Assembly: GCA_016124975.1 (NCBI GenBank)
Contig: WGMP01000004.1
Span: 186,001 to 250,000, forward strand
Length of the DNA stretch: 64,000 bases
Direction of reading: 5' to 3'
DNA from: Phycisphaera sp.
GTDB lineage: Bacteria; Planctomycetota; Phycisphaerae; Phycisphaerales; SM1A02
Shown here: piece after piece, positions 1-64,000 of the stretch
Position numbering within the stretch: the stretch's first letter is position 1
Layout of the letters: each line of letters starts with the position of its first letter
The notes under the pieces: model-generated
Told to the model about the DNA's origin: nothing
The model's database searches: none
The model's input: only the letters and a program-made list of their open reading frames with translations
Made by a program: the position numbers and the translations under genes

Positions 1-507
1 GTCGCAGCCGTTCATCACGGCGATCTTCGTGTCGAAGTCGGCCGTGCTGCAGGTCGACATGCTGTAGAAGCCGTCTTCCGCTGGCGTGAAGAGGTAGTAG
101 TTCGTGTTGTAGAACTGGGGCGTGAACTGCATCGTGCAGGCGCCAGTCATGTCGATGATGACGCCGGTTGCGCCGTTGGCGAACGTGTTGTCGCCGAGGA
201 CGAACTCGCCGGGCTTGTCGCAGGTGGAGCCGTCTCCGCCACCGCCACCGCCGCCGCCGCCACCGCCGCCGCACACGCCGCAGATCGCGACGGCCGCGTT
301 GGCGCAGATCTGATCCCACTGCGTGTTGCAGCAGAAGGCGTCGGCCGCGCACACGGCCTCGCAGCACTCGGCGTCAGAGCAGCCGGGCGTGCCGTTTGCA
401 ATGCAGCAATCACCCGCAGCCGGGTCGCCGCACTGCGCCCACGCGGCGCTCGCGACGAACGTCGCGGACAGCGCGGTACAGATGAAGGTCCAGTTCTTCG
501 ATCGCAT
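1..507 (-). CDS. Secreted cysteine-rich protein, 3' end cut by window edge
   Basis: An open frame runs from an ATG at 507 to the left edge (169 codons visible, no stop). The N-terminus is a good signal peptide (MRSKNWTFICTALSATFVAS, then AAWA before AQCGDP), so export is expected. Residues about 25-80 hold many paired cysteines (GDCCIANG, AECCEAVC, FCCNTQWDQIC), a motif style common in secreted planctomycete proteins. A run of about 12 glycines (GGC/GGT codons) then links to a second domain beginning near DGSTCDKPGEF, which reads like a beta-sandwich (NTNYYLFTPAEDGFYSMSTC). AGGAGAAC lies about 12 bases before the ATG. Function is not recognised; cell-surface or extracellular binding is a guess. 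Confidence 0.75.
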   Translation of the reverse strand, partial: MRSKNWTFICTALSATFVASAAWAQCGDPAAGDCCIANGTPGCSDAECCEAVCAADAFCCNTQWDQICANAAVAICGVCGGGGGGGGGGGGDGSTCDKPGEFVLGDNTFANGATGVIIDMTGACTMQFTPQFYNTNYYLFTPAEDGFYSMSTCSTADFDTKIAVMNGCD

Positions 508-1029
508 CCTCGGTTCTCCTTACAACTTGGGTCTCACACTCTGACTGGGTCCAGGGCCGCGGCCGCCGGACCACTTCGACGCGTGCGTTCAGATCGCCGA
601 TCGGGCCCGCGCGCCATTGCGGCGAATTCGGGTCTCTCGGTCAATCCGCTCCGTCGGGATGCGTACCCAACGGAGGCCCACGCGCTTGGCCTGCAACACG
701 GCCGTGGTGCAGGTCATACGGTCCCGTCGCACGACGACGGTGCCGCACAGGCCTCCTGAAGATAACTCCAGTCTGACGACTACCAAGTCGAATCTTGATC
801 GATCGCAAGAATCGTGCAACCGTCTCCCGCACGGCGGACGGATGCGCGGTGCGCGCGGCCTGCTCGATTCGCTCCGAGCGCGCGGGATGCGGAGGCGCAC
901 AGGCGTCATAAATCCATGCCCTGCTTCGGCCTAGGTGGGCGGTCGCCGTCTGTCCACGCGTTTGGTCAGACGCTCTTATCATCCGCGGCCCGTTTCACCC
1001 ACGCTCATCCCCGATCCTGGAGATCTGAC
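508..1029. other. Intergenic region, nothing recognised
   Basis: About 520 bases separate the divergent secreted protein and the peroxiredoxin. The only open frames are arginine-rich GC shadows with no recognisable similarity. I see no hairpin-plus-T-run, tRNA or repeat. It must hold promoters for both flanking genes, but I cannot place them with confidence. Confidence 0.5.
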
Positions 1030-1500
1030 ATGCCCCTGTCCATCGGAACCGTCGCCCCGACCATCAAGCTCCCCGCCAAGCCCGGCGAGGAAGTGGACGT
1101 TGGCGCGCTGTTCGGCCGCGAGAAGGTCGTCATCCTGTTCTTCCCGCTGGCGTTCAGCTCGGTCTGCACTGAGGAGATGTGCCACTTCCGCGACAACTGG
1201 TCCGTCTGGAGCGGACTCGGCTGCAAGGTGTTCGGTGTGTCGATCGACAGCCCGTTCGTGACGGATAAGTTCCGCACCGAGCTGAGCATTCCCTTCCCGA
1301 TCCTCTCGGACTTCAACAAGACGGTCGCCGCGAGCTACGACGCGCTGCACGCGGACCTGATGGGTCTCAAGGGCGTCACCAAGCGCGCGGCCTATGTCAT
1401 CGGAACCGATGGCAAAGTCGCCTATTCGTGGGAAGCGGAGATTCCCAAGACGCAGGTCGATTTCGACGCCATCAAGGCCGCCGTGGCCGCTGCGAAGTGA
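1030..1500 (+). CDS. Peroxiredoxin (AhpC/TSA family, BCP/PrxQ-like)
   Basis: A 156-residue thiol peroxidase expected to reduce H2O2 and organic peroxides in the cytoplasm. The peroxidatic site is PLAFSSVCTEEMC: P39, S43 and C46 fit the PxxxT/SxxC pattern. C51 lies five residues after C46, the spacing of the resolving cysteine in PrxQ/BCP enzymes, so an intramolecular disulfide is plausible. The C-terminal half has the usual FPILSDF and AAYVIGTDGKVAYSW elements. The open frame extends upstream to 814, but that part is arginine-rich and unlike the family. ATG 1030 is preceded by GGAG at 1018-1021 and gives the normal family length. It is probably monocistronic or cotranscribed with the methyltransferase 62 bases downstream. 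Confidence 0.92.
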   Translation: MPLSIGTVAPTIKLPAKPGEEVDVGALFGREKVVILFFPLAFSSVCTEEMCHFRDNWSVWSGLGCKVFGVSIDSPFVTDKFRTELSIPFPILSDFNKTVAASYDALHADLMGLKGVTKRAAYVIGTDGKVAYSWEAEIPKTQVDFDAIKAAVAAAK

Positions 1501-1562
1501 GCGGGCCGGGACGGAGCAGCGACGACGCACACCCGCCTGGGTTTCCCCCAGAGCGTTGTGCA

Positions 1563-2177
1563 ATGTACCTCGCTGGGAACGAGGGCGCGCCTCCGAGAGA
1601 ACAGCTCGTTCGCGCCGTCGCGCATGTTCGTCGCGCGAGCGGCGATGCGATGCCGCGCGCGCTCGATGTCGGCTGCGGGCCGGGACGCGAGGCTCTCTTC
1701 CTCGCGCGTTCGGGCTTTGAAGTCTTTGCGTTCGATCCGTATCCAGAGATGCTCGAGCGAACCCGAGAGATGTTCGCGCGGGATCCCGACGGCGCGCGCC
1801 TGCTGAACCGCGTTGCCCTTGAGCGCGCCACGCTCGAGGAGTTCGCGCCACGCATCGAGGCCGAGGCCTTCGCGCTCGTCCACGCAGGATTCGTGCTCCC
1901 GTTCGTTCTTCCGAATCGATTCGACTCCTGCATTCAGAGCCTGCTGCGAAGCATGCGGCGCGGGGGCATTTTCTGCGGGCAGTTTTTCGGGCGCGACGAC
2001 GAGTTCATCCGAACCGCGCAGGAAGGCACGATGTCAAGCCATGATCGCGCGGAACTCGAGCGCCTTTTCGCGCCGTTCGATGTGATCGAACTCGAGGAGG
2101 TCAATCGTCAGGGCCGCGTGGGCAAGGGGCGCGAGAAGTGGTGGCATGTGTTCCATGTCACCGCGCGTGTGCCGTGA
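1563..2177 (+). CDS. Class I SAM-dependent methyltransferase
   Basis: A 204-residue protein with a Rossmann-type methyltransferase core. Motif I is ALDVGCGPGREALFLA (glycine loop at about residues 35-41), followed by the acidic end of strand 2 (VFAFDPYPEML). A later segment, LRSMRRGGIFCGQFFG, matches the region after motif III. The substrate cannot be told. The PPREQLV segment near the N-terminus resembles small methyltransferases that precede the SAM domain with a PP.E.L helix. The frame is open upstream into the peroxiredoxin end, but ATG 1563 is the first methionine outside that gene. No strong Shine-Dalgarno is visible. A long 12-bp repeat tract follows the stop. Confidence 0.85.
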   Translation: MYLAGNEGAPPREQLVRAVAHVRRASGDAMPRALDVGCGPGREALFLARSGFEVFAFDPYPEMLERTREMFARDPDGARLLNRVALERATLEEFAPRIEAEAFALVHAGFVLPFVLPNRFDSCIQSLLRSMRRGGIFCGQFFGRDDEFIRTAQEGTMSSHDRAELERLFAPFDVIELEEVNRQGRVGKGREKWWHVFHVTARVP

Positions 2178-2194
2178 GCCAGTCCATGGCCGGG

Positions 2195-2433
2195 CCACGA
2201 CCGAGCCATGCGAGAGGCCAGGAGCAAGGTCACGAGCAAGGCCATGAGCAAGGTCACGAGCAAGGCCATGAGCAAGGTCATGATCAAGGCCACGAGCAAG
2301 GCCACGAGCAAGGCCACGAGCAAGGCCACGAGCAAGGCCACGAGCAAGGCCACGATCAAGGCCACGAGCAAGGCCACGAGCAAGGCCACGAGCAAGGCCA
2401 CGAGCAAGGCCACGAGCAAGGCCACGAGCGAGG
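2195..2433. repeat. 12-bp tandem repeat tract (about 18 clear copies)
   Basis: The unit is GGCCACGAGCAA with C/T and A/T variants (GGTCACGAGCAA, GGCCATGAGCAA, GGCCACGATCAA). Clear copies run from about 2216 to 2431, and degenerate copies reach back toward the methyltransferase stop at 2177. Frame + reads GHEQ repeatedly, but the open frame has no start context and runs into tRNA-Gly, so I treat it as noncoding. It is the longest of the tracts in this window. Confidence 0.93.
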
Positions 2434-2507
2434 CCCTCCGCCACGCCGAGGAGGCGAGCGTTGGCAGCAGCGTCCGCGTCCGCAGTTGCGACCGCTCAGA
2501 TCACGAA

Positions 2508-2579
2508 AGCGGGCGAAGGGGATCGAACCCTCGACATTCAGCTTGGAAGGCTGACGCTCTACCGCTGAGCTACGCCCGC
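2508..2579 (-). tRNA. tRNA-Gly(TCC)
   Basis: A 72-nt cloverleaf. The acceptor arms GCGGGCG (5', 2579-2573) and CGCCCGC (2515-2509) pair fully, and the discriminator is T, as usual for glycine. The D arm reads GCTCAGCGGTAGAGC. The anticodon arm is TCAGC-CTTCCAA-GCTGA with anticodon TCC, and the T arm contains GGTTCGATCCC. CCA is not encoded, so a CCA-adding enzyme is needed. It stands alone, opposite in direction to its neighbours. Confidence 0.96.
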
Positions 2580-2836
2580 AGCGGGTCGCGGATGATACCG
2601 CGCAGGGCGACCGCGTGCGCCGAGGCCGCTTTCCGCCGCGCCACGGGAGGGGGCAGTTTCGGTATCCTGTGCGCCCCCCGCGCGGAGTTTGCGGATCGGG
2701 GCGCCCCGCGGAAGGAAGAGCCTGCGGGGTTGTGATTCGTGTCAGAAATGGATCCTCGGCGGCGCCGACGGATCCGAAGTTCATTGTTCAGGGTCCCAGT
2801 GGAGCACAGGCTCCACGCACTTGGAAGACAGCCCAT

Positions 2837-5374
<2,538 letters not shown>

Positions 5375-5403
5375 TCGCCTGATCCTTCATAGGAACGGAA
5401 TCG

Positions 5404-5431
5404 CACGGGCCGCCCTTCGGGGCGGCCCGTG
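5404..5431 (+). terminator. Terminator hairpin after hppA
   Basis: A perfect 12-bp stem, CACGGGCCGCCC (5404-5415) and GGGCGGCCCGTG (5420-5431), closed by a TTCG tetraloop, 29 bases after the hppA stop. The T-run is weak (TCCGTT). The symmetric stem could serve both convergent genes. Confidence 0.75.
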
Positions 5432-5438
5432 TCCGTTC

Positions 5439-5533
5439 ACGCGGCGCCGAGGACTTCACGCGGCGCCGAGGACTTCACGCGGCGCCGAGGACTTCACGCG
5501 GCGCCGAGGGCTTCATGCAGCGCCAAGGGCCTC
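5439..5533. repeat. 19-bp tandem repeat starting inside the 3' end of the rluA-type gene
   Basis: Five 19-bp units. On the minus strand the first, GAGGCCCTTGGCGCTGCAT (5533-5515), is coding and carries the last residues EALGAA plus the T of the stop codon TGA. Four more copies, GAAGYCCTCGGCGCCGCGT, follow in the direction of transcription. The units are near-identical and 19 is not a multiple of three, so the copies cycle through reading frames. Confidence 0.93.
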
Positions 5534-6271
5534 GTGGTAGAGGCCGACCTCGCGCGCGAGTTCGATGAACCTTCGGCTCGGCGGCGCCAAGGCCTCGACG
5601 CGCCCGCCAGCGGGATGGCTGAACGCAAGCTTCCACGCGTGGAGCCCGAGCGTGCGCTCGTCCCCCTTGCCGGTCGGGCAGATGCGGGCGCCCACGGCGT
5701 AGAGCGGGTCGCCCGCGACGGGGAACCCGAGGACGGCCATGTGCACGCGGATCTGGTGAAGTCGCCCGCTGTGCGGCTTGCAGGCGACGAGCGTGTGGGT
5801 CGCGCTCGTGGCCAGTGTCTCGACATCCGTGCGGGCGGGCTTTCCCTCGCGCGCCACAACGCTCACCAGTCGCGTGCCCTCGTTCGAGGGAATCCGCTTC
5901 TCCTCGAGATTCCGCTCGACCGTCTGCGATCCCGTGCGCATGCGGCCCTTGACGATCGCGAGGTATGTCTTGTCGACGGTGCGCGACTCGAACTGGGCGC
6001 GCACATGGTCGTAGGCCTCTGGGTCGAGCGCGACCGCGACGCACCCGCTCGTCTGGCGGTCGAGCCTGTGCAGCAGCCCGTAGTCGCGTCGCTCCCCGAG
6101 CTGGAGCAGCTTCCCGCCGAATCGGGCGACGAAGGCGTTCAGGAGACTGTCGTTCCCGTGCGACCGGCCAGGCTCGGTGACGAGGCCAGGGGCCTTGTTG
6201 GCGACGGCGATGCGCCCGTCCTCATGGACAAGATCGAGCCTGATGCGCGGATTGGGCGTGGGTTGCGGCAC
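5513..6271 (-). CDS. RluA-family pseudouridine synthase
   Basis: A 252-residue enzyme that isomerises uridine to pseudouridine in rRNA or tRNA. The catalytic motif GLLHRLDRQTSG carries the essential aspartate D71. Downstream KTYLAIVKG and PHSGRLHQIRVHMAVLGFPV are standard for the RluA/RluC/RluD group. There is no N-terminal S4 domain (residues 1-20 are too short), so it resembles single-domain members such as RluA or TruC. The exact target site cannot be told. The start codon is GTG 6271. The gene is divergent from the aminotransferase (43-bp gap). Its 3' end is the template of a 19-bp tandem repeat. Confidence 0.9.
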   Translation of the reverse strand: MPQPTPNPRIRLDLVHEDGRIAVANKAPGLVTEPGRSHGNDSLLNAFVARFGGKLLQLGERRDYGLLHRLDRQTSGCVAVALDPEAYDHVRAQFESRTVDKTYLAIVKGRMRTGSQTVERNLEEKRIPSNEGTRLVSVVAREGKPARTDVETLATSATHTLVACKPHSGRLHQIRVHMAVLGFPVAGDPLYAVGARICPTGKGDERTLGLHAWKLAFSHPAGGRVEALAPPSRRFIELAREVGLYHEALGAA

Positions 6272-6314
6272 GCCCGCACTCTACCGCTCCCGCGATGCGC
6301 GGTACGATCGGGCC

Positions 6315-7526
6315 ATGCGCACCCACGGCGTGAACTCCCGTCTGAAGCCCTTCGGAGCCACCATCTTCGCGGAGATGACTGCGCTCGCCGTGAAGCACGG
6401 CGCCGTCAATCTCGGGCAGGGGGCTCCTGACTTCGATGGCCCCGAGTTCGTGAAGGAGGCAGCCGTGAAGGCGATCCGCGACGGGCGTGGACAGTACGCG
6501 CGCATGACGGGCCTGCCCGAGCTGACGAAGGCCATTGCCGAGCGTTTCTCGAGGACAAGCGGCCTCGCGCGCGACCCCGAGCGGGATGTCGTCGTCACAT
6601 GCGGAGCGACCGAGGCGATCCTCGACTGCATGCTCGGCCTCCTCGAGCCTGGCGACGAGGTCGTGCTCTTCGAGCCGTTCTACGACTCGTACCTTGCGAG
6701 CGTGGCGATGGCGGGAGGCGTGGCGCGGATCGTGACGCTCCACGCGCCTGGATTCCGCATCGAGGAAGAGGCCCTTCGCGCAGCGATCGGGCCGAGGACG
6801 CGCATGCTCCTCGTGAACAGCCCGCACAACCCGAGCGGACGCGTGCTCGACGACGCCGAACGCGCGACGATCGTGCGCGTCGCGACGGAGCACGATCTCA
6901 TCGTCGTCAGTGACGAAGTCTACGAGGAGCTGTGGTACGAGACCCCGCACCGCTCGCTCGCGATCGAGCCCGGGATGGAGGAGCGCACCATCGTGCTCGG
7001 AAGCCTCGGCAAGAGCTTCAGCTTCACGGGCTGGAAGGTCGGTTGGGCGATCGGCCCCGCTCCGCTCGTGCAGGCGGTGCGATCTGCGCACCAGTTCGCC
7101 ACCTTCTGCGCCCCGACGCCCTTGCAGGCTGCGGCCGCGGCCGCGCTCGGTGCGGACGATGCGTACTTCGAAGAGTTCCGCGCCGACTATCGCGCGCGCC
7201 GAGACCGAATGGTGCACGGGCTCCTCAAGTGCGGATTCCGCTGCGCAACGCCCGAGGGGAGCTACTTCGCGCTCGCGGACCACGGCGCGTTCGGCTTCGA
7301 CGACGACTTCGCCTTCTGCCGCCATCTCGTCGAGCACGGCCGCGTGGCCGCGATCCCGCCAGGTGCGTTCTACTTGAACCGCGAGCACGCGAAGCCGCTC
7401 GTGCGGTTCGCATTCTGCAAGCGGATGGAGACGATCGACGCCGCGCTCGAGAGGCTTCAGGTCTATGCGGAGCGATTCCTCGTCGCCGCGCCCGGCGTTG
7501 GATCGGAGAACGGGACCAAGGCGTAG
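6315..7526 (+). CDS. PLP-dependent aminotransferase, class I/II
   Basis: A 403-residue fold-type I aminotransferase. Landmarks are VNLGQGAPDFDGP near the N-terminus, NSPHNPSG (N172), VVSDEVYEEL (D200, Y203), and the Schiff-base lysine K233 in SLGKSFSFTGWKVGW. Closest in style are the kynurenine/glutamine transaminases and YbdL-type methionine aminotransferases (NLGQG, TGWKVGW, PEGSYF). The substrate is therefore likely an aromatic or sulfur amino acid, by inference only. ATG 6315 is the first sensible start; the longer frame overlaps the divergent gene. A downstream unknown gene follows after 54 bases. Confidence 0.92.
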   Translation: MRTHGVNSRLKPFGATIFAEMTALAVKHGAVNLGQGAPDFDGPEFVKEAAVKAIRDGRGQYARMTGLPELTKAIAERFSRTSGLARDPERDVVVTCGATEAILDCMLGLLEPGDEVVLFEPFYDSYLASVAMAGGVARIVTLHAPGFRIEEEALRAAIGPRTRMLLVNSPHNPSGRVLDDAERATIVRVATEHDLIVVSDEVYEELWYETPHRSLAIEPGMEERTIVLGSLGKSFSFTGWKVGWAIGPAPLVQAVRSAHQFATFCAPTPLQAAAAAALGADDAYFEEFRADYRARRDRMVHGLLKCGFRCATPEGSYFALADHGAFGFDDDFAFCRHLVEHGRVAAIPPGAFYLNREHAKPLVRFAFCKRMETIDAALERLQVYAERFLVAAPGVGSENGTKA

Positions 7527-7580
7527 CAGTGCATCGGTGCTGCGCGGGAGCGACCGCGCGTCTTCACGACGGGGGTGTCC

Positions 7581-8513
7581 ATGCCATCGCCATTCGAGCC
7601 ATCGCCAATCTCTGCGTGGATCGAGCCGAGGCGCCTTGAGCGCGCCATGCGGGTGCTCGCCGATCCGAGGCTCCAGCCGATTCGAGTGGGGAGCCCTGAC
7701 GCGGGTGCGCGGCGCGCGCTGGCCGATCGGTTCGGAGCCGAGCCGTTCGACGACCTGAGGCGGCTCGCGGTCCAGTCTGAGTCCGCGCTCTGGATCGATC
7801 GTGCCGCGCCGCTGGACGAAGCCGACATCCCCGCACTCGAGACGGAGGATCTCGGGCTCGTGGCGGGGGCGTGCAGTCTTCCGTTCCTGCTGTCGGTCCC
7901 GCAGTGCGTGACCGCCCCGAGCTTTCGGCGGATGGCCGTTGGCCAGACGCTCCTAAGCATCGTCGAGGCCTTTGGCCGAGTGGAGGTGTTCCAGGCGACC
8001 GTCGCGGTGGTCGACGAAGACCGGTTCGGGGAAGGCATGCGGATCGCCGCCTCTGCGGCGCTTGCGGTGCTCGGCCCGATCGATGTGGTGACGGCGCTCG
8101 GGGCGCGGGCGGGGACGATTACGGCCACGGTCGTCGGCGAACGCGGATTCGGCACGCTCGCCATCGGTCGGGGCGGAGACTCATGCAGTTTCGCCCTGGT
8201 GGGAGAAGGGGGCCTTGCGACCGTCACGCCGACGGTTGCGTGCTGGCATCGCGCTGATGGCTCGCTCGTCGAGGAGACGAGGCTCGAAGCCGACGGGGTC
8301 GAGCCGACGATCGGTGCCATTCTCGAGGCCGAGCGGCCGAGCGAGCGGCGTGGCACGCGCCCCGCGCCCGACGAAGAGAGCCGCCGCATGCGCCTTCGGG
8401 CCGCAGCGCTTGTCGAGACCATCGCGCTATCGGCGCGGACGGGGCACTCCGAGAGCGTGGAGACCCTGCTCCACGGTTACGGAGTCGATCCGCGCGAGCT
8501 GCGGGCCAAGTAA
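7581..8513 (+). CDS. Conserved-looking hypothetical protein
   Basis: A 310-residue protein I do not recognise. The first half alternates like an alpha/beta fold. The stretch ADPRLQPIRVGSPDAGARRA with LADRFGAEPFDDLRRLAV resembles part of a Gfo/Idh/MocA-type nucleotide-binding domain, but no glycine-rich loop is visible, so cofactor binding is doubtful. The C-terminal half has repeated ATV/TVV beta-like segments, and the last 60 residues are helical and charged. ATG 7581 has a G-rich run (GGGGG) just upstream; a GTG at 7575 is equally possible. Its stop codon lies inside the first unit of a 15-bp repeat. Confidence 0.7.
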   Translation: MPSPFEPSPISAWIEPRRLERAMRVLADPRLQPIRVGSPDAGARRALADRFGAEPFDDLRRLAVQSESALWIDRAAPLDEADIPALETEDLGLVAGACSLPFLLSVPQCVTAPSFRRMAVGQTLLSIVEAFGRVEVFQATVAVVDEDRFGEGMRIAASAALAVLGPIDVVTALGARAGTITATVVGERGFGTLAIGRGGDSCSFALVGEGGLATVTPTVACWHRADGSLVEETRLEADGVEPTIGAILEAERPSERRGTRPAPDEESRRMRLRAAALVETIALSARTGHSESVETLLHGYGVDPRELRAK

Positions 8514-8564
8514 GAGGAAGCCACGTCAGAGCAAGCCACGTAAGAGCAAGCCACGTAAGAGCAG
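8505..8564. repeat. 15-bp tandem repeat spanning a stop codon (4 units)
   Basis: Unit 1 is GCCAAGTAAGAGGAA (8505-8519), which contains the TAA stop (8511-8513) of the upstream gene. Units 2-4 are GCCACGTCAGAGCAA, GCCACGTAAGAGCAA and GCCACGTAAGAGCAG. The copies thus derive from the gene's own 3' end. Unit 2 has TCA in place of TAA. Confidence 0.92.
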
Positions 8565-8627
8565 GCCATCCGGAGACGAGAGCACAACAGCGCGCTCATG
8601 GTCGAGCAGCGTGGCGTGCGTCACCCT

Positions 8628-8683
8628 GGCCTAGCGTTTGCGGCCTAGCGTCTGCGGTCTCGCGTCTGCGGTCTCGCGTCTGC
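8628..8683. repeat. 14-bp tandem repeat (4 units) downstream of rplU
   Basis: GGCCTAGCGTTTGC, GGCCTAGCGTCTGC, then two copies of GGTCTCGCGTCTGC. The tract lies 8 bases past the rplU stop, in the gap between convergent genes. Confidence 0.92.
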
Positions 8684-8691
8684 CCGACGGA

Positions 8692-9012
8692 TCAGGCGTT
8701 GACGGAGAGCACTTCGATGCGCGTGTAGTGCTGGCGGTGGCCAATCGTCTTGCGATAGCCCTTGCGGCGCTTGTACTTGCCGACGAGCACCTTCGGGCCG
8801 TCAGCCTCGCCGAGCACCTTCGCCGTCACCGTCGCGCCCGCGAGATAGGGCATGCCGATCTTCGCGGCGCTTCCGCCCGCGACATCGCCGACGGCAAGCA
8901 CCTTGTCGAAGGTGATGGTGGCGCCGTCCTCGACCTCACGGAGGTCGATGTCCACGAGATCGCCCTTCTGAACCTTGATCTGGGTGCCGCTGTCTTCAAT
9001 GATCGCGTACAT
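8692..9012 (-). CDS. rplU: 50S ribosomal protein L21
   Basis: A 106-residue protein, the normal length for bL21. MYAIIEDSGTQIKVQKGD at the N-terminus and the basic C-terminal signature KYKRRKGYRKTIGHRQHYTR are diagnostic. It binds 23S rRNA in the large subunit. The open frame continues 17 codons upstream, but ATG 9012 gives the conserved start. AGGA lies about 10 bases upstream. The usual partner rpmA (L27) is not next to it: downstream is a repeat tract and a convergent gene. It is divergent from rnpB. Confidence 0.96.
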   Translation of the reverse strand: MYAIIEDSGTQIKVQKGDLVDIDLREVEDGATITFDKVLAVGDVAGGSAAKIGMPYLAGATVTAKVLGEADGPKVLVGKYKRRKGYRKTIGHRQHYTRIEVLSVNA

Positions 9013-9091
9013 GGAGGTGCATCCTGGGCCCAATGGGGCCCCTTTGGGGGAAGCGACAATCATAGCGCCTTCGCCGATCCGTACAAGTGGC

Positions 9092-9120
9092 TTGGAGGAG
9101 CCCTAGGCGGGGGCTACACT
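9092..9120 (+). promoter_or_regulatory. Sigma-70-type promoter of rnpB
   Basis: TTGGAG (9092-9097) and TACACT (9115-9120) are separated by 17 bases. The predicted transcription start, about 7 bases further on, coincides with the 5' end of the RNase P RNA helix P1 near 9127. This agreement is the main support. Confidence 0.65.
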
Positions 9121-9124
9121 GCCC

Positions 9125-9500
<376 letters not shown>

Positions 9501-9507
9501 CAGCAAT

Positions 9508-9546
9508 GGGTGGCTCGCGCCGAGAGGCCGAGCCACCCGCCTTTTT
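9508..9546 (+). terminator. Rho-independent terminator of rnpB
   Basis: Stem GGGTGGCTCG (9508-9517) pairs with CGAGCCACCC (9529-9538), loop of 11, then GCC and TTTTT (9542-9546). Confidence 0.93.
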
Positions 9547-10182
9547 AGAATCCCTCGCGGGGGGTGGGCGTCGGCTCAGGGTCGAATCTCGGACGCGCTG
9601 TATGTGGAGAGACCGCGGACGATTTGTCGTGTCGCACGCGAAGTTCCGGATTTGTGCTTGTCTTTCCGCGTTGACTCGCGAAGATACCGCCTTGCAAGCG
9701 GTCCGCCGCCTCGTCGGCTGCGGAGGCGCGCAGACGCGTCCGAAGCCGATCCATGTTTGGGTCGGGTGAGGCGCGGCCCGCAGAGCCGCACGGTCGCGGA
9801 TGTGGGAGCGTCGAGGCGCGCCGCGGTAGGCGGCCCGCTCGCGGGTTTGTGCCGCGAGTTTGCACCGCGAGGACTCTGTGCTTGGCGCAGCGGAGTTCCG
9901 TTTGGTCTTCCGCAGCTTGGCTGTCCGCATGTCGGCCGTCGGCCAGAGTGGATGCCAGGAGTCCGCGAAGATCCAAGGGTCCGCGAAGATCCAAGGGTCC
10001 GCGAAGATCCAAGGGTCCGCGAAGATCCAAGGGCCCTCGATCCAAGGGCCCTCGATCCAAGGGCCCTCGATCCAAGGGCCCTCGATCCAAGGGCCCTCCT
10101 CGTGAGGCGCATCGAAGGTTTCGATGGCCGAGCCGCCTCTCCCGCGGGCTCGTCCGAAGGTGCAGGAAGCAGTCAGAGAGCC
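9547..10182. other. 636-bp gap without a convincing gene; carries a compound repeat
   Basis: One frame is open from within rnpB through to the downstream gene, but its translation here is arginine-rich and low in complexity, so I do not call it coding. From 9547 to 9960 I see nothing recognisable. From 9961 to 10092 it holds the compound repeat listed separately. The promoter of the 10183 gene should lie here. Confidence 0.5.
9961..10092. repeat. Compound tandem repeat: 4 x 18 bp then 4 x 15 bp
   Basis: Four exact units GTCCGCGAAGATCCAAGG (9961-10032) are followed directly by four exact units GCCCTCGATCCAAGG (10033-10092). Both share the core GATCCAAGG, so the second array looks derived from the first by a 3-bp shortening and re-amplification. 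Exact identity of the copies suggests recent origin. Confidence 0.95.
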
Positions 10183-10977
10183 ATGCAGAATCACTCGAAC
10201 GAACAACACGGAAACGAGCAGCAAGGCGTCGGTTCGAACGGATCGGGCGCCGCGTTCGGCGGCTCGTCGGGCAACAACAGTCACGGCGCATCGAGCCTCG
10301 ACAGGTCCACGGGCCTTGATCGGGCGGGCGTCACACAGTCCGGTCTCCAGGCCGGCGGAGGCGGGATGTCCAAGGTCACAAGTCTGCAGAACTACCACAT
10401 GCTCGCCTTCCGCAAGGCGCTTCACCCCGAGTTCTTCGGAATCGAGGGTCGGCAGCGCGTGCAGCATGGCGAGTACGAGACGGAGGCCTGGATCTTCCGC
10501 GGTGGTCACAGCCTGCGCTTCCAGCTCCATGGTTTCTGCATGACAGAGGTCGTGGTCGAGCATGTCGACCAGATCCCCGATCGCGGATTGATCGCAGCGC
10601 TGCCGTGCGCAGGCGAGCGTGACTTCGAGGAGAAGGTCGCGGAGAACCTCGTCTACATGACGACGATGCAGACGGAGACCCTGTCGGACCATCTCTACCT
10701 TGGCACCTACAAGGAGATGATGCAGCACGCGCGCGAGAACGACTCGCTCTTCGCTGCGTGGACCGATGCAGCGGGCAAGCCGAACCTCTCGCTCGTGGAT
10801 GTGCAGCACTTCCGCACCGAGGTCCATGTGCAGGGCTATCACCTTCGCTCGGACTGCGGGCTCGTGCTGCGAACGCAGTCGATGATCCAGATCGTGCCGG
10901 TGAAGCCGTCGAAGGGCGCTCGGGCCGATGCGAAGAAGTCCGACCCGAGGCGCGACGCTGGCGCGCGTCGCCGCTGA
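10183..10977 (+). CDS. Hypothetical protein, possibly DUF2617-like
   Basis: A 264-residue protein. Residues 1-60 are rich in N, G, S, Q and H and look disordered. From about residue 62 (MSKVTSLQNYHMLAFRKALH) a compact alpha/beta domain follows, with AFRKALHPEFFGI, YETEAWIFRGGHSLRFQLHG and FCMTEVVVEHV. This arrangement (RALHPE..., then GH..., then LTEV) reminds me of the DUF2617 family seen in planctomycetes, but I am not certain. No catalytic motif is evident. The C-terminus is basic (RRDAGARRR). ATG 10183 is the first methionine after the repeat tract. A start at 10366 would drop the disordered part. Confidence 0.65.
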   Translation: MQNHSNEQHGNEQQGVGSNGSGAAFGGSSGNNSHGASSLDRSTGLDRAGVTQSGLQAGGGGMSKVTSLQNYHMLAFRKALHPEFFGIEGRQRVQHGEYETEAWIFRGGHSLRFQLHGFCMTEVVVEHVDQIPDRGLIAALPCAGERDFEEKVAENLVYMTTMQTETLSDHLYLGTYKEMMQHARENDSLFAAWTDAAGKPNLSLVDVQHFRTEVHVQGYHLRSDCGLVLRTQSMIQIVPVKPSKGARADAKKSDPRRDAGARRR

Positions 10978-11086
10978 GTCGCGGTCGCGGCGGTGGGGCT
11001 GCGCCATGCCGCGTGCGTGGTTCTGCCGCCGACGCATCGCTCGGATCGTGTGATGGTGGCGCGTGGCGCTCGAAGGAGGGCCTCGG

Positions 11087-12121
11087 ATGGCGACGCAGTT
11101 CCGACAGGGTCTCGTCGAAGTCGAGACGGATCTCCTGCTGGGAGTCGAGGATGTGCTGCTGCCTGTCGGCGCCGTCGTCGCACGGCGGGATGTCGCAGTG
11201 GAAGCCGCCGCGGCGGTGACGCTCGCAGACGCGCGGCCTGCGGCCGGTCCGTGGAGCGGGGCGCCCACATCGCAGGGCGCTCCGACGCCCACCGCGTCCC
11301 GTCGGTTCGAGGCTGAGCTGTTTGCGCCCTCGCGCGCGCCTGCGGCAACGACCCGCGATTCCGAGGACATGGATGGCGCGCGGGAGGTTCGTCAGGCCCC
11401 CGCGCCCCCGAGAGCTCCGATCGAGGTCGCGTCGTCGTCTCCGCCGGCGCTCGCTCCGCTGATCGATCGCATCGTGCCGCCACACGGCGCGACGAATGCG
11501 GAGCGTCTTCGGCTTCTCGCGGAGCAGCATGCGCGCGAGTGCCCGCATTGCACCGTGGCGACGGGCCACCGCAGCATCGTCTTCGGAGAGGGCGATGGCG
11601 ACGCGGCGCTGGTCTTCGTCGGGGAGGCGCCCGGCGAGACAGAGGACATGACGGGCCGCCCGTTCGTCGGCCCCGCGGGAGAGAAGCTCGATGGCATGAT
11701 CAGCGCGATGGGACTTTCCCGCGCGAAGGTCTACATCGCCAATGTGCTGAAGACGCGACCTCCTGGGAACCGAACGCCGCTTGCGCAGGAGGTCGAGCGC
11801 TGCGGGCCGTATCTCCTCGCACAGCTGGCCATCATCCGGCCGCGCGCGATCGTGACGCTCGGCGGACCTGCGTCCAAGCTGCTGCTCTCGACCGAACTTG
11901 GAATCACGAGGCTCCGCGGCGTCGCGAGCAAGGTCACGCTCGGCACGGCGGCTGGCGCCCCGTTCGAGGTCCCAGTCATGCCGACATTCCATCCTGCGTA
12001 CCTGCTGCGGAACTACACGCCTGAAGTGCGGGCGCAGGTGTGGAGCGATCTGCTTCAGGTGCTCGACCTGCTCGGACTTCCGCGCCCGGCGCGGAAGCGG
12101 GCGGGGGAGTCGGCCGAGTGA
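11087..12121 (+). CDS. Uracil-DNA glycosylase, family 4
   Basis: A 344-residue base-excision repair enzyme that removes uracil from DNA. The catalytic domain begins near residue 140: CPHC (C152, C155), GEAPGETEDMTGRPFVG, ANVLKTRPPGNRTP, and FHPAYLLRN near the end are family-4 signatures. Family-4 enzymes normally carry a 4Fe-4S cluster on four cysteines. Here the third ligand position (KCRPP in the Thermotoga enzyme) is threonine T223, while C239 is kept. Residues 1-140 form a proline/alanine-rich extension. The start is well supported: AAGGAGGG at 11073-11080, six bases before ATG 11087. Confidence 0.9.
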   Translation: MATQFRQGLVEVETDLLLGVEDVLLPVGAVVARRDVAVEAAAAVTLADARPAAGPWSGAPTSQGAPTPTASRRFEAELFAPSRAPAATTRDSEDMDGAREVRQAPAPPRAPIEVASSSPPALAPLIDRIVPPHGATNAERLRLLAEQHARECPHCTVATGHRSIVFGEGDGDAALVFVGEAPGETEDMTGRPFVGPAGEKLDGMISAMGLSRAKVYIANVLKTRPPGNRTPLAQEVERCGPYLLAQLAIIRPRAIVTLGGPASKLLLSTELGITRLRGVASKVTLGTAAGAPFEVPVMPTFHPAYLLRNYTPEVRAQVWSDLLQVLDLLGLPRPARKRAGESAE

Positions 12122-12140
12122 AGAGACCGGGAAGAGGCAG

Positions 12141-12206
12141 TGATGAGGCAGTGATGAGACAGCGACGAGACTGTGATGAGACTGTGATGAGACTGTGATG
12201 AGACTG
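12141..12206. repeat. 11-bp tandem repeat (6 units)
   Basis: Units TGATGAGGCAG, TGATGAGACAG, CGACGAGACTG, then TGATGAGACTG three times, beginning 19 bases past the uracil-DNA glycosylase stop. The sequence at the stop itself (TGAAGAGACCG, 12119-12129) resembles a degenerate first copy. The unit length is not a multiple of three. Confidence 0.9.
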
Positions 12207-12289
12207 TGATGGCACGAGGCGAGTGAGGCCGTGTGCGCGGTCCGCCGCCACGGTCGCGGAGGCGCGAGCAGACTCTTGCCCGCGCGCCG

Positions 12290-12736
12290 CTAGGGAACGC
12301 GCATGATGAGGGTCACGGGTCCATCGTTGAGGATGTCGACCTCCATCTCTGTGCGGAACCTTCCCGTGGCAACTTCAAGGCCCATGGCCCGAACGGCCGC
12401 GACCACGGCGTCGAAGAGCGGTTCCGCCGTCTCCGGTCTTGCCGCGCGCGTGAAGCTCGGTCGGTTGCCGCCCGCGCACTCGCCCGCAAGCGTGAACTGG
12501 CTGATGAGAAGCACGGAGCCGCCTGCATCCTGGACGGAGCGGTTCATCTTTCCCTCCGCGTCCTCGAAGACCCGAAGCTTCGCGATCTTCTCGCCCAGCT
12601 TGCGCGCGTGATCCGCGGAGTCGCCGACCTCGACGCCCACGAGAACGACAAGGCCCCCGAGCGAGCCAAGCGCGCCGACCGTCCGGCCTTCGACGCGGAC
12701 CTCGCCGCGGGAACAGCGCTGCACGACTGCAATCAT
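12290..12736 (-). CDS. dtd: D-aminoacyl-tRNA deacylase
   Basis: A 148-residue homochirality editor that hydrolyses D-amino acids (and glycine from tRNA-Ala) off mischarged tRNAs. Both active-site signatures are present: SQFTLAGE (79-86, canonical SQFTL) and NDGPVT (137-142, canonical NxGPVT), the cross-subunit motifs of the dimer. MIAVVQRCSRGEVRV is the usual start, and the length is normal. It lies 96 bases downstream of the MEMO-family gene on the same strand, possibly cotranscribed. Confidence 0.95.
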   Translation of the reverse strand: MIAVVQRCSRGEVRVEGRTVGALGSLGGLVVLVGVEVGDSADHARKLGEKIAKLRVFEDAEGKMNRSVQDAGGSVLLISQFTLAGECAGGNRPSFTRAARPETAEPLFDAVVAAVRAMGLEVATGRFRTEMEVDILNDGPVTLIMRVP

Positions 12737-12832
12737 GGCGCGGACGCAGCTCCGCGTGTGCTTGGGGCTCTGCGAGAAGTCCTGCGCCAGGTCATGGGGC
12801 GTTTCGGGTGGGATGACAGCCGACAGGCCCGA

Positions 12833-14047
12833 TCAGCCGAGGAAGACCATCGACGCGCCCGAGACAAGCGCATTGCCCTGCTCGTCGACGGCCTGCCTGT
12901 AGTCGACGAGCTCGACCGCCGAGGGCTTCGCGAGCCGCGACGCGGCGACGAGAGCGCCGACCGAGGTCCAGCGCGTCGGGTTCCGAAGCTCGCGCATCTG
13001 CGCGACGAGAGAACCCGCATCGGCGATGTACGACTTCATCATGGCGCGGTCGTGCGACTCGACCTCGCGGCGCCGCTGGTCGCTCACCGTCGCAGGCTCG
13101 CCAAACGCGGGCCCAGCGTGCGAGAGATCGGCGCTTGCGATGAAGAGCGTGTTTCCGCCAGCGGCGGCGAGCGCTGCGCCGAGGACCTCAACGAACTCGT
13201 CGAAGCCCATGCGGGCGCCGTCGTCCACGAAGAGCCCCGCATTCGGGTCAGGAATCAGCGCTGCGACGACGGGCACGTCGCCGAAGAGATGCTGGATCCA
13301 CGGAAGCTGCAGCTGGATCGAGTGCTCGGGCAGGAGATCAAGCACATCCTTGAACAGCTTCTCACCTGTCGCGGCGCGCAGCCGCGCGACGATGTCGCCG
13401 TCGATGCGCACGCGCCCGAGCGGCGTGTCGAAGCCGAGGTCGGAGACGACCACGCCGTCTCCGAGTCCGAAGTGATTGCTGCCGAGGATGACCACGCGGT
13501 CGGGCTTCGGCCGCTTGGCGACGGTGCGGTAGCTCGCGGCGTAGATCGGGTGGCCGCGCGCGTAGTCAAGGTGGCAGGCGACGAGGCCTGTGATGGGCTC
13601 GTCGATCTCCGCGTCCTCCGCTTCGTCGATCCACTTCTCGAGCTGCGTGCGGATGGCGGCGGCATCCTCGCCGAGCATCCGCGTCACGCCGATGGGGAAG
13701 GCGCCTGCAGCCGCGAGCTCCTGCCTCTTCTTCTCCTCGAGCGCCTCGCAGGTCGGGCCCCAGATCAGGCCGAACTCGTCAAGCTTGGCCACGAGTTCCT
13801 GCAGAGGCTTGGGATCCGTCGCCTTGATGGTGGCCACGATCTCGTCGAGCGTGCGCTCGCCGTTGAAGAGCTGCATCACTTGGAAGGCGGGCGGGGGAAC
13901 CACCATCATCTGCCCCTGAAGCATCAGGGGGTCCTGAAGTCCGAGAAACAGCTGGTTGTCCTTCTGGAGCGGCACGGGATGGATGCGGCGGAGCGCGGGG
14001 CGCTGAAGGTGCTCGGGAAGGGTGCTGCTCGGCGTGGGGAGTGACAT
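12833..14047 (-). CDS. MEMO-family protein with N-terminal PqqD-like domain
   Basis: A 404-residue two-part protein. Residues about 120-404 are a MEMO domain (AmmeMemoRadiSam system protein B), related to extradiol dioxygenase folds: GLVACHLDYARGHPIYAASY, VVILGSNHFGLGDGVVVSD, LPEHSIQLQLPWIQHLFG and FIASADLSHAGPAFG hold the conserved His/Asp positions. Residues about 30-105 (NQLFLGLQDPLMLQGQMMVV, then LFNGERTLDEIVATI) read like a PqqD or winged-helix-type module that precedes it. The biochemical role of bacterial MEMO is unsettled. The usual partners AMMECR1 and the radical-SAM AmmeMemoRadiSam protein are not next door. ATG 14047 (MSLPTPSS) was chosen over the long upstream frame, which is low-complexity. 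Confidence 0.85.
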   Translation of the reverse strand: MSLPTPSSTLPEHLQRPALRRIHPVPLQKDNQLFLGLQDPLMLQGQMMVVPPPAFQVMQLFNGERTLDEIVATIKATDPKPLQELVAKLDEFGLIWGPTCEALEEKKRQELAAAGAFPIGVTRMLGEDAAAIRTQLEKWIDEAEDAEIDEPITGLVACHLDYARGHPIYAASYRTVAKRPKPDRVVILGSNHFGLGDGVVVSDLGFDTPLGRVRIDGDIVARLRAATGEKLFKDVLDLLPEHSIQLQLPWIQHLFGDVPVVAALIPDPNAGLFVDDGARMGFDEFVEVLGAALAAAGGNTLFIASADLSHAGPAFGEPATVSDQRRREVESHDRAMMKSYIADAGSLVAQMRELRNPTRWTSVGALVAASRLAKPSAVELVDYRQAVDEQGNALVSGASMVFLG

Positions 14048-14441
14048 GGAGTATCTCTCGAAAGGCGCACAAATGAGCTCGCGGGGCGGCTCTCGGCGCG
14101 GACGGGCCTCGGTAGCCCTCTCGCGCCTTCCCACACGCAGAATGCGGGAGGGCGAGTGTATCCGCGGGCAGGGTTGTCGGCGGCTGCTGGTGGTGAAGTG
14201 ACGGTTAGAATCGGAAACTTGGCAACGCGGCCCAAAGGGGCGCTGTATGCCGTCCGATACACCCTGCTCTGCAGAGAGGGCTGTACCGTGGTCTCCTGCA
14301 TGGCGCGTGCCGTGCTCGTAACTTGCGGGCGGTCGAGGCAAAGCCTCGCGAGCCGAAGCAGGGCGCCGTGGGCTGTGTGAAGCGCGTCGCGGACTGAGTG
14401 AACCGATCCCTATCTGTCTGCAATCACGAAGGACCATCACC
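14048..14441. other. Divergent intergenic region, nothing recognised
   Basis: About 394 bases between the MEMO gene (-) and the ankyrin gene (+). It must contain two promoters. TAGAAT at 14206-14211 is the best -10-like hexamer but has no clear -35. No RNA gene or repeat is recognised. Confidence 0.45.
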
Positions 14442-16286
14442 ATGAGATTCGACCGTTCGTTGCTTGGCTTCCGCACCGCTGCGCTCGCGGCGTCGTGCCT
14501 CACCCTCTCGTTCGCGGCCCCTGCGCTTGCCGGAGCGGCAAACACGCAGGACAAGCCCGCCGCTCCCACGAAGCCCGCAGCGGCGGAGCAGCCCGCCAAG
14601 CAGGCCCCGCCGGCGAAGCCGGCGCAGCGCCCGACCAACACGGTTCCCGCCCGCGGGGCTGCGACGGGCACGGCGGCCGCGCCCGCCGTCGCGGATGACG
14701 CAAAGCTCCAGTCGGACACCGCCGCAAAGGCTCCGTCGCCAAGCCTCGCGCCGACGCAGGGCGCTGCGGGCCGCGCGGGCGCCGCGCCTGCGCAGACCTT
14801 CGACCCGAACTCGCCGCCGGCGGTCGAGTTCGATCCGCCGATCGCGGACATGGGCGAGATGATCGCAGGCGTCGCTGAGACGATGACCGTGAAGATCCGC
14901 AACATCTCCAAGGATCCGATCCGCATCACCAAGGCCATCGCGAACTGCGGCTGCACGACCCCCAACTGGCCGAAGGATCCGATCGCGCCAGGCGCCACGG
15001 GTGACATCGAGGTCTCGATGAAGCCAGGCGAGAAGGCCGGCATCCGCATGAGCAAGCAGGTGACCTTCCAGTTCGAGAACCATCCGCCCGCGACGCTCAA
15101 GGTCGAGGGTGATGTCATCGCCTTTGTCACGATCGCGCCCGACATGCTGAACGAGCCCGCGGAGGGCGCTTCGGCGGAGAAGACCGAGATCGTCCTCGAG
15201 TCGACCGACGGCGCGGCCTTCCTCGTCACCTCCGTGGCTCCGCCCGTCATCAAGAATCTCCCGACCGAGGCCGCGCAGCGTCATGTCCTCGAGTTCGACT
15301 GGGCCACCTGGCGCGAGACGGGCCGGCAGATGCGCGTGACCTTCAGCACCGACAACCCCAAGGCTGCCCGACTCACGACCGTGGTTCGTCGCGCGCTTGC
15401 GAAGGATGGACCGACGCCTCCGACGGCGCCGACGCGCGCCGCCGCGAACCTCGGCACGACCGAGCTCATCACCGCCGTCCGTGCGGGCGACCTCGACAAG
15501 ATGAGCGCGCTCATCGCGGGTGGCGCGAACGTGAACGAAGTGGACAACGCGGGCAGCCGCACAGCGCTCTTCTGGGCCGCGAAGTCGGGCAACATGAAGG
15601 CCATGCAGATGCTTGTCGATGCAGGCGCGGACGCGAATCTCGTCCTTCGCGGCGGGCGCACGAGCATCTGGGCAGCGGTCGAGTTCGGCGTCGACGCGGT
15701 GCGCTTCCTTGCGGACCATGGCGGCGACCTCACGCGGCGCGACACCATGAACTCGACGCCGCTGCTGTGGGCGGCGGGCTTCGGCTCGGCCGACACCGTG
15801 CGGTACCTCCTCGAGAAGGGCGCCGACATCAAGGCCGTCGACGACAACGGCTGGTCCGCGCTCATCTGGGCTGCGGGCCTCGGCGAGCCACAGAGCGTGA
15901 AGGCGCTTCTCGATGCGGGCGCGGACCTGGGAGTTGCCGACAAGCAGACGGGCGACACCGCGCTCCTCCGCGCGGCGCGCACGGGCAAGGTCGAGAGCCT
16001 GAAGCTCATCGTAGACGCGAAGCCCGACCTCGCTGCCCGCAACAAGAACAACCAGACCGCGCTGCACCTCGCGGCGCAGAGCGGCGTTGCGGAGAAGGTT
16101 GCGATCCTCCTCGCCGCGGGCGTCGACCCCGCAGCGACGGATCTCCGCAACTGGACGGCGCTTGACCACGCGATGGCCCGCACGACGGGTGACAAGACGA
16201 AGCTGATCGAGCTCCTCAAGCCCGTCAGCCCCGCGCCGTCCGTCACGGAGTCGGGCAAGGCGAAGGACACGGCCGCCAAGCCCTGA
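14442..16286 (+). CDS. Exported DUF1573 plus ankyrin-repeat protein
   Basis: A 614-residue protein with three parts. Residues 1-30 are a signal peptide (ALAASCLTLSFAAPALA). An Ala/Pro/Lys-rich linker runs to about 125. Residues about 128-330 match the DUF1573 type of Ig-like domain, including AIANCGCTTPNW (C169, C171) and a PGATGDIEVSMKPGEKAG strand. Residues about 340-600 hold seven or so ankyrin repeats (TALFWAAKSGNMKAMQMLV, ALIWAAGLGEPQSVKALLD, TALHLAAQSGVAEKVAILL). Ankyrins outside the cytoplasm suggest a periplasmic scaffolding or protein-binding job. GAAGGA lies 9 bases before the ATG. A 12-bp hairpin follows. Confidence 0.9.
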   Translation: MRFDRSLLGFRTAALAASCLTLSFAAPALAGAANTQDKPAAPTKPAAAEQPAKQAPPAKPAQRPTNTVPARGAATGTAAAPAVADDAKLQSDTAAKAPSPSLAPTQGAAGRAGAAPAQTFDPNSPPAVEFDPPIADMGEMIAGVAETMTVKIRNISKDPIRITKAIANCGCTTPNWPKDPIAPGATGDIEVSMKPGEKAGIRMSKQVTFQFENHPPATLKVEGDVIAFVTIAPDMLNEPAEGASAEKTEIVLESTDGAAFLVTSVAPPVIKNLPTEAAQRHVLEFDWATWRETGRQMRVTFSTDNPKAARLTTVVRRALAKDGPTPPTAPTRAAANLGTTELITAVRAGDLDKMSALIAGGANVNEVDNAGSRTALFWAAKSGNMKAMQMLVDAGADANLVLRGGRTSIWAAVEFGVDAVRFLADHGGDLTRRDTMNSTPLLWAAGFGSADTVRYLLEKGADIKAVDDNGWSALIWAAGLGEPQSVKALLDAGADLGVADKQTGDTALLRAARTGKVESLKLIVDAKPDLAARNKNNQTALHLAAQSGVAEKVAILLAAGVDPAATDLRNWTALDHAMARTTGDKTKLIELLKPVSPAPSVTESGKAKDTAAKP

Positions 16287-16320
16287 TCGGGCCTCTGGGC
16301 AGCGGAACACGACTCCACGC

Positions 16321-16348
16321 GACGGCGCGCCCGACTGGGCGCGCCGTC
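16321..16348 (+). terminator. Terminator hairpin after the ankyrin gene
   Basis: Perfect 12-bp stem GACGGCGCGCCC (16321-16332) and GGGCGCGCCGTC (16337-16348), loop GACT, then GTCCTTTG. It lies 34 bases past the stop. Confidence 0.8.
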
Positions 16349-16421
16349 GTCCTTTGCCGAGGATCCTGCACTACACTCGCTCTTTCGTCTGCCTTCTCCC
16401 GTCCGCTAGATTGGAGTCTCC

Positions 16422-17969
16422 ATGAGCACCATCGCCGCGTCCGAAGCGTTGTCGTCCTCCGCCTCGCCAGCACTCGATGCGCTGGTCACGCACCTTCAGG
16501 AGGCTTCGCTTCTCGCTTCCTCGAACTCGCTCCTCGACTGGGACCAGGAGACGACCATGCCCGCGGGCGGCCTCGAGTGGCGCGCGCGCCAGCAGGCGCT
16601 CCTCGCGCGCATCGTGCACGAGCGGGTCAGTTCGCTCGAGCGGAGGGACCTGATCGAAGCCGTCGAGTCCGACGCGACGGCGATGGCGGACGGTTCCGTC
16701 GCGGCCCTCGTTCGGGAGGCGCGTCGCGACCACGAGAAGGCGACGAAGCTCCCGACCTCGCTTGTCGAGGAGATGGCAAAGACCTCGAGCATGGCGAAGC
16801 ACGAGTGGGCGCTCGCGCGAGAGAAGAGCGACTTCCGTCGATTCGCGCCGTGGCTCGAGAAGCTCGCCGGGCTCCTCCGCGCGCAGGCCGACTGCTATGG
16901 ATTCGCCGAAGGCGGCGAGCGCTGGGACGCGCTTGCGGACCTCTATGAACCGGGCTGCACAGCGAGGAGCGTGTCGGCCGTGTTCGATCCGCTGCGCCCG
17001 CGGCTGCAGCGACTCGTCGCCGACCTGACGGCGTCGGGCGTGCGGCCGCCGTCGGGCTTCAACGACTTCGCGGTCGCGATCCCCGAGCAGGAGGCGCTCT
17101 CGCGCTTCGTCGCCGAGCGGATCGGCTTCGACTTCAACCGCGGCCGGCTCGACCGCTCGACGCACCCGTTCTGCTCGGGCACGCACTGCAACGATGTGCG
17201 CCTGACCACGCGCTACAACGAGCGCTGCGTCAACGATGCGCTCGGATCGACCATGCACGAGGCGGGCCACGGCATCTACGAGCAGGGGCTTCCGTTCGCG
17301 CGCGTGGGCACGCCGATCGGCGAGTCCGTGTCGCTCGGCATCCACGAGAGCCAGAGCCGGATGTGGGAGAACCAGGTCGGCCGCAGCCGCGCGTTCTGGG
17401 CCTGGCTCCACCGCGAGCTTCCCCGCATCATCGGCGCGGACAGCGCGCGCTTCTCGCTCGACGAGCTCTACGGCGCCGCGAATGTGGTCGAGCCGGGCTT
17501 CATCCGCGTCGAGAGCGACGAGGCCACCTACAACCTGCACATCATGGTTCGGTTCGAGATCGAGCGCGCCGTCATCGGCGGCAGCCTCGAGGTCGCGGGC
17601 ATTCCGAGCGCGTGGAACCGGCTCTACAAGGAGTACCTTGGCCTCGAGGTCCCCGACGACCGACGGGGCTGCCTGCAGGACATCCACTGGTCGATGGGCG
17701 CGATGGGCTACTTCCCGACCTACACCCTCGGCAATCTCTATGCCTCGCAGTTCTTCGAGGCGGCGTGCGCCGAGATCCCGGGCCTCGTCGAGGGCTTCGC
17801 GCGCGGCGAGTTTGCGCCGCTCAAGGCGTGGCTCAACTCGAACATCCATGCGCACGGTCGCCGCTTCACGCCATCTGAACTCGTCGAACGCGTGACGGGG
17901 AAGCCGCTCTCGGCCGAGCCGCTGATGCGGCACCTCGAAGGGAAGCTCCGGCCTCTTTACGGCATGTGA
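16422..17969 (+). CDS. Metallocarboxypeptidase, M32 (carboxypeptidase Taq) family
   Basis: A 515-residue zinc peptidase that trims C-terminal residues in the cytoplasm. All M32 signatures are present in order: HPF followed by DVRLTTR, the zinc motif HEAGH (279-283), GIHESQSRMWEN, VEPGFIRVESDEATYNLHI (canonical IRxxADExxYxxHI), and the MGAMGYFPTYTLGNLYASQF tail. The length matches the family. ATG 16422 follows a -10-like TACACT (16372-16377) by about 45 bases. It lies just after the terminator of the ankyrin gene, so it is likely its own transcription unit. Confidence 0.95.
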   Translation: MSTIAASEALSSSASPALDALVTHLQEASLLASSNSLLDWDQETTMPAGGLEWRARQQALLARIVHERVSSLERRDLIEAVESDATAMADGSVAALVREARRDHEKATKLPTSLVEEMAKTSSMAKHEWALAREKSDFRRFAPWLEKLAGLLRAQADCYGFAEGGERWDALADLYEPGCTARSVSAVFDPLRPRLQRLVADLTASGVRPPSGFNDFAVAIPEQEALSRFVAERIGFDFNRGRLDRSTHPFCSGTHCNDVRLTTRYNERCVNDALGSTMHEAGHGIYEQGLPFARVGTPIGESVSLGIHESQSRMWENQVGRSRAFWAWLHRELPRIIGADSARFSLDELYGAANVVEPGFIRVESDEATYNLHIMVRFEIERAVIGGSLEVAGIPSAWNRLYKEYLGLEVPDDRRGCLQDIHWSMGAMGYFPTYTLGNLYASQFFEAACAEIPGLVEGFARGEFAPLKAWLNSNIHAHGRRFTPSELVERVTGKPLSAEPLMRHLEGKLRPLYGM

Positions 17970-18021
17970 GGGGCGTGCGGCGGGCCTTTCGGCGGCGAGG
18001 AGGAATCCTGCCGCGGTTCTT

Positions 18022-18029
18022 GCTACACT
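18022..18029 (+). promoter_or_regulatory. Likely extended -10 element of typA
   Basis: The sequence GCTACACT (18022-18029), preceded by T at 18021, gives the extended -10 form TGCTACACT, about 34 bases before the typA ATG. No good -35 is seen, which fits an extended -10 promoter. Confidence 0.4.
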
Positions 18030-18062
18030 TGTGATCTTTCCCCATTTTCGGGGTGATTTCAC

Positions 18063-19928
<1,866 letters not shown>

Positions 19929-20002
19929 CGGGAGCCCGGAAGTCGCGCTCGTCGGCGAACGCCCCACGGCGCGGCGCCGTTTCGCTACATTCCTGCGCGC
20001 CC

Positions 20003-21259
20003 ATGGCAATCTTCGTGCAGAAGTTCGGAGGCACCTCGGTCGGCGATCCCGCGCGGATCGCCCGATGTGCCGCACGCATCAAGGAGCGCCGCGACGAGGG
20101 GCATGGCGTGGTCGTCGTCGTGAGCGCGATGGGGCACACGACGGACGAACTCATCGAGCTCGCGGGGCGCGTCTCTCGGTCGCCGTCGCGGCGCGAGCTT
20201 GACATGCTGATGGCGACGGGAGAGCAGGTGTCGGTCGCGCTCGTGGCGATGGCGCTCGAGTCGATCGGCGTGCCCGCGACGAGCCTTACGGGCGGGCAGG
20301 TCGGGATCACGACCGATGGCGCCTATGGCCGCGCCCGCGTCACGGGCGTCTCCCGCGCGCGGCTCGACGAGGAGCTCGGCCTTGGCCGCGTGCCCGTCGT
20401 CTGCGGATTCCAAGGGGTTTCGGGGTCGGGCGAGATCACGACGCTCGGGCGCGGCGGCTCGGACACGACCGCGGTCGCGCTCGCAAGCGCGCTCAAGGTC
20501 GCGGAGACGGGCGGCGTCTGCGAGATCTTCACGGATGTCGACGGCGTGTACACGGCCGATCCGCGCCTGGTGCCCACCGCGTCGCGGCTCACGCGGATCA
20601 GCTACGAGGAAATGCTTGAGCTCGCGCTGCTCGGCGCGCAGGTCATGCATCCGCGGGCCGTTCTCTTCGGCGAGCGATACGGTGTTCCGATCCATGTCCG
20701 ACACAGCCAGCGGCCCGACGAGGGCACGCTCATCACGCGGGAGACACCAGAGATGGAAGATGTGATGGTGGTGGGGGCGGCGCTCAAGCCTGATCTCGGG
20801 CGCGTCAGCCTGCGGCGGATTCCCAACAACCCAGGCGTGCAGGGCATGCTCTTCGAGGCGGTGGCGAAGGCAGGCATTCTCGTCGACGACATCGTGCAGA
20901 CGGAGTTCGGCGAGATCGCGTCGATCTCGTTCACCGTCGATCATGGCGATCTTGCGGATGTCAAGATCGCCGCGTCGCAGGTGCTCGACCGCGTCGGAAC
21001 GGGCGAGCTCGCGATCGAGATCGGGCTTGCGAAGATCTCCGTCGTAGGCACGGGCATGAAGAGCCATGTCGGTGTCGCGAGCAGGATGTTCACGGCGCTC
21101 GGCGCCGCGGGCATCGCCATCCACAACATCACGACGAGCGAGATCAAGATCTCGTGCATCGTGTCGAAGCAGGATGCGCAGCGCGCGCTCGGAATCGCGC
21201 ACGAGGCGTTCGGGCTCGACAGGCTCGGCGCGCTGCAGGCGGCCTCGACGGCTGGGTGA
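20003..21259 (+). CDS. lysC: Aspartate kinase
   Basis: A 418-residue enzyme making aspartyl-phosphate, the first step to lysine, threonine, methionine and diaminopimelate. The catalytic domain shows VQKFGGTSVGD (6-15), TTLGRGGSDTTAVALA and FTDVDGVYTADPRLVP. The C-terminal third has two ACT domains (VSLRRIPNNPGVQGMLFEAV; ISVVGTGMKSHVGVASRMF), so allosteric feedback by lysine and/or threonine is expected. It is a monofunctional class enzyme without homoserine dehydrogenase. No leader peptide or riboswitch is visible in the short upstream gap. Confidence 0.96.
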   Translation: MAIFVQKFGGTSVGDPARIARCAARIKERRDEGHGVVVVVSAMGHTTDELIELAGRVSRSPSRRELDMLMATGEQVSVALVAMALESIGVPATSLTGGQVGITTDGAYGRARVTGVSRARLDEELGLGRVPVVCGFQGVSGSGEITTLGRGGSDTTAVALASALKVAETGGVCEIFTDVDGVYTADPRLVPTASRLTRISYEEMLELALLGAQVMHPRAVLFGERYGVPIHVRHSQRPDEGTLITRETPEMEDVMVVGAALKPDLGRVSLRRIPNNPGVQGMLFEAVAKAGILVDDIVQTEFGEIASISFTVDHGDLADVKIAASQVLDRVGTGELAIEIGLAKISVVGTGMKSHVGVASRMFTALGAAGIAIHNITTSEIKISCIVSKQDAQRALGIAHEAFGLDRLGALQAASTAG

Positions 21260-21335
21260 GCCGCGACGCGCATCAGCCGGCTGCGACCGGAGCCTCAAGC
21301 GGCATAATGTTCAACCTTTAGGTATCGGATGACAT

Positions 21336-22280
21336 CTACGGCGCAGGGGTGTCGCGCGGGAACTGGGAGAGAACGCGCGAGATCGCCTTGTAGAGTTCGG
21401 GCGCCCAGGCTTGCGCCGTCTCGTCGAGCGACTCGGCGTCGGGCGCGGCTCGGATGCGCAGATCCCACGGCGCGATCACGACCCTGACGGCATCGGCACC
21501 CGTGTCGGCGACAAGCGTGAACAGGTCCTCGATCGGCTCGTCGCCCATGGCGAGGCACCCGACCGACTGGTCGCGGCCGTGGATCATGATGTCGCCGCCG
21601 AGGGGAACGCGTTGGTCGGTGCGTCCGTCGCGGCTCGCCATGGAGCGGTCGAACTCGTTCGGGTAGTCGAGCCTGAGGGCGGCGTGGAAGAGGCTGTTCG
21701 GGTGGAGGCTCTCGACGCGGTAGATGCCCTCGGGAACCTGCTGGTCGCCTTCGCGTAGCTTCGGGCCCACGACGCCGCTCGCGGCCTCGATCGGGAACGC
21801 AGCGACGCGGCGCCAGGACGCGCCTGCGTCGCCGGCGGGCGCGCGAGCCAGAGATTGCTGAGCCTCCGACGCTCGATCCTCGGACGCTCGATCCTCGGAC
21901 GCTCGATCCTCGGGCACATACACCTCGAGCACACGCTCTTCCTTCAGCGCAACGAATGCGAGCTCGGCGGGCGGATAGGCGGCGCCGATCGCGGAGAACC
22001 TCGCCCGCCAGCGTTCGCGCGCTGGCGCGCCGAACTCCGCCAGCCGATCCTCGACGGTCTTCACGGGTCGGCCGAGCTGAGCGAGCGAGCCGACGAGCGC
22101 GTGTCCCATCGGGGTCAGCGCGAGGAAGAGAACGAGCAGGACCCCGGGCAGGAAGATCGAGATTGCAAAGGGCCAGAGCGTCGCCCGAGACAACGCAGCG
22201 GGAACGGCGTCGCGCTCGCGGCGAGGGTCGAACGCACGGTCGTCGTCGCGGGCGGGGTCTCGGCTCGGGTCAGATCGCAT
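21336..22280 (-). CDS. L,D-transpeptidase (YkuD domain), membrane anchored
   Basis: A 314-residue protein. One hydrophobic segment near residues 36-56 (FAISIFLPGVLLVLFLALTP) anchors it, with the rest outside the cytoplasm. The C-terminal YkuD domain contains the signature IMIHGRDQSVGCLAMGDE with the catalytic cysteine and HG motif, and PEGIYRVESLHPNSLFHAAL upstream, similar to the YafK/ErfK branch. Such enzymes cross-link peptidoglycan or attach proteins to it, which is notable in a planctomycete. The linker holds an ASEDR tandem repeat from a 15-bp DNA repeat (21871-21915). It is convergent with lysC and divergent from the Fur-like gene. Confidence 0.88.
   Translation of the reverse strand: MRSDPSRDPARDDDRAFDPRRERDAVPAALSRATLWPFAISIFLPGVLLVLFLALTPMGHALVGSLAQLGRPVKTVEDRLAEFGAPARERWRARFSAIGAAYPPAELAFVALKEERVLEVYVPEDRASEDRASEDRASEAQQSLARAPAGDAGASWRRVAAFPIEAASGVVGPKLREGDQQVPEGIYRVESLHPNSLFHAALRLDYPNEFDRSMASRDGRTDQRVPLGGDIMIHGRDQSVGCLAMGDEPIEDLFTLVADTGADAVRVVIAPWDLRIRAAPDAESLDETAQAWAPELYKAISRVLSQFPRDTPAP
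21871..21915. repeat. 15-bp tandem repeat inside the L,D-transpeptidase gene
   Basis: GCTCGATCCTCGGAC twice, then GCTCGATCCTCGGGC, plus a partial copy at 21863-21870. On the coding strand it encodes repeated ASEDR in the linker between the membrane anchor and the catalytic domain. Confidence 0.9.
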
Positions 22281-22290
22281 CGCGACTCCA

Positions 22291-22320
22291 CTTAACAGAA
22301 TACATATTATCAGACTTTCG
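22291..22320. promoter_or_regulatory. AT-rich segment between divergent ldt and fur-like genes
   Basis: A 30-bp stretch at about 70% AT in a 66% GC neighbourhood, lying 11 bases upstream of the L,D-transpeptidase ATG. It contains TACATATTAT (22301-22310), a plausible -10 on either strand or an operator for the adjacent regulator. Assignment is tentative. Confidence 0.35.
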
Positions 22321-22498
22321 ATTCAGGGAAGACCGCGGAGAGGGGCTTCGCTCCGATTGCGACTGCGAGACATCCTTGGCCAAGCCGTCCGCCCGCACCC
22401 AACGGAAATCGGCGTTTCCACGAACACGCGATGAATCGTCACGCGGCCGCGCGGGCATCCTCCTGTGCTCAGCCACCGCCGCACTACGATCGCGCCCC

Positions 22499-23116
22499 AT
22501 GGCGAAGCGAGCAGACAAGCGGCCCGGGTCGACGAGCTCATCCGATCGAGCGGGCGCGCGAACGCCCGACCGCGTGGCTGCCTCGGGCCACTCGAGGACC
22601 GACGCCAAGACTGACGCGAGGACCGACACGAAGACCGACGCGAAGTCCGACCCGCAGGCGATCGGCGGCGAGGTCGAGCGGACCCCCGCCATCGCCGCAT
22701 TTGTTCCACTTTGTGCCGTGTTTCGACGATTCCTGAAGAGCAGGGACCTCAAGTACACCCAGGAGCGCGCCGATGTCCTCGACGCGATCATCGCCCGCGA
22801 CGGCGCGTTCGAGGCCGAGGAACTGCTGCTTGACCTCAGGGCGCGCGGCCACGATGTCTCGAAGGCGACCGTCTATCGCACGATCCGCCTGCTTCTCGAT
22901 GCGGGGATCATCACGCAGTCGCTCTTCGACGCCAAGCAGTCGCACTACGAGCTGATCTACGGGCGCGAGCCGCGCGACTTCATGGTGTGCATGAAGACGG
23001 GCCGCCGCATCGAGTTCCGCAGCAACGAGCTCACGGAGCTCCGCAACAGGATCTGCACGGAGCTCGGCTGGAAGCCCGTCGGGCATCGCTTTCAGATCTT
23101 CGCGATCGCGCCGTGA
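22499..23116 (+). CDS. Fur-family transcriptional regulator, atypical
   Basis: A 205-residue protein. Residues 1-65 are a charged low-complexity extension with a TDAK/TDAR repeat from 12-bp DNA units (22597-22656). From about residue 70 a Fur-type winged helix follows: FLKSRDLKYTQERADVLDAI, then the recognition region DVSKATVYRTIRLLLDAGII (119-138). The dimerisation part is shortened: HYELIYGREPRDFMVCMKTG stands where Fur has HHDHLICLxCG. Only one cysteine (C164) of the first CxxC is left and the C-terminal CxxC is absent, so the structural zinc site is probably lost. The sensed signal cannot be told. ATG 22499 was chosen; the far longer upstream frame is a shadow of the divergent gene. Confidence 0.8.
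   Translation: MAKRADKRPGSTSSSDRAGARTPDRVAASGHSRTDAKTDARTDTKTDAKSDPQAIGGEVERTPAIAAFVPLCAVFRRFLKSRDLKYTQERADVLDAIIARDGAFEAEELLLDLRARGHDVSKATVYRTIRLLLDAGIITQSLFDAKQSHYELIYGREPRDFMVCMKTGRRIEFRSNELTELRNRICTELGWKPVGHRFQIFAIAP
22597..22656. repeat. 12-bp repeat in the fur-like N-terminal region
   Basis: Five degenerate units of GACCGACGCGAA (GACCGACGCCAA, GACTGACGCGAG, GACCGACACGAA, GACCGACGCGAA, GTCCGACCCGCA) encode the repeated TDAK-like segment of the Fur-family protein. Confidence 0.85.
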
Positions 23117-23164
23117 CGGCGTCGGTCACCTGAATGACGATGGCGGCCGTGCGCGGAGCGGCGC

Positions 23165-23917
23165 TCAGGACTCGTCGACCTCCGGCTCGCTCGAGCCGGC
23201 GATCCGATGACGCATGAGGAGCCAGTCGCCGAGATCGGCGAGGCGGCACCGTCGCGAGCAGAACGGCCGCTCCGCGCGGTCTGCGGGTTTGCCCGAGCTC
23301 TCCGCGTCGAGCGGCGCGCCGCAGGTCGGGCACGATGGCGGCGCGATGCGCGGCGCCCGCACGAGGATCGCGAGTCCCTCCGCGAGGCGACGCGATTCTG
23401 CGCGCGGGAGTCCGACCTCCGACACGGTCGCGACACGGCCTGGTTCTGCACCGTCCTCGATCGGCTCGGCGTGTTCGATCGCGACGAGCACCGCACGCGG
23501 CGGAAGCGCCTCGCGGATCCGCTCAGGCCACTCGATGGCGATGATCGCGTCGGACGCGAGCAGCTCGTCGAAGCCGATCGAAGGAAGGTCGTCCGGAGCG
23601 AGGCGCCACGCATCGATGTGGACAAGCGGTCGCGCGCCGCCCGCGTGGTCCATGCGGATCGTGAAGGTCGGGCTCGACACGGCGCGCGGGTCCGAGCCGA
23701 CGCCATGGGCGAGCCCGCGCACGAGCGTGGTCTTGCCCGCGCCGAGCGAACCCGAGAGGAGAAGGAGCGGCGCCCCGCGTGATCGCGGTTCGCCCGCCGA
23801 CGCGAGGATGTCGCCGAGCACCTCGCCGAACTGCTCCATGGACTCCGCGTCGCGAAGATGGAAGGAGAGCGGGAGCTGCTCCGGCTGCAGGGGCCCGTGG
23901 CCCGAGGCGGAGTTCAT
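23165..23917 (-). CDS. tsaE: TsaE-YacG fusion: tRNA t6A ATPase plus DNA gyrase inhibitor zinc finger
   Basis: A 250-residue fusion. Residues about 20-190 are TsaE, the ATPase needed for N6-threonylcarbamoyladenosine on tRNAs: Walker A SGSLGAGKTTLVRG (K62), SSPTFT (81-86) and IAIEWPERI (127-134). Residues about 192-240 are a YacG-type zinc finger: CPTCG (C196, C199), RPFCSRRCRLADLGDWLL (C220, C224), the same pattern as E. coli YacG, which binds GyrB and inhibits gyrase. There is no stop or frameshift between the parts. ATG 23917 overlaps the thiL stop (ATGA), so translation is coupled. It is the last gene of the pgsA-pgpA-thiL-tsaE operon. Confidence 0.9.
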   Translation of the reverse strand: MNSASGHGPLQPEQLPLSFHLRDAESMEQFGEVLGDILASAGEPRSRGAPLLLLSGSLGAGKTTLVRGLAHGVGSDPRAVSSPTFTIRMDHAGGARPLVHIDAWRLAPDDLPSIGFDELLASDAIIAIEWPERIREALPPRAVLVAIEHAEPIEDGAEPGRVATVSEVGLPRAESRRLAEGLAILVRAPRIAPPSCPTCGAPLDAESSGKPADRAERPFCSRRCRLADLGDWLLMRHRIAGSSEPEVDES

Positions 23918-24852
23918 GGGTCCCCCCCGTCGCTCTCGTGCTCGAAACCCGCGTGGGTCGCGTCGAGCCATGCGTCTCCGTCGCGGACGCGCACGGACGG
24001 CGCGCCTCGAACGACCGACCCGATGCGCGTGATGGCGACGCCTGCGAGAACCGCGGGAACCTCCGCGCCCTCGCGCACCGTGAACGCGAGCTCGTAGTCC
24101 TCGCCTTGTGCGATGCCCGCGCGCGGGGCGATGCCGGCCGAGATCGGCACGCGGTCGAGCTCGATCTCGATGCCGGCGCCCGAGCGCGCCGCGATGTGAC
24201 CGAGATCGCGGCCGAGGCCGTCGCTGATGTCGATCATGGCGCCGAGCGCGTCGCCGAGGATGTCGTCGAGCGCGTGGGCGACCGCGAGGCGCGGCGTGAA
24301 GTCGAGGTGCCGTCCTCCTCCGTCCGCGCTCCAGGCGCCGCCGATCGTGCCTGTGACGAACACCGCGTCGCCGACGCGCGCGTTGCCGCGAAGCGCGTAG
24401 CGCGCGTCTGGGCGCCTCGGAACGGCGATGATCGCGACGGTCGCCTCGAGCGGCGCGCACGGATCGGGGCTCGAGGTGCGCGCTATGTCGCCGCCCACAA
24501 GCGGCGCGCCCCATGCGGCGCCCGTGTCGCGAAGGCCTTCGTAGAGGCGCCACGCGCGCGCCTCGTCGATTCCGCGCGGAAGAACCGCTGTGGCCACGAT
24601 CGCCACGGGTCTCGCATTCGCCATCGCGGCCACGTCGCTGATGTTCCTCAGCACCGCCTTGCGTCCGATGACATACGGGTCGCATCCCCACGGAGCGTGC
24701 CTGCCCTCGATGACGCCGTCCGCGGCGATCAGGATCTCGTTGCCGGCGCCGATCTCGACCACGGCCATGTCGTCGCCGGGCGGCACCGTCACCGACCTCG
24801 GCAGCAGGTCGTTCGACGCGAACACACGCGAGAGGAAGTCGAACTCGCGCAT
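23914..24852 (-). CDS. thiL: Thiamine-monophosphate kinase
   Basis: A 312-residue ATP-dependent kinase making thiamine diphosphate from thiamine monophosphate. MREFDFLSRV at the start, PPGDDMAVVEIG (first metal-binding aspartates), FVTGTIGGAW, AMIDISDGLGRDLGHIA and GIAQGEDYELAFTV are ThiL signatures of the PurM-like fold. The length is normal. ATG 24852 lies 8 bases after the pgpA stop, and its own stop overlaps the tsaE start by four bases. The longer frame upstream lies inside pgpA and is rejected. Confidence 0.95.
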   Translation of the reverse strand: MREFDFLSRVFASNDLLPRSVTVPPGDDMAVVEIGAGNEILIAADGVIEGRHAPWGCDPYVIGRKAVLRNISDVAAMANARPVAIVATAVLPRGIDEARAWRLYEGLRDTGAAWGAPLVGGDIARTSSPDPCAPLEATVAIIAVPRRPDARYALRGNARVGDAVFVTGTIGGAWSADGGGRHLDFTPRLAVAHALDDILGDALGAMIDISDGLGRDLGHIAARSGAGIEIELDRVPISAGIAPRAGIAQGEDYELAFTVREGAEVPAVLAGVAITRIGSVVRGAPSVRVRDGDAWLDATHAGFEHESDGGDP

Positions 24853-24860
24853 TCGGGCCT

Positions 24861-25367
24861 TCACCAGAGGAGCCGCACGAGGATCTGCGTCGCGGCGAGC
24901 GCGTAGAGCCCTGCGACAAGATCGTCGATCAGGATTCCCAGCCCGCCTTCGAGACGCTGCCATCCGCGGGCGGGCGGAGGCTTCAGGATGTCGAAGAGCC
25001 TGAATGAGAGAAACGCGATGGCGCCCGTTGCAAGAATCTTGACGGTGTCGAGCCCCGCCCACGGAAGCCACATCAGGGCGAGCGACTGCCCTGCGATCTC
25101 GTCCGCAACCACTGTCCCAGGATCCTTCTTGCCGTATCGCTTCTCGGCGAACGACCCCCACGCGATGCAGCCGACGCCGAAGACGAGGCCGAGGGCCGCC
25201 ACCGCCATGTCGATGAGCCGCGCGTCGGCGCCGCCGAAGGCGAGCGCGACCGCGAGGACGACGGGCGGGAGCGAACCCCAGGTTCCCGGGGCGGGGCGCA
25301 GCTTGCCGAGCCCCATGCCTGTGACGACCCAGTCGGCGAGCCCTGTTCCGCGAGGCGAACTGGTCAT
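24861..25367 (-). CDS. pgpA: Phosphatidylglycerophosphatase A
   Basis: A 168-residue membrane phosphatase that removes phosphate from phosphatidylglycerol phosphate. Signatures are GLGKLRPAPGTWGSLPPVV, KDPGTVVADEIAGQ, RLFDILKPPPARGWQ and GGLGILIDDLVAGL, with four hydrophobic segments. It directly follows pgsA, whose product makes its substrate, and the two overlap as ATGA (25364-25367). The two enzymes therefore carry out consecutive steps of phosphatidylglycerol synthesis. Confidence 0.95.
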   Translation of the reverse strand: MTSSPRGTGLADWVVTGMGLGKLRPAPGTWGSLPPVVLAVALAFGGADARLIDMAVAALGLVFGVGCIAWGSFAEKRYGKKDPGTVVADEIAGQSLALMWLPWAGLDTVKILATGAIAFLSFRLFDILKPPPARGWQRLEGGLGILIDDLVAGLYALAATQILVRLLW

Positions 25368-26017
25368 GGCCGCCCTCCCGATGCCGACCCGACTGCCCGA
25401 GACTCTCGGGGCACGGCGAGCGCGCGGTGGATGTAGGTGAGGGAACTCAGGACCGTGAGGACGACCGTCGCGTAGGTCGACCAGTCGCGTGCAAAGACCT
25501 GCCAGGCGGGCGGTTCGGCCTGCGTGCCGACGAAGACGCACGCGCCCACGCAGAACGACTGGACGAACATCTTGATCTTGCCCGACCAGTCTGCGGGAAA
25601 CGCGACCCCGCGCGACTCGACGAACGACCGAAGCCCGGTCACGAGGAGCTCGCGCAGAAGGATGACGACCACCATCCATGCGGCGATTCCCGAGCCGACC
25701 ATGCCGCCCTCGACGGGCGCGAAGAGCGGCGAGGCGAGGTAGATGAAGCCGCCGAGCACCAGCATCTTGTCGACGAGCGGATCCATGACGCGCCCGAAGG
25801 CCGTCACGGTGTTCCAGCGACGGGCAAGGTAGCCATCGACGATGTCGCTCAGCGCCGCGACCGCGAAGACGCCCATCCCCCAGGCGCCGAGGCGCGCCGT
25901 CTCCTCCGCGGGCGCGGAGCGGTCGAGCCGCTCGAGGAGCACGAAGAACAGGACCGCGAGCCCGAGGCGGGCCAAGGTGATCGCGTTTGGGAGGGTCCGT
26001 TGGATGGACGCCTGCAT
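25364..26017 (-). CDS. pgsA: CDP-diacylglycerol-glycerol-3-phosphate 3-phosphatidyltransferase
   Basis: A 217-residue integral membrane enzyme that makes phosphatidylglycerol phosphate. The CDP-alcohol phosphotransferase motif is complete: DIVDGYLAR (58-66), then G75, D79 and D83 in AFGRVMDPLVDKML. Several further membrane helices follow. MQASIQRTLPNAITLARLG is the typical N-terminus, so ATG 26017 is preferred over the long upstream frame. It heads the minus-strand lipid/thiamine/t6A operon and is divergent from nuoJ (169-bp gap). Confidence 0.95.
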   Translation of the reverse strand: MQASIQRTLPNAITLARLGLAVLFFVLLERLDRSAPAEETARLGAWGMGVFAVAALSDIVDGYLARRWNTVTAFGRVMDPLVDKMLVLGGFIYLASPLFAPVEGGMVGSGIAAWMVVVILLRELLVTGLRSFVESRGVAFPADWSGKIKMFVQSFCVGACVFVGTQAEPPAWQVFARDWSTYATVVLTVLSSLTYIHRALAVPRESRAVGSASGGRP

Positions 26018-26186
26018 CGGAACGGGATCGTACAGACCCCCCTCCCCGAAGGTCGTCCGCTTGGTTGCGGGAAATCGGAGCGAGCCATACATTCCACGCT
26101 TCGACCTCGCGGGCGGACGCCCTCGAGGCTGGCCCGTTGGCGCGATGCGGCGCAGCGGTGCGCCCGAGAACATCAGAGAACACGGC

Positions 26187-27338
26187 ATGGATCGCCTCTT
26201 CCTCAACCAACTCCCTCCCGTGCCTGACCTTCTTTCTGCCCTCTGGCCGGCGGCGTCTTCGCTGCTGGCCGAGTCCGCGTCCACAGCCGGCCCCGTCTCC
26301 CCCGCGCTTGTCCTGACGATCGCCTCGGCGATCAGCGCCATCGGACTGGCGCTGCTCCTGCGGCCCGGTCCGCGCGGGGTTCGCCTTGCGGGGACCGTCG
26401 GCGGCCTCGCGGGCTTCTCGATCCTCGTGGTCGAGGTCTTGAAGCGCGCGGGCGAAGGCGATGGCGGCGTGCCGCCCGTCTTTCCGGTCGTCTTCGGCGC
26501 GATCGCGCTCTTCGGCGCGGTTCGGATGATCACGCATGCGCGGCCCGTCTTCGCGGCGCTCTACTTCATCCTCGTCGTCATCGCGACGGCGGCCATGTTC
26601 CTGCTCCTCGGCGCAGAGTTCATGGCCTTCGCGCTCATCATCGTGTACGCGGGCGCGATCCTGATCACCTACATGTTCGTGCTCATGCTCGCGCAGCAGT
26701 CGCCGAGCGGGGAGCAAGGCGCCGCGTGGTACGACCGCGTTCCGCGCGAGGCGGGCTCCGCCGTCATCATCGGCTTCGTCATGCTCGCGTCGCTCTCAGA
26801 GGCGTACTTCTCGCAGGGCTCGCAGCGCTTCCGCGACGACATCGCCGCGCGCGCCGAGGAAGAGGGCGCGCTTGCAGCGTGGCGGCGGCTCGATGCGATG
26901 CCGAAGCTCATGCTCGAGACCGCGCAGGCCGCTGCGAACCAGGCATGGAGGAGCGCGCCCGAGGCAGAGCGCTCCGCAGAGAAGCCCGCCATCGCGTCGC
27001 TCGTACGCGACGCGCGCGGCTCCTCGCTCCGCTCCGAGCGCTCGGGGCTCGAGGACGGGATCTCCGTCGAGGTGCAGTTTGCGGACGGCTCGATGGGCCT
27101 TGTCTTGCTGCCCGACTCGATGCGGCCAGACAACAGCAGGCAGATCGGCGTCGACCTCGTCTCGCGCTACCCCGCGGGCCTCGAGATCGCAGGCGTCGTC
27201 CTGCTCATGGCGCTCTTCGGCGCCGTGATCCTCGCGCGCAAGCAGATCGAGCTCGGTGAAGACGAGCGCCGTGAACTCGCGGGCATGCGGCGACTCACGG
27301 TCGATGGCGAACCCGGCGGCGCGGGAGGTGCGCGATGA
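26187..27338 (+). CDS. nuoJ: NADH-quinone oxidoreductase subunit J, enlarged
   Basis: A 383-residue complex I membrane subunit. The conserved core is ARPVFAALYFILVVIATAAM with FALIIVYAGAILITYMFVLM, the helix with the pi-bulge of NuoJ. Typical NuoJ has about 160-200 residues. Here three extra hydrophobic segments stand at the N-terminus, and a soluble insert of about 150 residues (roughly 195-350, Ala/Arg/Glu-rich) sits before the last membrane helix (LEIAGVVLLMALFGAVILAR). Its stop overlaps the nuoK start (ATGA). First of five nuo genes here; nuoA-I are not in this window. Confidence 0.88.
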   Translation: MDRLFLNQLPPVPDLLSALWPAASSLLAESASTAGPVSPALVLTIASAISAIGLALLLRPGPRGVRLAGTVGGLAGFSILVVEVLKRAGEGDGGVPPVFPVVFGAIALFGAVRMITHARPVFAALYFILVVIATAAMFLLLGAEFMAFALIIVYAGAILITYMFVLMLAQQSPSGEQGAAWYDRVPREAGSAVIIGFVMLASLSEAYFSQGSQRFRDDIAARAEEEGALAAWRRLDAMPKLMLETAQAAANQAWRSAPEAERSAEKPAIASLVRDARGSSLRSERSGLEDGISVEVQFADGSMGLVLLPDSMRPDNSRQIGVDLVSRYPAGLEIAGVVLLMALFGAVILARKQIELGEDERRELAGMRRLTVDGEPGGAGGAR

Positions 27339-27712
27339 ACTCGATGATTGCGATGCACGACGCGATTCCCGCACTGTCCCCGACCGTCCTGCTCGGCTCG
27401 ACCGATGCGGCGCACGTGAACATGGCGCTCCTGATGAGCGCGATCCTCTTCGCCTGCGGGCTCGTCGGCTTCCTGAGCCGACGCAACATGATCATCATGT
27501 TCCTCTGCACCGAGTTGATGTTCCAGGCCGCGGCGCTCGCGATGATCGCCTTCGGCAAGGTGCACCAGGACATCTCTGGGCAGGTCTTCGTGATCTTCAT
27601 CCTCACGGTCGCCGCAGCCGAGGCCGCCCTGGCGCTCGGCCTGATCGTGCTCCTCTACCGCCGCCGCGAGACGCTCGACTCCGAGGCGTGGAGCGAGCTG
27701 AAGGAAGCCTGA
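27335..27712 (+). CDS. nuoK: NADH-quinone oxidoreductase subunit K
   Basis: A 125-residue three-helix subunit of the complex I membrane arm. LSRRNMIIMFLCTELMFQAA carries the conserved glutamate of helix 2, and FVIFILTVAAAEAALALGLI carries the helix-3 glutamate, both part of the proton path. About 25 residues are added at the N-terminus compared with E. coli NuoK. ATG 27335 overlaps the nuoJ stop. nuoL starts 46 bases later. Confidence 0.95.
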   Translation: MNSMIAMHDAIPALSPTVLLGSTDAAHVNMALLMSAILFACGLVGFLSRRNMIIMFLCTELMFQAAALAMIAFGKVHQDISGQVFVIFILTVAAAEAALALGLIVLLYRRRETLDSEAWSELKEA

Positions 27713-27758
27713 CCCGCGCGACGCACGCGACCTCCCGAGACGAATCACGGTATCCGAC

Positions 27759-30014
27759 ATGCACGAACTCGCACGGTCCCTCACCCAGTCGTTCCCGACG
27801 CTTCTCGGCGCAGACGAGCCAGCCTCGATCGCGCGCGCCATCGAGGGCGCGGACCTCGGCTGGGCAGGCCTCATCCTGATCTTCCCCGCCGTCTCCGCGA
27901 TCCTCTGCGGCCTCTGCGCCATCCTCAAGGTCAAGGGCAAGCTGCCCGGAGCCATCACGGCGGTCTCGCTGCTCGCGGCGTTCGTGGTGACCTTCCTCCT
28001 CTACTGGAATTGCCCGACGGACGCGCCGCGCACGATCCACCTCTTCGACTGGATCTCGTTCGACTGGCTCACGGGTCCTGGCGCAGAGCCGTCCGCATGG
28101 CGTGCCTTCTCCGCGCCGTTTGCCCTGTACATCGACTCGCTGACGCTCCTTTGGATGCTCTTCGTCACGGGACTCGGCACGCTGATCGCGATCTACGCCA
28201 CCGAGTACATGGAAGGCGACGTGGGCAAGGGCTACGCGCGCTTCTTCGGCTCCGTGAGCATCTTCCTCTTCGCGATGGGATCGCTCGTCATGGGCGGGAA
28301 CCTGATCCTGCTCTACCTCGGCTGGGAAGGCGTCGGCCTCGCGAGCTACCTGCTGATCGGCTACCACTATTCGAAGCCGAGCGCCGTCGCAGCGGCGAAG
28401 AAGGCGTTCATCATGAACAGGATCGGAGACCTCGGGCTTGCGCTCGCGATCTTCCTGATCTGGTGGAACTACGACACCGTCAGCTACGACGCGCTGTTCG
28501 CGGCGGTCGCCGCCGAACCCGCCGCGGGCGCGAGCGAGTGGTCGAAGGCCGCCATCCCGTTCTGCCTCATGCTCGGCGCGTTCGGTAAGAGCGCGCAGAT
28601 CCCGCTGTATGTGTGGCTTCCCGACGCGATGGAGGGCCCGACGCCGGTGTCGGCGCTCATCCACGCGGCGACCATGGTCACTGCCGGCCTCTACCTGATC
28701 GCGCGGCTCTTCCCGCTCTTCGAGCTGCATCCCCTGGCGCTCCCGACGGTCGCGTGGATCGGCTGCGCCACAGCGCTCCTCGCTGCCACGATCGGCATGG
28801 CCCAGTACGACATCAAGCGCGTGATGGCGTACTCGACAGTCTCGCAGCTCGGCTACATGTTCCTTGGTCTCGGCGTCGGCACGACCTTCGGCGCGGTCTA
28901 TCACGTGTTCACGCACGCGTTCTTCAAGGCGCTGCTCTTCCTTTGCTGCGGCGCGATCATGCACGGCATGGCCGGCCAGCTCGATCTCCGCAAGATGTCG
29001 GGCCTTCGCAATGTGCCCGGCTTCCGCATCATCAGCTGGACCTTCTTGGTGGGCTGCCTCTGCCTCGCGGGCTTCCCCTTCACGGCAGGATTCTTCTCGA
29101 AGGACTCGATCATCGCGGAGGCGTTCGTGAGCGATGTTCCGGGCGCGTCCGCGCTCGGATTCCTTGCGCTCTTCACGGCGTTCCTCACGGCCTACTACAC
29201 CTTCCGCGTGTGGTTCCGCGTGTGCGGCGGGCCTGTGAAGTACGAGCCGGGCGACGAGATCCACGGCCATGGCGACGACGATCATGGCCATGATCACGGT
29301 CATGATCACGGTCATGATCACGGTCATGGGCAGGCGCACGGTCATGGGCACGGTCACGGGCACGGTCACAGTCACGGTCATGGCGAATGGCACCCGCACG
29401 GCCCTCGGCTTGCGATCAATGGCGTGCTGCTCCTGATTTGCGTCGGCGCGCTGCTCGCAGCGGTTCCGTCCTATCTGCAGATGTCGGGCCAGCCGAACTG
29501 GGTGCAGACGATGGTCACGAACTCCTCGGCCATCGCGGGCGCAAGCGGCCACCATGGTGCGGATGGTTCGCACGCGCTCAGCTTCACGGGCATCGAGGAT
29601 GTCCACAAGGCCACGAGCGTCGTCGCGAGCGTCGTCGGCGTCGGCGGCATTCTCGTGGCGCTCTTCTTCCACCTTCTGAATCGCGGCGCGGCCGATCGCC
29701 TTCGTGCGGCGCTCCTCTCGAACGGGCTCACGCGGTGGCTGCCGCTCCTCATGGAGAACAAGTGGTATGTCGACGAGGCCTACCACATCGTCGTCCGCGC
29801 GCCTGCCCGCGGCATCGGGCATCTGCTCTATCTCATCGACAAGCTCTTCATCGACGGATTCGTGGTGAACGGCGCCGCGCGCGTGCCCGCCGAGGTCGGC
29901 CGGCTCTTCCAGCCGCTCTACAACGGTGCGCTGCAGGGCTATGCGGCCACGATGGCGGGCGGCGTCGCCTTGATCGCAGCATGGATCTTCTGGGTCTGGC
30001 TCTCCGGCGGTTGA
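27759..30014 (+). CDS. nuoL: NADH-quinone oxidoreductase subunit L with His-rich loop
   Basis: A 751-residue antiporter-like proton-pumping subunit. TEYMEGDVGKGYARFFG, LLYLGWEGVGLASYLLIGYH, AFGKSAQIPLYVWLPDAMEG and PTPVSALIHAATMVTAGLYL are the usual landmarks. Between two late membrane helices (about residues 502-548) lies a loop with more than 20 histidines (alternating GH and DH), encoded partly by GGTCATGATCAC repeats. E. coli NuoL lacks it. The C-terminal lateral-helix region is present (MENKWYVDEAYHIVV). Confidence 0.95.
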   Translation: MHELARSLTQSFPTLLGADEPASIARAIEGADLGWAGLILIFPAVSAILCGLCAILKVKGKLPGAITAVSLLAAFVVTFLLYWNCPTDAPRTIHLFDWISFDWLTGPGAEPSAWRAFSAPFALYIDSLTLLWMLFVTGLGTLIAIYATEYMEGDVGKGYARFFGSVSIFLFAMGSLVMGGNLILLYLGWEGVGLASYLLIGYHYSKPSAVAAAKKAFIMNRIGDLGLALAIFLIWWNYDTVSYDALFAAVAAEPAAGASEWSKAAIPFCLMLGAFGKSAQIPLYVWLPDAMEGPTPVSALIHAATMVTAGLYLIARLFPLFELHPLALPTVAWIGCATALLAATIGMAQYDIKRVMAYSTVSQLGYMFLGLGVGTTFGAVYHVFTHAFFKALLFLCCGAIMHGMAGQLDLRKMSGLRNVPGFRIISWTFLVGCLCLAGFPFTAGFFSKDSIIAEAFVSDVPGASALGFLALFTAFLTAYYTFRVWFRVCGGPVKYEPGDEIHGHGDDDHGHDHGHDHGHDHGHGQAHGHGHGHGHGHSHGHGEWHPHGPRLAINGVLLLICVGALLAAVPSYLQMSGQPNWVQTMVTNSSAIAGASGHHGADGSHALSFTGIEDVHKATSVVASVVGVGGILVALFFHLLNRGAADRLRAALLSNGLTRWLPLLMENKWYVDEAYHIVVRAPARGIGHLLYLIDKLFIDGFVVNGAARVPAEVGRLFQPLYNGALQGYAATMAGGVALIAAWIFWVWLSGG
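29263..29400. repeat. His-codon repeat in nuoL
   Basis: Copies of GGTCATGATCAC (from about 29299), then GGTCATGGGCAC and GGTCACGGGCAC variants, encode the alternating His-Gly/Asp loop of NuoL. Unit lengths of 6 and 12 bp keep the frame. Confidence 0.8.
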
Positions 30015-30100
30015 CCCCGTCCGAACACCACCCACGGGCGATGCCCCTTCTCTGAAACCTTCCTCCCGCCAGATCTTCCCCACTGTCCTCGGAACGGACG

Positions 30101-31789
30101 ATGCTCTCGACCTTGACCTACCTTCTCATCCTCGCCCCGCTCGTGGCGGCGGGCGTCGTCGCGCTTTCGCCCGCGCGGCTCGCCAAGTGGATCGCGACCT
30201 TCGGTTCGCTCGCGATCCTCGGCATCGCCGTGGCATTCGCGATCGGATTCCCGAACTGGGACGACGGCGGATTCGCTCCCGCGGGCGCGGGCATCGCGAT
30301 CATGCCCTCGCTCGGCGTGACGCTCTCGCTCGGCACCGACAGCGTGGGGCTTCTCCTCATCCTGCTGACCGCGTTCCTCATGCCGCTCGCGATGATCGGC
30401 TCGTTCAGCGCCGTACGCGAGCGCGAACGCGAGTACTACGCGTGGTTCATGGTGCTTGAGGCGGCGATGCTCGGCGTGTTCCTCGCGCGCGACGCGATCG
30501 TGTTCTACACGGCCTACGAGTTCACGCTCGTGCCGATGTACTTCCTGATCGCGATCTACGGCGGTCCCGAGCGCCGCGCCGCGAGCGTGAAGTTCTTCCT
30601 CTACACCTTCCTCGGCTCGATGCTCACGCTGTCGGGCGTCATCTACATCGCGGCGCAGCGCATGCTCGAGACGGGCGCGTGGAGCTTCGACCTGATGCAG
30701 CTCGCCGAGTTCTCCTCGACGAAGCTCTCGAGCGGGGAGCAGTTCTGGATCTTCATCCTCCTCATGGCGGGTTTCGCGGTGAAGGTCCCGTTCTTCCCCG
30801 TCCACACCTGGCTTCCGCTCGCGCACGACCAGGCGCCGACGGCGGGCTCGGTCATCCTCGCAGGCACGCTGCTCAAGCTCGGAACCTACGGCGTCTACCG
30901 CATCGCGCTTCCGGCTGCGCCCGTGGGCGGCGTCGAGCTGAACCAGCTGATCGCGGTCCTCTGCGTGATCGGCATCGTGCACGCGGCGCTCATCTGCTGG
31001 GTCCAGCACGATGCCAAGAAGCTGATCGCCTACAGCTCGGTCAGCCACCTCGGCTTCTGCATGCTCGGCCTCTTCTCGCTGAACTCCCTCGGCGCGACGG
31101 GATCGGTCATGTACATGATCAACCACGGCCTCTCGACGGGCGCGCTCTTCCTCTGCATCGGCATGATCTACGAGCGCTACCACACGAAGGACATGGACCA
31201 GCTCGGCGGGCTCTTCAAGCGGATGCCCGTGTGGAGCTTCTTCATGGTGTTCTTCACGCTGGCAAGCCTGGGCCTTCCTGGCCTGAACGGCTTCATCGGC
31301 GAGTTCCTGTGCCTCATGGGCGCCTACACGGCCGAACCCGGCGCGGCGACGGGCTATCCAGGACTGCTCGGGCCGTGGTGGGCGCTGGTCGCCGGCCTCG
31401 GCCTGATCCTCGCGGCGATGTACCTCTTGATCATGCTCGGCAAGCTCGTCTGGGGGCCGCTCCGCGAGCCGAACGGACATGGCCACGGCCATGCGAGCGG
31501 CCACGGAGACTCGCACGGCGCCGATCATGGCCACGGCGCCGCACACGCATCCGAGCTTCCCGCCGACCTCAATGCGCGCGAGATCGGCATTCTCGTACCG
31601 CTCGCCGTGCTTTGCCTCGCCATCGGCTTCTATCCGAAGCCGATGCTCGAGGTGATCTCTCCGAGCGTCGACAAGGTGCTCGCGGCCTACCCGAAGCATG
31701 TCGAGCGCTATGTCCGCGAGGGCACCCTCCTCGACGGAGAGGACGCGGCCCCGCAAGGGATCGCGGCCTCCACGCCGAGCGTCCGCTGA
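30101..31789 (+). CDS. nuoM: NADH-quinone oxidoreductase subunit M with His-rich loop
   Basis: A 562-residue antiporter-like subunit. FYTAYEFTLVPMYFLIAIYG (with the conserved Glu), PFFPVHTWLPLAHDQAPTAG and LFKRMPVWSFFMVFFTLASL are standard. Between late helices (about residues 458-487) is a histidine-rich loop (GHGHGHASGHGDSHGADHGH), shorter than the NuoL one but in an equivalent type of position. It lies 86 bases after nuoL in the same operon. Confidence 0.95.
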   Translation: MLSTLTYLLILAPLVAAGVVALSPARLAKWIATFGSLAILGIAVAFAIGFPNWDDGGFAPAGAGIAIMPSLGVTLSLGTDSVGLLLILLTAFLMPLAMIGSFSAVREREREYYAWFMVLEAAMLGVFLARDAIVFYTAYEFTLVPMYFLIAIYGGPERRAASVKFFLYTFLGSMLTLSGVIYIAAQRMLETGAWSFDLMQLAEFSSTKLSSGEQFWIFILLMAGFAVKVPFFPVHTWLPLAHDQAPTAGSVILAGTLLKLGTYGVYRIALPAAPVGGVELNQLIAVLCVIGIVHAALICWVQHDAKKLIAYSSVSHLGFCMLGLFSLNSLGATGSVMYMINHGLSTGALFLCIGMIYERYHTKDMDQLGGLFKRMPVWSFFMVFFTLASLGLPGLNGFIGEFLCLMGAYTAEPGAATGYPGLLGPWWALVAGLGLILAAMYLLIMLGKLVWGPLREPNGHGHGHASGHGDSHGADHGHGAAHASELPADLNAREIGILVPLAVLCLAIGFYPKPMLEVISPSVDKVLAAYPKHVERYVREGTLLDGEDAAPQGIAASTPSVR

Positions 31790-31834
31790 GCGACTTCTCC
31801 CGACCCCCGACCGAACGAACCGAATCCCGATCCG

Positions 31835-33517
31835 ATGGACACCATTCCCGCACACCTCCTCGCCGCAGCCCCCATGGCCGCGAAGCTCACGCTGATCGCG
31901 CCTGAGATCCTGCTCTTCGCAGGTTCGGTCGTGGTCGCGGTCCTTGGCCTCTCGCGCGCAACCGCCATGCGACGGGCCGTCCCGTTCGTGACGGCGCTCT
32001 TCCTCGCGGCGTCGATCGTCGTGACGGCGCTTGTCTACAGGTCGGGCGCCGTCGCCGAGAGCGGGCTCCTGCTGCCCGCGCTCGGTGGATACGCGAAGGC
32101 GCTGATCGCGGCGATCGCGATTCCGCTCGTGATGGTCGTGGGATCGTCGATCGACCGGAAGCTCGAGGAGGCCTTCGAGACGGGGCGTGCGCCGTTCGAT
32201 CCGATCCGCACCATGCGGGGCGAGTACTTCGCCTTCTTCCTCCTGTCGATCGCGGGCACGATGCTCATCGCGAACGCGAGCGACTTGATCTGGCTCTTCC
32301 TCGCGCTCGAGCTTGCGAGCCTCCCCACCTATGTCATGGTCGCCGTGAGCCGTGGCACTCGCCGCGCCCAGGAGGCGGCCGTCAAGTACTTCTTCCTCGG
32401 CGCGCTCTCCGCGGCGACCTTCCTCTACGGATTCGCGCTTCTCTACGGCGCGACGGGAACGCTCGAGCTCGGCCCGATGCGCGACGCCCTCGCGCAGCAG
32501 GCGGCCGCTGGCGCGCTGCCGACGCTCGCGATCGTCGGCGGGGTCCTCGCGATCCTCGGCATCGCCTTCAAGCTGGCCGCCGTGCCGATGCACTTCTACG
32601 CGCCGGATGTCTACGAGGGCGCAGGTGCAGGCACGACCGCGTTCCTCGGCATCATGCCGAAGATCGCGGGAGTTCTCGCGCTCATGGTGCTCCTCTCGGT
32701 CTTCGGCTGGAGCGGTCACGGTGTGATGGAGGCCGGGCAGTACATCGCGGTCGACGGCCTCCCGCTTCCGCTCAGCGCGGTGCTCTGGATGGTCGCGGTG
32801 CTCACGATGGTCCTCGGGAACATCGGCGCCCTCCTCCAGCGCAACGTGAAGCGCATGCTCGCCTACAGCTCGATCGCGCAGTCGGGCTACCTCCTCATGG
32901 GCGTGATCGCTGGGCCGAAGGCCGGCTTCGACGCGGTGCTCTTCTACCTGCTTGGCTATGGCGTGATGAACACGGCCGTCTTCGCCGTGCTTGCATCGCT
33001 GGAGCGGAACGGCGAGGAGGTCGAGACGCTCGACGACCTCGCGGGCCTTCGTCTGCGCCATCCAGTTCTCGCATGGATGCTCGCGATCTCGGCCGTGAGC
33101 CTGATCGGCATGCCGCCGCTGATCGGCTTCTTCGGCAAGCTCGCGCTCTTCTCGGCCGCTCTCGAGGCGGGCCAGACCGCGCTTGTGATCATCGCGGCGG
33201 TGAACAGCGCGATCGGCGCCTACTACTACCTGCAGCTCGTCGCGGTGCCGATGCTCGGTCAACCGACCGCCCGTACGGAATCCGTGCAGACGGTGCCGAG
33301 CGCGTGGCCTCGGTTCGCAGCGATCATCTGCGGCGTCGGTGTCGCCGTGCTTCCTGTCGTCCTCCCGCAGCTCTTCGACGCCGCCTCGAGCGCGACGCCG
33401 GAGGCTGCGCGGCCTGTGCGGGCGAACATCGACGCTGACGGCGCGGCGCCTTCCCCCGCGACCGTCTCGGCTGGTTCGACGACGGACGAAGTGCCTGACG
33501 CCAAGCAGGCCGGGTGA
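31835..33517 (+). CDS. nuoN: NADH-quinone oxidoreductase subunit N
   Basis: A 560-residue third antiporter-like subunit. LIWLFLALELASLPTYVMVA, FKLAAVPMHFYAPDVYEGAG and RNVKRMLAYSSIAQSGYLLM are family signatures. No histidine-rich loop is present here, unlike NuoL and NuoM. The last about 60 residues after the final helix are an Ala/Thr/Asp-rich tail. It is the last nuo gene, and 20-bp repeats begin 23 bases after its stop. Confidence 0.95.
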   Translation: MDTIPAHLLAAAPMAAKLTLIAPEILLFAGSVVVAVLGLSRATAMRRAVPFVTALFLAASIVVTALVYRSGAVAESGLLLPALGGYAKALIAAIAIPLVMVVGSSIDRKLEEAFETGRAPFDPIRTMRGEYFAFFLLSIAGTMLIANASDLIWLFLALELASLPTYVMVAVSRGTRRAQEAAVKYFFLGALSAATFLYGFALLYGATGTLELGPMRDALAQQAAAGALPTLAIVGGVLAILGIAFKLAAVPMHFYAPDVYEGAGAGTTAFLGIMPKIAGVLALMVLLSVFGWSGHGVMEAGQYIAVDGLPLPLSAVLWMVAVLTMVLGNIGALLQRNVKRMLAYSSIAQSGYLLMGVIAGPKAGFDAVLFYLLGYGVMNTAVFAVLASLERNGEEVETLDDLAGLRLRHPVLAWMLAISAVSLIGMPPLIGFFGKLALFSAALEAGQTALVIIAAVNSAIGAYYYLQLVAVPMLGQPTARTESVQTVPSAWPRFAAIICGVGVAVLPVVLPQLFDAASSATPEAARPVRANIDADGAAPSPATVSAGSTTDEVPDAKQAG

Positions 33518-33540
33518 GTTTCAGAGAGCCTCGCCACGCG

Positions 33541-33620
33541 CCTCGCCGTGGGATCACGCGCCTCGCCGTGGGATCACGCGCCTCGCCGTGGGATCATGCG
33601 CCTCGCCGTGGGAGCATGCC
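33541..33620. repeat. 20-bp tandem repeat (4 units) after nuoN
   Basis: CCTCGCCGTGGGATCACGCG twice, CCTCGCCGTGGGATCATGCG, then CCTCGCCGTGGGAGCATGCC. A degenerate copy (CCTCGCCACGCG) precedes it. Confidence 0.93.
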
Positions 33621-33720
33621 CTCGCGGTCGCACTGACGGTGCTTGACCCCGCTCTTCGGGCACCGACAGCAGGTCCGCTCTCGGGATGCCGCCGCCCTGC
33701 GTGATCGTGACATGCGGGTT

Positions 33721-33800
33721 GTTCCATGGGGTTCCACTCTGTTCCATGGGGTTCCACCCTGTTCCATGGGGTTCCACCCTGTTCCATGGGGTTCCACCCT
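33721..33800. repeat. 20-bp tandem repeat (4 units)
   Basis: GTTCCATGGGGTTCCACTCT once, then GTTCCATGGGGTTCCACCCT three times. Each unit contains a GTTCCA sub-repeat (two per unit), so the array may have grown from a shorter one. Confidence 0.95.
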
Positions 33801-33898
33801 TCGCGACCAGCCGCCTGCTGAGGGGATGCGCGACCCCTCTCAGGCGAAGACGCCACGATCCGAACGCCTGAAGCGAGAGACGCTCGGCGAGCTGGCAT

Positions 33899-33953
33899 GG
33901 GAGAGCTGTCATGGGCGAGCGGTCATGGGCGAGCGGTCATGGGCAAAAGGCCA
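33899..33953. repeat. 14-bp tandem repeat (about 4 units)
   Basis: Degenerate AGAGCTGTCATGGG then CGAGCGGTCATGGG twice, with a first partial copy GAGCTGGCATGGG just before. Confidence 0.85.
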
Positions 33954-34023
33954 TACCCGCACAGCCACCGCCGCCGCTTTCCCGTTTGCCTGCGCCGCGG
34001 GCCACCACAATGTGAGTTGAGAA

Positions 34024-34097
34024 CGCGACCGGCAGGAGTCGAACCTGCAACCCCGAGCTTCGTAGGCTCGTGCTCTATCCAATTGAGCTACGGTCGC
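34024..34097 (-). tRNA. tRNA-Arg(ACG)
   Basis: A 74-nt cloverleaf with acceptor GCGACCG/CGGTCGC fully paired and discriminator G. D arm is GCTCAATTGGATAGAGC. Anticodon arm is CGAGC-CTACGAA-GCTCG with anticodon ACG (A34 to inosine expected, reading CGN codons). T arm is GGTTCGACTCC. CCA is not encoded. Confidence 0.96.
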
Positions 34098-34163
34098 ACG
34101 CGAGGTCGAGAGTATAGCGAAGTTTCACGCGCCGTAAAGGCCGTTCGGCACTGAGGAATCGCC

Positions 34164-35669
34164 CTACTTCCCGCACGGGCCCCAGGCGCTCAGGAGCACC
34201 GCAAGGTCGGAGGCGCCGATGGAGCCATCGCCGTCGAGATCGGCGGCGCCGGTCGAGCCCCACGCGCTCAGGAGCGCAGCAAGGTCGGAGGCGCCGACGG
34301 AGCCGTCGTCGTCGAGATCCGCCAGGCACGCGGGCGGCGCAGGCGGCTGCCGCTCGAACGCGCCGCGATCGACGATGGGTGCCGTGCCGGCGCCCGTGTC
34401 CGCGACATCAGGATCGTCGGCGAACCGCGGCGCACCGTCGAAGTCGATCACGGTTCCGGCAGGTACGGCGCTGTTCGAGCCAGAGTCGATCGCGGGAGAG
34501 CCCGGCTGGAGCCTGAAGTCGCGGGCGGCCTGGTTCACGAAGTTCGGATTCAGGTTCAGGTTGGCCGTGCCCGTGAAGCCGCCCTGCACGATCGAGTATG
34601 ACACGCTGCTCGTGCCGCCCGAGTTGGTGATCTGATTGGCCGCGGTCGTGCCGCCCGGGCCCGTGTTCGCCCACAGGATGCAGTTCACGAAGCTCGAGGA
34701 GCCGCCCGTGTTGATCACGCCGCCCGCGAGACTCGTTGCGTTGTTGGCGACGAAGGTTGAGTTGCGCGCGGTGACGGCACTCGAGTTCCCGATCCACAGG
34801 GCGCCACCGCCGTTCGACCCCGTCGCCGTGTTGCCGCTGAAGATGCAGTTCGTGTAGCGCGTCTGCGAGCCGCCGAAGCTCTCGCACGCGCCCGCGCGCG
34901 CCGCGGAGTTGCCGATGAACACGCAGCGGTTGAAGGTCGCCGAGACATTGTTCATGTCGAAGGCGCCTCCGAACGAGCCGCCCACATTCGACTCGAAGCG
35001 ACAGTCCTCGAAGGTCGCGGCAGCGGTGAAGATGTAGACGGCGCCGCCGCCGAAGGTGCACCGATTCGCGGTGAAGAGGCAGTTGCGGATCGTCGGGCTG
35101 CCCGAGTTCAGGATGATCAGCGCACCGCCCTTGTCGTAGTTCGAGGCGCTCGCGCCGTTGGCGTTTCCTGCGCGGAGCGTGAACCCGTCGAGGATCGCGG
35201 TTGCGTTCGCGCCCGAGCCGACGAAGAGGTGGTAGCTGTTGTCGTTGAGGTTGGCTGTCCCGCTGTCGTTCCCGAGCAGGTCGCCTGTCACGATCGTCGG
35301 GTTGGCGGTGAAGTCGCGTTGCTCGCGGCTCGTCTCGACACCTGCGAAGCCGCCGTAGATTCCGACGCCCGACTTGAGGGTCATCGCCACCGTGCGCGAG
35401 GTCGTCGTCGTCGGCTTGTAGGTGCCCTCGGCGACCCAGATCTCGTCGCCCGACACGCTCGCGGAGAGCGCCGCCGCAAGCCCGCCCGCGCCCTGATACG
35501 CGTTCTCCCAGCTCGTTCCGTTGTTCGCACCCGTCGCGAGATCCGCGCGGACGAAGCGGATCGCGGCGGAGACCTCCGTCGCGCCGCCGAGGAAGACAGC
35601 GACCGCCACTGAGACGGAGGCGATGCGAGACAGGGACGCAATGCGGCGAGCGCGGAGAGAGGAGGACAT
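34164..35669 (-). CDS. Secreted right-handed beta-helix protein with dockerin-like tail
   Basis: A 501-residue exported protein. A signal peptide (VSVAVAVFLGGATEVSAA) ends near residue 36. The body alternates short strands typical of a parallel beta-helix, with repeated NCLFTANRC, CRFESNVGG, CVFIGNSAA, CIFSGNTATG and STFVANNATS rungs, as in the choice-of-anchor and polymorphic outer membrane type proteins of planctomycetes. The C-terminus carries two calcium-loop repeats, DLDDDGSVGASDLAALLSAW and DLDGDGSIGASDLAVLLSAW, resembling dockerin type I. It is probably displayed at the cell surface. ATG 35669 is chosen because the signal peptide follows it; the frame is open further upstream. Confidence 0.88.
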   Translation of the reverse strand: MSSSLRARRIASLSRIASVSVAVAVFLGGATEVSAAIRFVRADLATGANNGTSWENAYQGAGGLAAALSASVSGDEIWVAEGTYKPTTTTSRTVAMTLKSGVGIYGGFAGVETSREQRDFTANPTIVTGDLLGNDSGTANLNDNSYHLFVGSGANATAILDGFTLRAGNANGASASNYDKGGALIILNSGSPTIRNCLFTANRCTFGGGAVYIFTAAATFEDCRFESNVGGSFGGAFDMNNVSATFNRCVFIGNSAARAGACESFGGSQTRYTNCIFSGNTATGSNGGGALWIGNSSAVTARNSTFVANNATSLAGGVINTGGSSSFVNCILWANTGPGGTTAANQITNSGGTSSVSYSIVQGGFTGTANLNLNPNFVNQAARDFRLQPGSPAIDSGSNSAVPAGTVIDFDGAPRFADDPDVADTGAGTAPIVDRGAFERQPPAPPACLADLDDDGSVGASDLAALLSAWGSTGAADLDGDGSIGASDLAVLLSAWGPCGK

Positions 35670-35974
35670 GGGAGTGGCAGTGAAGGAAGACGCGGAACAA
35701 GACGCGGAACAAGACGCGAAACAAGACATGGCGTGGCTCGGAAGGATCACGGTCGGGGGCGAACGGCTCGAGCGACCTCCGCGCGTGGCGCAGACTCCGC
35801 AGCATCCCGCGCGGGGCTGCGGGAAGATTTCGAATGTAGCCTTTGCGCCGCGAAATCCCGTCCGATGGATGCCAACACGGCGACATTCATGCGATTCCGA
35901 GCGCTGCGTGGCAGGTTTACGGACGCAGGACGAACGGTTGGACCTACGCTTCCCGCTCTCCGAAGGCGCCCGCC
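35670..35974. other. Divergent intergenic region with a short repeat
   Basis: 305 bases between the beta-helix gene and a small membrane-protein gene. It holds a 12-bp repeat at 35687-35722 (AAGACGCGGAAC twice, then AAGACGCGAAAC). Promoters cannot be placed with confidence. Confidence 0.5.
35687..35722. repeat. 12-bp tandem repeat (3 units)
   Basis: AAGACGCGGAAC at 35687-35698 and 35699-35710, then AAGACGCGAAAC; a partial fourth copy (AAGACATGGC) follows. It lies 18 bases upstream of the beta-helix gene's ATG. Confidence 0.88.
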
Positions 35975-36346
35975 GTGAATGAACCAACGCCCGTTTCGCC
36001 TGAACCAATGCAACCCCCGAGTGCTTCGACGCCGACCGATCGGGACGCGGAGTTGCTCGCGGGTGAGTTTCTCCCCGCGCCAAGCCCAGCGGGCCAGCGC
36101 TCGGCCTTCCGGCGCACGGCGCTCTTCGTCGTCGGGCTCTTGATGGTGGTTGCGGGAGTGGTGCTCGGGATCATCCCAGTGGTGCCCGGCTTTCCCTTGA
36201 TCATCGCGGGGCTCCTCATGATGGCCGCAGGCAGCTCGGTGACGCGGAGCTTGCTCAACCAGGCCGAGACGAAGCTCCCGCGCAGGTGGCGCCTCTCGGT
36301 GCGAAGCGTGATGCGTCGCTGCAGGGAGCCTCGTAAAGTGCCGTGA
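35975..36346 (+). CDS. Small membrane protein (PGPGW/DUF454-like hairpin)
   Basis: A 123-residue protein. Residues 1-45 are a soluble Pro/Glu/Ser-rich stretch, then a hydrophobic hairpin VVGLLMVVAGVVLGIIPVVP and GFPLIIAGLLMMAAG follows, and the tail is basic. The turn IPVVPGFPLIIAGL resembles the PGPGW and YbaN/DUF454 types of membrane hairpin. Function unknown. The frame starts with GTG 35975; an in-frame ATG lies at 36008. The stop overlaps the next start (TGATG), so the two are translationally coupled. Confidence 0.7.
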   Translation: MNEPTPVSPEPMQPPSASTPTDRDAELLAGEFLPAPSPAGQRSAFRRTALFVVGLLMVVAGVVLGIIPVVPGFPLIIAGLLMMAAGSSVTRSLLNQAETKLPRRWRLSVRSVMRRCREPRKVP

Positions 36347-37224
36347 TGAACCCAGGCGAAGCGCCCTCCGAGAGCCCCGCTCGCGACGATCTCGACCCGA
36401 TCGATCGCGCGTGGCTCGAGCGCCGCTCGTCGATCGGCCCGCTGATTCTCGGGATAGGCTCCGTAGCCACCGCGCCGTTCCTTCTCGGGCTTCTGATCGG
36501 GCCGCTTGGCCTGCGCGCGGGCATCGACGCGTGGCGCCGCGGCCTGCGCAAGCCGCTCGTGGCGATCGGAATCTCGCTCAGCCTCGCAGGTGTCGTGGCA
36601 AGCGTCGTCTGCGCGGTCGTCTGGGGGGCGCTGCTCGTCTCGGTGCTCCTCGGACGCTCCGCCATGCGCGAGACCGAGTCTTGGCGCGGGCGAACGATCG
36701 AGAGGGCCGAGGTTGCCGCCCTGCTGCCCGATGGGGAGAAGACCATCGCGCTCGAGCCGGTCGACGGCGATGCGCGCCTCGCGATTCTCTTCGTCGACGC
36801 GGCATTTGGCCCAAGCGGCGACGCGCTCCGCAACCTCCTCCACGCGACCGCGCTGCAGGAGGGTTGCACCGTGCTTGTGATCGATCCGCTCAGGCCCGCG
36901 CATGCGGTCGAGGCATTCGCTCGCCGCGAGGTCGGTACGGCGTCGGCCGCCTTCCTGATCGCCGGCGAGTCCACCGCGTTGCCCGAGCCGCTTGATTCCG
37001 TTGCGGCGTTCCCGACGCTCGTCGTGCTTGACCGTGCGCGCCGCGTCGAGGCCGCCGTCGTCGGCGTGCGGCCTCTCGAGGAGGTCGAGCGACTGGTGCG
37101 CGGCGGGGAGAAGGCGGGAACTTCGAGCGATGGGGCCGACGAGCGAGAGGCCGACGAGCGAGAGGCCGACGCGAGCGCCGAGACCACGATCGACGATCAG
37201 CCGAGCACCAAGGAGCCGAGTTGA
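36346..37224 (+). CDS. Membrane protein with thioredoxin-like domain lacking the redox cysteines
   Basis: A 292-residue protein. Two hydrophobic segments (about residues 30-52 and 70-100) are followed by a soluble domain. That domain has the outline of an AhpC/thioredoxin fold: ARLAILFVDAAFGPSGDALR where a WCxxC motif would sit, then CTVLVIDPLR, and AFPTLVVLDRARRVEAAVVG, the usual cis-proline and final strand region. The active-site cysteines are absent, so redox activity is unlikely. The tail has a DEREADERE repeat from 15-bp DNA units (37136-37165). ATG 36346 shares one base with the previous stop; the stop shares one base with the next start. Confidence 0.72.
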   Translation: MNPGEAPSESPARDDLDPIDRAWLERRSSIGPLILGIGSVATAPFLLGLLIGPLGLRAGIDAWRRGLRKPLVAIGISLSLAGVVASVVCAVVWGALLVSVLLGRSAMRETESWRGRTIERAEVAALLPDGEKTIALEPVDGDARLAILFVDAAFGPSGDALRNLLHATALQEGCTVLVIDPLRPAHAVEAFARREVGTASAAFLIAGESTALPEPLDSVAAFPTLVVLDRARRVEAAVVGVRPLEEVERLVRGGEKAGTSSDGADEREADEREADASAETTIDDQPSTKEPS

Positions 37225-37820
37225 TGCAGCGGATCCCTCGGTTGCCGCGTCGCCTCTCGCGCACCGAGATCGGCGTCGCAACGCCGATCGTGGGCATCGA
37301 TGTCGAGACGGCGTGCCCGACGCGCGGGGCCGTGTGCTCGATCGGCATTTCCGTGGTCCAGCGGGGCCTAGTGGTGGGCGAGCGACACTGGTACCTCGAC
37401 CCGGGAACCCGATTCGACGCGCGATTCATCGGAATCCACGGCATCACGCCCGCGCAGGTCGCGGGTGCGCCGCGGCTCCGCGCGGCGTGGAGCGACATCG
37501 ACGCGTTCCTGTCCACGACGCTCGCCGCGCTCGCGGAGCCGTCGCTCTTCGACGCTGCGGGCGACGGCCCCTCCCCGCTCTTCGTCGCACACAACGCGCA
37601 GTTCGACCGCATGCAGATCGAGTGCGCACTCGGTCGGGCCCTTCCGTTCCCGATCGCATGCACCGTGGCGATGTCCCGCCGTGCCTTCCCGAAGCTCGAG
37701 CGCCACAATCTCGCCGCGGTCTCCGCCCATCTGCGGATCGCGCTCAAGCACCATGACGCCCTGAGCGATGCGCGGGCCTCCGCGATGATCGCCCACCGCT
37801 GCATGTCCTCAGGTGCGTGA
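37224..37820 (+). CDS. DEDDh 3'-5' exonuclease (DNA polymerase III epsilon-like)
   Basis: A 198-residue nuclease-fold protein. ExoI is PIVGIDVETACPTRGAVCSI (DxE), ExoII is LFVAHNAQFDRMQIE, and ExoIIIe is HHDALSDARASAMI (HxxxxD), so all catalytic residues D, E, D, H, D are present. GIHGITPAQVAGAP is the usual loop between ExoI and ExoII. It lacks the beta-clamp or polymerase-binding regions that would mark it as the replicative proofreader, so a repair or RNA-processing role is equally possible. ATG 37224 overlaps the preceding stop by one base. Confidence 0.88.
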   Translation: MQRIPRLPRRLSRTEIGVATPIVGIDVETACPTRGAVCSIGISVVQRGLVVGERHWYLDPGTRFDARFIGIHGITPAQVAGAPRLRAAWSDIDAFLSTTLAALAEPSLFDAAGDGPSPLFVAHNAQFDRMQIECALGRALPFPIACTVAMSRRAFPKLERHNLAAVSAHLRIALKHHDALSDARASAMIAHRCMSSGA

Positions 37821-37934
37821 CGAGAAGCGTTCGCACACCGCCACGCTCGACCGCCAAGGCGCGAGACCTTCGGCCCTTGCGGCGCGGCCCGAGACTGAGG
37901 CGACGCGGCTGTTTCCAAGCACGGCTCGCCGCAC

Positions 37935-38070
37935 CCCGTCCCAGCCCCCGTCCCAGCCCCCGTCCTAGCCCCCTCGCCGCCCCGGCGTCTCTGAGGCCCA
38001 AATGGACACGGTCCCAAACGCGCGAGGCCCCAAAGGCGGAAGGTCCCAAAGGCAGGAGGCCCCAAACGAA
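37935..38070. repeat. Two short repeat tracts before tRNA-Val
   Basis: CCCGTCCCAGCC twice then CCCGTCCTAGCC (12 bp, 37935-37970). Further on, a degenerate repeat of about 17 bp built on GAGGCCCCAAA/GGTCCCAAAGGC (about 38028-38070). No gene is seen in 37821-38105. Confidence 0.75.
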
Positions 38071-38105
38071 CAAGCCCCCGGCGGATGCCGAGGGCTTGCA
38101 CTCAG

Positions 38106-38179
38106 TGGACCATACTGGACTTGAACCAGTGACCTTCTCCGTGTCATGGAGACGCGCTAGCCAACTGCGCCAATGGTCC
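38106..38179 (-). tRNA. tRNA-Val(GAC)
   Basis: A 74-nt cloverleaf with acceptor GGACCAT/ATGGTCC and discriminator A. D arm is GCGCAGTTGGCTAGCGC. Anticodon arm is TCTCC-ATGACAC-GGAGA with anticodon GAC. T arm is GGTTCAAGTCC. CCA is not encoded. Confidence 0.95.
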
Positions 38180-38232
38180 GTGGGCGGGAGTATAGCCCCG
38201 AATCTGCGGATCGCAAGTCGCTCGCCGACGCG

Positions 38233-39942
38233 TCATCCGAGGGCGCCAGCCCACGCGATGCAGCGGTCGATGCGGGCGAGCGCGGAAGCGCGGCCGACCA
38301 AGACAAGTGTGTCCCAGATCGGCGGGCTGACGGTTCCGCCCGAGACGCCGATCCTCAGCGGCTGCGCGACGGCGCCGATCTTCCCCTGCGCGTGCTCGGC
38401 CGCGTACGCGGTCGCAGCGGACTCGAGCGCCGCCTGCGTCCACTCGGACAGGCCGGCGAGGACGCCGCGCATCGCGCGCAGATGTTCGAGACCAGACCGT
38501 GAACCATCCGCGGGCGCTGCGCCGATGCCGAGCGCCTTGCGCACAGTCTTGTCGTCGGAGAATGCAAGCGCGTCGTCGGCAACGAGCAGGAATCCGTTCG
38601 TGCGGAACGGGTCGTCGAGCGTCTTCGAGCGCTCCTGGCACGCGGTCATCAGGAGCGCGAACTTCGCGTCGCCAAGCCTGGCCACATAGTCGGGGCGATA
38701 CTGGTCGGCGTGCAGCCGGCAGCGCCGCGCGAACTCCGCGGGCGCCATGCCCGTGATCGCGTCGGTGTTGAATGCGAGGAGCTTCACGCGGTCGAACTTC
38801 GCGGGCGTCTTCATCACGCGGTCGAACCCGAAGCGCTCCTTCAGGAACCCGTTGTCGAACTTCTCGATGTCGTGCCCCGGGCTCCACCCGTTGAGCGCGA
38901 GGAAGTTGCAGATCACCTCGGGGAGATAGCCCGAGCGGCGGAAGTCGTCGACATTGATCTCAGGGAGCTGGACCTTCAGCGCCTCGGCGAGGCGGATCGC
39001 GCCGTCGAGGTCAAGCTGCACATTCTCGTCGCCGAGCCACTTCGTCCACTCCTCCGCGGTCACCGTGCCGGCGGGCGGCGCCGACAGGGCCTTCTCCTTC
39101 ACAGCCTTGCGGAGCACCTTGTCCTTGTCGCGCTTCGACATTTTGGAATCGTCGGGATTCTTGATGATCGAGAGGTGCCCGTAGGTCGGCCGCCGGAAGC
39201 CGAGGGCATCCTGCAGCACCATGTGCTTCGCGGTGTTGGTGAAGTGCTCCTGCGCGCGAAGGACATGCGTGACGCCCATCAGCTCGTCGTCGACGACGAC
39301 CGCGAAGTGGTAGGTCGGAAAGCCGTCCTTCTTGCGGATCACGAAGTCATCGACCTCGCCTGCGGGCAGCGTCGCGTCGCCGAGCACCTCGTCCTGGATC
39401 GTGATCGCGACCTGCGGCGTGCGGAAGCGCACGACGGGCACGCGGCCCTCGGCGAGGTACCGCGCGCGCTCCTCCGCCGTCACCTCGCCGCGGAAGCGGT
39501 AGCGGAACGCCTCCTTTCGGGCCGTCGCCTCCTTGCGCATCGCCTCGAGTTCCTCAGGAGAGTCCCATGCCTCATAGGCCTTCCCCTCTGCGACCAGCTT
39601 CTCGGTGTAGCGCGCGTAGATGGGGAGCCGCTCGCTCTGGAAATAGCTCCCGTTCGGGCCACCGCCGACCAGCGTTCCATCGGGCGCGGTGTACTCGGGA
39701 CCCTCGTCCCAACGGATGCCGAGCCAGTCGAGGTCCTTGAGGAATCCGACGCTCGCTGCGTCGGACGAGCGCTTCTGGTCCGTGTCCTCGATGCGAATCA
39801 GGAACTTGCCGCCGCGGCCCTTGGCAAATGCCCAACAAAAGAGCGCGGTGCGCGCGCCGCCCACATGGAGGTGCCCTGAGGGCGATGGGGCGAATCGGGT
39901 GACGGGCCCCGAAGACGGTCGGGGCGATGGGTCGGTCTGCAT
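38233..39942 (-). CDS. gltX: Glutamyl-tRNA synthetase
   Basis: A 569-residue class I synthetase that charges tRNA-Glu. The HIGH region is FAPSPSGHLHVGGARTALFC and the KMSKS region is DSKMSKRDKDKV. LIRIEDTDQKRSS and YHFAVVVDDELMGVTHVLRA are further GlxRS landmarks. The enzyme is somewhat longer than the usual about 480 residues, with extra sequence around the stem-contact and anticodon-binding domains. Whether it is discriminating cannot be decided by eye. ATG 39942 (MQTDPS) is preferred to the in-frame TTG at 39954. It is divergent from the phosphodiesterase gene. Confidence 0.95.
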   Translation of the reverse strand: MQTDPSPRPSSGPVTRFAPSPSGHLHVGGARTALFCWAFAKGRGGKFLIRIEDTDQKRSSDAASVGFLKDLDWLGIRWDEGPEYTAPDGTLVGGGPNGSYFQSERLPIYARYTEKLVAEGKAYEAWDSPEELEAMRKEATARKEAFRYRFRGEVTAEERARYLAEGRVPVVRFRTPQVAITIQDEVLGDATLPAGEVDDFVIRKKDGFPTYHFAVVVDDELMGVTHVLRAQEHFTNTAKHMVLQDALGFRRPTYGHLSIIKNPDDSKMSKRDKDKVLRKAVKEKALSAPPAGTVTAEEWTKWLGDENVQLDLDGAIRLAEALKVQLPEINVDDFRRSGYLPEVICNFLALNGWSPGHDIEKFDNGFLKERFGFDRVMKTPAKFDRVKLLAFNTDAITGMAPAEFARRCRLHADQYRPDYVARLGDAKFALLMTACQERSKTLDDPFRTNGFLLVADDALAFSDDKTVRKALGIGAAPADGSRSGLEHLRAMRGVLAGLSEWTQAALESAATAYAAEHAQGKIGAVAQPLRIGVSGGTVSPPIWDTLVLVGRASALARIDRCIAWAGALG

Positions 39943-40137
39943 GAGGGGTCTCAATTGGGCGGATCAAGTCGAGCGCGCTAGGCGGGGGGCGGAGCGTACA
40001 ACGCCCTCAATCGGGTGACTTGGCGCGGACAATCGTCACGGAGGAACGGAAACTGAATGGGTAGGGTAAACACCCCTCTTAGGGATGTCGAGATGGGGAA
40101 CACGCCCCCCGTTCAACGGGCACATGAGGAGTACAGC

Positions 40138-40797
40138 GTGCACGACCTTCTTGGAATCATCTCGGACACCCACGGACACGCCGACCGCGCCCGCAAGGCC
40201 GTGGAGGCGCTGCGCGCCCATGGCGCCACCCACATCATTCATCTCGGCGATGTCGGCAGCGAGGCGGTCCTCGATCATCTTGTGGGGGTGCCCTCGACGG
40301 TCGTCTTCGGCAACGGCGACGACCATCACGGGCTGACGCGATATGCGGAGTTCCTCGGGATCAATGTCGCGCACCCGGCCACGGTGATCGAGACGAAGTC
40401 GATCAAGATCGGCATCACCCATGGCCACATCGACACCGAGATCTTCAATCTCATGGAGCAGGATGTGGATGTGCTGCTGCACGGGCACACCCACCAGAAG
40501 CGCGATGAGCGCATCGGCTCGACCCGGGTCATGAACCCTGGCGCCGTGCACGGCGCCGAGCAGTTCTCGGTGTTGCTCTATGAGCCCGCCACAGGCACTG
40601 CGACCTGGCTCCACATCGACGACGCCCCCGCTGCAGGCCCGAAGGCGGGCGTCAAGGTTGCGGAAGTCCGCACCGTGAGGCCCGTCCGACGGGTCAAGCA
40701 GGCGAAGGCGCCATCCTTCCCGAATCCGATCAAGCCTGTCACGAGCGAGTCGATCCTTCGCCCGCGCGCCGACGACGCGCCCGGCGCGGCGGCCTGA
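40138..40797 (+). CDS. Metallophosphoesterase, YfcE/MJ0936 family
   Basis: A 219-residue calcineurin-like phosphodiesterase with a two-metal site. LLGIISDTHGH (D10, H12), IIHLGDVGSEAVLDHL, VFGNGDDHH, ITHGH and LLHGHTHQ supply all metal ligands. About 50 residues are added at the C-terminus (KAPSFPNPIKPVTSESILRP). Substrates of the family are small phosphodiesters, possibly cyclic nucleotides. The frame is open to 40057, but GTG 40138 has an AGGAG (40127-40131) six bases upstream and begins exactly at the family's N-terminus, so I choose it. Confidence 0.88.
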   Translation: MHDLLGIISDTHGHADRARKAVEALRAHGATHIIHLGDVGSEAVLDHLVGVPSTVVFGNGDDHHGLTRYAEFLGINVAHPATVIETKSIKIGITHGHIDTEIFNLMEQDVDVLLHGHTHQKRDERIGSTRVMNPGAVHGAEQFSVLLYEPATGTATWLHIDDAPAAGPKAGVKVAEVRTVRPVRRVKQAKAPSFPNPIKPVTSESILRPRADDAPGAAA

Positions 40798-40877
40798 TCC
40801 GAAGTGGCGTCAAGGCGAAACCAACGGCGGCGCGCGGACGAAGCCGCGCGCGGCCGCGCGTCTGCGCGCTTCGCGAC

Positions 40878-41339
40878 ATGACGCCCCTCCTCTCCGCCAT
40901 CGTTGTTGTCCACGCCTGCGCCACCCTGTTCATGACGGGGCTGATCTGGTTCGTCCAGGTCGTTCACTACCCGTTGTTCGCGAGGGTTGGCGCGGAGGGG
41001 TTCACGGCCTACAGCGACGCGCACCAGCGCCTTACCACGCTTGTCGTCGGGCCAGCGATGCTGATCGAGGCTACGACCGCTGCGCTTCTCGTCTTCATGC
41101 GCCCCCCCGCCGTGTCGCCCGCGCTCCTTTGGGCTGGTCTCGCGCTCCTCGGCGCAATCTGGCTCAGCACGGCGTTCGTCCAGGTTCCGCTGCACGGCCG
41201 GCTGGCCGCTGGGTTCTCCTCCGAGGCCTGCCACGCTCTGGTCTCGACCAACTGGATCCGAACCGTGGCATGGTCGGCCCGCGCACTCCTTGTCGCGCTG
41301 ATGCTCGTGCAGCTCCTTGGGCGGGGCAGCGCGGCCTGA
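40878..41339 (+). CDS. Four-helix integral membrane protein, unknown
   Basis: A 153-residue protein with four hydrophobic segments (about residues 5-25, 55-75, 82-103, 127-147). Between the first two is the stretch LIWFVQVVHYPLFARVG with AYSDAHQRLTTLVVGPAMLI, a pattern seen in a widespread family of small bacterial membrane proteins related in layout to DUF1772. No function is known to me. The predicted start follows CGCGAC without a clear Shine-Dalgarno. A 15-bp repeat begins 16 bases past the stop. Confidence 0.78.
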   Translation: MTPLLSAIVVVHACATLFMTGLIWFVQVVHYPLFARVGAEGFTAYSDAHQRLTTLVVGPAMLIEATTAALLVFMRPPAVSPALLWAGLALLGAIWLSTAFVQVPLHGRLAAGFSSEACHALVSTNWIRTVAWSARALLVALMLVQLLGRGSAA

Positions 41340-41355
41340 GAGGCGGGAGGCTGGT

Positions 41356-41421
41356 GGGGCTAGGGTTTGTGGGGCTGGGGTTTGTAGGGCTAGGGTTTGT
41401 GGGGCTGGGGTTTGTAGGGCT
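41356..41421. repeat. 15-bp tandem repeat (4 units plus part)
   Basis: Alternating GGGGCTAGGGTTTGT and GGGGCTGGGGTTTGT/AGGGCTAGGGTTTGT units in register. The alternation of two variants suggests duplication of a 30-bp pair. Confidence 0.92.
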
Positions 41422-41452
41422 GAAGGCTCGTCGGGCTTCGGTTCGTCGGACT

Positions 41453-41557
41453 CGTGCCTCTCACTCTCGTGCCTTCCACTCTCTTGCCTCTCACTCTCTT
41501 GCCTCTCGCTCTCGTGCCTTTCGATCCCGTGCCTTTCGATCTCGGGCTTGTCAATCT
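41453..41557. repeat. 15-bp tandem repeat (7 units) upstream of corA
   Basis: CGTGCCTCTCACTCT, CGTGCCTTCCACTCT, CTTGCCTCTCACTCT, CTTGCCTCTCGCTCT, CGTGCCTTTCGATCC, CGTGCCTTTCGATCT, CGGGCTTGTCAATCT. It ends 26 bases before the corA ATG. The corA frame stays open through this and the preceding tract, reading SCLSL-type repeats; I do not consider that part translated. Confidence 0.92.
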
Positions 41558-41583
41558 CGTGCCCGTGCCCGATCCTGTGCGAC

Positions 41584-42825
41584 ATGCCTGACTCCGTGGA
41601 ACCGCATGCCTCGCAGCGCCGCATTGAGGTGATCGCGTACTCCGTCGACCACTTCGATCGCAAGCTGGTCGCGTCGGTCGCCGAGGCGTCGGCGATGGTC
41701 GCGGCCGCGCGAGAGCGCGGGGCGACGGCCCGCGTCTGGATCGACATCGAGGGCGTGCCGCTCGGCGAGGCGCTCGTCGACCTTGGCGCGCTCATCCCGC
41801 TTCATCCGATGGCCGCGGAACTTCTTCGAAACGGCGCAGCGCGGGCGCTCGTCGAGGACTTCGGCGGGCACCTGCTCGCCACCATGGTCTACATGCACCA
41901 TTCACACGGCGCGAAGGCCGCCGATGGCGCGGACGGAAGCTCCCATGTCTCCGAGGTGATCGACTTCATCTTCGACGACCGGGTGCTCGTCACCATTCAG
42001 GAGCGGCCAGGAGACTGCTTCGACGGCGTGCGGGAACGGCTTGCGCTCGGCAGCGGGCAGGTGCGCGCACCAGGCGCGGCCTTTCTCTTCAGCCTGCTCG
42101 GCCGCGCCATCTGCGACAGCTACCTGCCGATCCTCGAGAAGACGGCGCGCCGCATCGACCGCATTGAGGATGCGCTCGCCGAGCGTCCCGATCGCGCGAT
42201 ACTCGTGCGCATCCATCATCTGCGCACGAGGCTGCTCGAGCTGCGCCGCCAGCTGATTCCGCTGCAGGACTCGATCGCGATGCTTCTCCTGCGACGACCG
42301 CCTGCGGATCCGGGAAGCACCGCGCGCGAGGTCGACATCTCGATGCGAAGCCTGCTCGACGAGCTTGCAGAGCTCAGGGACGCGCTTGACTTCCAGCGCG
42401 ACGAGGTGCAGCGGCTGACCGACCTCTACCTCAACAGCGTGTCGAACAGGCTGAACGATGTGATGCGGATCCTCGCGATCATCTCGACCCTGTTCATGCC
42501 GCTCAGCTTCCTCGCCTCTCTGTACGGGATGAACTTCGACCGCGAGCGCGGCCGATGGAACATGCCCGAGCTCGGCTGGGAGTACGGCTACCTGTTCGTG
42601 CTCGGACTGATGTCGGTGGTCGCGGTCGGGCTGACGATTTTCTTCTGGCGGAAGGGCTGGCTCGCGGAACCGACCCGCTCCCGTCGTCGCGGCGTCGACG
42701 GGCTGACGCTCGATGTGGTGGAGTTCGTCGGCCTGACGGGGCCATCAGGCCGCGGCGCGGGATCGCGGAGGCGCCGCGCCGTCGCGAAGGGCGCGGTTCG
42801 CGCCCGCGGCGCAAGTACGCCCTGA
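41584..42825 (+). CDS. corA: CorA-family Mg2+/divalent cation transporter
   Basis: A 413-residue channel-forming transporter. The soluble N-terminal domain is followed by a long helix (LLDELAELRDALDFQRDEVQ) and two C-terminal membrane helices, with the family signature YGMNFD (GMN at about 315-317) at the end of the first. The second helix is GYLFVLGLMSVVAVGLTIFF. CorA normally ends shortly after it. Here about 50 extra basic residues follow (RSRRRGVDGLTL, then RRRRAVAKGAVRARG). ATG 41584 (MPDSVEP) is the first start after the repeat tract. Confidence 0.92.
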   Translation: MPDSVEPHASQRRIEVIAYSVDHFDRKLVASVAEASAMVAAARERGATARVWIDIEGVPLGEALVDLGALIPLHPMAAELLRNGAARALVEDFGGHLLATMVYMHHSHGAKAADGADGSSHVSEVIDFIFDDRVLVTIQERPGDCFDGVRERLALGSGQVRAPGAAFLFSLLGRAICDSYLPILEKTARRIDRIEDALAERPDRAILVRIHHLRTRLLELRRQLIPLQDSIAMLLLRRPPADPGSTAREVDISMRSLLDELAELRDALDFQRDEVQRLTDLYLNSVSNRLNDVMRILAIISTLFMPLSFLASLYGMNFDRERGRWNMPELGWEYGYLFVLGLMSVVAVGLTIFFWRKGWLAEPTRSRRRGVDGLTLDVVEFVGLTGPSGRGAGSRRRRAVAKGAVRARGASTP

Positions 42826-42969
42826 AAATGGCCGAAATCCCGCCGTTCGACGGCCTTGCGCGGCGGGGCAGTCCGTCCGATACTTTCCGCTTGCTCTCGG
42901 CGCGGCCGATCGCCGCGGAACCGAGTGCCGCCGCCCCGCTCCCCGCACCCGCCCCGCAGGACGAAACCC

Positions 42970-45141
42970 ATGGTCCCTCACAACGCTCGCAACGCCGATC
43001 CCCGGCTAAAGGATTCCTCGATGCCTTCCCGCGCCTCTGACTCGTTCGGCTCGCTCGTGTTCGCAGGCGATGTGATGCTCAAGCGCCTTCCGCCAGAGGT
43101 CTTCATGAACCTGCAGCGAACGATCCAGAACGGTTCTCCGCTCGATCCAAAGATCGCGAACACCGTCGCGGGCGCGATGAAGGACTGGGCCCTCGAGCAC
43201 GGCGCGACGCACTATTGCCACTGGTTCCAGCCGCTGACGGGTTCGACCGCTGAGAAGCACGACGCGTTCCTCTCGATGACCTCGGACGGCGGCGCGATCG
43301 AGAAGTTCAGCGGCTCGCAGCTGATCCAGGGCGAGCCCGATGCATCGAGCTTCCCGCACGGCGGCATCCGCGACACCTACGAGGCGCGCGGCTACACGGC
43401 ATGGGACGCGACGAGCCCCGCGTTCATCTACCGCTCCGGCGAGGAGTCGACGCTCTGCGTCCCGACCGCGTTCGTGAGCTACACGGGCGAGGCGCTCGAC
43501 AAGAAGACGCCGCTCCTGCGCTCGATCCAGGCCGTCTCCAAGCAGGCGATGCGCGTCCTCAAGATCTTTGGCGCGGACCACGGCGTGAACCAAGTGATCA
43601 CGACCCTCGGCGTCGAACAGGAGTACTTCCTCGTCGACGCGGAGCTCGCGATGCAGCGCCCCGACCTCCTCATCTGCGGGCGCACGCTCATCGGCGCCCC
43701 CGCCCCGAAGGGACAGCAGCTTGAGGACCACTACTTCGGCTCCATCCCGCAGCGCGTCCTCGCCTACATGGCGGAGGTCGAGGCGCGGCTCTTCGAGCTC
43801 GGCGTGCCGGTGAAGACGCGCCACAACGAGGTCGCCCCGGGCCAGTTCGAGCTCGCGCCCACCTTCGAGAACGCGAATGTCGCGGTCGACCACCAGATGA
43901 TCACGATGAGCGTGCTGCGCGAGACCGCCGAGCGGCACGGCTTCGTCTGCCTGATGCACGAGAAGCCATTCGCAGGCGTGAACGGCTCTGGCAAGCACAA
44001 CAACTGGTCGCTCTCGACCGACACGGGCGTGAACCTGCTCGACCCGCGCGACGAGACGCACACGAACATGCAGTTCCTCGTCTTCCTCTGCGCGGTCATC
44101 CGCGCGGTGGATGTGCACGCCGAGATGCTGCGCGGCTCGATCGCAAGCGCTGCGAACGACCACCGCCTCGGCGCGAACGAGGCGCCGCCCGCGATCATGT
44201 CGATCTTCCTTGGCGACATGCTCACCGACATCCTCGACCAGCTCGAGTCGGGCAACCCGAAGAAGACCATGAAGGGCGGCGCGATGGAGCTCGGGGCGAC
44301 CACCCTCCCGCAGATCCCGCGCCACACGAGCGACCGCAACCGCACCTCGCCGTTCGCGTTCACGGGCAACAAGTTTGAGTTCCGCGCCGTCGGCTCGAGC
44401 GCAGCGGTCGCCTGGCCGAACACGGTGCTCAACACGATCATCGCCGACAGCCTCGACTTCATGGCCACGCAGCTCGAGAAGCGCGCGGGCAAGAACCCGA
44501 CGCAGGCGAAGCTTGAGAGCGCCGTGAAGAGCCTGCTGCAGGAGGTCGTGAAGCAGCACCGCCGCGTGTGCTTCGACGGCGACGGCTACTCGAAGGCCTG
44601 GCACGACGAGGCCAAGAAGCGCGGGCTCGCCAACCATAAGTCGACCGTCGACGCGATCGCCATCTTCGGCTCGAAGAAGGCTGCGGATGTGTTCGCGAAG
44701 TACGGCGTTCTCTCGAAGCGAGAGCTCGAGGCCCGGCACGGCATCATGGTGGAGCAGTACATCAAGCTGCTCCGCATCGAATGCCGCACGCTCCAGTCGA
44801 TCGTGCGGACGGCCGTCATCCCCTGCGCGATGCGCTTCCAGGCGGAGCTCGCCGACACGATCGGCGCCACGCAGGCCTGCGGGGTCGAGTGCCCCGGGGC
44901 CGAGGCGCAGCTCAAGGAGGTCGTCGGGCAGGTCGAGTCCTTGCGGTCGGCCGTGGCGAGGCTCGAGAAGGCCGACGACTTCCACGGCGACCACGAGGCA
45001 GAGGCGCGCCACTTCCGCGACACCGTGGTTCCCTCGATGCTCGAAGTGCGGAAGCTCTGCGACGGGCTCGAGAAGATCATGCCCGCCGACCTCTATCCGA
45101 TGCCGACCTACGCGGAACTCCTGTTCTCGACCCGCCACTGA
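42970..45141 (+). CDS. glnN: Glutamine synthetase, type III
   Basis: A 723-residue enzyme that makes glutamine from glutamate and ammonium. The length and motifs are those of GSIII, not [23 protein letters not shown] with [81 protein letters not shown] and the C-terminal helical domain. These supply the nucleotide- and metal-binding glutamates. ATG 42970 gives full length; an internal ATG at 43021 is possible. No adenylylation loop is expected in this type. It is likely transcribed alone; trigger factor follows after 117 bases with its own promoter-like TATACT. Confidence 0.95.
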
Positions 45142-45186
45142 GCGCAGGACGCCCCCAATCGGCCGCGCGAGGGCGCGCGGGGGCTG

Positions 45187-45192
45187 TATACT
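45187..45192 (+). promoter_or_regulatory. -10-like hexamer upstream of tig
   Basis: TATACT at 45187-45192 in a GC-rich gap, about 66 bases before the trigger factor ATG. No matching -35 is seen. Confidence 0.35.
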
Positions 45193-45258
45193 CCGACCCC
45201 TTCCCCGTCGCCGGGCCCCTGGCCTTGGAGCGACCGTCCATTGACCTGAGACCAGACC

Positions 45259-46659
45259 ATGTCCACCGCGACCGACCAACCGCTCGATGTTGAGATCACC
45301 GTCACCGAGATCGCCCCCTGCGCGAAGCGCCTGTCCCTGACGGTTCCAGCGGCCGAGGTTGACGCGCGGCTCGAGCTTGCCTTCACGGCCTTCATTTCCG
45401 ATGCGGCGCTGCCGGGCTTCCGCAAGGGCAAGGCCCCGCGCGCGCTCGTCGAGAAGAAGGTCGGAGGCGCGATCCTCCATGAGACCCGCGGCCAGATCAT
45501 GAGCGAGGCCTACTCGAAGGCGATCGAGCAGCACCAGCTGCGCCCGATCAGCGATCCGCGGCCCGTCGAGGGGGCCGAGCCGCCCGAACTCGCGCGCGGC
45601 AAGGCGTTCAGCTTCTCGGTCGACATCGAGGTCGCACCCGACTTCGCGATCCCTGAGTTCTCCTCCTTCGAGGTGAAGAAGCCGACCATCGAGGTCACCG
45701 CCGAGCACATCGACGGCGAGATCCTCCGCCAGAGCTACCGCTTCGGCACCCCGAACCGCATCGAAGGCCCGCTTGAGCGCCTCGACCGCATGCTTGGCAA
45801 GGCGACGGTGTCGGTCGAGGGCCGCGACGGCACCTACTTCGAGACCGACAAGGCGCTCTGCGTCGTGCCCGCGGAGGAGGATGAGGGCAAGGGCCAGCTC
45901 CTCGGACTCATCATCGAGGGTCTCGACACGGCGCTCCTCGGCAAGAAGGTCGGCGACACGGTTTCCGTGTCGACGACGGGCGCTGAGGGCCACGAGCGCG
46001 AGGAACTGCGCGGCAAGAAGATCACCATCACCTACTCGATCAGCGAGGCTGAGCGCATCTCGCCGCGTCCCGTCGCGGAGCTCGCGCAGATGTACGGCGT
46101 CGAGAGCGAGGATATGTTCCGCGAGCAGGTCAAGGATGCGCTCGAGCAGCGTCGCGACGGAGAGCAGCGCGCCGCCATGCGCGAGCAGGTCTCTGAGCAA
46201 CTGGTCGAGAAGATCGATTTCGCGCTTCCCTCGAAGCTCTCCGAGGAGCAGGTCTCGCGCACCCTCGAACAGCAGCGCATGGAGCTTCTCTCGCGCGGAC
46301 TCGAGCCCGCGGCGGTCGAGATCCGTCTTGCCGAGGTCCGTGGCTCGAGCGAGAAGGCCGCCCGTGACCGCCTGAAGCTCTTCTTCATCATGGCGCGCCT
46401 CGCGCAGCACTTCGGCGTCAACATCACCGAGCAGGAGCTCAACGGGCGCATCGCCTCCATGGCCATGCAGCAGGGCGTTCGCCCCGAGCAGATGCGCCAG
46501 CAGCTCGACCGTGCGGGCCGCATGGGCGAGGTGATCTCGGTCATCCGCGACATGAAGGTCGGCGACCGCATCATCGCCCAGGCGAAGGTCACCGACATCG
46601 CGGCCGACGAGTGGAACAAGATCGTCGAGGCAAAGGCCCAGTCGCGCGCTGCGAAGTGA
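45259..46659 (+). CDS. tig: Trigger factor
   Basis: A 466-residue ribosome-bound chaperone. The ribosome-docking loop is LPGFRKGKAPRALVEKKVG (canonical GFRxGKxP). A PPIase-type middle domain follows (about residues 155-250), with an enlarged loop (VPAEEDEGKGQLLGLIIEGL). The C-terminal helical arms end in ERLK-like EQELNGRIASMAMQQGVRPE. It folds nascent chains at the tunnel exit. clpX lies about 1 kb downstream, the usual neighbourhood, although clpP is not between them. A strong terminator follows. Confidence 0.94.
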   Translation: MSTATDQPLDVEITVTEIAPCAKRLSLTVPAAEVDARLELAFTAFISDAALPGFRKGKAPRALVEKKVGGAILHETRGQIMSEAYSKAIEQHQLRPISDPRPVEGAEPPELARGKAFSFSVDIEVAPDFAIPEFSSFEVKKPTIEVTAEHIDGEILRQSYRFGTPNRIEGPLERLDRMLGKATVSVEGRDGTYFETDKALCVVPAEEDEGKGQLLGLIIEGLDTALLGKKVGDTVSVSTTGAEGHEREELRGKKITITYSISEAERISPRPVAELAQMYGVESEDMFREQVKDALEQRRDGEQRAAMREQVSEQLVEKIDFALPSKLSEEQVSRTLEQQRMELLSRGLEPAAVEIRLAEVRGSSEKAARDRLKLFFIMARLAQHFGVNITEQELNGRIASMAMQQGVRPEQMRQQLDRAGRMGEVISVIRDMKVGDRIIAQAKVTDIAADEWNKIVEAKAQSRAAK

Positions 46660-46701
46660 TCGCCAGCGCAGCGAGGCGATAGACCGCTCGGCAGAAACTC
46701 C

Positions 46702-46750
46702 CCCGCCGCGACGCAGACGCACCCGGCTGCATCGCGGCGGGTGGCTTTTT
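46702..46750 (+). terminator. Rho-independent terminator of tig
   Basis: Outer stem CCCGCCGCGA (46702-46711) pairs with TCGCGGCGGG (46732-46741), with an inner GCAG/CTGC pairing, followed by TGGC and TTTTT (46746-46750). Confidence 0.92.
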
Positions 46751-46809
46751 GCCCGCACTGCGGTGTGCTGGCGTGATCGGCCGATACGATGCGGCCAAGC
46801 GCCCACCGC

Positions 46810-47271
46810 ATGCATGCCGACGGCCTCCACCCCCTCCCCGCAATCCTCGTCGGCGCCGCCGATCTGGGCGAGTTCATGCGAGGGGTCGTGGTTCCGCTCG
46901 CCATCCTCCTCGTCATCGTGGTCGTGGGCTGGTTTGGAATCCGCTGGATAGGCAAGTGGTCGAAGAGCGACGAGGCCGATCGGGTGCCGTTCAGCCTGGA
47001 GGACCTTCGTCGGCTCCGCCGTGAGGGGTCGATCTCCGAGGAGGAGTTCGAGCGAGCCAAGGAGCAGATGTTGGCCGCTGCGAAACGCCCGCCGGCCACG
47101 AAGACGCCCGCGAAAGCCGCGGCGATGGCGATGGCGAAGGACCGCGGCGAGGGCCCCGCAGAGACATCAACGCCGCGCGAGGGTGCCGCAGGCAAGGCCC
47201 CCGCTCCAGCACGCCCCGTCCCCCCTGCGCAACTCAGGGAGAAGCGGACGCCGCCGAGCGAGAAGAGTTGA
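46810..47271 (+). CDS. Membrane protein with SHOCT domain
   Basis: A protein of about 153 residues. One membrane helix (about 28-46, PLAILLVIVVVGWFGIRWI) is followed by a SHOCT-type short helical domain, FSLEDLRRLRREGSISEEEF with ERAKEQML. The remaining 80 residues are Ala/Pro/Lys-rich and probably disordered. SHOCT domains are thought to mediate oligomerisation. The start is uncertain: ATGs at 46789, 46810 and 46876 are all in frame and none has a clear Shine-Dalgarno. Its stop codon lies inside a duplicated 14-bp unit. Confidence 0.72.
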   Translation: MHADGLHPLPAILVGAADLGEFMRGVVVPLAILLVIVVVGWFGIRWIGKWSKSDEADRVPFSLEDLRRLRREGSISEEEFERAKEQMLAAAKRPPATKTPAKAAAMAMAKDRGEGPAETSTPREGAAGKAPAPARPVPPAQLREKRTPPSEKS

Positions 47272-47292
47272 GAATCGCGAGTTGAGAATCGG
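47265..47292. repeat. 14-bp tandem duplication spanning a stop codon
   Basis: GAGTTGAGAATCGC (47265-47278) includes the TGA stop of the SHOCT gene (47269-47271) and is followed by GAGTTGAGAATCGG (47279-47292). A little further (about 47304-47342) a GTGGCTTGGCGTC-type 13-bp unit occurs three times. Confidence 0.85.
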
Positions 47293-47342
47293 GTGTGGGA
47301 GGTGTGGCTTGGCGTCGTGGCTTGGCGCCGTGGCTTGAAGCC

Positions 47343-47675
47343 CAGCTTCCAAACGAATGGCTTGAGCACCGAGCGCTCCCCGTTCAGCCTCAGGAGACGG
47401 GCGAGAACCCGAGCGCCACGACGGCATCCGAGAACCTTCCGTGTCGGTCTATGAGGTCTCTCGGGGCGAAGATCGCGTGGCGAAGCGCCGATTTCGGTGG
47501 TGAAAGAGCCAGTCTGAGCCAACACTTCCGACGCCCTCTGCCTCCGCGATGTGCGCGGGGGCACGATGCGGCGCACGATCCCTGTTGACGGGGCGAGAAG
47601 TGGCTTTCTCCCCAATCGCGCCGAGCAACCGATAGAGTGACCTGCCCGAGGCCGACCTCGGATCCGAGAGAACCC
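47343..47675. other. clpX upstream region, nothing recognised
   Basis: About 330 bases without a gene-like frame. Weak -35/-10-like pieces (TTGACG at 47585; TAGAGT at 47633) are not correctly spaced. No structured RNA is recognised. Confidence 0.4.
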
Positions 47676-49145
<1,470 letters not shown>

Positions 49146-49176
49146 GGCAACGGTGCGTCGAGCGCAGGAGGGTGGC

Positions 49177-49755
49177 ATGGCGACGAATCCGGCGAGCCCC
49201 GGTCGTGGAGGTGCCGTGATGGCGGCGCCTGAGGTCTACGCGCGCCTCGCCGCTGCGGCGGCGCTGCTTGCGGCGACCGAGCCGGATCCGGCGCGGCGCC
49301 TCCAGCCGTTGTGCGATCTCTTCTGGGATGCCTTGGCGCCCCTCGGTGTCAGCTGGATCGGGTTCTACCTCGTCGAGGCCATTGATGGCCCCGCAGCCGG
49401 GCCGCAGGAAATGGTGCTCGCGGCCCGCCGCGACAAGCCTGCGTGCTCCCCGATCGGCATGCATGGCGCCTGTGGCCAGTCTTATCGAGAGCAGTCGATC
49501 CGCCTGATCGAGGATGTCGAGCTCCTCGGAGCTGGCTACATCGCCTGCGATCCGCGTGACCGCTCCGAAGTGGTCATCCCGATTTATCGGTCAGGGTCTC
49601 TCTGGGGCGTCCTCGACGCCGACAGCCATCGGGTGGGCTGCTTTCACGATGGCGACGCAGAAGGGCTGGCCACTGTGCTGACCGCCTGCGGACTTCTCGA
49701 TCGAACGCCCCCGCTTCGCGCCAACCGCTTGCAGGATCGCGCGGGGACGGTATAG
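49177..49755 (+). CDS. GAF-domain protein, free methionine-(R)-sulfoxide reductase type
   Basis: A 192-residue single GAF domain. ISW-like VSWIGFYLVE, HGACGQSYREQ (catalytic-type Cys), AGYIACDPRDRSEVVIPIYR (resolving-type Cys) and GSLWGVLDADS follow the fRMsr pattern, in which cysteines reduce free methionine-R-sulfoxide. A third cysteine lies at DKPACSPIG. The expected tryptophan-rich N-terminal element is weaker, so a plain small-molecule-sensing GAF protein is the alternative. The start is good: AGGAGGG (49166-49172) four bases before ATG 49177. The rpmB promoter overlaps its 3' end. Confidence 0.82.
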   Translation: MATNPASPGRGGAVMAAPEVYARLAAAAALLAATEPDPARRLQPLCDLFWDALAPLGVSWIGFYLVEAIDGPAAGPQEMVLAARRDKPACSPIGMHGACGQSYREQSIRLIEDVELLGAGYIACDPRDRSEVVIPIYRSGSLWGVLDADSHRVGCFHDGDAEGLATVLTACGLLDRTPPLRANRLQDRAGTV

Positions 49756-49756
49756 T
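49728..49756 (+). promoter_or_regulatory. Promoter of rpmB
   Basis: TTGCAG (49729-49734) and TATAGT (49751-49756), spacer 16 (17 if CTTGCA is read as -35), about 55 bases before the L28 ATG. The -10 lies across the stop codon of the preceding gene. Confidence 0.6.
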
Positions 49757-49810
49757 GCGGGGCTCCCCATGGCGGACGGGCCGTCCGCCGCATCCGAATC
49801 GAGTCGAACC

Positions 49811-50089
49811 ATGCCACGCGTCTGCCATTTCTCTGGTGCCTCCACTTCTTCCGGTTGGGTCTGCAAGTACCGCGGCAAGGCGAAGTACCTCGGCGGCGTC
49901 GGTATCAAGACGACCTCGCGGAAGAAGCGGATGTTCAAGCCGAACCTCCAGGATGTGACCACCGTCATCGACGGCGCACCTGTGAACATCAAGGCGTCAA
50001 CCCGCGCGATCCGCGAGGGGCTCGTCGTGAAGCCCGTGAAGCGCAAGTACGCCTACACGCGCCGCATCAAGAACGGCGAGACCGTCTAA
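49811..50089 (+). CDS. rpmB: 50S ribosomal protein L28
   Basis: A 92-residue bL28. MPRVCHFSGASTSSGW at the start, RKKRMFKPNLQDVTTVIDG and the strand NIKASTRAIREGLVVKP correspond to the usual RVC..TG, RRFxPNLQ and RVSAKGLRTI elements. The loop between TGA and RKKR is longer than in E. coli (KYRGKAKYLGGVGIKTTS). ATG 49811 gives the conserved N-terminus; the frame to 49769 is an extension. It has its own promoter and a strong terminator. Confidence 0.92.
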   Translation: MPRVCHFSGASTSSGWVCKYRGKAKYLGGVGIKTTSRKKRMFKPNLQDVTTVIDGAPVNIKASTRAIREGLVVKPVKRKYAYTRRIKNGETV

Positions 50090-50163
50090 GGCGCTGGTTT
50101 CGGCGGCTCTGACGCCACGCTCGGTGGCGGATGGGCTGGACGGACACCACCGATCGAACGAAT

Positions 50164-50202
50164 CGAAGTCGGTTGCGCGAACGCGCAGCCGATTTCGTTT
50201 TT
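50164..50202 (+). terminator. Rho-independent terminator of rpmB
   Basis: Arm CGAAGTCGGTTGCGCG (50164-50179) pairs along its length with CGCGCAGCCGATTTCG (50182-50197), with two G-T pairs, then TTTTT (50198-50202). Confidence 0.94.
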
Positions 50203-50910
50203 GCACATCTTGCGGTGCATCGCGTCAGATGTCGATGGTTCTTCACCCCGACGGCTCGGTGGATCAACAGCGTCGCGTCAATGCAAGAGAATTCTCTGAG
50301 GAAATCGTGCGGCTTTCTTTGCAAAGACGGCGTTCGGGCCTATTCTCTCGCTCGGAAAGTCACCTTCATCCGCTGCGCCGCATCGTCGGGCCGGATCCTA
50401 CTCCGACCTTCCAGCCATCCCACTCTCCCTCGACCCTCCGCGGTCGCGTGGAGCCTTGCGTCGAACCGCGCGGTCGCGCGGTCGGCCGGCTTCATGGCGA
50501 TCGATGAGCGAGGCATCACGAAGTTCTCTAGGGTCCGTGTGTTCGGCGTGCGTTGCCTGCCGTCCTCCGTGGAGTTGACCGCTCCCGAGGCCGACCAGTT
50601 CGCGCGCCGCGAGTCCCGGATCTCGGCGGAAAGTCTGTGTTGGGCGCCACCCCTGGCGGCCGCGCGGTTGTCTTTCCTCGGAACCTCTCGCAGAGCCCCT
50701 CGCGTCGGTCGCGCGTCTTCGAGAGTCGCGATGGCGGTCCGCGCATGAACGAGACCGCGGTTCCGCAGGCACTTTGGCGGAACTTCGTGGTCAGCCCGAA
50801 CGAACGCTGCTCTCCCGACCGCTCCCGCCTCTCGAAACCCCGTCTCTCGAAACCCCGTCTCTCGAAACCCCGCTCGCGACTCGATCCTCCTCCCGATCCT
50901 CCCTCTCTCC
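50203..50910. other. About 700 bp upstream of dnaG without a convincing gene
   Basis: Open frames on both strands are arginine-rich and unlike known proteins. The first 200 bases are less GC-rich than the surroundings. The end holds a 15-bp repeat (50829-50873) and a pyrimidine-rich stretch just before dnaG. It probably holds the dnaG-rpoD promoter and leader. No RNA motif is recognised. Confidence 0.45.
50829..50873. repeat. 15-bp tandem repeat (3 units) upstream of dnaG
   Basis: Three exact copies of CTCTCGAAACCCCGT, ending 37 bases before the dnaG start codon, so it is likely within the 5' leader of the dnaG-rpoD transcript. Confidence 0.92.
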
Positions 50911-53243
50911 GTGCCCTCCAGCCCCATCAACTCCGACCGAGACCGCGTCCTCGCGGCCACCGACATCCTTGCCGTCATCGGCGAGGTCGTGGCGCTTCGG
51001 CCGAAGGGGCGCGAGCATGTCGGCCTCTGTCCCTTCCACGACGATCGGTCGCCGTCGATGGCGGTCGTGACGCACAAGGCGGCGTTCGGCGGGAGCGGCT
51101 TCTACAAGTGCTTCGCGTGCGGCGCGGCGGGCAACGCGATCGACTTCGTCATCAACTACCACCGCATGGAGTTCATTGACGCGCTGAAGTATCTCGCGTC
51201 GCGCGCGGGGATCGAGCTCACGCCCTACCAGCCCGCGATCGATCGCCGCAAGGATGGCGAGCCGACGCGCGATGAGATCCTCCGCGCCAACGCGCTGGCC
51301 GAGCGCTTCTTCCGCCGAGTGCTCGTCGACGCGGACGCTGGCGCCAAGGCGCGCGCAGAGATCGCGCGGCGCGGCTTCGGCGCGGACATCGTTGATGGCT
51401 TCGGACTCGGGGCTGCGCCTGCGCGAATGGATGCTCTTGTCGAGGGCGTCCGAAAGGCCGTGAAGCAGGGCGGCGACGACTATCCGCCGTTCGACGCGTT
51501 CGTACAGGCGGGCGTGATCCGGCCCGGGCGCTCGAATGGGCCAATTGACCTTCTTCGCGACAGGCTCGTCTTTCCGATCAGGGACGAGCTCGGCCGGCCC
51601 ATCGCGTTCGGCGGACGAAAGCTCGATCCCGAGCAGGAGCCGAAGTACCTCAACAGCCCCGAGTCGCCCGTCTTCCACAAGTCGAAGGCGCTGTATGGGA
51701 TCGATCGCGCCAAACGCGCCATCGTCGAGCGCAAGTCCGCGATCATCACCGAGGGCTACACCGATGTGATCGCGTGCCATCGGGCCGGCTTCACGAACGC
51801 AGTGGCCACCCTCGGCACTGCGCTCACGCGAGAGCACGCGCGCGTCCTCCGTCGCATGGCGGACACCGTGATCCTCCTCTTCGACGGCGACGAGGCGGGT
51901 CAGAAGGCCGCGGATCGCGCGCTCGAGGTGTTCTTCTCCGAGCCTGTCGACATCAAGATCTGCGTGCTGCCCGACGGGCTCGATCCTGACGATCTCCTCC
52001 GATCGGAGGGCGGTTCCGAACGCTTCGCGGAGGCGCTCGCCCGGTCGGGTGACGCGCTTTCGTTCATGGCGTCGCGCATTCGGCGGCAACTCGCCGGCCG
52101 CGGGCTCTCCGCGAGGCAGGCTGCGATCGAGCAGACGCTCGCGAAGTTCGTCGACCTCGGACTGAACGCGATGAACGGCCTCAGGCGCCAGCTGGTGATG
52201 CAGACGCTGAGCGAGCTCTTCGGGCTTCCGAGCCCCGATCTCGACAGGCTGGCGCGGTCGCTCGCTCCTCGGCCAACCGCCGACGGCGTTCGTGACGCGA
52301 GCCGCCAAGACGGACGCGACGGGCGGGCGACGATGATCGAGGTCACCGAGCGCGAGGCGCTCGGTGGCGGACGCGGAGACGCATCGACTTGGGAAGCGGG
52401 CCAGCAGGTTCGCGCGGGCGCCGACCTCTCGCTGAGCGGAGCGGTCCGTCGCGCCCGAACCGTCGCGGAGCGTCGGATCCTGGCGCTGCTCTGCACGGAT
52501 CCATCTGCTGCGCGGGTCACGGTTCCCGTCGAGGACTCGGGCACGCTCCCCCTCTCGGAGGCGTTGGCCCCCTCCGCCTTCGAGGAGGCGGCGCACTCGG
52601 CAATCTTTGCCGTGATCGCGGCGGCCGCCGAGGAGGCGCGCGTACTCTCTTTTGAGGCCTTGCTCGGTGCTTTGGACGATCAACGGCTCAAGCGCCTAGC
52701 ATCCGACCTTCGGCTTCTCGGCGACGAGCTGCTCATCGCATCCGCCAGCCAGGCGGGCGGGACGGCTGGCTCGGGAGCTGCGTCTGGGGATCAGGATCGC
52801 CTCGCAGAGGAACTCCGATCGAGCTGGATCGATCTTGAGAACCTCGAGCGGCGTCGGCGCTTCAGGGCTGAGTCGGTGCGCGGCGGAGCCGTGGTGAGCG
52901 ACTTTGGGTCCGACCGTTCCAGCCCAGTTTCAGACTCTTCCGTGCGCAACCTCCCCATTGATTCTCCCTCGAGCGGTGTCGACGGCGTGTCCGTCGCGGC
53001 CTTCGGCGAGTCGGATGCGGGATTGGCGGCGCACGCGACCCGTTCCGAGCGCGCCTCCGCGCACGGTTCGATGCAGGAGAACGCCCCCGCCGCGGGATCA
53101 GGCGCGGGCAGGAGTCTTGATCCCGAAGCCGCCGCCGAGCGTCTGAAGCGACTGCGTGAACGCGGTCACGACGCCACGGCGGCCAGAGCACTTTTCCGTC
53201 GCGGCCCTGGTGCCGCGACCGAGCCAGGACGGAGCAACAACCC

Positions 53244-53247
<4 letters not shown>
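50911..53247 (+). CDS. dnaG: DNA primase
   Basis: A 778-residue primase that makes RNA primers at the fork. The zinc-binding domain is [13 protein letters not shown] (C40, H43) with [16 protein letters not shown] (C67, C70). The RNA polymerase core has [40 protein letters not shown], the TOPRIM motif [12 protein letters not shown] and [14 protein letters not shown]. coli DnaG has 581 residues. Here the C-terminal part (from about 430) is about 200 residues longer, partly low-complexity, and ends with a basic helical segment. The start codon is GTG 50911. The last four bases (GTGA) overlap the rpoD start. Confidence 0.95.
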
Positions 53248-55202
<1,955 letters not shown>

Positions 55203-55223
55203 GCGCTTGAAGTCCAGCAAGTC

Positions 55224-55264
55224 GCCGCGGCGGGCCTTCGAAGGGCCCGCCGCGGCTTGCTTTT
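55224..55264 (+). terminator. Terminator after rpoD
   Basis: Stem GCCGCGGCGGGCC (55224-55236) pairs perfectly with GGCCCGCCGCGGC (55244-55256), then TTGCTTTT. It lies 21 bases past the stop. Confidence 0.92.
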
Positions 55265-55349
55265 GGCGACCGATTTTCGGATTGCGGGGCCTTCGTGCGG
55301 GCCTCAGGAACACCGGACGCTTCGCCCGCGATGCGCGGCCGACGGTGTC

Positions 55350-55928
55350 ATGGCCTCTCACGGAGGCACGGAGGAGAAGGCTGCGCGGTACGCTCCCGCC
55401 GTGGGTTCAGATGCAGACATCGCCCGATGGCGCACGGCGGCCGCGACCGAGGAGGTCGCGGAGTTCTTTCGTTTGGCGCGCGAGCGGATCGCAGAGGTCG
55501 TTCGCACGAAGCGACCGCTCTGCCTCGCCTCGGGTGCGTGCTGCCGCTTCGAGGAGTACGGGCACCGAATGTATGTGACGGGGCTCGAGGCCGCGTTCGT
55601 CGTGGAACGGATCGATCGAGCGCGGACCGTACGCGCGTCGAACCCGCTGCGCCTTCTCGAGGTGCACGAGTCGCAGTCACGCGGCGACTGCCCGTACTTG
55701 CGCGCAGGGCTTTGCGGCGAGCACGAGGAGCGCCCGCTGGGCTGCAGGATCTTCTTCTGCGACAAGGGGGCCGACGGCCACGGCGCAGACTGGCAGAGCG
55801 AGCTCTACGAGGAGCTGCACACGGCGACGGTCACGCTCCACGAGCGCATTGTCGCCCCCTATCGCTACCTCGAGTGGCGCGAAGCGCTGGCGTTGGTCGC
55901 GGAAGGGCCGCGCGTGCAGGAGCGCTGA
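55350..55928 (+). CDS. YkgJ-family cysteine-cluster protein (first of two)
   Basis: A 192-residue protein with the cysteine pattern of the YkgJ (CxxCxxCC) family, thought to bind zinc or iron: LCLASGACCRFEEYG, DCPYLRAGLCGEHEERPLGC and RIFFCDKG. The rest is helical. Role unknown, possibly metal handling or an Fe-S-like protein. ATG 55350 (MASHGGTEE) is the first good start after the rpoD terminator. Its stop lies about 10 bases before a 12-bp repeat. A second family member lies at 57018-57476 on the other strand. Confidence 0.85.
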   Translation: MASHGGTEEKAARYAPAVGSDADIARWRTAAATEEVAEFFRLARERIAEVVRTKRPLCLASGACCRFEEYGHRMYVTGLEAAFVVERIDRARTVRASNPLRLLEVHESQSRGDCPYLRAGLCGEHEERPLGCRIFFCDKGADGHGADWQSELYEELHTATVTLHERIVAPYRYLEWREALALVAEGPRVQER

Positions 55929-55938
55929 CGGCTTCGCC

Positions 55939-55974
55939 CTTCACGAGATCCTTCACGAGATCCTTCACGAGGTC
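55939..55974. repeat. 12-bp tandem repeat (3 units) inside the broken ECF sigma gene
   Basis: CTTCACGAGATC twice, then CTTCACGAGGTC. On the minus strand it reads DLVKDLVKDLVK, exactly where the recognisable sigma factor sequence stops. Confidence 0.9.
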
Positions 55975-56145
55975 GTCGGGCTCCGCGATGGACCGCAGCG
56001 ACGACCCCATCGCGTACGCAAGCAGGGGCTCGCGATACCGCTCCATCAGATGCGACCGCAACGCGGAGGAGCCCCCATGCCCCTCCGCGAGGCGGTCGAG
56101 GATCCAGCTCTGCTGCGTGGTCGGGAAGTGATCCGTCGCCGACAT
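55945..56145 (-). pseudogene. Truncated ECF-type sigma factor (N-terminal fragment)
   Basis: From ATG 56145 (in-frame ATG also at 56163) the minus strand reads MSATDHFPTTQQSWILDRLA with ALRSHLMERYREPLLAYAMG and IAEPDDLVKDL. This matches the N-terminal region 2 of planctomycete ECF-like sigma factors (FPTTxxxW, Ax..HLMxRYxxPLLAY, then a D(L/A)VxxxF motif). At the DLV position the sequence turns into DLVKDLVKDLVK from the 12-bp repeat, and what follows (into 55831) is arginine/proline-rich and antisense to the YkgJ gene. Regions 2.4 and 4 are missing, so it cannot work as a sigma factor. It is most likely a remnant. A short functional protein is the less likely alternative. Confidence 0.6.
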
Positions 56146-56213
56146 GGATTCCTGCCAGTCCATGCGACAACCACGGCGTCGCGCGCATGCACTTTCCAAA
56201 ATTGGTGGGAAAG

Positions 56214-56978
56214 TCAACCGCCCGTCTGCTGCTGGAAGTAGACCTCCTCCTTCGGCTGGATCAGGACGAAGCCCGACCCGTCGAAGCGGAGCTGGATCGA
56301 CTCGCCGCTGCCGCGGCCGAAGAAGGTCTTGAGGCTGACATCGGTGTGGATCTGCGGCTGGAGCGTGCCCGACCAGGCGACCGTCGCGTTTGGATCGGTG
56401 AAGACGGTCTGGCCGGGCTTCACCTCGAGGGCGAGCGGATCGTAGTGGGTGGTGATCGCAAGCATTCCCGAGCCCTCGAAGCGCACATTGAAGAGCCCGC
56501 CCGCGAGCATGCTCGCGCCGCCGCGCATCATCGTGATGTCCCACTTGAGCGACGGCTCGAACGCGAGCACATCGTTCCCGTTGACGAAGATCGACTCGTT
56601 CTGCAGCTTCAGGATCGAGATCTTCTTCGCCTCGTCCGCGAGATAGAGCTTGCCGCGCCCCTCGGCCTTCGTGAGCTGTGTTCCCTCGCCGCTGACGGCG
56701 CGCTTCAGGAGCTTGCCGATGCCGTGCTCGAGGATCCCCTCGCGCGTGAACTTGATGGCTCCGAGATACGCGACCATCGAGCCCGTCTTCGTCCACATCT
56801 GTCCATTGAGGTTGACCTCGAGCAAGCGTTCGTTCTCGAGTTCGAAGAGCCCGTGCCCACGATCGCGCTGGGCGCGGGCGCGCACGAACTCGGCCAGCGA
56901 GTACCGCCCGGCGGAGGGCTGCACGGCGTCGGGAGGCGGAAGGATGGTCGACGGAAGCGGCGGAGGCAGGTTCTGCAT
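56214..56978 (-). CDS. AIM24-family protein (DUF124/TIGR00266-like)
   Basis: A 254-residue protein built of repeated beta strands, as in the AIM24/TRAP-like fold. LFELENERLLEVNLNGQMWT, MVAYLGAIKFTREG, LNESIF-like LQNESIFVNGNDVLAF, MRGGASMLAGGLFNVRFEGS and GMLAITTHYDPLALEV are typical of the family, whose role in bacteria is unknown. Residues 1-40 are a Pro/Arg-rich extension. The start may instead be ATG 56999 (MAPTFRP); neither has a clear Shine-Dalgarno. It ends 68 bases before the sigma factor remnant. Confidence 0.85.
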   Translation of the reverse strand: MQNLPPPLPSTILPPPDAVQPSAGRYSLAEFVRARAQRDRGHGLFELENERLLEVNLNGQMWTKTGSMVAYLGAIKFTREGILEHGIGKLLKRAVSGEGTQLTKAEGRGKLYLADEAKKISILKLQNESIFVNGNDVLAFEPSLKWDITMMRGGASMLAGGLFNVRFEGSGMLAITTHYDPLALEVKPGQTVFTDPNATVAWSGTLQPQIHTDVSLKTFFGRGSGESIQLRFDGSGFVLIQPKEEVYFQQQTGG

Positions 56979-57017
56979 GGGGCGAAATGTAGGCGCCATG
57001 CCGCACGCCGGTGCGGT

Positions 57018-57476
57018 TCACGCTCCTGTGAGTCCGATCGTGATCTCGACGAGCGGGTGTACCGGCCCCGCGTCCATCCCTGGGCAGGGCGTCCGCCGCT
57101 TCGTCTCGGCCCAGGACTCGGGGCTTTCGACCACCTCGGGCCACCACGGCCAGCTGCGGCATTGGCTCGGGCGCGCACGGTAGATCCCGCAGATCGCCTT
57201 GCCTGGACGGCTGCTGCGGTCGAGGAAGACGCAGTCGAAGCGCCCGTCGATCTTGAGTTCCTTCAGGCTGCGCCTCGCGCCAACGCGGCGGGTGTAGCGC
57301 TCGAGGAACTCGGTCGTCGCGAGGCCGAGCTCCCTCGCCATGAGGTCGGCTTCCTGGGGAGTGAACCAGACGGCCCCTGGCGGACCCGAGCAGCAGTTGC
57401 CGCACTGGGTGCACTCGAACCGCAGCCCCTCGCTGTACCAGGGCGCCCCCGCGCCTTCGCCGTCAGTTGTTGCCAC
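57018..57476 (-). CDS. YkgJ-family cysteine-cluster protein (second of two)
   Basis: A 152-residue protein with FECTQCGNCCSGPPGAVWFT (the CxxCxxCC cluster), FDCVFLDRSSRPGKAICGIY and RPSQCRSWPWWPEV, the full YkgJ-type set of cysteines expected to bind a metal. I choose GTG 57476, which starts 14 bases before the end of the upstream gene. GGAGG lies five bases before it, formed by the glycine codons of that gene's C-terminal tail. The longer frame to 57596 lies inside the upstream gene. Confidence 0.85.
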   Translation of the reverse strand: MATTDGEGAGAPWYSEGLRFECTQCGNCCSGPPGAVWFTPQEADLMARELGLATTEFLERYTRRVGARRSLKELKIDGRFDCVFLDRSSRPGKAICGIYRARPSQCRSWPWWPEVVESPESWAETKRRTPCPGMDAGPVHPLVEITIGLTGA

Positions 57477-58539
57477 CGCCGCCTCCGCCGCCGATTCCAC
57501 CCCCGCCGTTTCCACCGGTCGACGGTCCGCGGCGCGATGCGATGTCGCTCGGCCCGCTCGGGGGCTCCTCGCCCCACGGCTCGATCTCAAGCTCATGCAC
57601 GGCGGCCCGCCGCCGCGTCGGGGGCAGGTGCGAAAGGCTCGGCGGCCGGTCGTCGAACGCGACGCGATCCATGGTGTAGACCGACTCGAAGACCCACTGC
57701 GGGTGATCGAGGAGCGCGTCCTCGAGGAGCTCCTCCGCCTGCGCGAGGCTGCCCGCGGTCATCCAGACCGAGATGTAGGCGCCGCGGTCTGTCTCGCCCT
57801 CGGAACTCGTCGCGAGGACGATGGCGTGCCAGAGCGTCATCCCGAGATGGCGTCCCGCGTCGTCGACATTGGTCTCGCGGTCGATGTTCAGTTCGAGCAG
57901 CCAGCGCTCGCGGAGGACGAGCAGCAACTCGTCGAGATCGGGCGAGTGGTCGTCCACGATCTCGAGCACATCGCGCGTCACCAGCGAGTCGTCGTCGCCG
58001 CGCGCGTCGGGCGGCAGCTCCGCCCAGGTCTCCGCGACCTCCGTCAGGTGGTGGGAGGCGAACAGCGCCTCGACCTCCTCGCGCATCTCGACGGGCACGG
58101 AGATCAGGAGCCCCTTCCAGCTGTCGACGAAGACATCGACCCACGGCTCCTCTGAGTTGGCGCCGACGCCGATCGTGACATCCTCGAGCAGAACCTCCTC
58201 GAACTCGTACCAGCTGCGGAGGAACTCGACGAGCGGCATGGGCTCCTCGCCGAGGAAGGTGTCGACGGTGCGGTAGGCGTCCCGCGAGCCGATCTCGACG
58301 ACGGGCGTCACCTCTCGAGGAAGCAGGTTGAACGCGGCGTCCACCAGCCCGCGCAGGCGGTCATGGCTGACGACCGCGTGGAAGACATAGGTGTCGGGTT
58401 CCTCGTCGGCCCCTTCCTGGAACCGAACAGTGTAGCCCTGCGTCGGTTCCGCGAGGCTTGTCTCCGCGACCCCGAGGGGAAGCTGGTATGCCCCGAGCGC
58501 CTTGCGCTCGAGGTTCTGACTCAGACGGAACTCGCGCAT
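57463..58539 (-). CDS. Hypothetical protein with glycine-rich tail
   Basis: A 358-residue soluble, acidic protein I do not recognise. The N-terminus MREFRLSQNLERKALGAYQL leads into mixed alpha/beta sequence (YVFHAVVSHDRLRGLVDAAF, VVEIGSRDAYRTVDTFLGEE, WVDVFVDSWKGLLISVPVEM). No catalytic motif or membrane segment is seen. The last about 17 residues are nearly all glycine and asparagine. Their GGA/GGC codons supply the ribosome-binding site of the downstream YkgJ gene. ATG 58539 was chosen; ATG 58548 is three codons earlier. Confidence 0.72.
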   Translation of the reverse strand: MREFRLSQNLERKALGAYQLPLGVAETSLAEPTQGYTVRFQEGADEEPDTYVFHAVVSHDRLRGLVDAAFNLLPREVTPVVEIGSRDAYRTVDTFLGEEPMPLVEFLRSWYEFEEVLLEDVTIGVGANSEEPWVDVFVDSWKGLLISVPVEMREEVEALFASHHLTEVAETWAELPPDARGDDDSLVTRDVLEIVDDHSPDLDELLLVLRERWLLELNIDRETNVDDAGRHLGMTLWHAIVLATSSEGETDRGAYISVWMTAGSLAQAEELLEDALLDHPQWVFESVYTMDRVAFDDRPPSLSHLPPTRRRAAVHELEIEPWGEEPPSGPSDIASRRGPSTGGNGGGGIGGGGGGGNN

Positions 58540-58604
58540 GCAGCGCATGGTAGCCGAGGCGGGGTGGATCTCGGCGGTGTACGGGGCAAACCCGGTGCGA
58601 TCGT

Positions 58605-59351
58605 TCAATCGCCGAGATACGACTCGCGCACCCGCGGGTCATCGAGCAGCTTGGAGGCTGCGTCCGTCAGGATCATGCGGCCCGTCTCGAGGACGTATCC
58701 GCGCGTCGCCAGCTTCAGCGCGGCCCGCGCGTTCTGTTCGACGAGGAGAATCGTCAGTCCCTCGCGGTTCAGTTCGCGGACCGCCTCGAAGATCCTCGCG
58801 ACGAGGAGCGGCGCGATGCCCATCGAGGGCTCGTCCATCATCAGGAGACGGGGTTTCGAGAGGATCGCGCGACCGATGGCGAGCATCTGCTGCTCGCCGC
58901 CAGAGAGCGTGCCGCCAAGCTGGCCCGATCGCTTCTTGAGTATGTCGAAGAGCGTGTAGACATGCTCGAGGTCGCGTGCGATGCCGTCCCGGTCGTTGCG
59001 ACCGTAGGCGCCCATCATCAGGTTCTCGAGCACGGTCATCCGCGGGAAGATGCGCCTGCCCTCTGGAACCTGGACGAGCCCCCTTCCGACGAGCTTGTCG
59101 GCGCGCACGCCTCCCGACGCCTCCGCGATCGTCTCGCCTGCGAATCGAATCGTTCCAGCGCGGACGGGGACGATGCCCGAGATGCACATCAGGGTCGTCG
59201 ACTTGCCCGCGCCGTTCCCTCCGATGAGCGTGACGATCTCGCCCTCGCGGACCTCGAGCGAAACCTCGTGGAGCACCTCGACGGAACCGTACCCGGCCAC
59301 CAGCCCCTCGACCGAGAGAAGCGTCTGCGCGCCCGCTGCGGAGGCACTCAC
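58605..59351 (-). CDS. livF: Branched-chain amino-acid ABC transporter, ATP-binding protein LivF
   Basis: A 248-residue ATPase. Walker A is IGGNGAGKSTT, the Q-loop region VQVPEGRRIFPRMTVLENLM is LivF-specific, the signature is LSGGEQQMLAIGRAI, and Walker B is LLMMDEPSMGIAPLL. It powers import together with LivG. GTG 59351 overlaps the livG stop (GTGA) and has AAGGAGG about seven bases upstream. It is the last gene of the liv operon. Confidence 0.95.
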   Translation of the reverse strand: MSASAAGAQTLLSVEGLVAGYGSVEVLHEVSLEVREGEIVTLIGGNGAGKSTTLMCISGIVPVRAGTIRFAGETIAEASGGVRADKLVGRGLVQVPEGRRIFPRMTVLENLMMGAYGRNDRDGIARDLEHVYTLFDILKKRSGQLGGTLSGGEQQMLAIGRAILSKPRLLMMDEPSMGIAPLLVARIFEAVRELNREGLTILLVEQNARAALKLATRGYVLETGRMILTDAASKLLDDPRVRESYLGD

Positions 59352-60388
59352 CCGAGTTCCTCCTTGCCGAGATAGGCCTCGATGCACTTCGGGTCGTTCT
59401 TGATCTCGGATGGCGTGCCCTCGGCGATCTTCTCTCCGTACTGGAGCACGGCGATGCGGTCGGAGATGCTCATCACCACGCGCATGTGGTGCTCGATCAG
59501 GACCACGGTGGTGCCTCTGTCGCGGATCGCCTGGATGAGGCGCATCAGGTCGACGGTCTCGGTCGGATTCATGCCGGCGGCCGGCTCGTCGAGGAGGATC
59601 ACCTCGGGCCTCGATGCCAGTGCCCGCGCGATCTCGAGCCGCCGCTGATGGCCATACGGCAGGTTGCCCGCCGCTTCCTCGGCCTTGTCGGCGAGGCCGA
59701 CGAACCCGAGCAAATCGAGCGCGGCCGACCGCGCGTCGGCGCGCTCACGAACGGCCGCGGGAAGCCGCAGCAACCCGGCGATCATCCCGCTCGAGAGCCT
59801 GCGGTCCATCCCGACGACGACATTTTCGACAAGCGAAAGCTCTGGGAAGAGCCGGATGTTCTGGAAGGTGCGCGCAACGCCCGCAGACGCGACGACATCG
59901 GGCGTGCGGCGTGTCCGCGACCAGATCACGAGGCGCCCGCCTGCGCCAAGAAGCACCCCGATGAGAAGCGGAAGCCAAGTCCCGACCAGCCCCCCTGCGA
60001 AGAACGCCTCCCAGAGCGATGCGAGGGACTCGCCCCACGGGAATGCCTGCTGGAACTGGTAGAGATCGATGACCGACTTCTGCCACAGCGCTTCGACGCG
60101 GACGAGCACGGCGAGGCCGACGCCCGTTGCCACGCCCGTCGCGAGCGCCCCGACCGCGACGCTCGCGGAGAACACCCTGCTCGGATCGCGCCCAGAGACC
60201 TGCACGCGCCCCTCGGTCGGCTCGTAGACCCCCGTGATCGCGTTGAAGAGCGTCGTCTTGCCAGCACCGTTCGGACCGATCACCGCGGTGATCGAGCCCT
60301 TGGCGACATCGACCGACACATCCTTCACGGCGGTGAGGCCGCCGAAGCGCATGGTCACCCGCTCGACCGAGATCAGCGGCACGCTCAC
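59348..60388 (-). CDS. livG: Branched-chain amino-acid ABC transporter, ATP-binding protein LivG with hydrophobic insert
   Basis: A 346-residue ATPase; LivG is normally about 255. MRFGGLTAVKDVSV and Walker A IGPNGAGKTT (37-46) are followed at residue about 70 by an extra segment of about 95 residues with two strongly hydrophobic stretches (73-97, SASVAVGALATGVATGVGLA; 129-150, FFAGGLVGTWLPLLIGVLLG). Standard sequence resumes at ARTFQNIRLFPELSLVENV (Q-loop), signature LPYGHQRRLEIARA, Walker B VILLDEPAAGMNP, and LIEHHMRVVM. The insert lies between the Walker A subdomain and the Q-loop. There is no frameshift. GTG 60388 overlaps the livM stop (GTGA). Confidence 0.92.
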   Translation of the reverse strand: MSVPLISVERVTMRFGGLTAVKDVSVDVAKGSITAVIGPNGAGKTTLFNAITGVYEPTEGRVQVSGRDPSRVFSASVAVGALATGVATGVGLAVLVRVEALWQKSVIDLYQFQQAFPWGESLASLWEAFFAGGLVGTWLPLLIGVLLGAGGRLVIWSRTRRTPDVVASAGVARTFQNIRLFPELSLVENVVVGMDRRLSSGMIAGLLRLPAAVRERADARSAALDLLGFVGLADKAEEAAGNLPYGHQRRLEIARALASRPEVILLDEPAAGMNPTETVDLMRLIQAIRDRGTTVVLIEHHMRVVMSISDRIAVLQYGEKIAEGTPSEIKNDPKCIEAYLGKEELG

Positions 60389-61413
60389 TTCCGCACCGCC
60401 TTCCGTGAATGCACGATCCCGTCGGGACGGAAGCGCATCATCAGGACGAGCGCAAGCCCGAAGATGAGGAACTTGTAGTTGTCGGGCAGCGAGAAGACAT
60501 TGTCGGTCGAGCCGATTCCGCTTCGCTGCAAGGTCTGCGTGAGAATCGGGAGGAGCACATTGTTGAGGCCGACCATCACGATCGCGCCGACGAGCACGCC
60601 CGTGATCGACCCGATGCCGCCGACGATCACGATGCAGAGCGCGAGGATCGAGACCTGGAAGTCGTAGTTCGCGGGCTCTCCCGTCGAGGACAGCACGCTT
60701 GCGCCGAGCGCGCCCGACACCGCCGCAAGCGCGGCGCCCATCGCGAAGGCCTTCAGCTTCGCCTTGTCGGGCTCGATCGCCATGCAGCGCGCCGCGAGCT
60801 CGTCCTCGCGCACCGCGAAGAGCTGGCGCCCGAGGCGGCTGAACTCGAGGTTGCGCGCGAGGAACACGACCAACGCGAGGATCCCGAGATAGAGATAGAA
60901 CCACAGGGACACATCTGTGCTCGCGAGCGGATCGCCGCCGAACGAGGGCGCGGGAAGCGGGTTGATGCCCTGCGTGCCCTTGGTGATCAGCTCGAGGTTC
61001 TTGAGTCCGTCCTGCACGATCTCGCCGAAGCCGAGCGTGACGATCGCGAGGTAGTCGCCGCGGAGACGCAGCGTCGGCGCGCCGAGGAGGAACCCAGCGA
61101 ACGCCCCGATCAGGCCTGCGAGCACGACGCCCCACCAGAAGCCGACCTGGAACGGATAGATCTCGCAGGTGAGGATGCCGTAGGAGTACGCCCCCACCGC
61201 TGCGAACGCAGCGATGCCGAGGTTGAGGAGGCCTGTCCAGCCCACCACGATGTTGAGGCCGAGCGCCATCACCGCGAAGACGACGACCCACCGCGATGGC
61301 GCGCTGAGCTGGACCGACGGCATCGCGTAGTCAAGCAGAGGAACCAGCGCGAGCCCGCCGAGGACCACGAGCTGTCCCCACGAGAACGGGGCGACGCGTG
61401 CTGCGGCGGGCAT
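60385..61413 (-). CDS. livM: Branched-chain amino-acid ABC transporter, permease LivM
   Basis: A 342-residue membrane permease with eight or more hydrophobic segments. LNIVVGWTGLLNLGIAAFAA, LRGDYLAIVTLGFGEIVQDG and the EAA-like LFAVREDELAARCMAIEPDK with KLKAFAMGAALAAVSGALGA are LivM signatures. It pairs with LivH to form the channel. ATG 61413 overlaps the livH stop by one base (TGATG). Confidence 0.95.
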   Translation of the reverse strand: MPAAARVAPFSWGQLVVLGGLALVPLLDYAMPSVQLSAPSRWVVVFAVMALGLNIVVGWTGLLNLGIAAFAAVGAYSYGILTCEIYPFQVGFWWGVVLAGLIGAFAGFLLGAPTLRLRGDYLAIVTLGFGEIVQDGLKNLELITKGTQGINPLPAPSFGGDPLASTDVSLWFYLYLGILALVVFLARNLEFSRLGRQLFAVREDELAARCMAIEPDKAKLKAFAMGAALAAVSGALGASVLSSTGEPANYDFQVSILALCIVIVGGIGSITGVLVGAIVMVGLNNVLLPILTQTLQRSGIGSTDNVFSLPDNYKFLIFGLALVLMMRFRPDGIVHSRKAVRK

Positions 61414-62390
61414 CAGACCTTCTCCCGCTGCTTGAGGCCGAGCAGTCCGCTCGGGCGGAAGACAAGGATCAGGATCAGCACGCCGAAGACCACCACATTC
61501 GTCCAACGGGTCTCGATGTACTGGTCGCTCATCGCGCGAATGAGCCCGATCAGGATCCCGCCGAGCATGGCGCCTGGGAGGCTTCCGATGCCGCCGAGCA
61601 CCGCTGCGGTGAACGCATCCATTCCTGCGCGGAAGCCCATCTGGAACGAGATCGTGTTGTTGTAGACCGACCACATCACGCTCGCGGCGCCCCCGAGGAA
61701 GCCTCCGATCAGGAATGTCGCCGATATGACGCGGTCCGTGTCGATGCCCATCAGCTTGGCCGCGACGGGATTCTGCGCCGTGGCGCGCATGCCGCGGCCG
61801 AGGCGGCTCTTCTTGACGAAGAGCGTGAGGCCGACCATGAGCGGGATCGTGATGGCGAAGATCGCGATGTCCTCGAGCCGGAGGACCACATTCGACTCCT
61901 CGCCGAGAAGGTTCGATCCTTCGAGGATCTCGGGGAAGTCCTTCGGCGCCGCAGCCGCGTTTCCTCCGCCGAACGACTCCATGGGAACCCCGCCCCAGAA
62001 GAGCGCGATGTTGACGAGGATGAAGCTGACGCCGATCGCGGCAACCAGCTGCGTGAGCTTCGGCGCGCGGCGCAAGGGCTTGTAGACGACCTTGTCGATC
62101 GTCATGTTCAGGACGCCGCAGAAGAGCCCCGCCCCCACCACGAGACCGAAGAGAAGCAGCCAGTGCGAACTCTCGCCCGCCGCGTTCGGGTCGAGGATCG
62201 CGGCTGCGCCGAGCGCGCCCACGATCGTGAGCGCGAGGAAGCCGCCGAGGGTGAAGACATCGCCGTGGGCGAAGTTGATCAGCTCCACGATGCCATAGAC
62301 CATCGTGTAGCCAAGCGCCACCAGGGCGATGATCATGCCGTTCGACAGGCCGTAGATCACCTGCTGGAGGAAGACTTCGCTCTCGGTCAT
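61413..62390 (-). CDS. livH: Branched-chain amino-acid ABC transporter, permease LivH
   Basis: A 325-residue permease. QQVIYGLSNGMIIALVALGY with TMVYGIVELINFAHGDVFTL is the typical LivH N-terminus. RGMRATAQNPVAAKLMGIDT is the coupling (EAA) loop, and FRAGMDAFTAAVLGGIGSLP follows. About 30 residues in the middle (GGGNAAAAPKDFPEILEGSN) are a periplasmic loop. It starts 43 bases after livK. Weak local hairpins in that gap could modulate livK:livH expression, but none is strong. Confidence 0.95.
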   Translation of the reverse strand: MTESEVFLQQVIYGLSNGMIIALVALGYTMVYGIVELINFAHGDVFTLGGFLALTIVGALGAAAILDPNAAGESSHWLLLFGLVVGAGLFCGVLNMTIDKVVYKPLRRAPKLTQLVAAIGVSFILVNIALFWGGVPMESFGGGNAAAAPKDFPEILEGSNLLGEESNVVLRLEDIAIFAITIPLMVGLTLFVKKSRLGRGMRATAQNPVAAKLMGIDTDRVISATFLIGGFLGGAASVMWSVYNNTISFQMGFRAGMDAFTAAVLGGIGSLPGAMLGGILIGLIRAMSDQYIETRWTNVVVFGVLILILVFRPSGLLGLKQREKV

Positions 62391-62433
62391 CCGGCTCGGC
62401 CTCTGCTGCGGGTTCGGCGCGAATCGCGCGGGA

Positions 62434-63675
62434 TCAGTTGACGACCTTCACGGTGGTGAACTCGCCGTCCTTGACGGTGTTCACGCTGAAGGTGCGGTTC
62501 GTCGTGTCGCCGTTGGCGTCGAAGCTCCAGGTGCCGAGGGCGCCTGAGAAGTCCTTCGTGCGGCCGACTTCCTCGAGCACGGTCGCGCGGGTGATCGGCG
62601 TTCCGGCCTCGTAGAGACGCTGCATCGCGGCGATCACGACCTTCGCGGCCTCGTAGCCGTAGACGGCGTAGCCCTCGGGCTTGTCGCCGTAGGCCTTCAT
62701 GTAGTTCTCGTAGAACTCCTTGCCCTTGCCCTCGAGCTTCTCAGGGTCGACGCCGCCGAAGGTGATGTAGACGCGGCCCTCGAGCGCGCGGTTTCCCGCC
62801 GCCTCGATGAAGGCCTTCTCGTAGCAGCCGTCGGGGACGATCAGCGTCGCGCGAAGACCACCCGCGACGATGTCCTTCGCGAGCTGTCCCGCGTTGGTCT
62901 GGGTGGTGCCGCCGAAGTAGACGACATCCGCGCCCGCCTGCTTCATCTTGGTGACGAGGCTCTTGTAGTTCGACGCCTTCGGGTCGATTCCGTCGACGCC
63001 CACGACCTCGAGGCCGATCTCGCGGGCGCGCTTCTCGAAGATCGTCGCGACGCCCTTGCCGTACACCTCGCGGTCGTTCAGGACGAAGACCTTCTTCTTG
63101 CCGAGCTCCTTCGCGAAATCGGCGGCCACGGCGCCCTGCACATCGTCGGTCGGCACGACGCGGAAGTAGTTGATCCTGCCGCTCGGCCGATAGACGGCGG
63201 GCTCGTTCGCCTCGCCGAAGCCTTCCTTGGTGAGGCCCGGCGCCGTGTTCGCGGGGCTGACCATCACGATGCCCGCAGCGTTGAGCTTGGGCATCGAGAT
63301 CTTGGCCGCACCCGAGTTGTAGGTGCCGATGTAGGCGAGCACCGTCGGGTCGCCGATCGCCTTGTCCGCGTTCTGGGCCTCGATCGCGGGGTCCCAGTTG
63401 CCGCGCTGCGGGCTGGCGTCGTCCCAGTCTTCATAAACGATCTTGCGCGAGCCGATGGCGCCGCCGACCTCGGCGATCGCCATCTTGATGCCGTTGACCA
63501 TGCTCGTCGTCTGGGCGTTCGCGCTGCCCGTGCGGGGCAGACTGGACACGATCTTGATGATGTCCTGCGAGTCCTGCGCGCTGCGGTTGGCACCGTTGGG
63601 CGATTGCCCGAGGGCCGCTGCGGGCGAAAGAAGCGCGGCGAGGGCGAGCACGGAAAGAGATCGGCGGGTCAGCAT
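62434..63675 (-). CDS. livK: Branched-chain amino-acid ABC transporter, periplasmic binding protein
   Basis: A 413-residue type I periplasmic binding protein. A signal peptide (RRSLSVLALAALLSPAAALG) spans residues 4-23. The mature domain shows KIVSSLPRTGSANAQTTSMV, GAIGSRKIVYEDWDDASPQR, AYIGTYNSGAAKISMPKLNA and VSPANTAPGLTKEG, as in LivJ/LivK. The natural ligand could be a branched-chain amino acid or another amino acid or amide. GGAAGGA lies nine bases before ATG 63675. It heads the liv operon; its promoter should lie between 63676 and 63912. Confidence 0.94.
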   Translation of the reverse strand: MLTRRSLSVLALAALLSPAAALGQSPNGANRSAQDSQDIIKIVSSLPRTGSANAQTTSMVNGIKMAIAEVGGAIGSRKIVYEDWDDASPQRGNWDPAIEAQNADKAIGDPTVLAYIGTYNSGAAKISMPKLNAAGIVMVSPANTAPGLTKEGFGEANEPAVYRPSGRINYFRVVPTDDVQGAVAADFAKELGKKKVFVLNDREVYGKGVATIFEKRAREIGLEVVGVDGIDPKASNYKSLVTKMKQAGADVVYFGGTTQTNAGQLAKDIVAGGLRATLIVPDGCYEKAFIEAAGNRALEGRVYITFGGVDPEKLEGKGKEFYENYMKAYGDKPEGYAVYGYEAAKVVIAAMQRLYEAGTPITRATVLEEVGRTKDFSGALGTWSFDANGDTTNRTFSVNTVKDGEFTTVKVVN

Positions 63676-63912
63676 GGGAGTCCTTCCAGTGGTGTCGGGG
63701 CGCGTGAGTCTAGCGGAAACATCCTCCATCCGCTCCGTTGGAACGCGATCGACGCGCGATGAACGAAGGGATTCCCGATCGAACGCCGAGCGGTCGGCTT
63801 TGCGTGGTTGCAGCCCATCGCCTGCTCCTCTGGAACCTCGTCGACCGACTTCCGCGGCGACCCTTCGGGGCCGCACGATCCTCTGACTGCTCAGAGCGGC
63901 GCCTGCGAAGGG
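63676..63912. other. Upstream region of the liv operon
   Basis: 237 bases between a probable gene end at 63913 and livK. A promoter for the minus strand is expected. I cannot point to a clear -35/-10 pair, operator or riboswitch. Confidence 0.4.
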
Positions 63913-64000
63913 TCAGCGAGACGCTCGGTCGCCGACGATCGCATCGAGCGCGTCGTTGTCGACCCTGTCCCCGCGGGCCTCGCGGGCCACGACCTCCGCC
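63913..64000 (-). CDS. Probable 3' end of a gene cut by the right edge
   Basis: The minus strand reads 29 codons, AEVVAREARGDRVDNDALDA then IVGDRASR, ending in TGA at 63915-63913. The composition (acidic/basic helix, normal codon third-position GC) is gene-like, unlike the arginine-rich shadows. It is too short to identify. If real, it is the upstream neighbour of livK on the same strand. Confidence 0.4.
   Translation of the reverse strand, partial: AEVVAREARGDRVDNDALDAIVGDRASR

Follow-up and report, generated by a model that had tools for sequence, protein, structure and literature searches.

An in-frame TsaE–YacG fusion conserved within a planctomycete order

The two proteins that most closely resemble the parts of the gene described here are known as separate entities. 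TsaE (YjeE) is the ATPase of the bacterial t6A complex, and the nearest solved relatives of our protein, from T. maritima, B. subtilis and H. influenzae, carry no finger domain. YacG of E. coli (PDB 4TMA, 1LV3) is a free protein of 65 aa whose gene neighbours zapD and coaE; it is described as present in many proteobacteria, and its tryptophan inserts into GyrB while its tail spans GyrB and GyrA (PMC10886550). Residue 40 is given as F40 in one article, whereas the sequence has W and the review speaks of tryptophan (PMC10886550). A protein combining TsaE and YacG was described in none of the papers searched, in agreement with an earlier sequence-only reading of this DNA, although automatic annotation of the architecture in domain databases may exist.

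The window, i.e. the whole 64,000-nucleotide stretch of planctomycete DNA that was analysed, contains an open frame of 250 aa on the minus strand (23165..23917, protein P0001), running from ATG at 23917 to TGA at 23165 with neither an internal stop nor a frameshift. Both Pfam domains scored above their cut-offs: TsaE (PF02367, residues 22–150, 23468..23854, minus strand) with about 100.5 bits (E = 8e-29, cut-off 26.6), and YacG (PF03884, residues 195–249, 23171..23335, minus strand; CPTC ... PFCSRRC) with 48.6 bits (E = 6e-13, cut-off 25.5). The N-terminal assignment was further supported by TIGR00150 (83.8 bits, NCBIfam cut-off 60.1) and by phmmer matches to the TsaE structures 5np9, 1htw and 6n9a, and the C-terminal part matched the YacG structures 4tma and 1lv3 in the same PDB search. 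The NCBIfam YacG equivalogs, which are built on free YacG of proteobacteria, matched below their cut-off (40.3 versus 83). Chance is excluded by the two Pfam E-values and by the recurrence of the fusion in 46 more genomes, and this recurrence also led us to reject a frameshift or assembly artefact. The TsaE–YacG fusion is thus confirmed as real and conserved, as the sequence-only reading had proposed from the open frame.

Immediately upstream on the same strand lies a thiL-like (thiamine-phosphate kinase) gene (23914..24855, start approximate), whose product scored 181.7 bits against TIGR01379, just below the cut-off of 184.15. Its TGA overlaps the ATG of the fusion in the tetranucleotide ATGA (23917..23914), an arrangement from which the fused gene would probably belong to a translationally coupled operon with this thiL-like gene.

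Compared with described TsaE, the N-terminal half has everything expected of a complete domain, including Walker A, the switch and the EW motif. The Walker A sequence GSLGAGKTT (residues 56–64, 23726..23752, minus strand) contributes G56, G59, G61, K62 and T63 to the columns invariant in 46 aligned fusions, which share 32–66% identity with the window protein; others include S82-P83 of the SPTF switch, H100, D102 and E129-W130 of the EW motif. The earlier claim of a complete TsaE ATPase is therefore upheld, with all three motifs intact and invariant. The C-terminal half shares with E. coli YacG the C-x2-C ... F-C-x3-C finger, the DLGxW helix and the acidic tail, and differs in forming the C terminus of a TsaE rather than a free protein. 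All four presumed zinc ligands (C196, C199, C220 and C224) are present in the window protein, and C196, F219, R223, D228, L229 and W232 are invariant in the 46 fusions. W232, in the motif DLGDW (23222..23224, minus strand), occupies the position of W40 in E. coli YacG, the residue that enters GyrB, and is followed by a free acidic C-terminal tail, LLMRHRIAGSSEPEVDES (23168..23221, minus strand), the putative counterpart of the tail that spans GyrB and GyrA. The finger, too, proved genuine, by its score, its four cysteines and the counterpart of the GyrB-contact tryptophan.

Conservation was less strict around the zinc site and the tail. With few exceptions YacG tails carry a net negative charge, whether the protein is fused or separate; in the window's genus the tail is acidic and short, with a sequence unlike that of other YacGs. 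One genus (g23: G037, G042, G046 and G050) has lost three of the four zinc cysteines, C-x-x-C having become C-P-T-T and F-C-S-x-R-C having become F-[IV]-D-x-R-A, and keeps D-L-x-x-W and an ISRP acidic tail (L052, L058, L049, L045). An AlphaFold model of one of these zinc-less fusions still has a finger region with the tryptophan-bearing helix (block pLDDT about 79–92). From this pattern we infer selection on the partner-binding surface. Separately, three species of the window's genus (L093, L094 and L096) have long, partly low-complexity insertions between the cysteine pairs of the finger, for example GGTSEGTSEGTSGG.

An AlphaFold model of the fusion, made from the 46 fusions, reached a mean pLDDT of 88, with the finger (block pLDDT 62–89) less sure than the TsaE part. 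In a Foldseek search the TsaE half matched solved TsaE structures (E about 1e-13), and matches were returned for that half only. In the model, TsaE ends with a C-terminal strand and a helix that reach about residue 185, and the helix passes almost directly into the finger with little linker. The model yields no gyrase interface, and no evidence was obtained for an interface between the TsaE and finger halves. Since the fusion point is the N terminus of YacG, which leaves the tryptophan helix and the tail free, the geometry is compatible with gyrase binding.

GyrB was considered as a clue to gyrase binding. The window genome's GyrB keeps the counterpart of F513, a residue that helps to form the YacG pocket, and the Gram-negative-type insert; however, F513 and its surroundings are conserved whether or not a genome has YacG, so the pocket was set aside as uninformative. 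In a single case, G020 (L148), GyrB has L at the E. coli F513 position, and the finger has been lost in the same genome.

To place the fusion in context, we sampled 68 genomes of the order, comprising 61 genomes and 7 added from wider class sampling, with all counts made from tables. The fusion was found in 47 of the 68: the 46 aligned sequences and that of G004, in which a TGA ends the frame soon after the tryptophan codon. In 8 genomes tsaE and yacG are consecutive but separate genes, and in 9 TsaE lacks the finger and the whole genome gave no match to YacG. Of the remaining four, two were cut by contig ends and two were incomplete, with no TsaE seen. The separate genes have a 4-base ATGA overlap in G041, G049, G053 and G153, an overlap of 8 bases in G054, and gaps of about 11 (G187), 116 (G057) and 196 bases (G181), with start codons that we chose. 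On the GyrB tree, fused and separate states are intermingled in both halves of the order, and parsimony required 10 label changes in all, a count that includes outgroup labels and scores zinc-less fusions as fused. Loss of the finger takes four changes by parsimony on this tree, two of them forced by well supported branches. The fusion may have arisen repeatedly or have been split repeatedly.

Outside the order, YacG was present in 88 of 126 sampled members of the class, and yacG lay beside tsaE in none of these 88 genomes (compared by eye), the two genes being on different contigs or tens of kilobases or more apart. In the rest of the class and of the phylum, 20 stretches with long open frames surrounding YacG were likewise examined, and a TsaE domain was found in none. 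The search across planctomycetes that the sequence-only reading had envisaged therefore confines the architecture to the order among the genomes sampled, and the tsaE–yacG linkage, judged from gene order, appears to have arisen there. The free-standing YacG of other Planctomycetota shares the finger, tryptophan and acidic tail with the fusion, and differs in being encoded by a separate gene that never adjoins tsaE. Of 199 genomes drawn from across Planctomycetota, 126 gave YacG matches, so that this protein is widespread outside the proteobacteria from which it was described. In the two cases looked at outside the order (L076 and L079), yacG is downstream of dnaJ- and grpE-like genes (named by eye), which suggests an older link with a chaperone operon. 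G087 (L122, L123) has two near-identical YacG matches on two short contigs, reflecting either a duplicate or an assembly effect.

Within the window's genome, no second tsaE or yacG was found, an outcome bearing directly on the earlier question of a further yacG: there is one of each, both in the fused gene. TsaD (TIGR03723, 345.7 bits) and TsaB (TIGR03725, 75.8 bits) are encoded elsewhere in the genome, both over cut-off. If the organism needs both activities, the fused protein would be what supplies them. A conserved internal start giving a free finger was rejected as a rule, because 13 of the 32 fusions outside the window's genus have no ATG, GTG or TTG between the domains, and in those 13 the finger can be made only as part of the fusion. 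In the window's genus itself a GTG recurs ten codons before the finger, from which a free finger could possibly be produced.

Taken together, we lean, with modest confidence, towards a bifunctional protein in which each half retains its original activity and the two are linked for joint production. The N-terminal domain would act in t6A synthesis with TsaB and TsaD, and the C-terminal domain would bind GyrB and GyrA through its tryptophan and free tail and, like YacG in E. coli, keep gyrase away from DNA. In the proposed order of events, yacG would first have come to adjoin tsaE, translational coupling through the ATGA overlap would have followed, and in-frame joining would have come last, with the joining having happened more than once or the splitting having come later. 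The benefit would most likely be production in a fixed ratio rather than signalling between the halves. We favour this reading because some relatives encode the two proteins in separate, coupled genes and others do without the finger; covalent linkage is evidently unnecessary. It is also favoured by the completeness of both domains as sole copies in the genome, the presence of TsaD and TsaB, the invariant TsaE motifs and finger residues, the retention of the tryptophan and tail in the zinc-less genus, and the 13 fusions that have no start codon for a finger of its own. Against it stand the nine relatives that lack the finger, the short and divergent tail of the window's genus, and the lower confidence of the model in the finger.

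The same distribution weighs against a reading that we regard as unlikely, in which the finger has been repurposed and acts not on gyrase but for TsaE, for example by docking TsaD–TsaB or tRNA. TsaE works in a tRNA-handling complex (PMC9654439), the finger follows its C-terminal helix with little linker, and the window's genus has a modified tail, all of which would suit such a role. However, the 9 genomes that keep TsaE without the finger, through the four parsimony changes noted above, and the 8 in which yacG is a separate gene argue against a finger that serves TsaE, as does the invariance of the gyrase-contact tryptophan.

We give still less weight to cross-talk, whereby the ATP- or ADP-bound state of TsaE, or its binding to TsaB–TsaD, would expose or hide the finger and so control its binding to gyrase, making the protein a signalling device that sets gyrase activity and supercoiling according to energy state (ATP supply) or tRNA modification (the capacity for t6A). 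As a nucleotide switch, TsaE associates with TsaD–TsaB and comes off again (PMC9654439), both halves look intact in one chain, and the genome has no other copy of either. Yet the linkage is dispensable, given separate genes and finger loss among relatives, and the halves gave no sign of an interface. The sequence-only reading's proposal that supercoiling is functionally linked to t6A or to ATP use is therefore unsupported, since members of the order switch between fusion, coupled genes and a lost finger. Least probable is a neutral fusion, in which drift joined two overlapping genes and little or nothing remains of the finger's function: its repeated loss and the decayed zinc site of one genus fit this, but W232, D228, L229, R223 and F219 are invariant in 46 diverse fusions, the zinc-less ones included.

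The fusion brings tRNA modification and DNA topology, both of them housekeeping processes, together in one conserved protein. The occurrence of fused, ATGA-coupled, zinc-less and finger-lost states within one order amounts to a natural experiment on the requirements of YacG, namely the tryptophan and the tail and perhaps not zinc, and the same experiment bears on whether the functions of TsaE and YacG are related at all.
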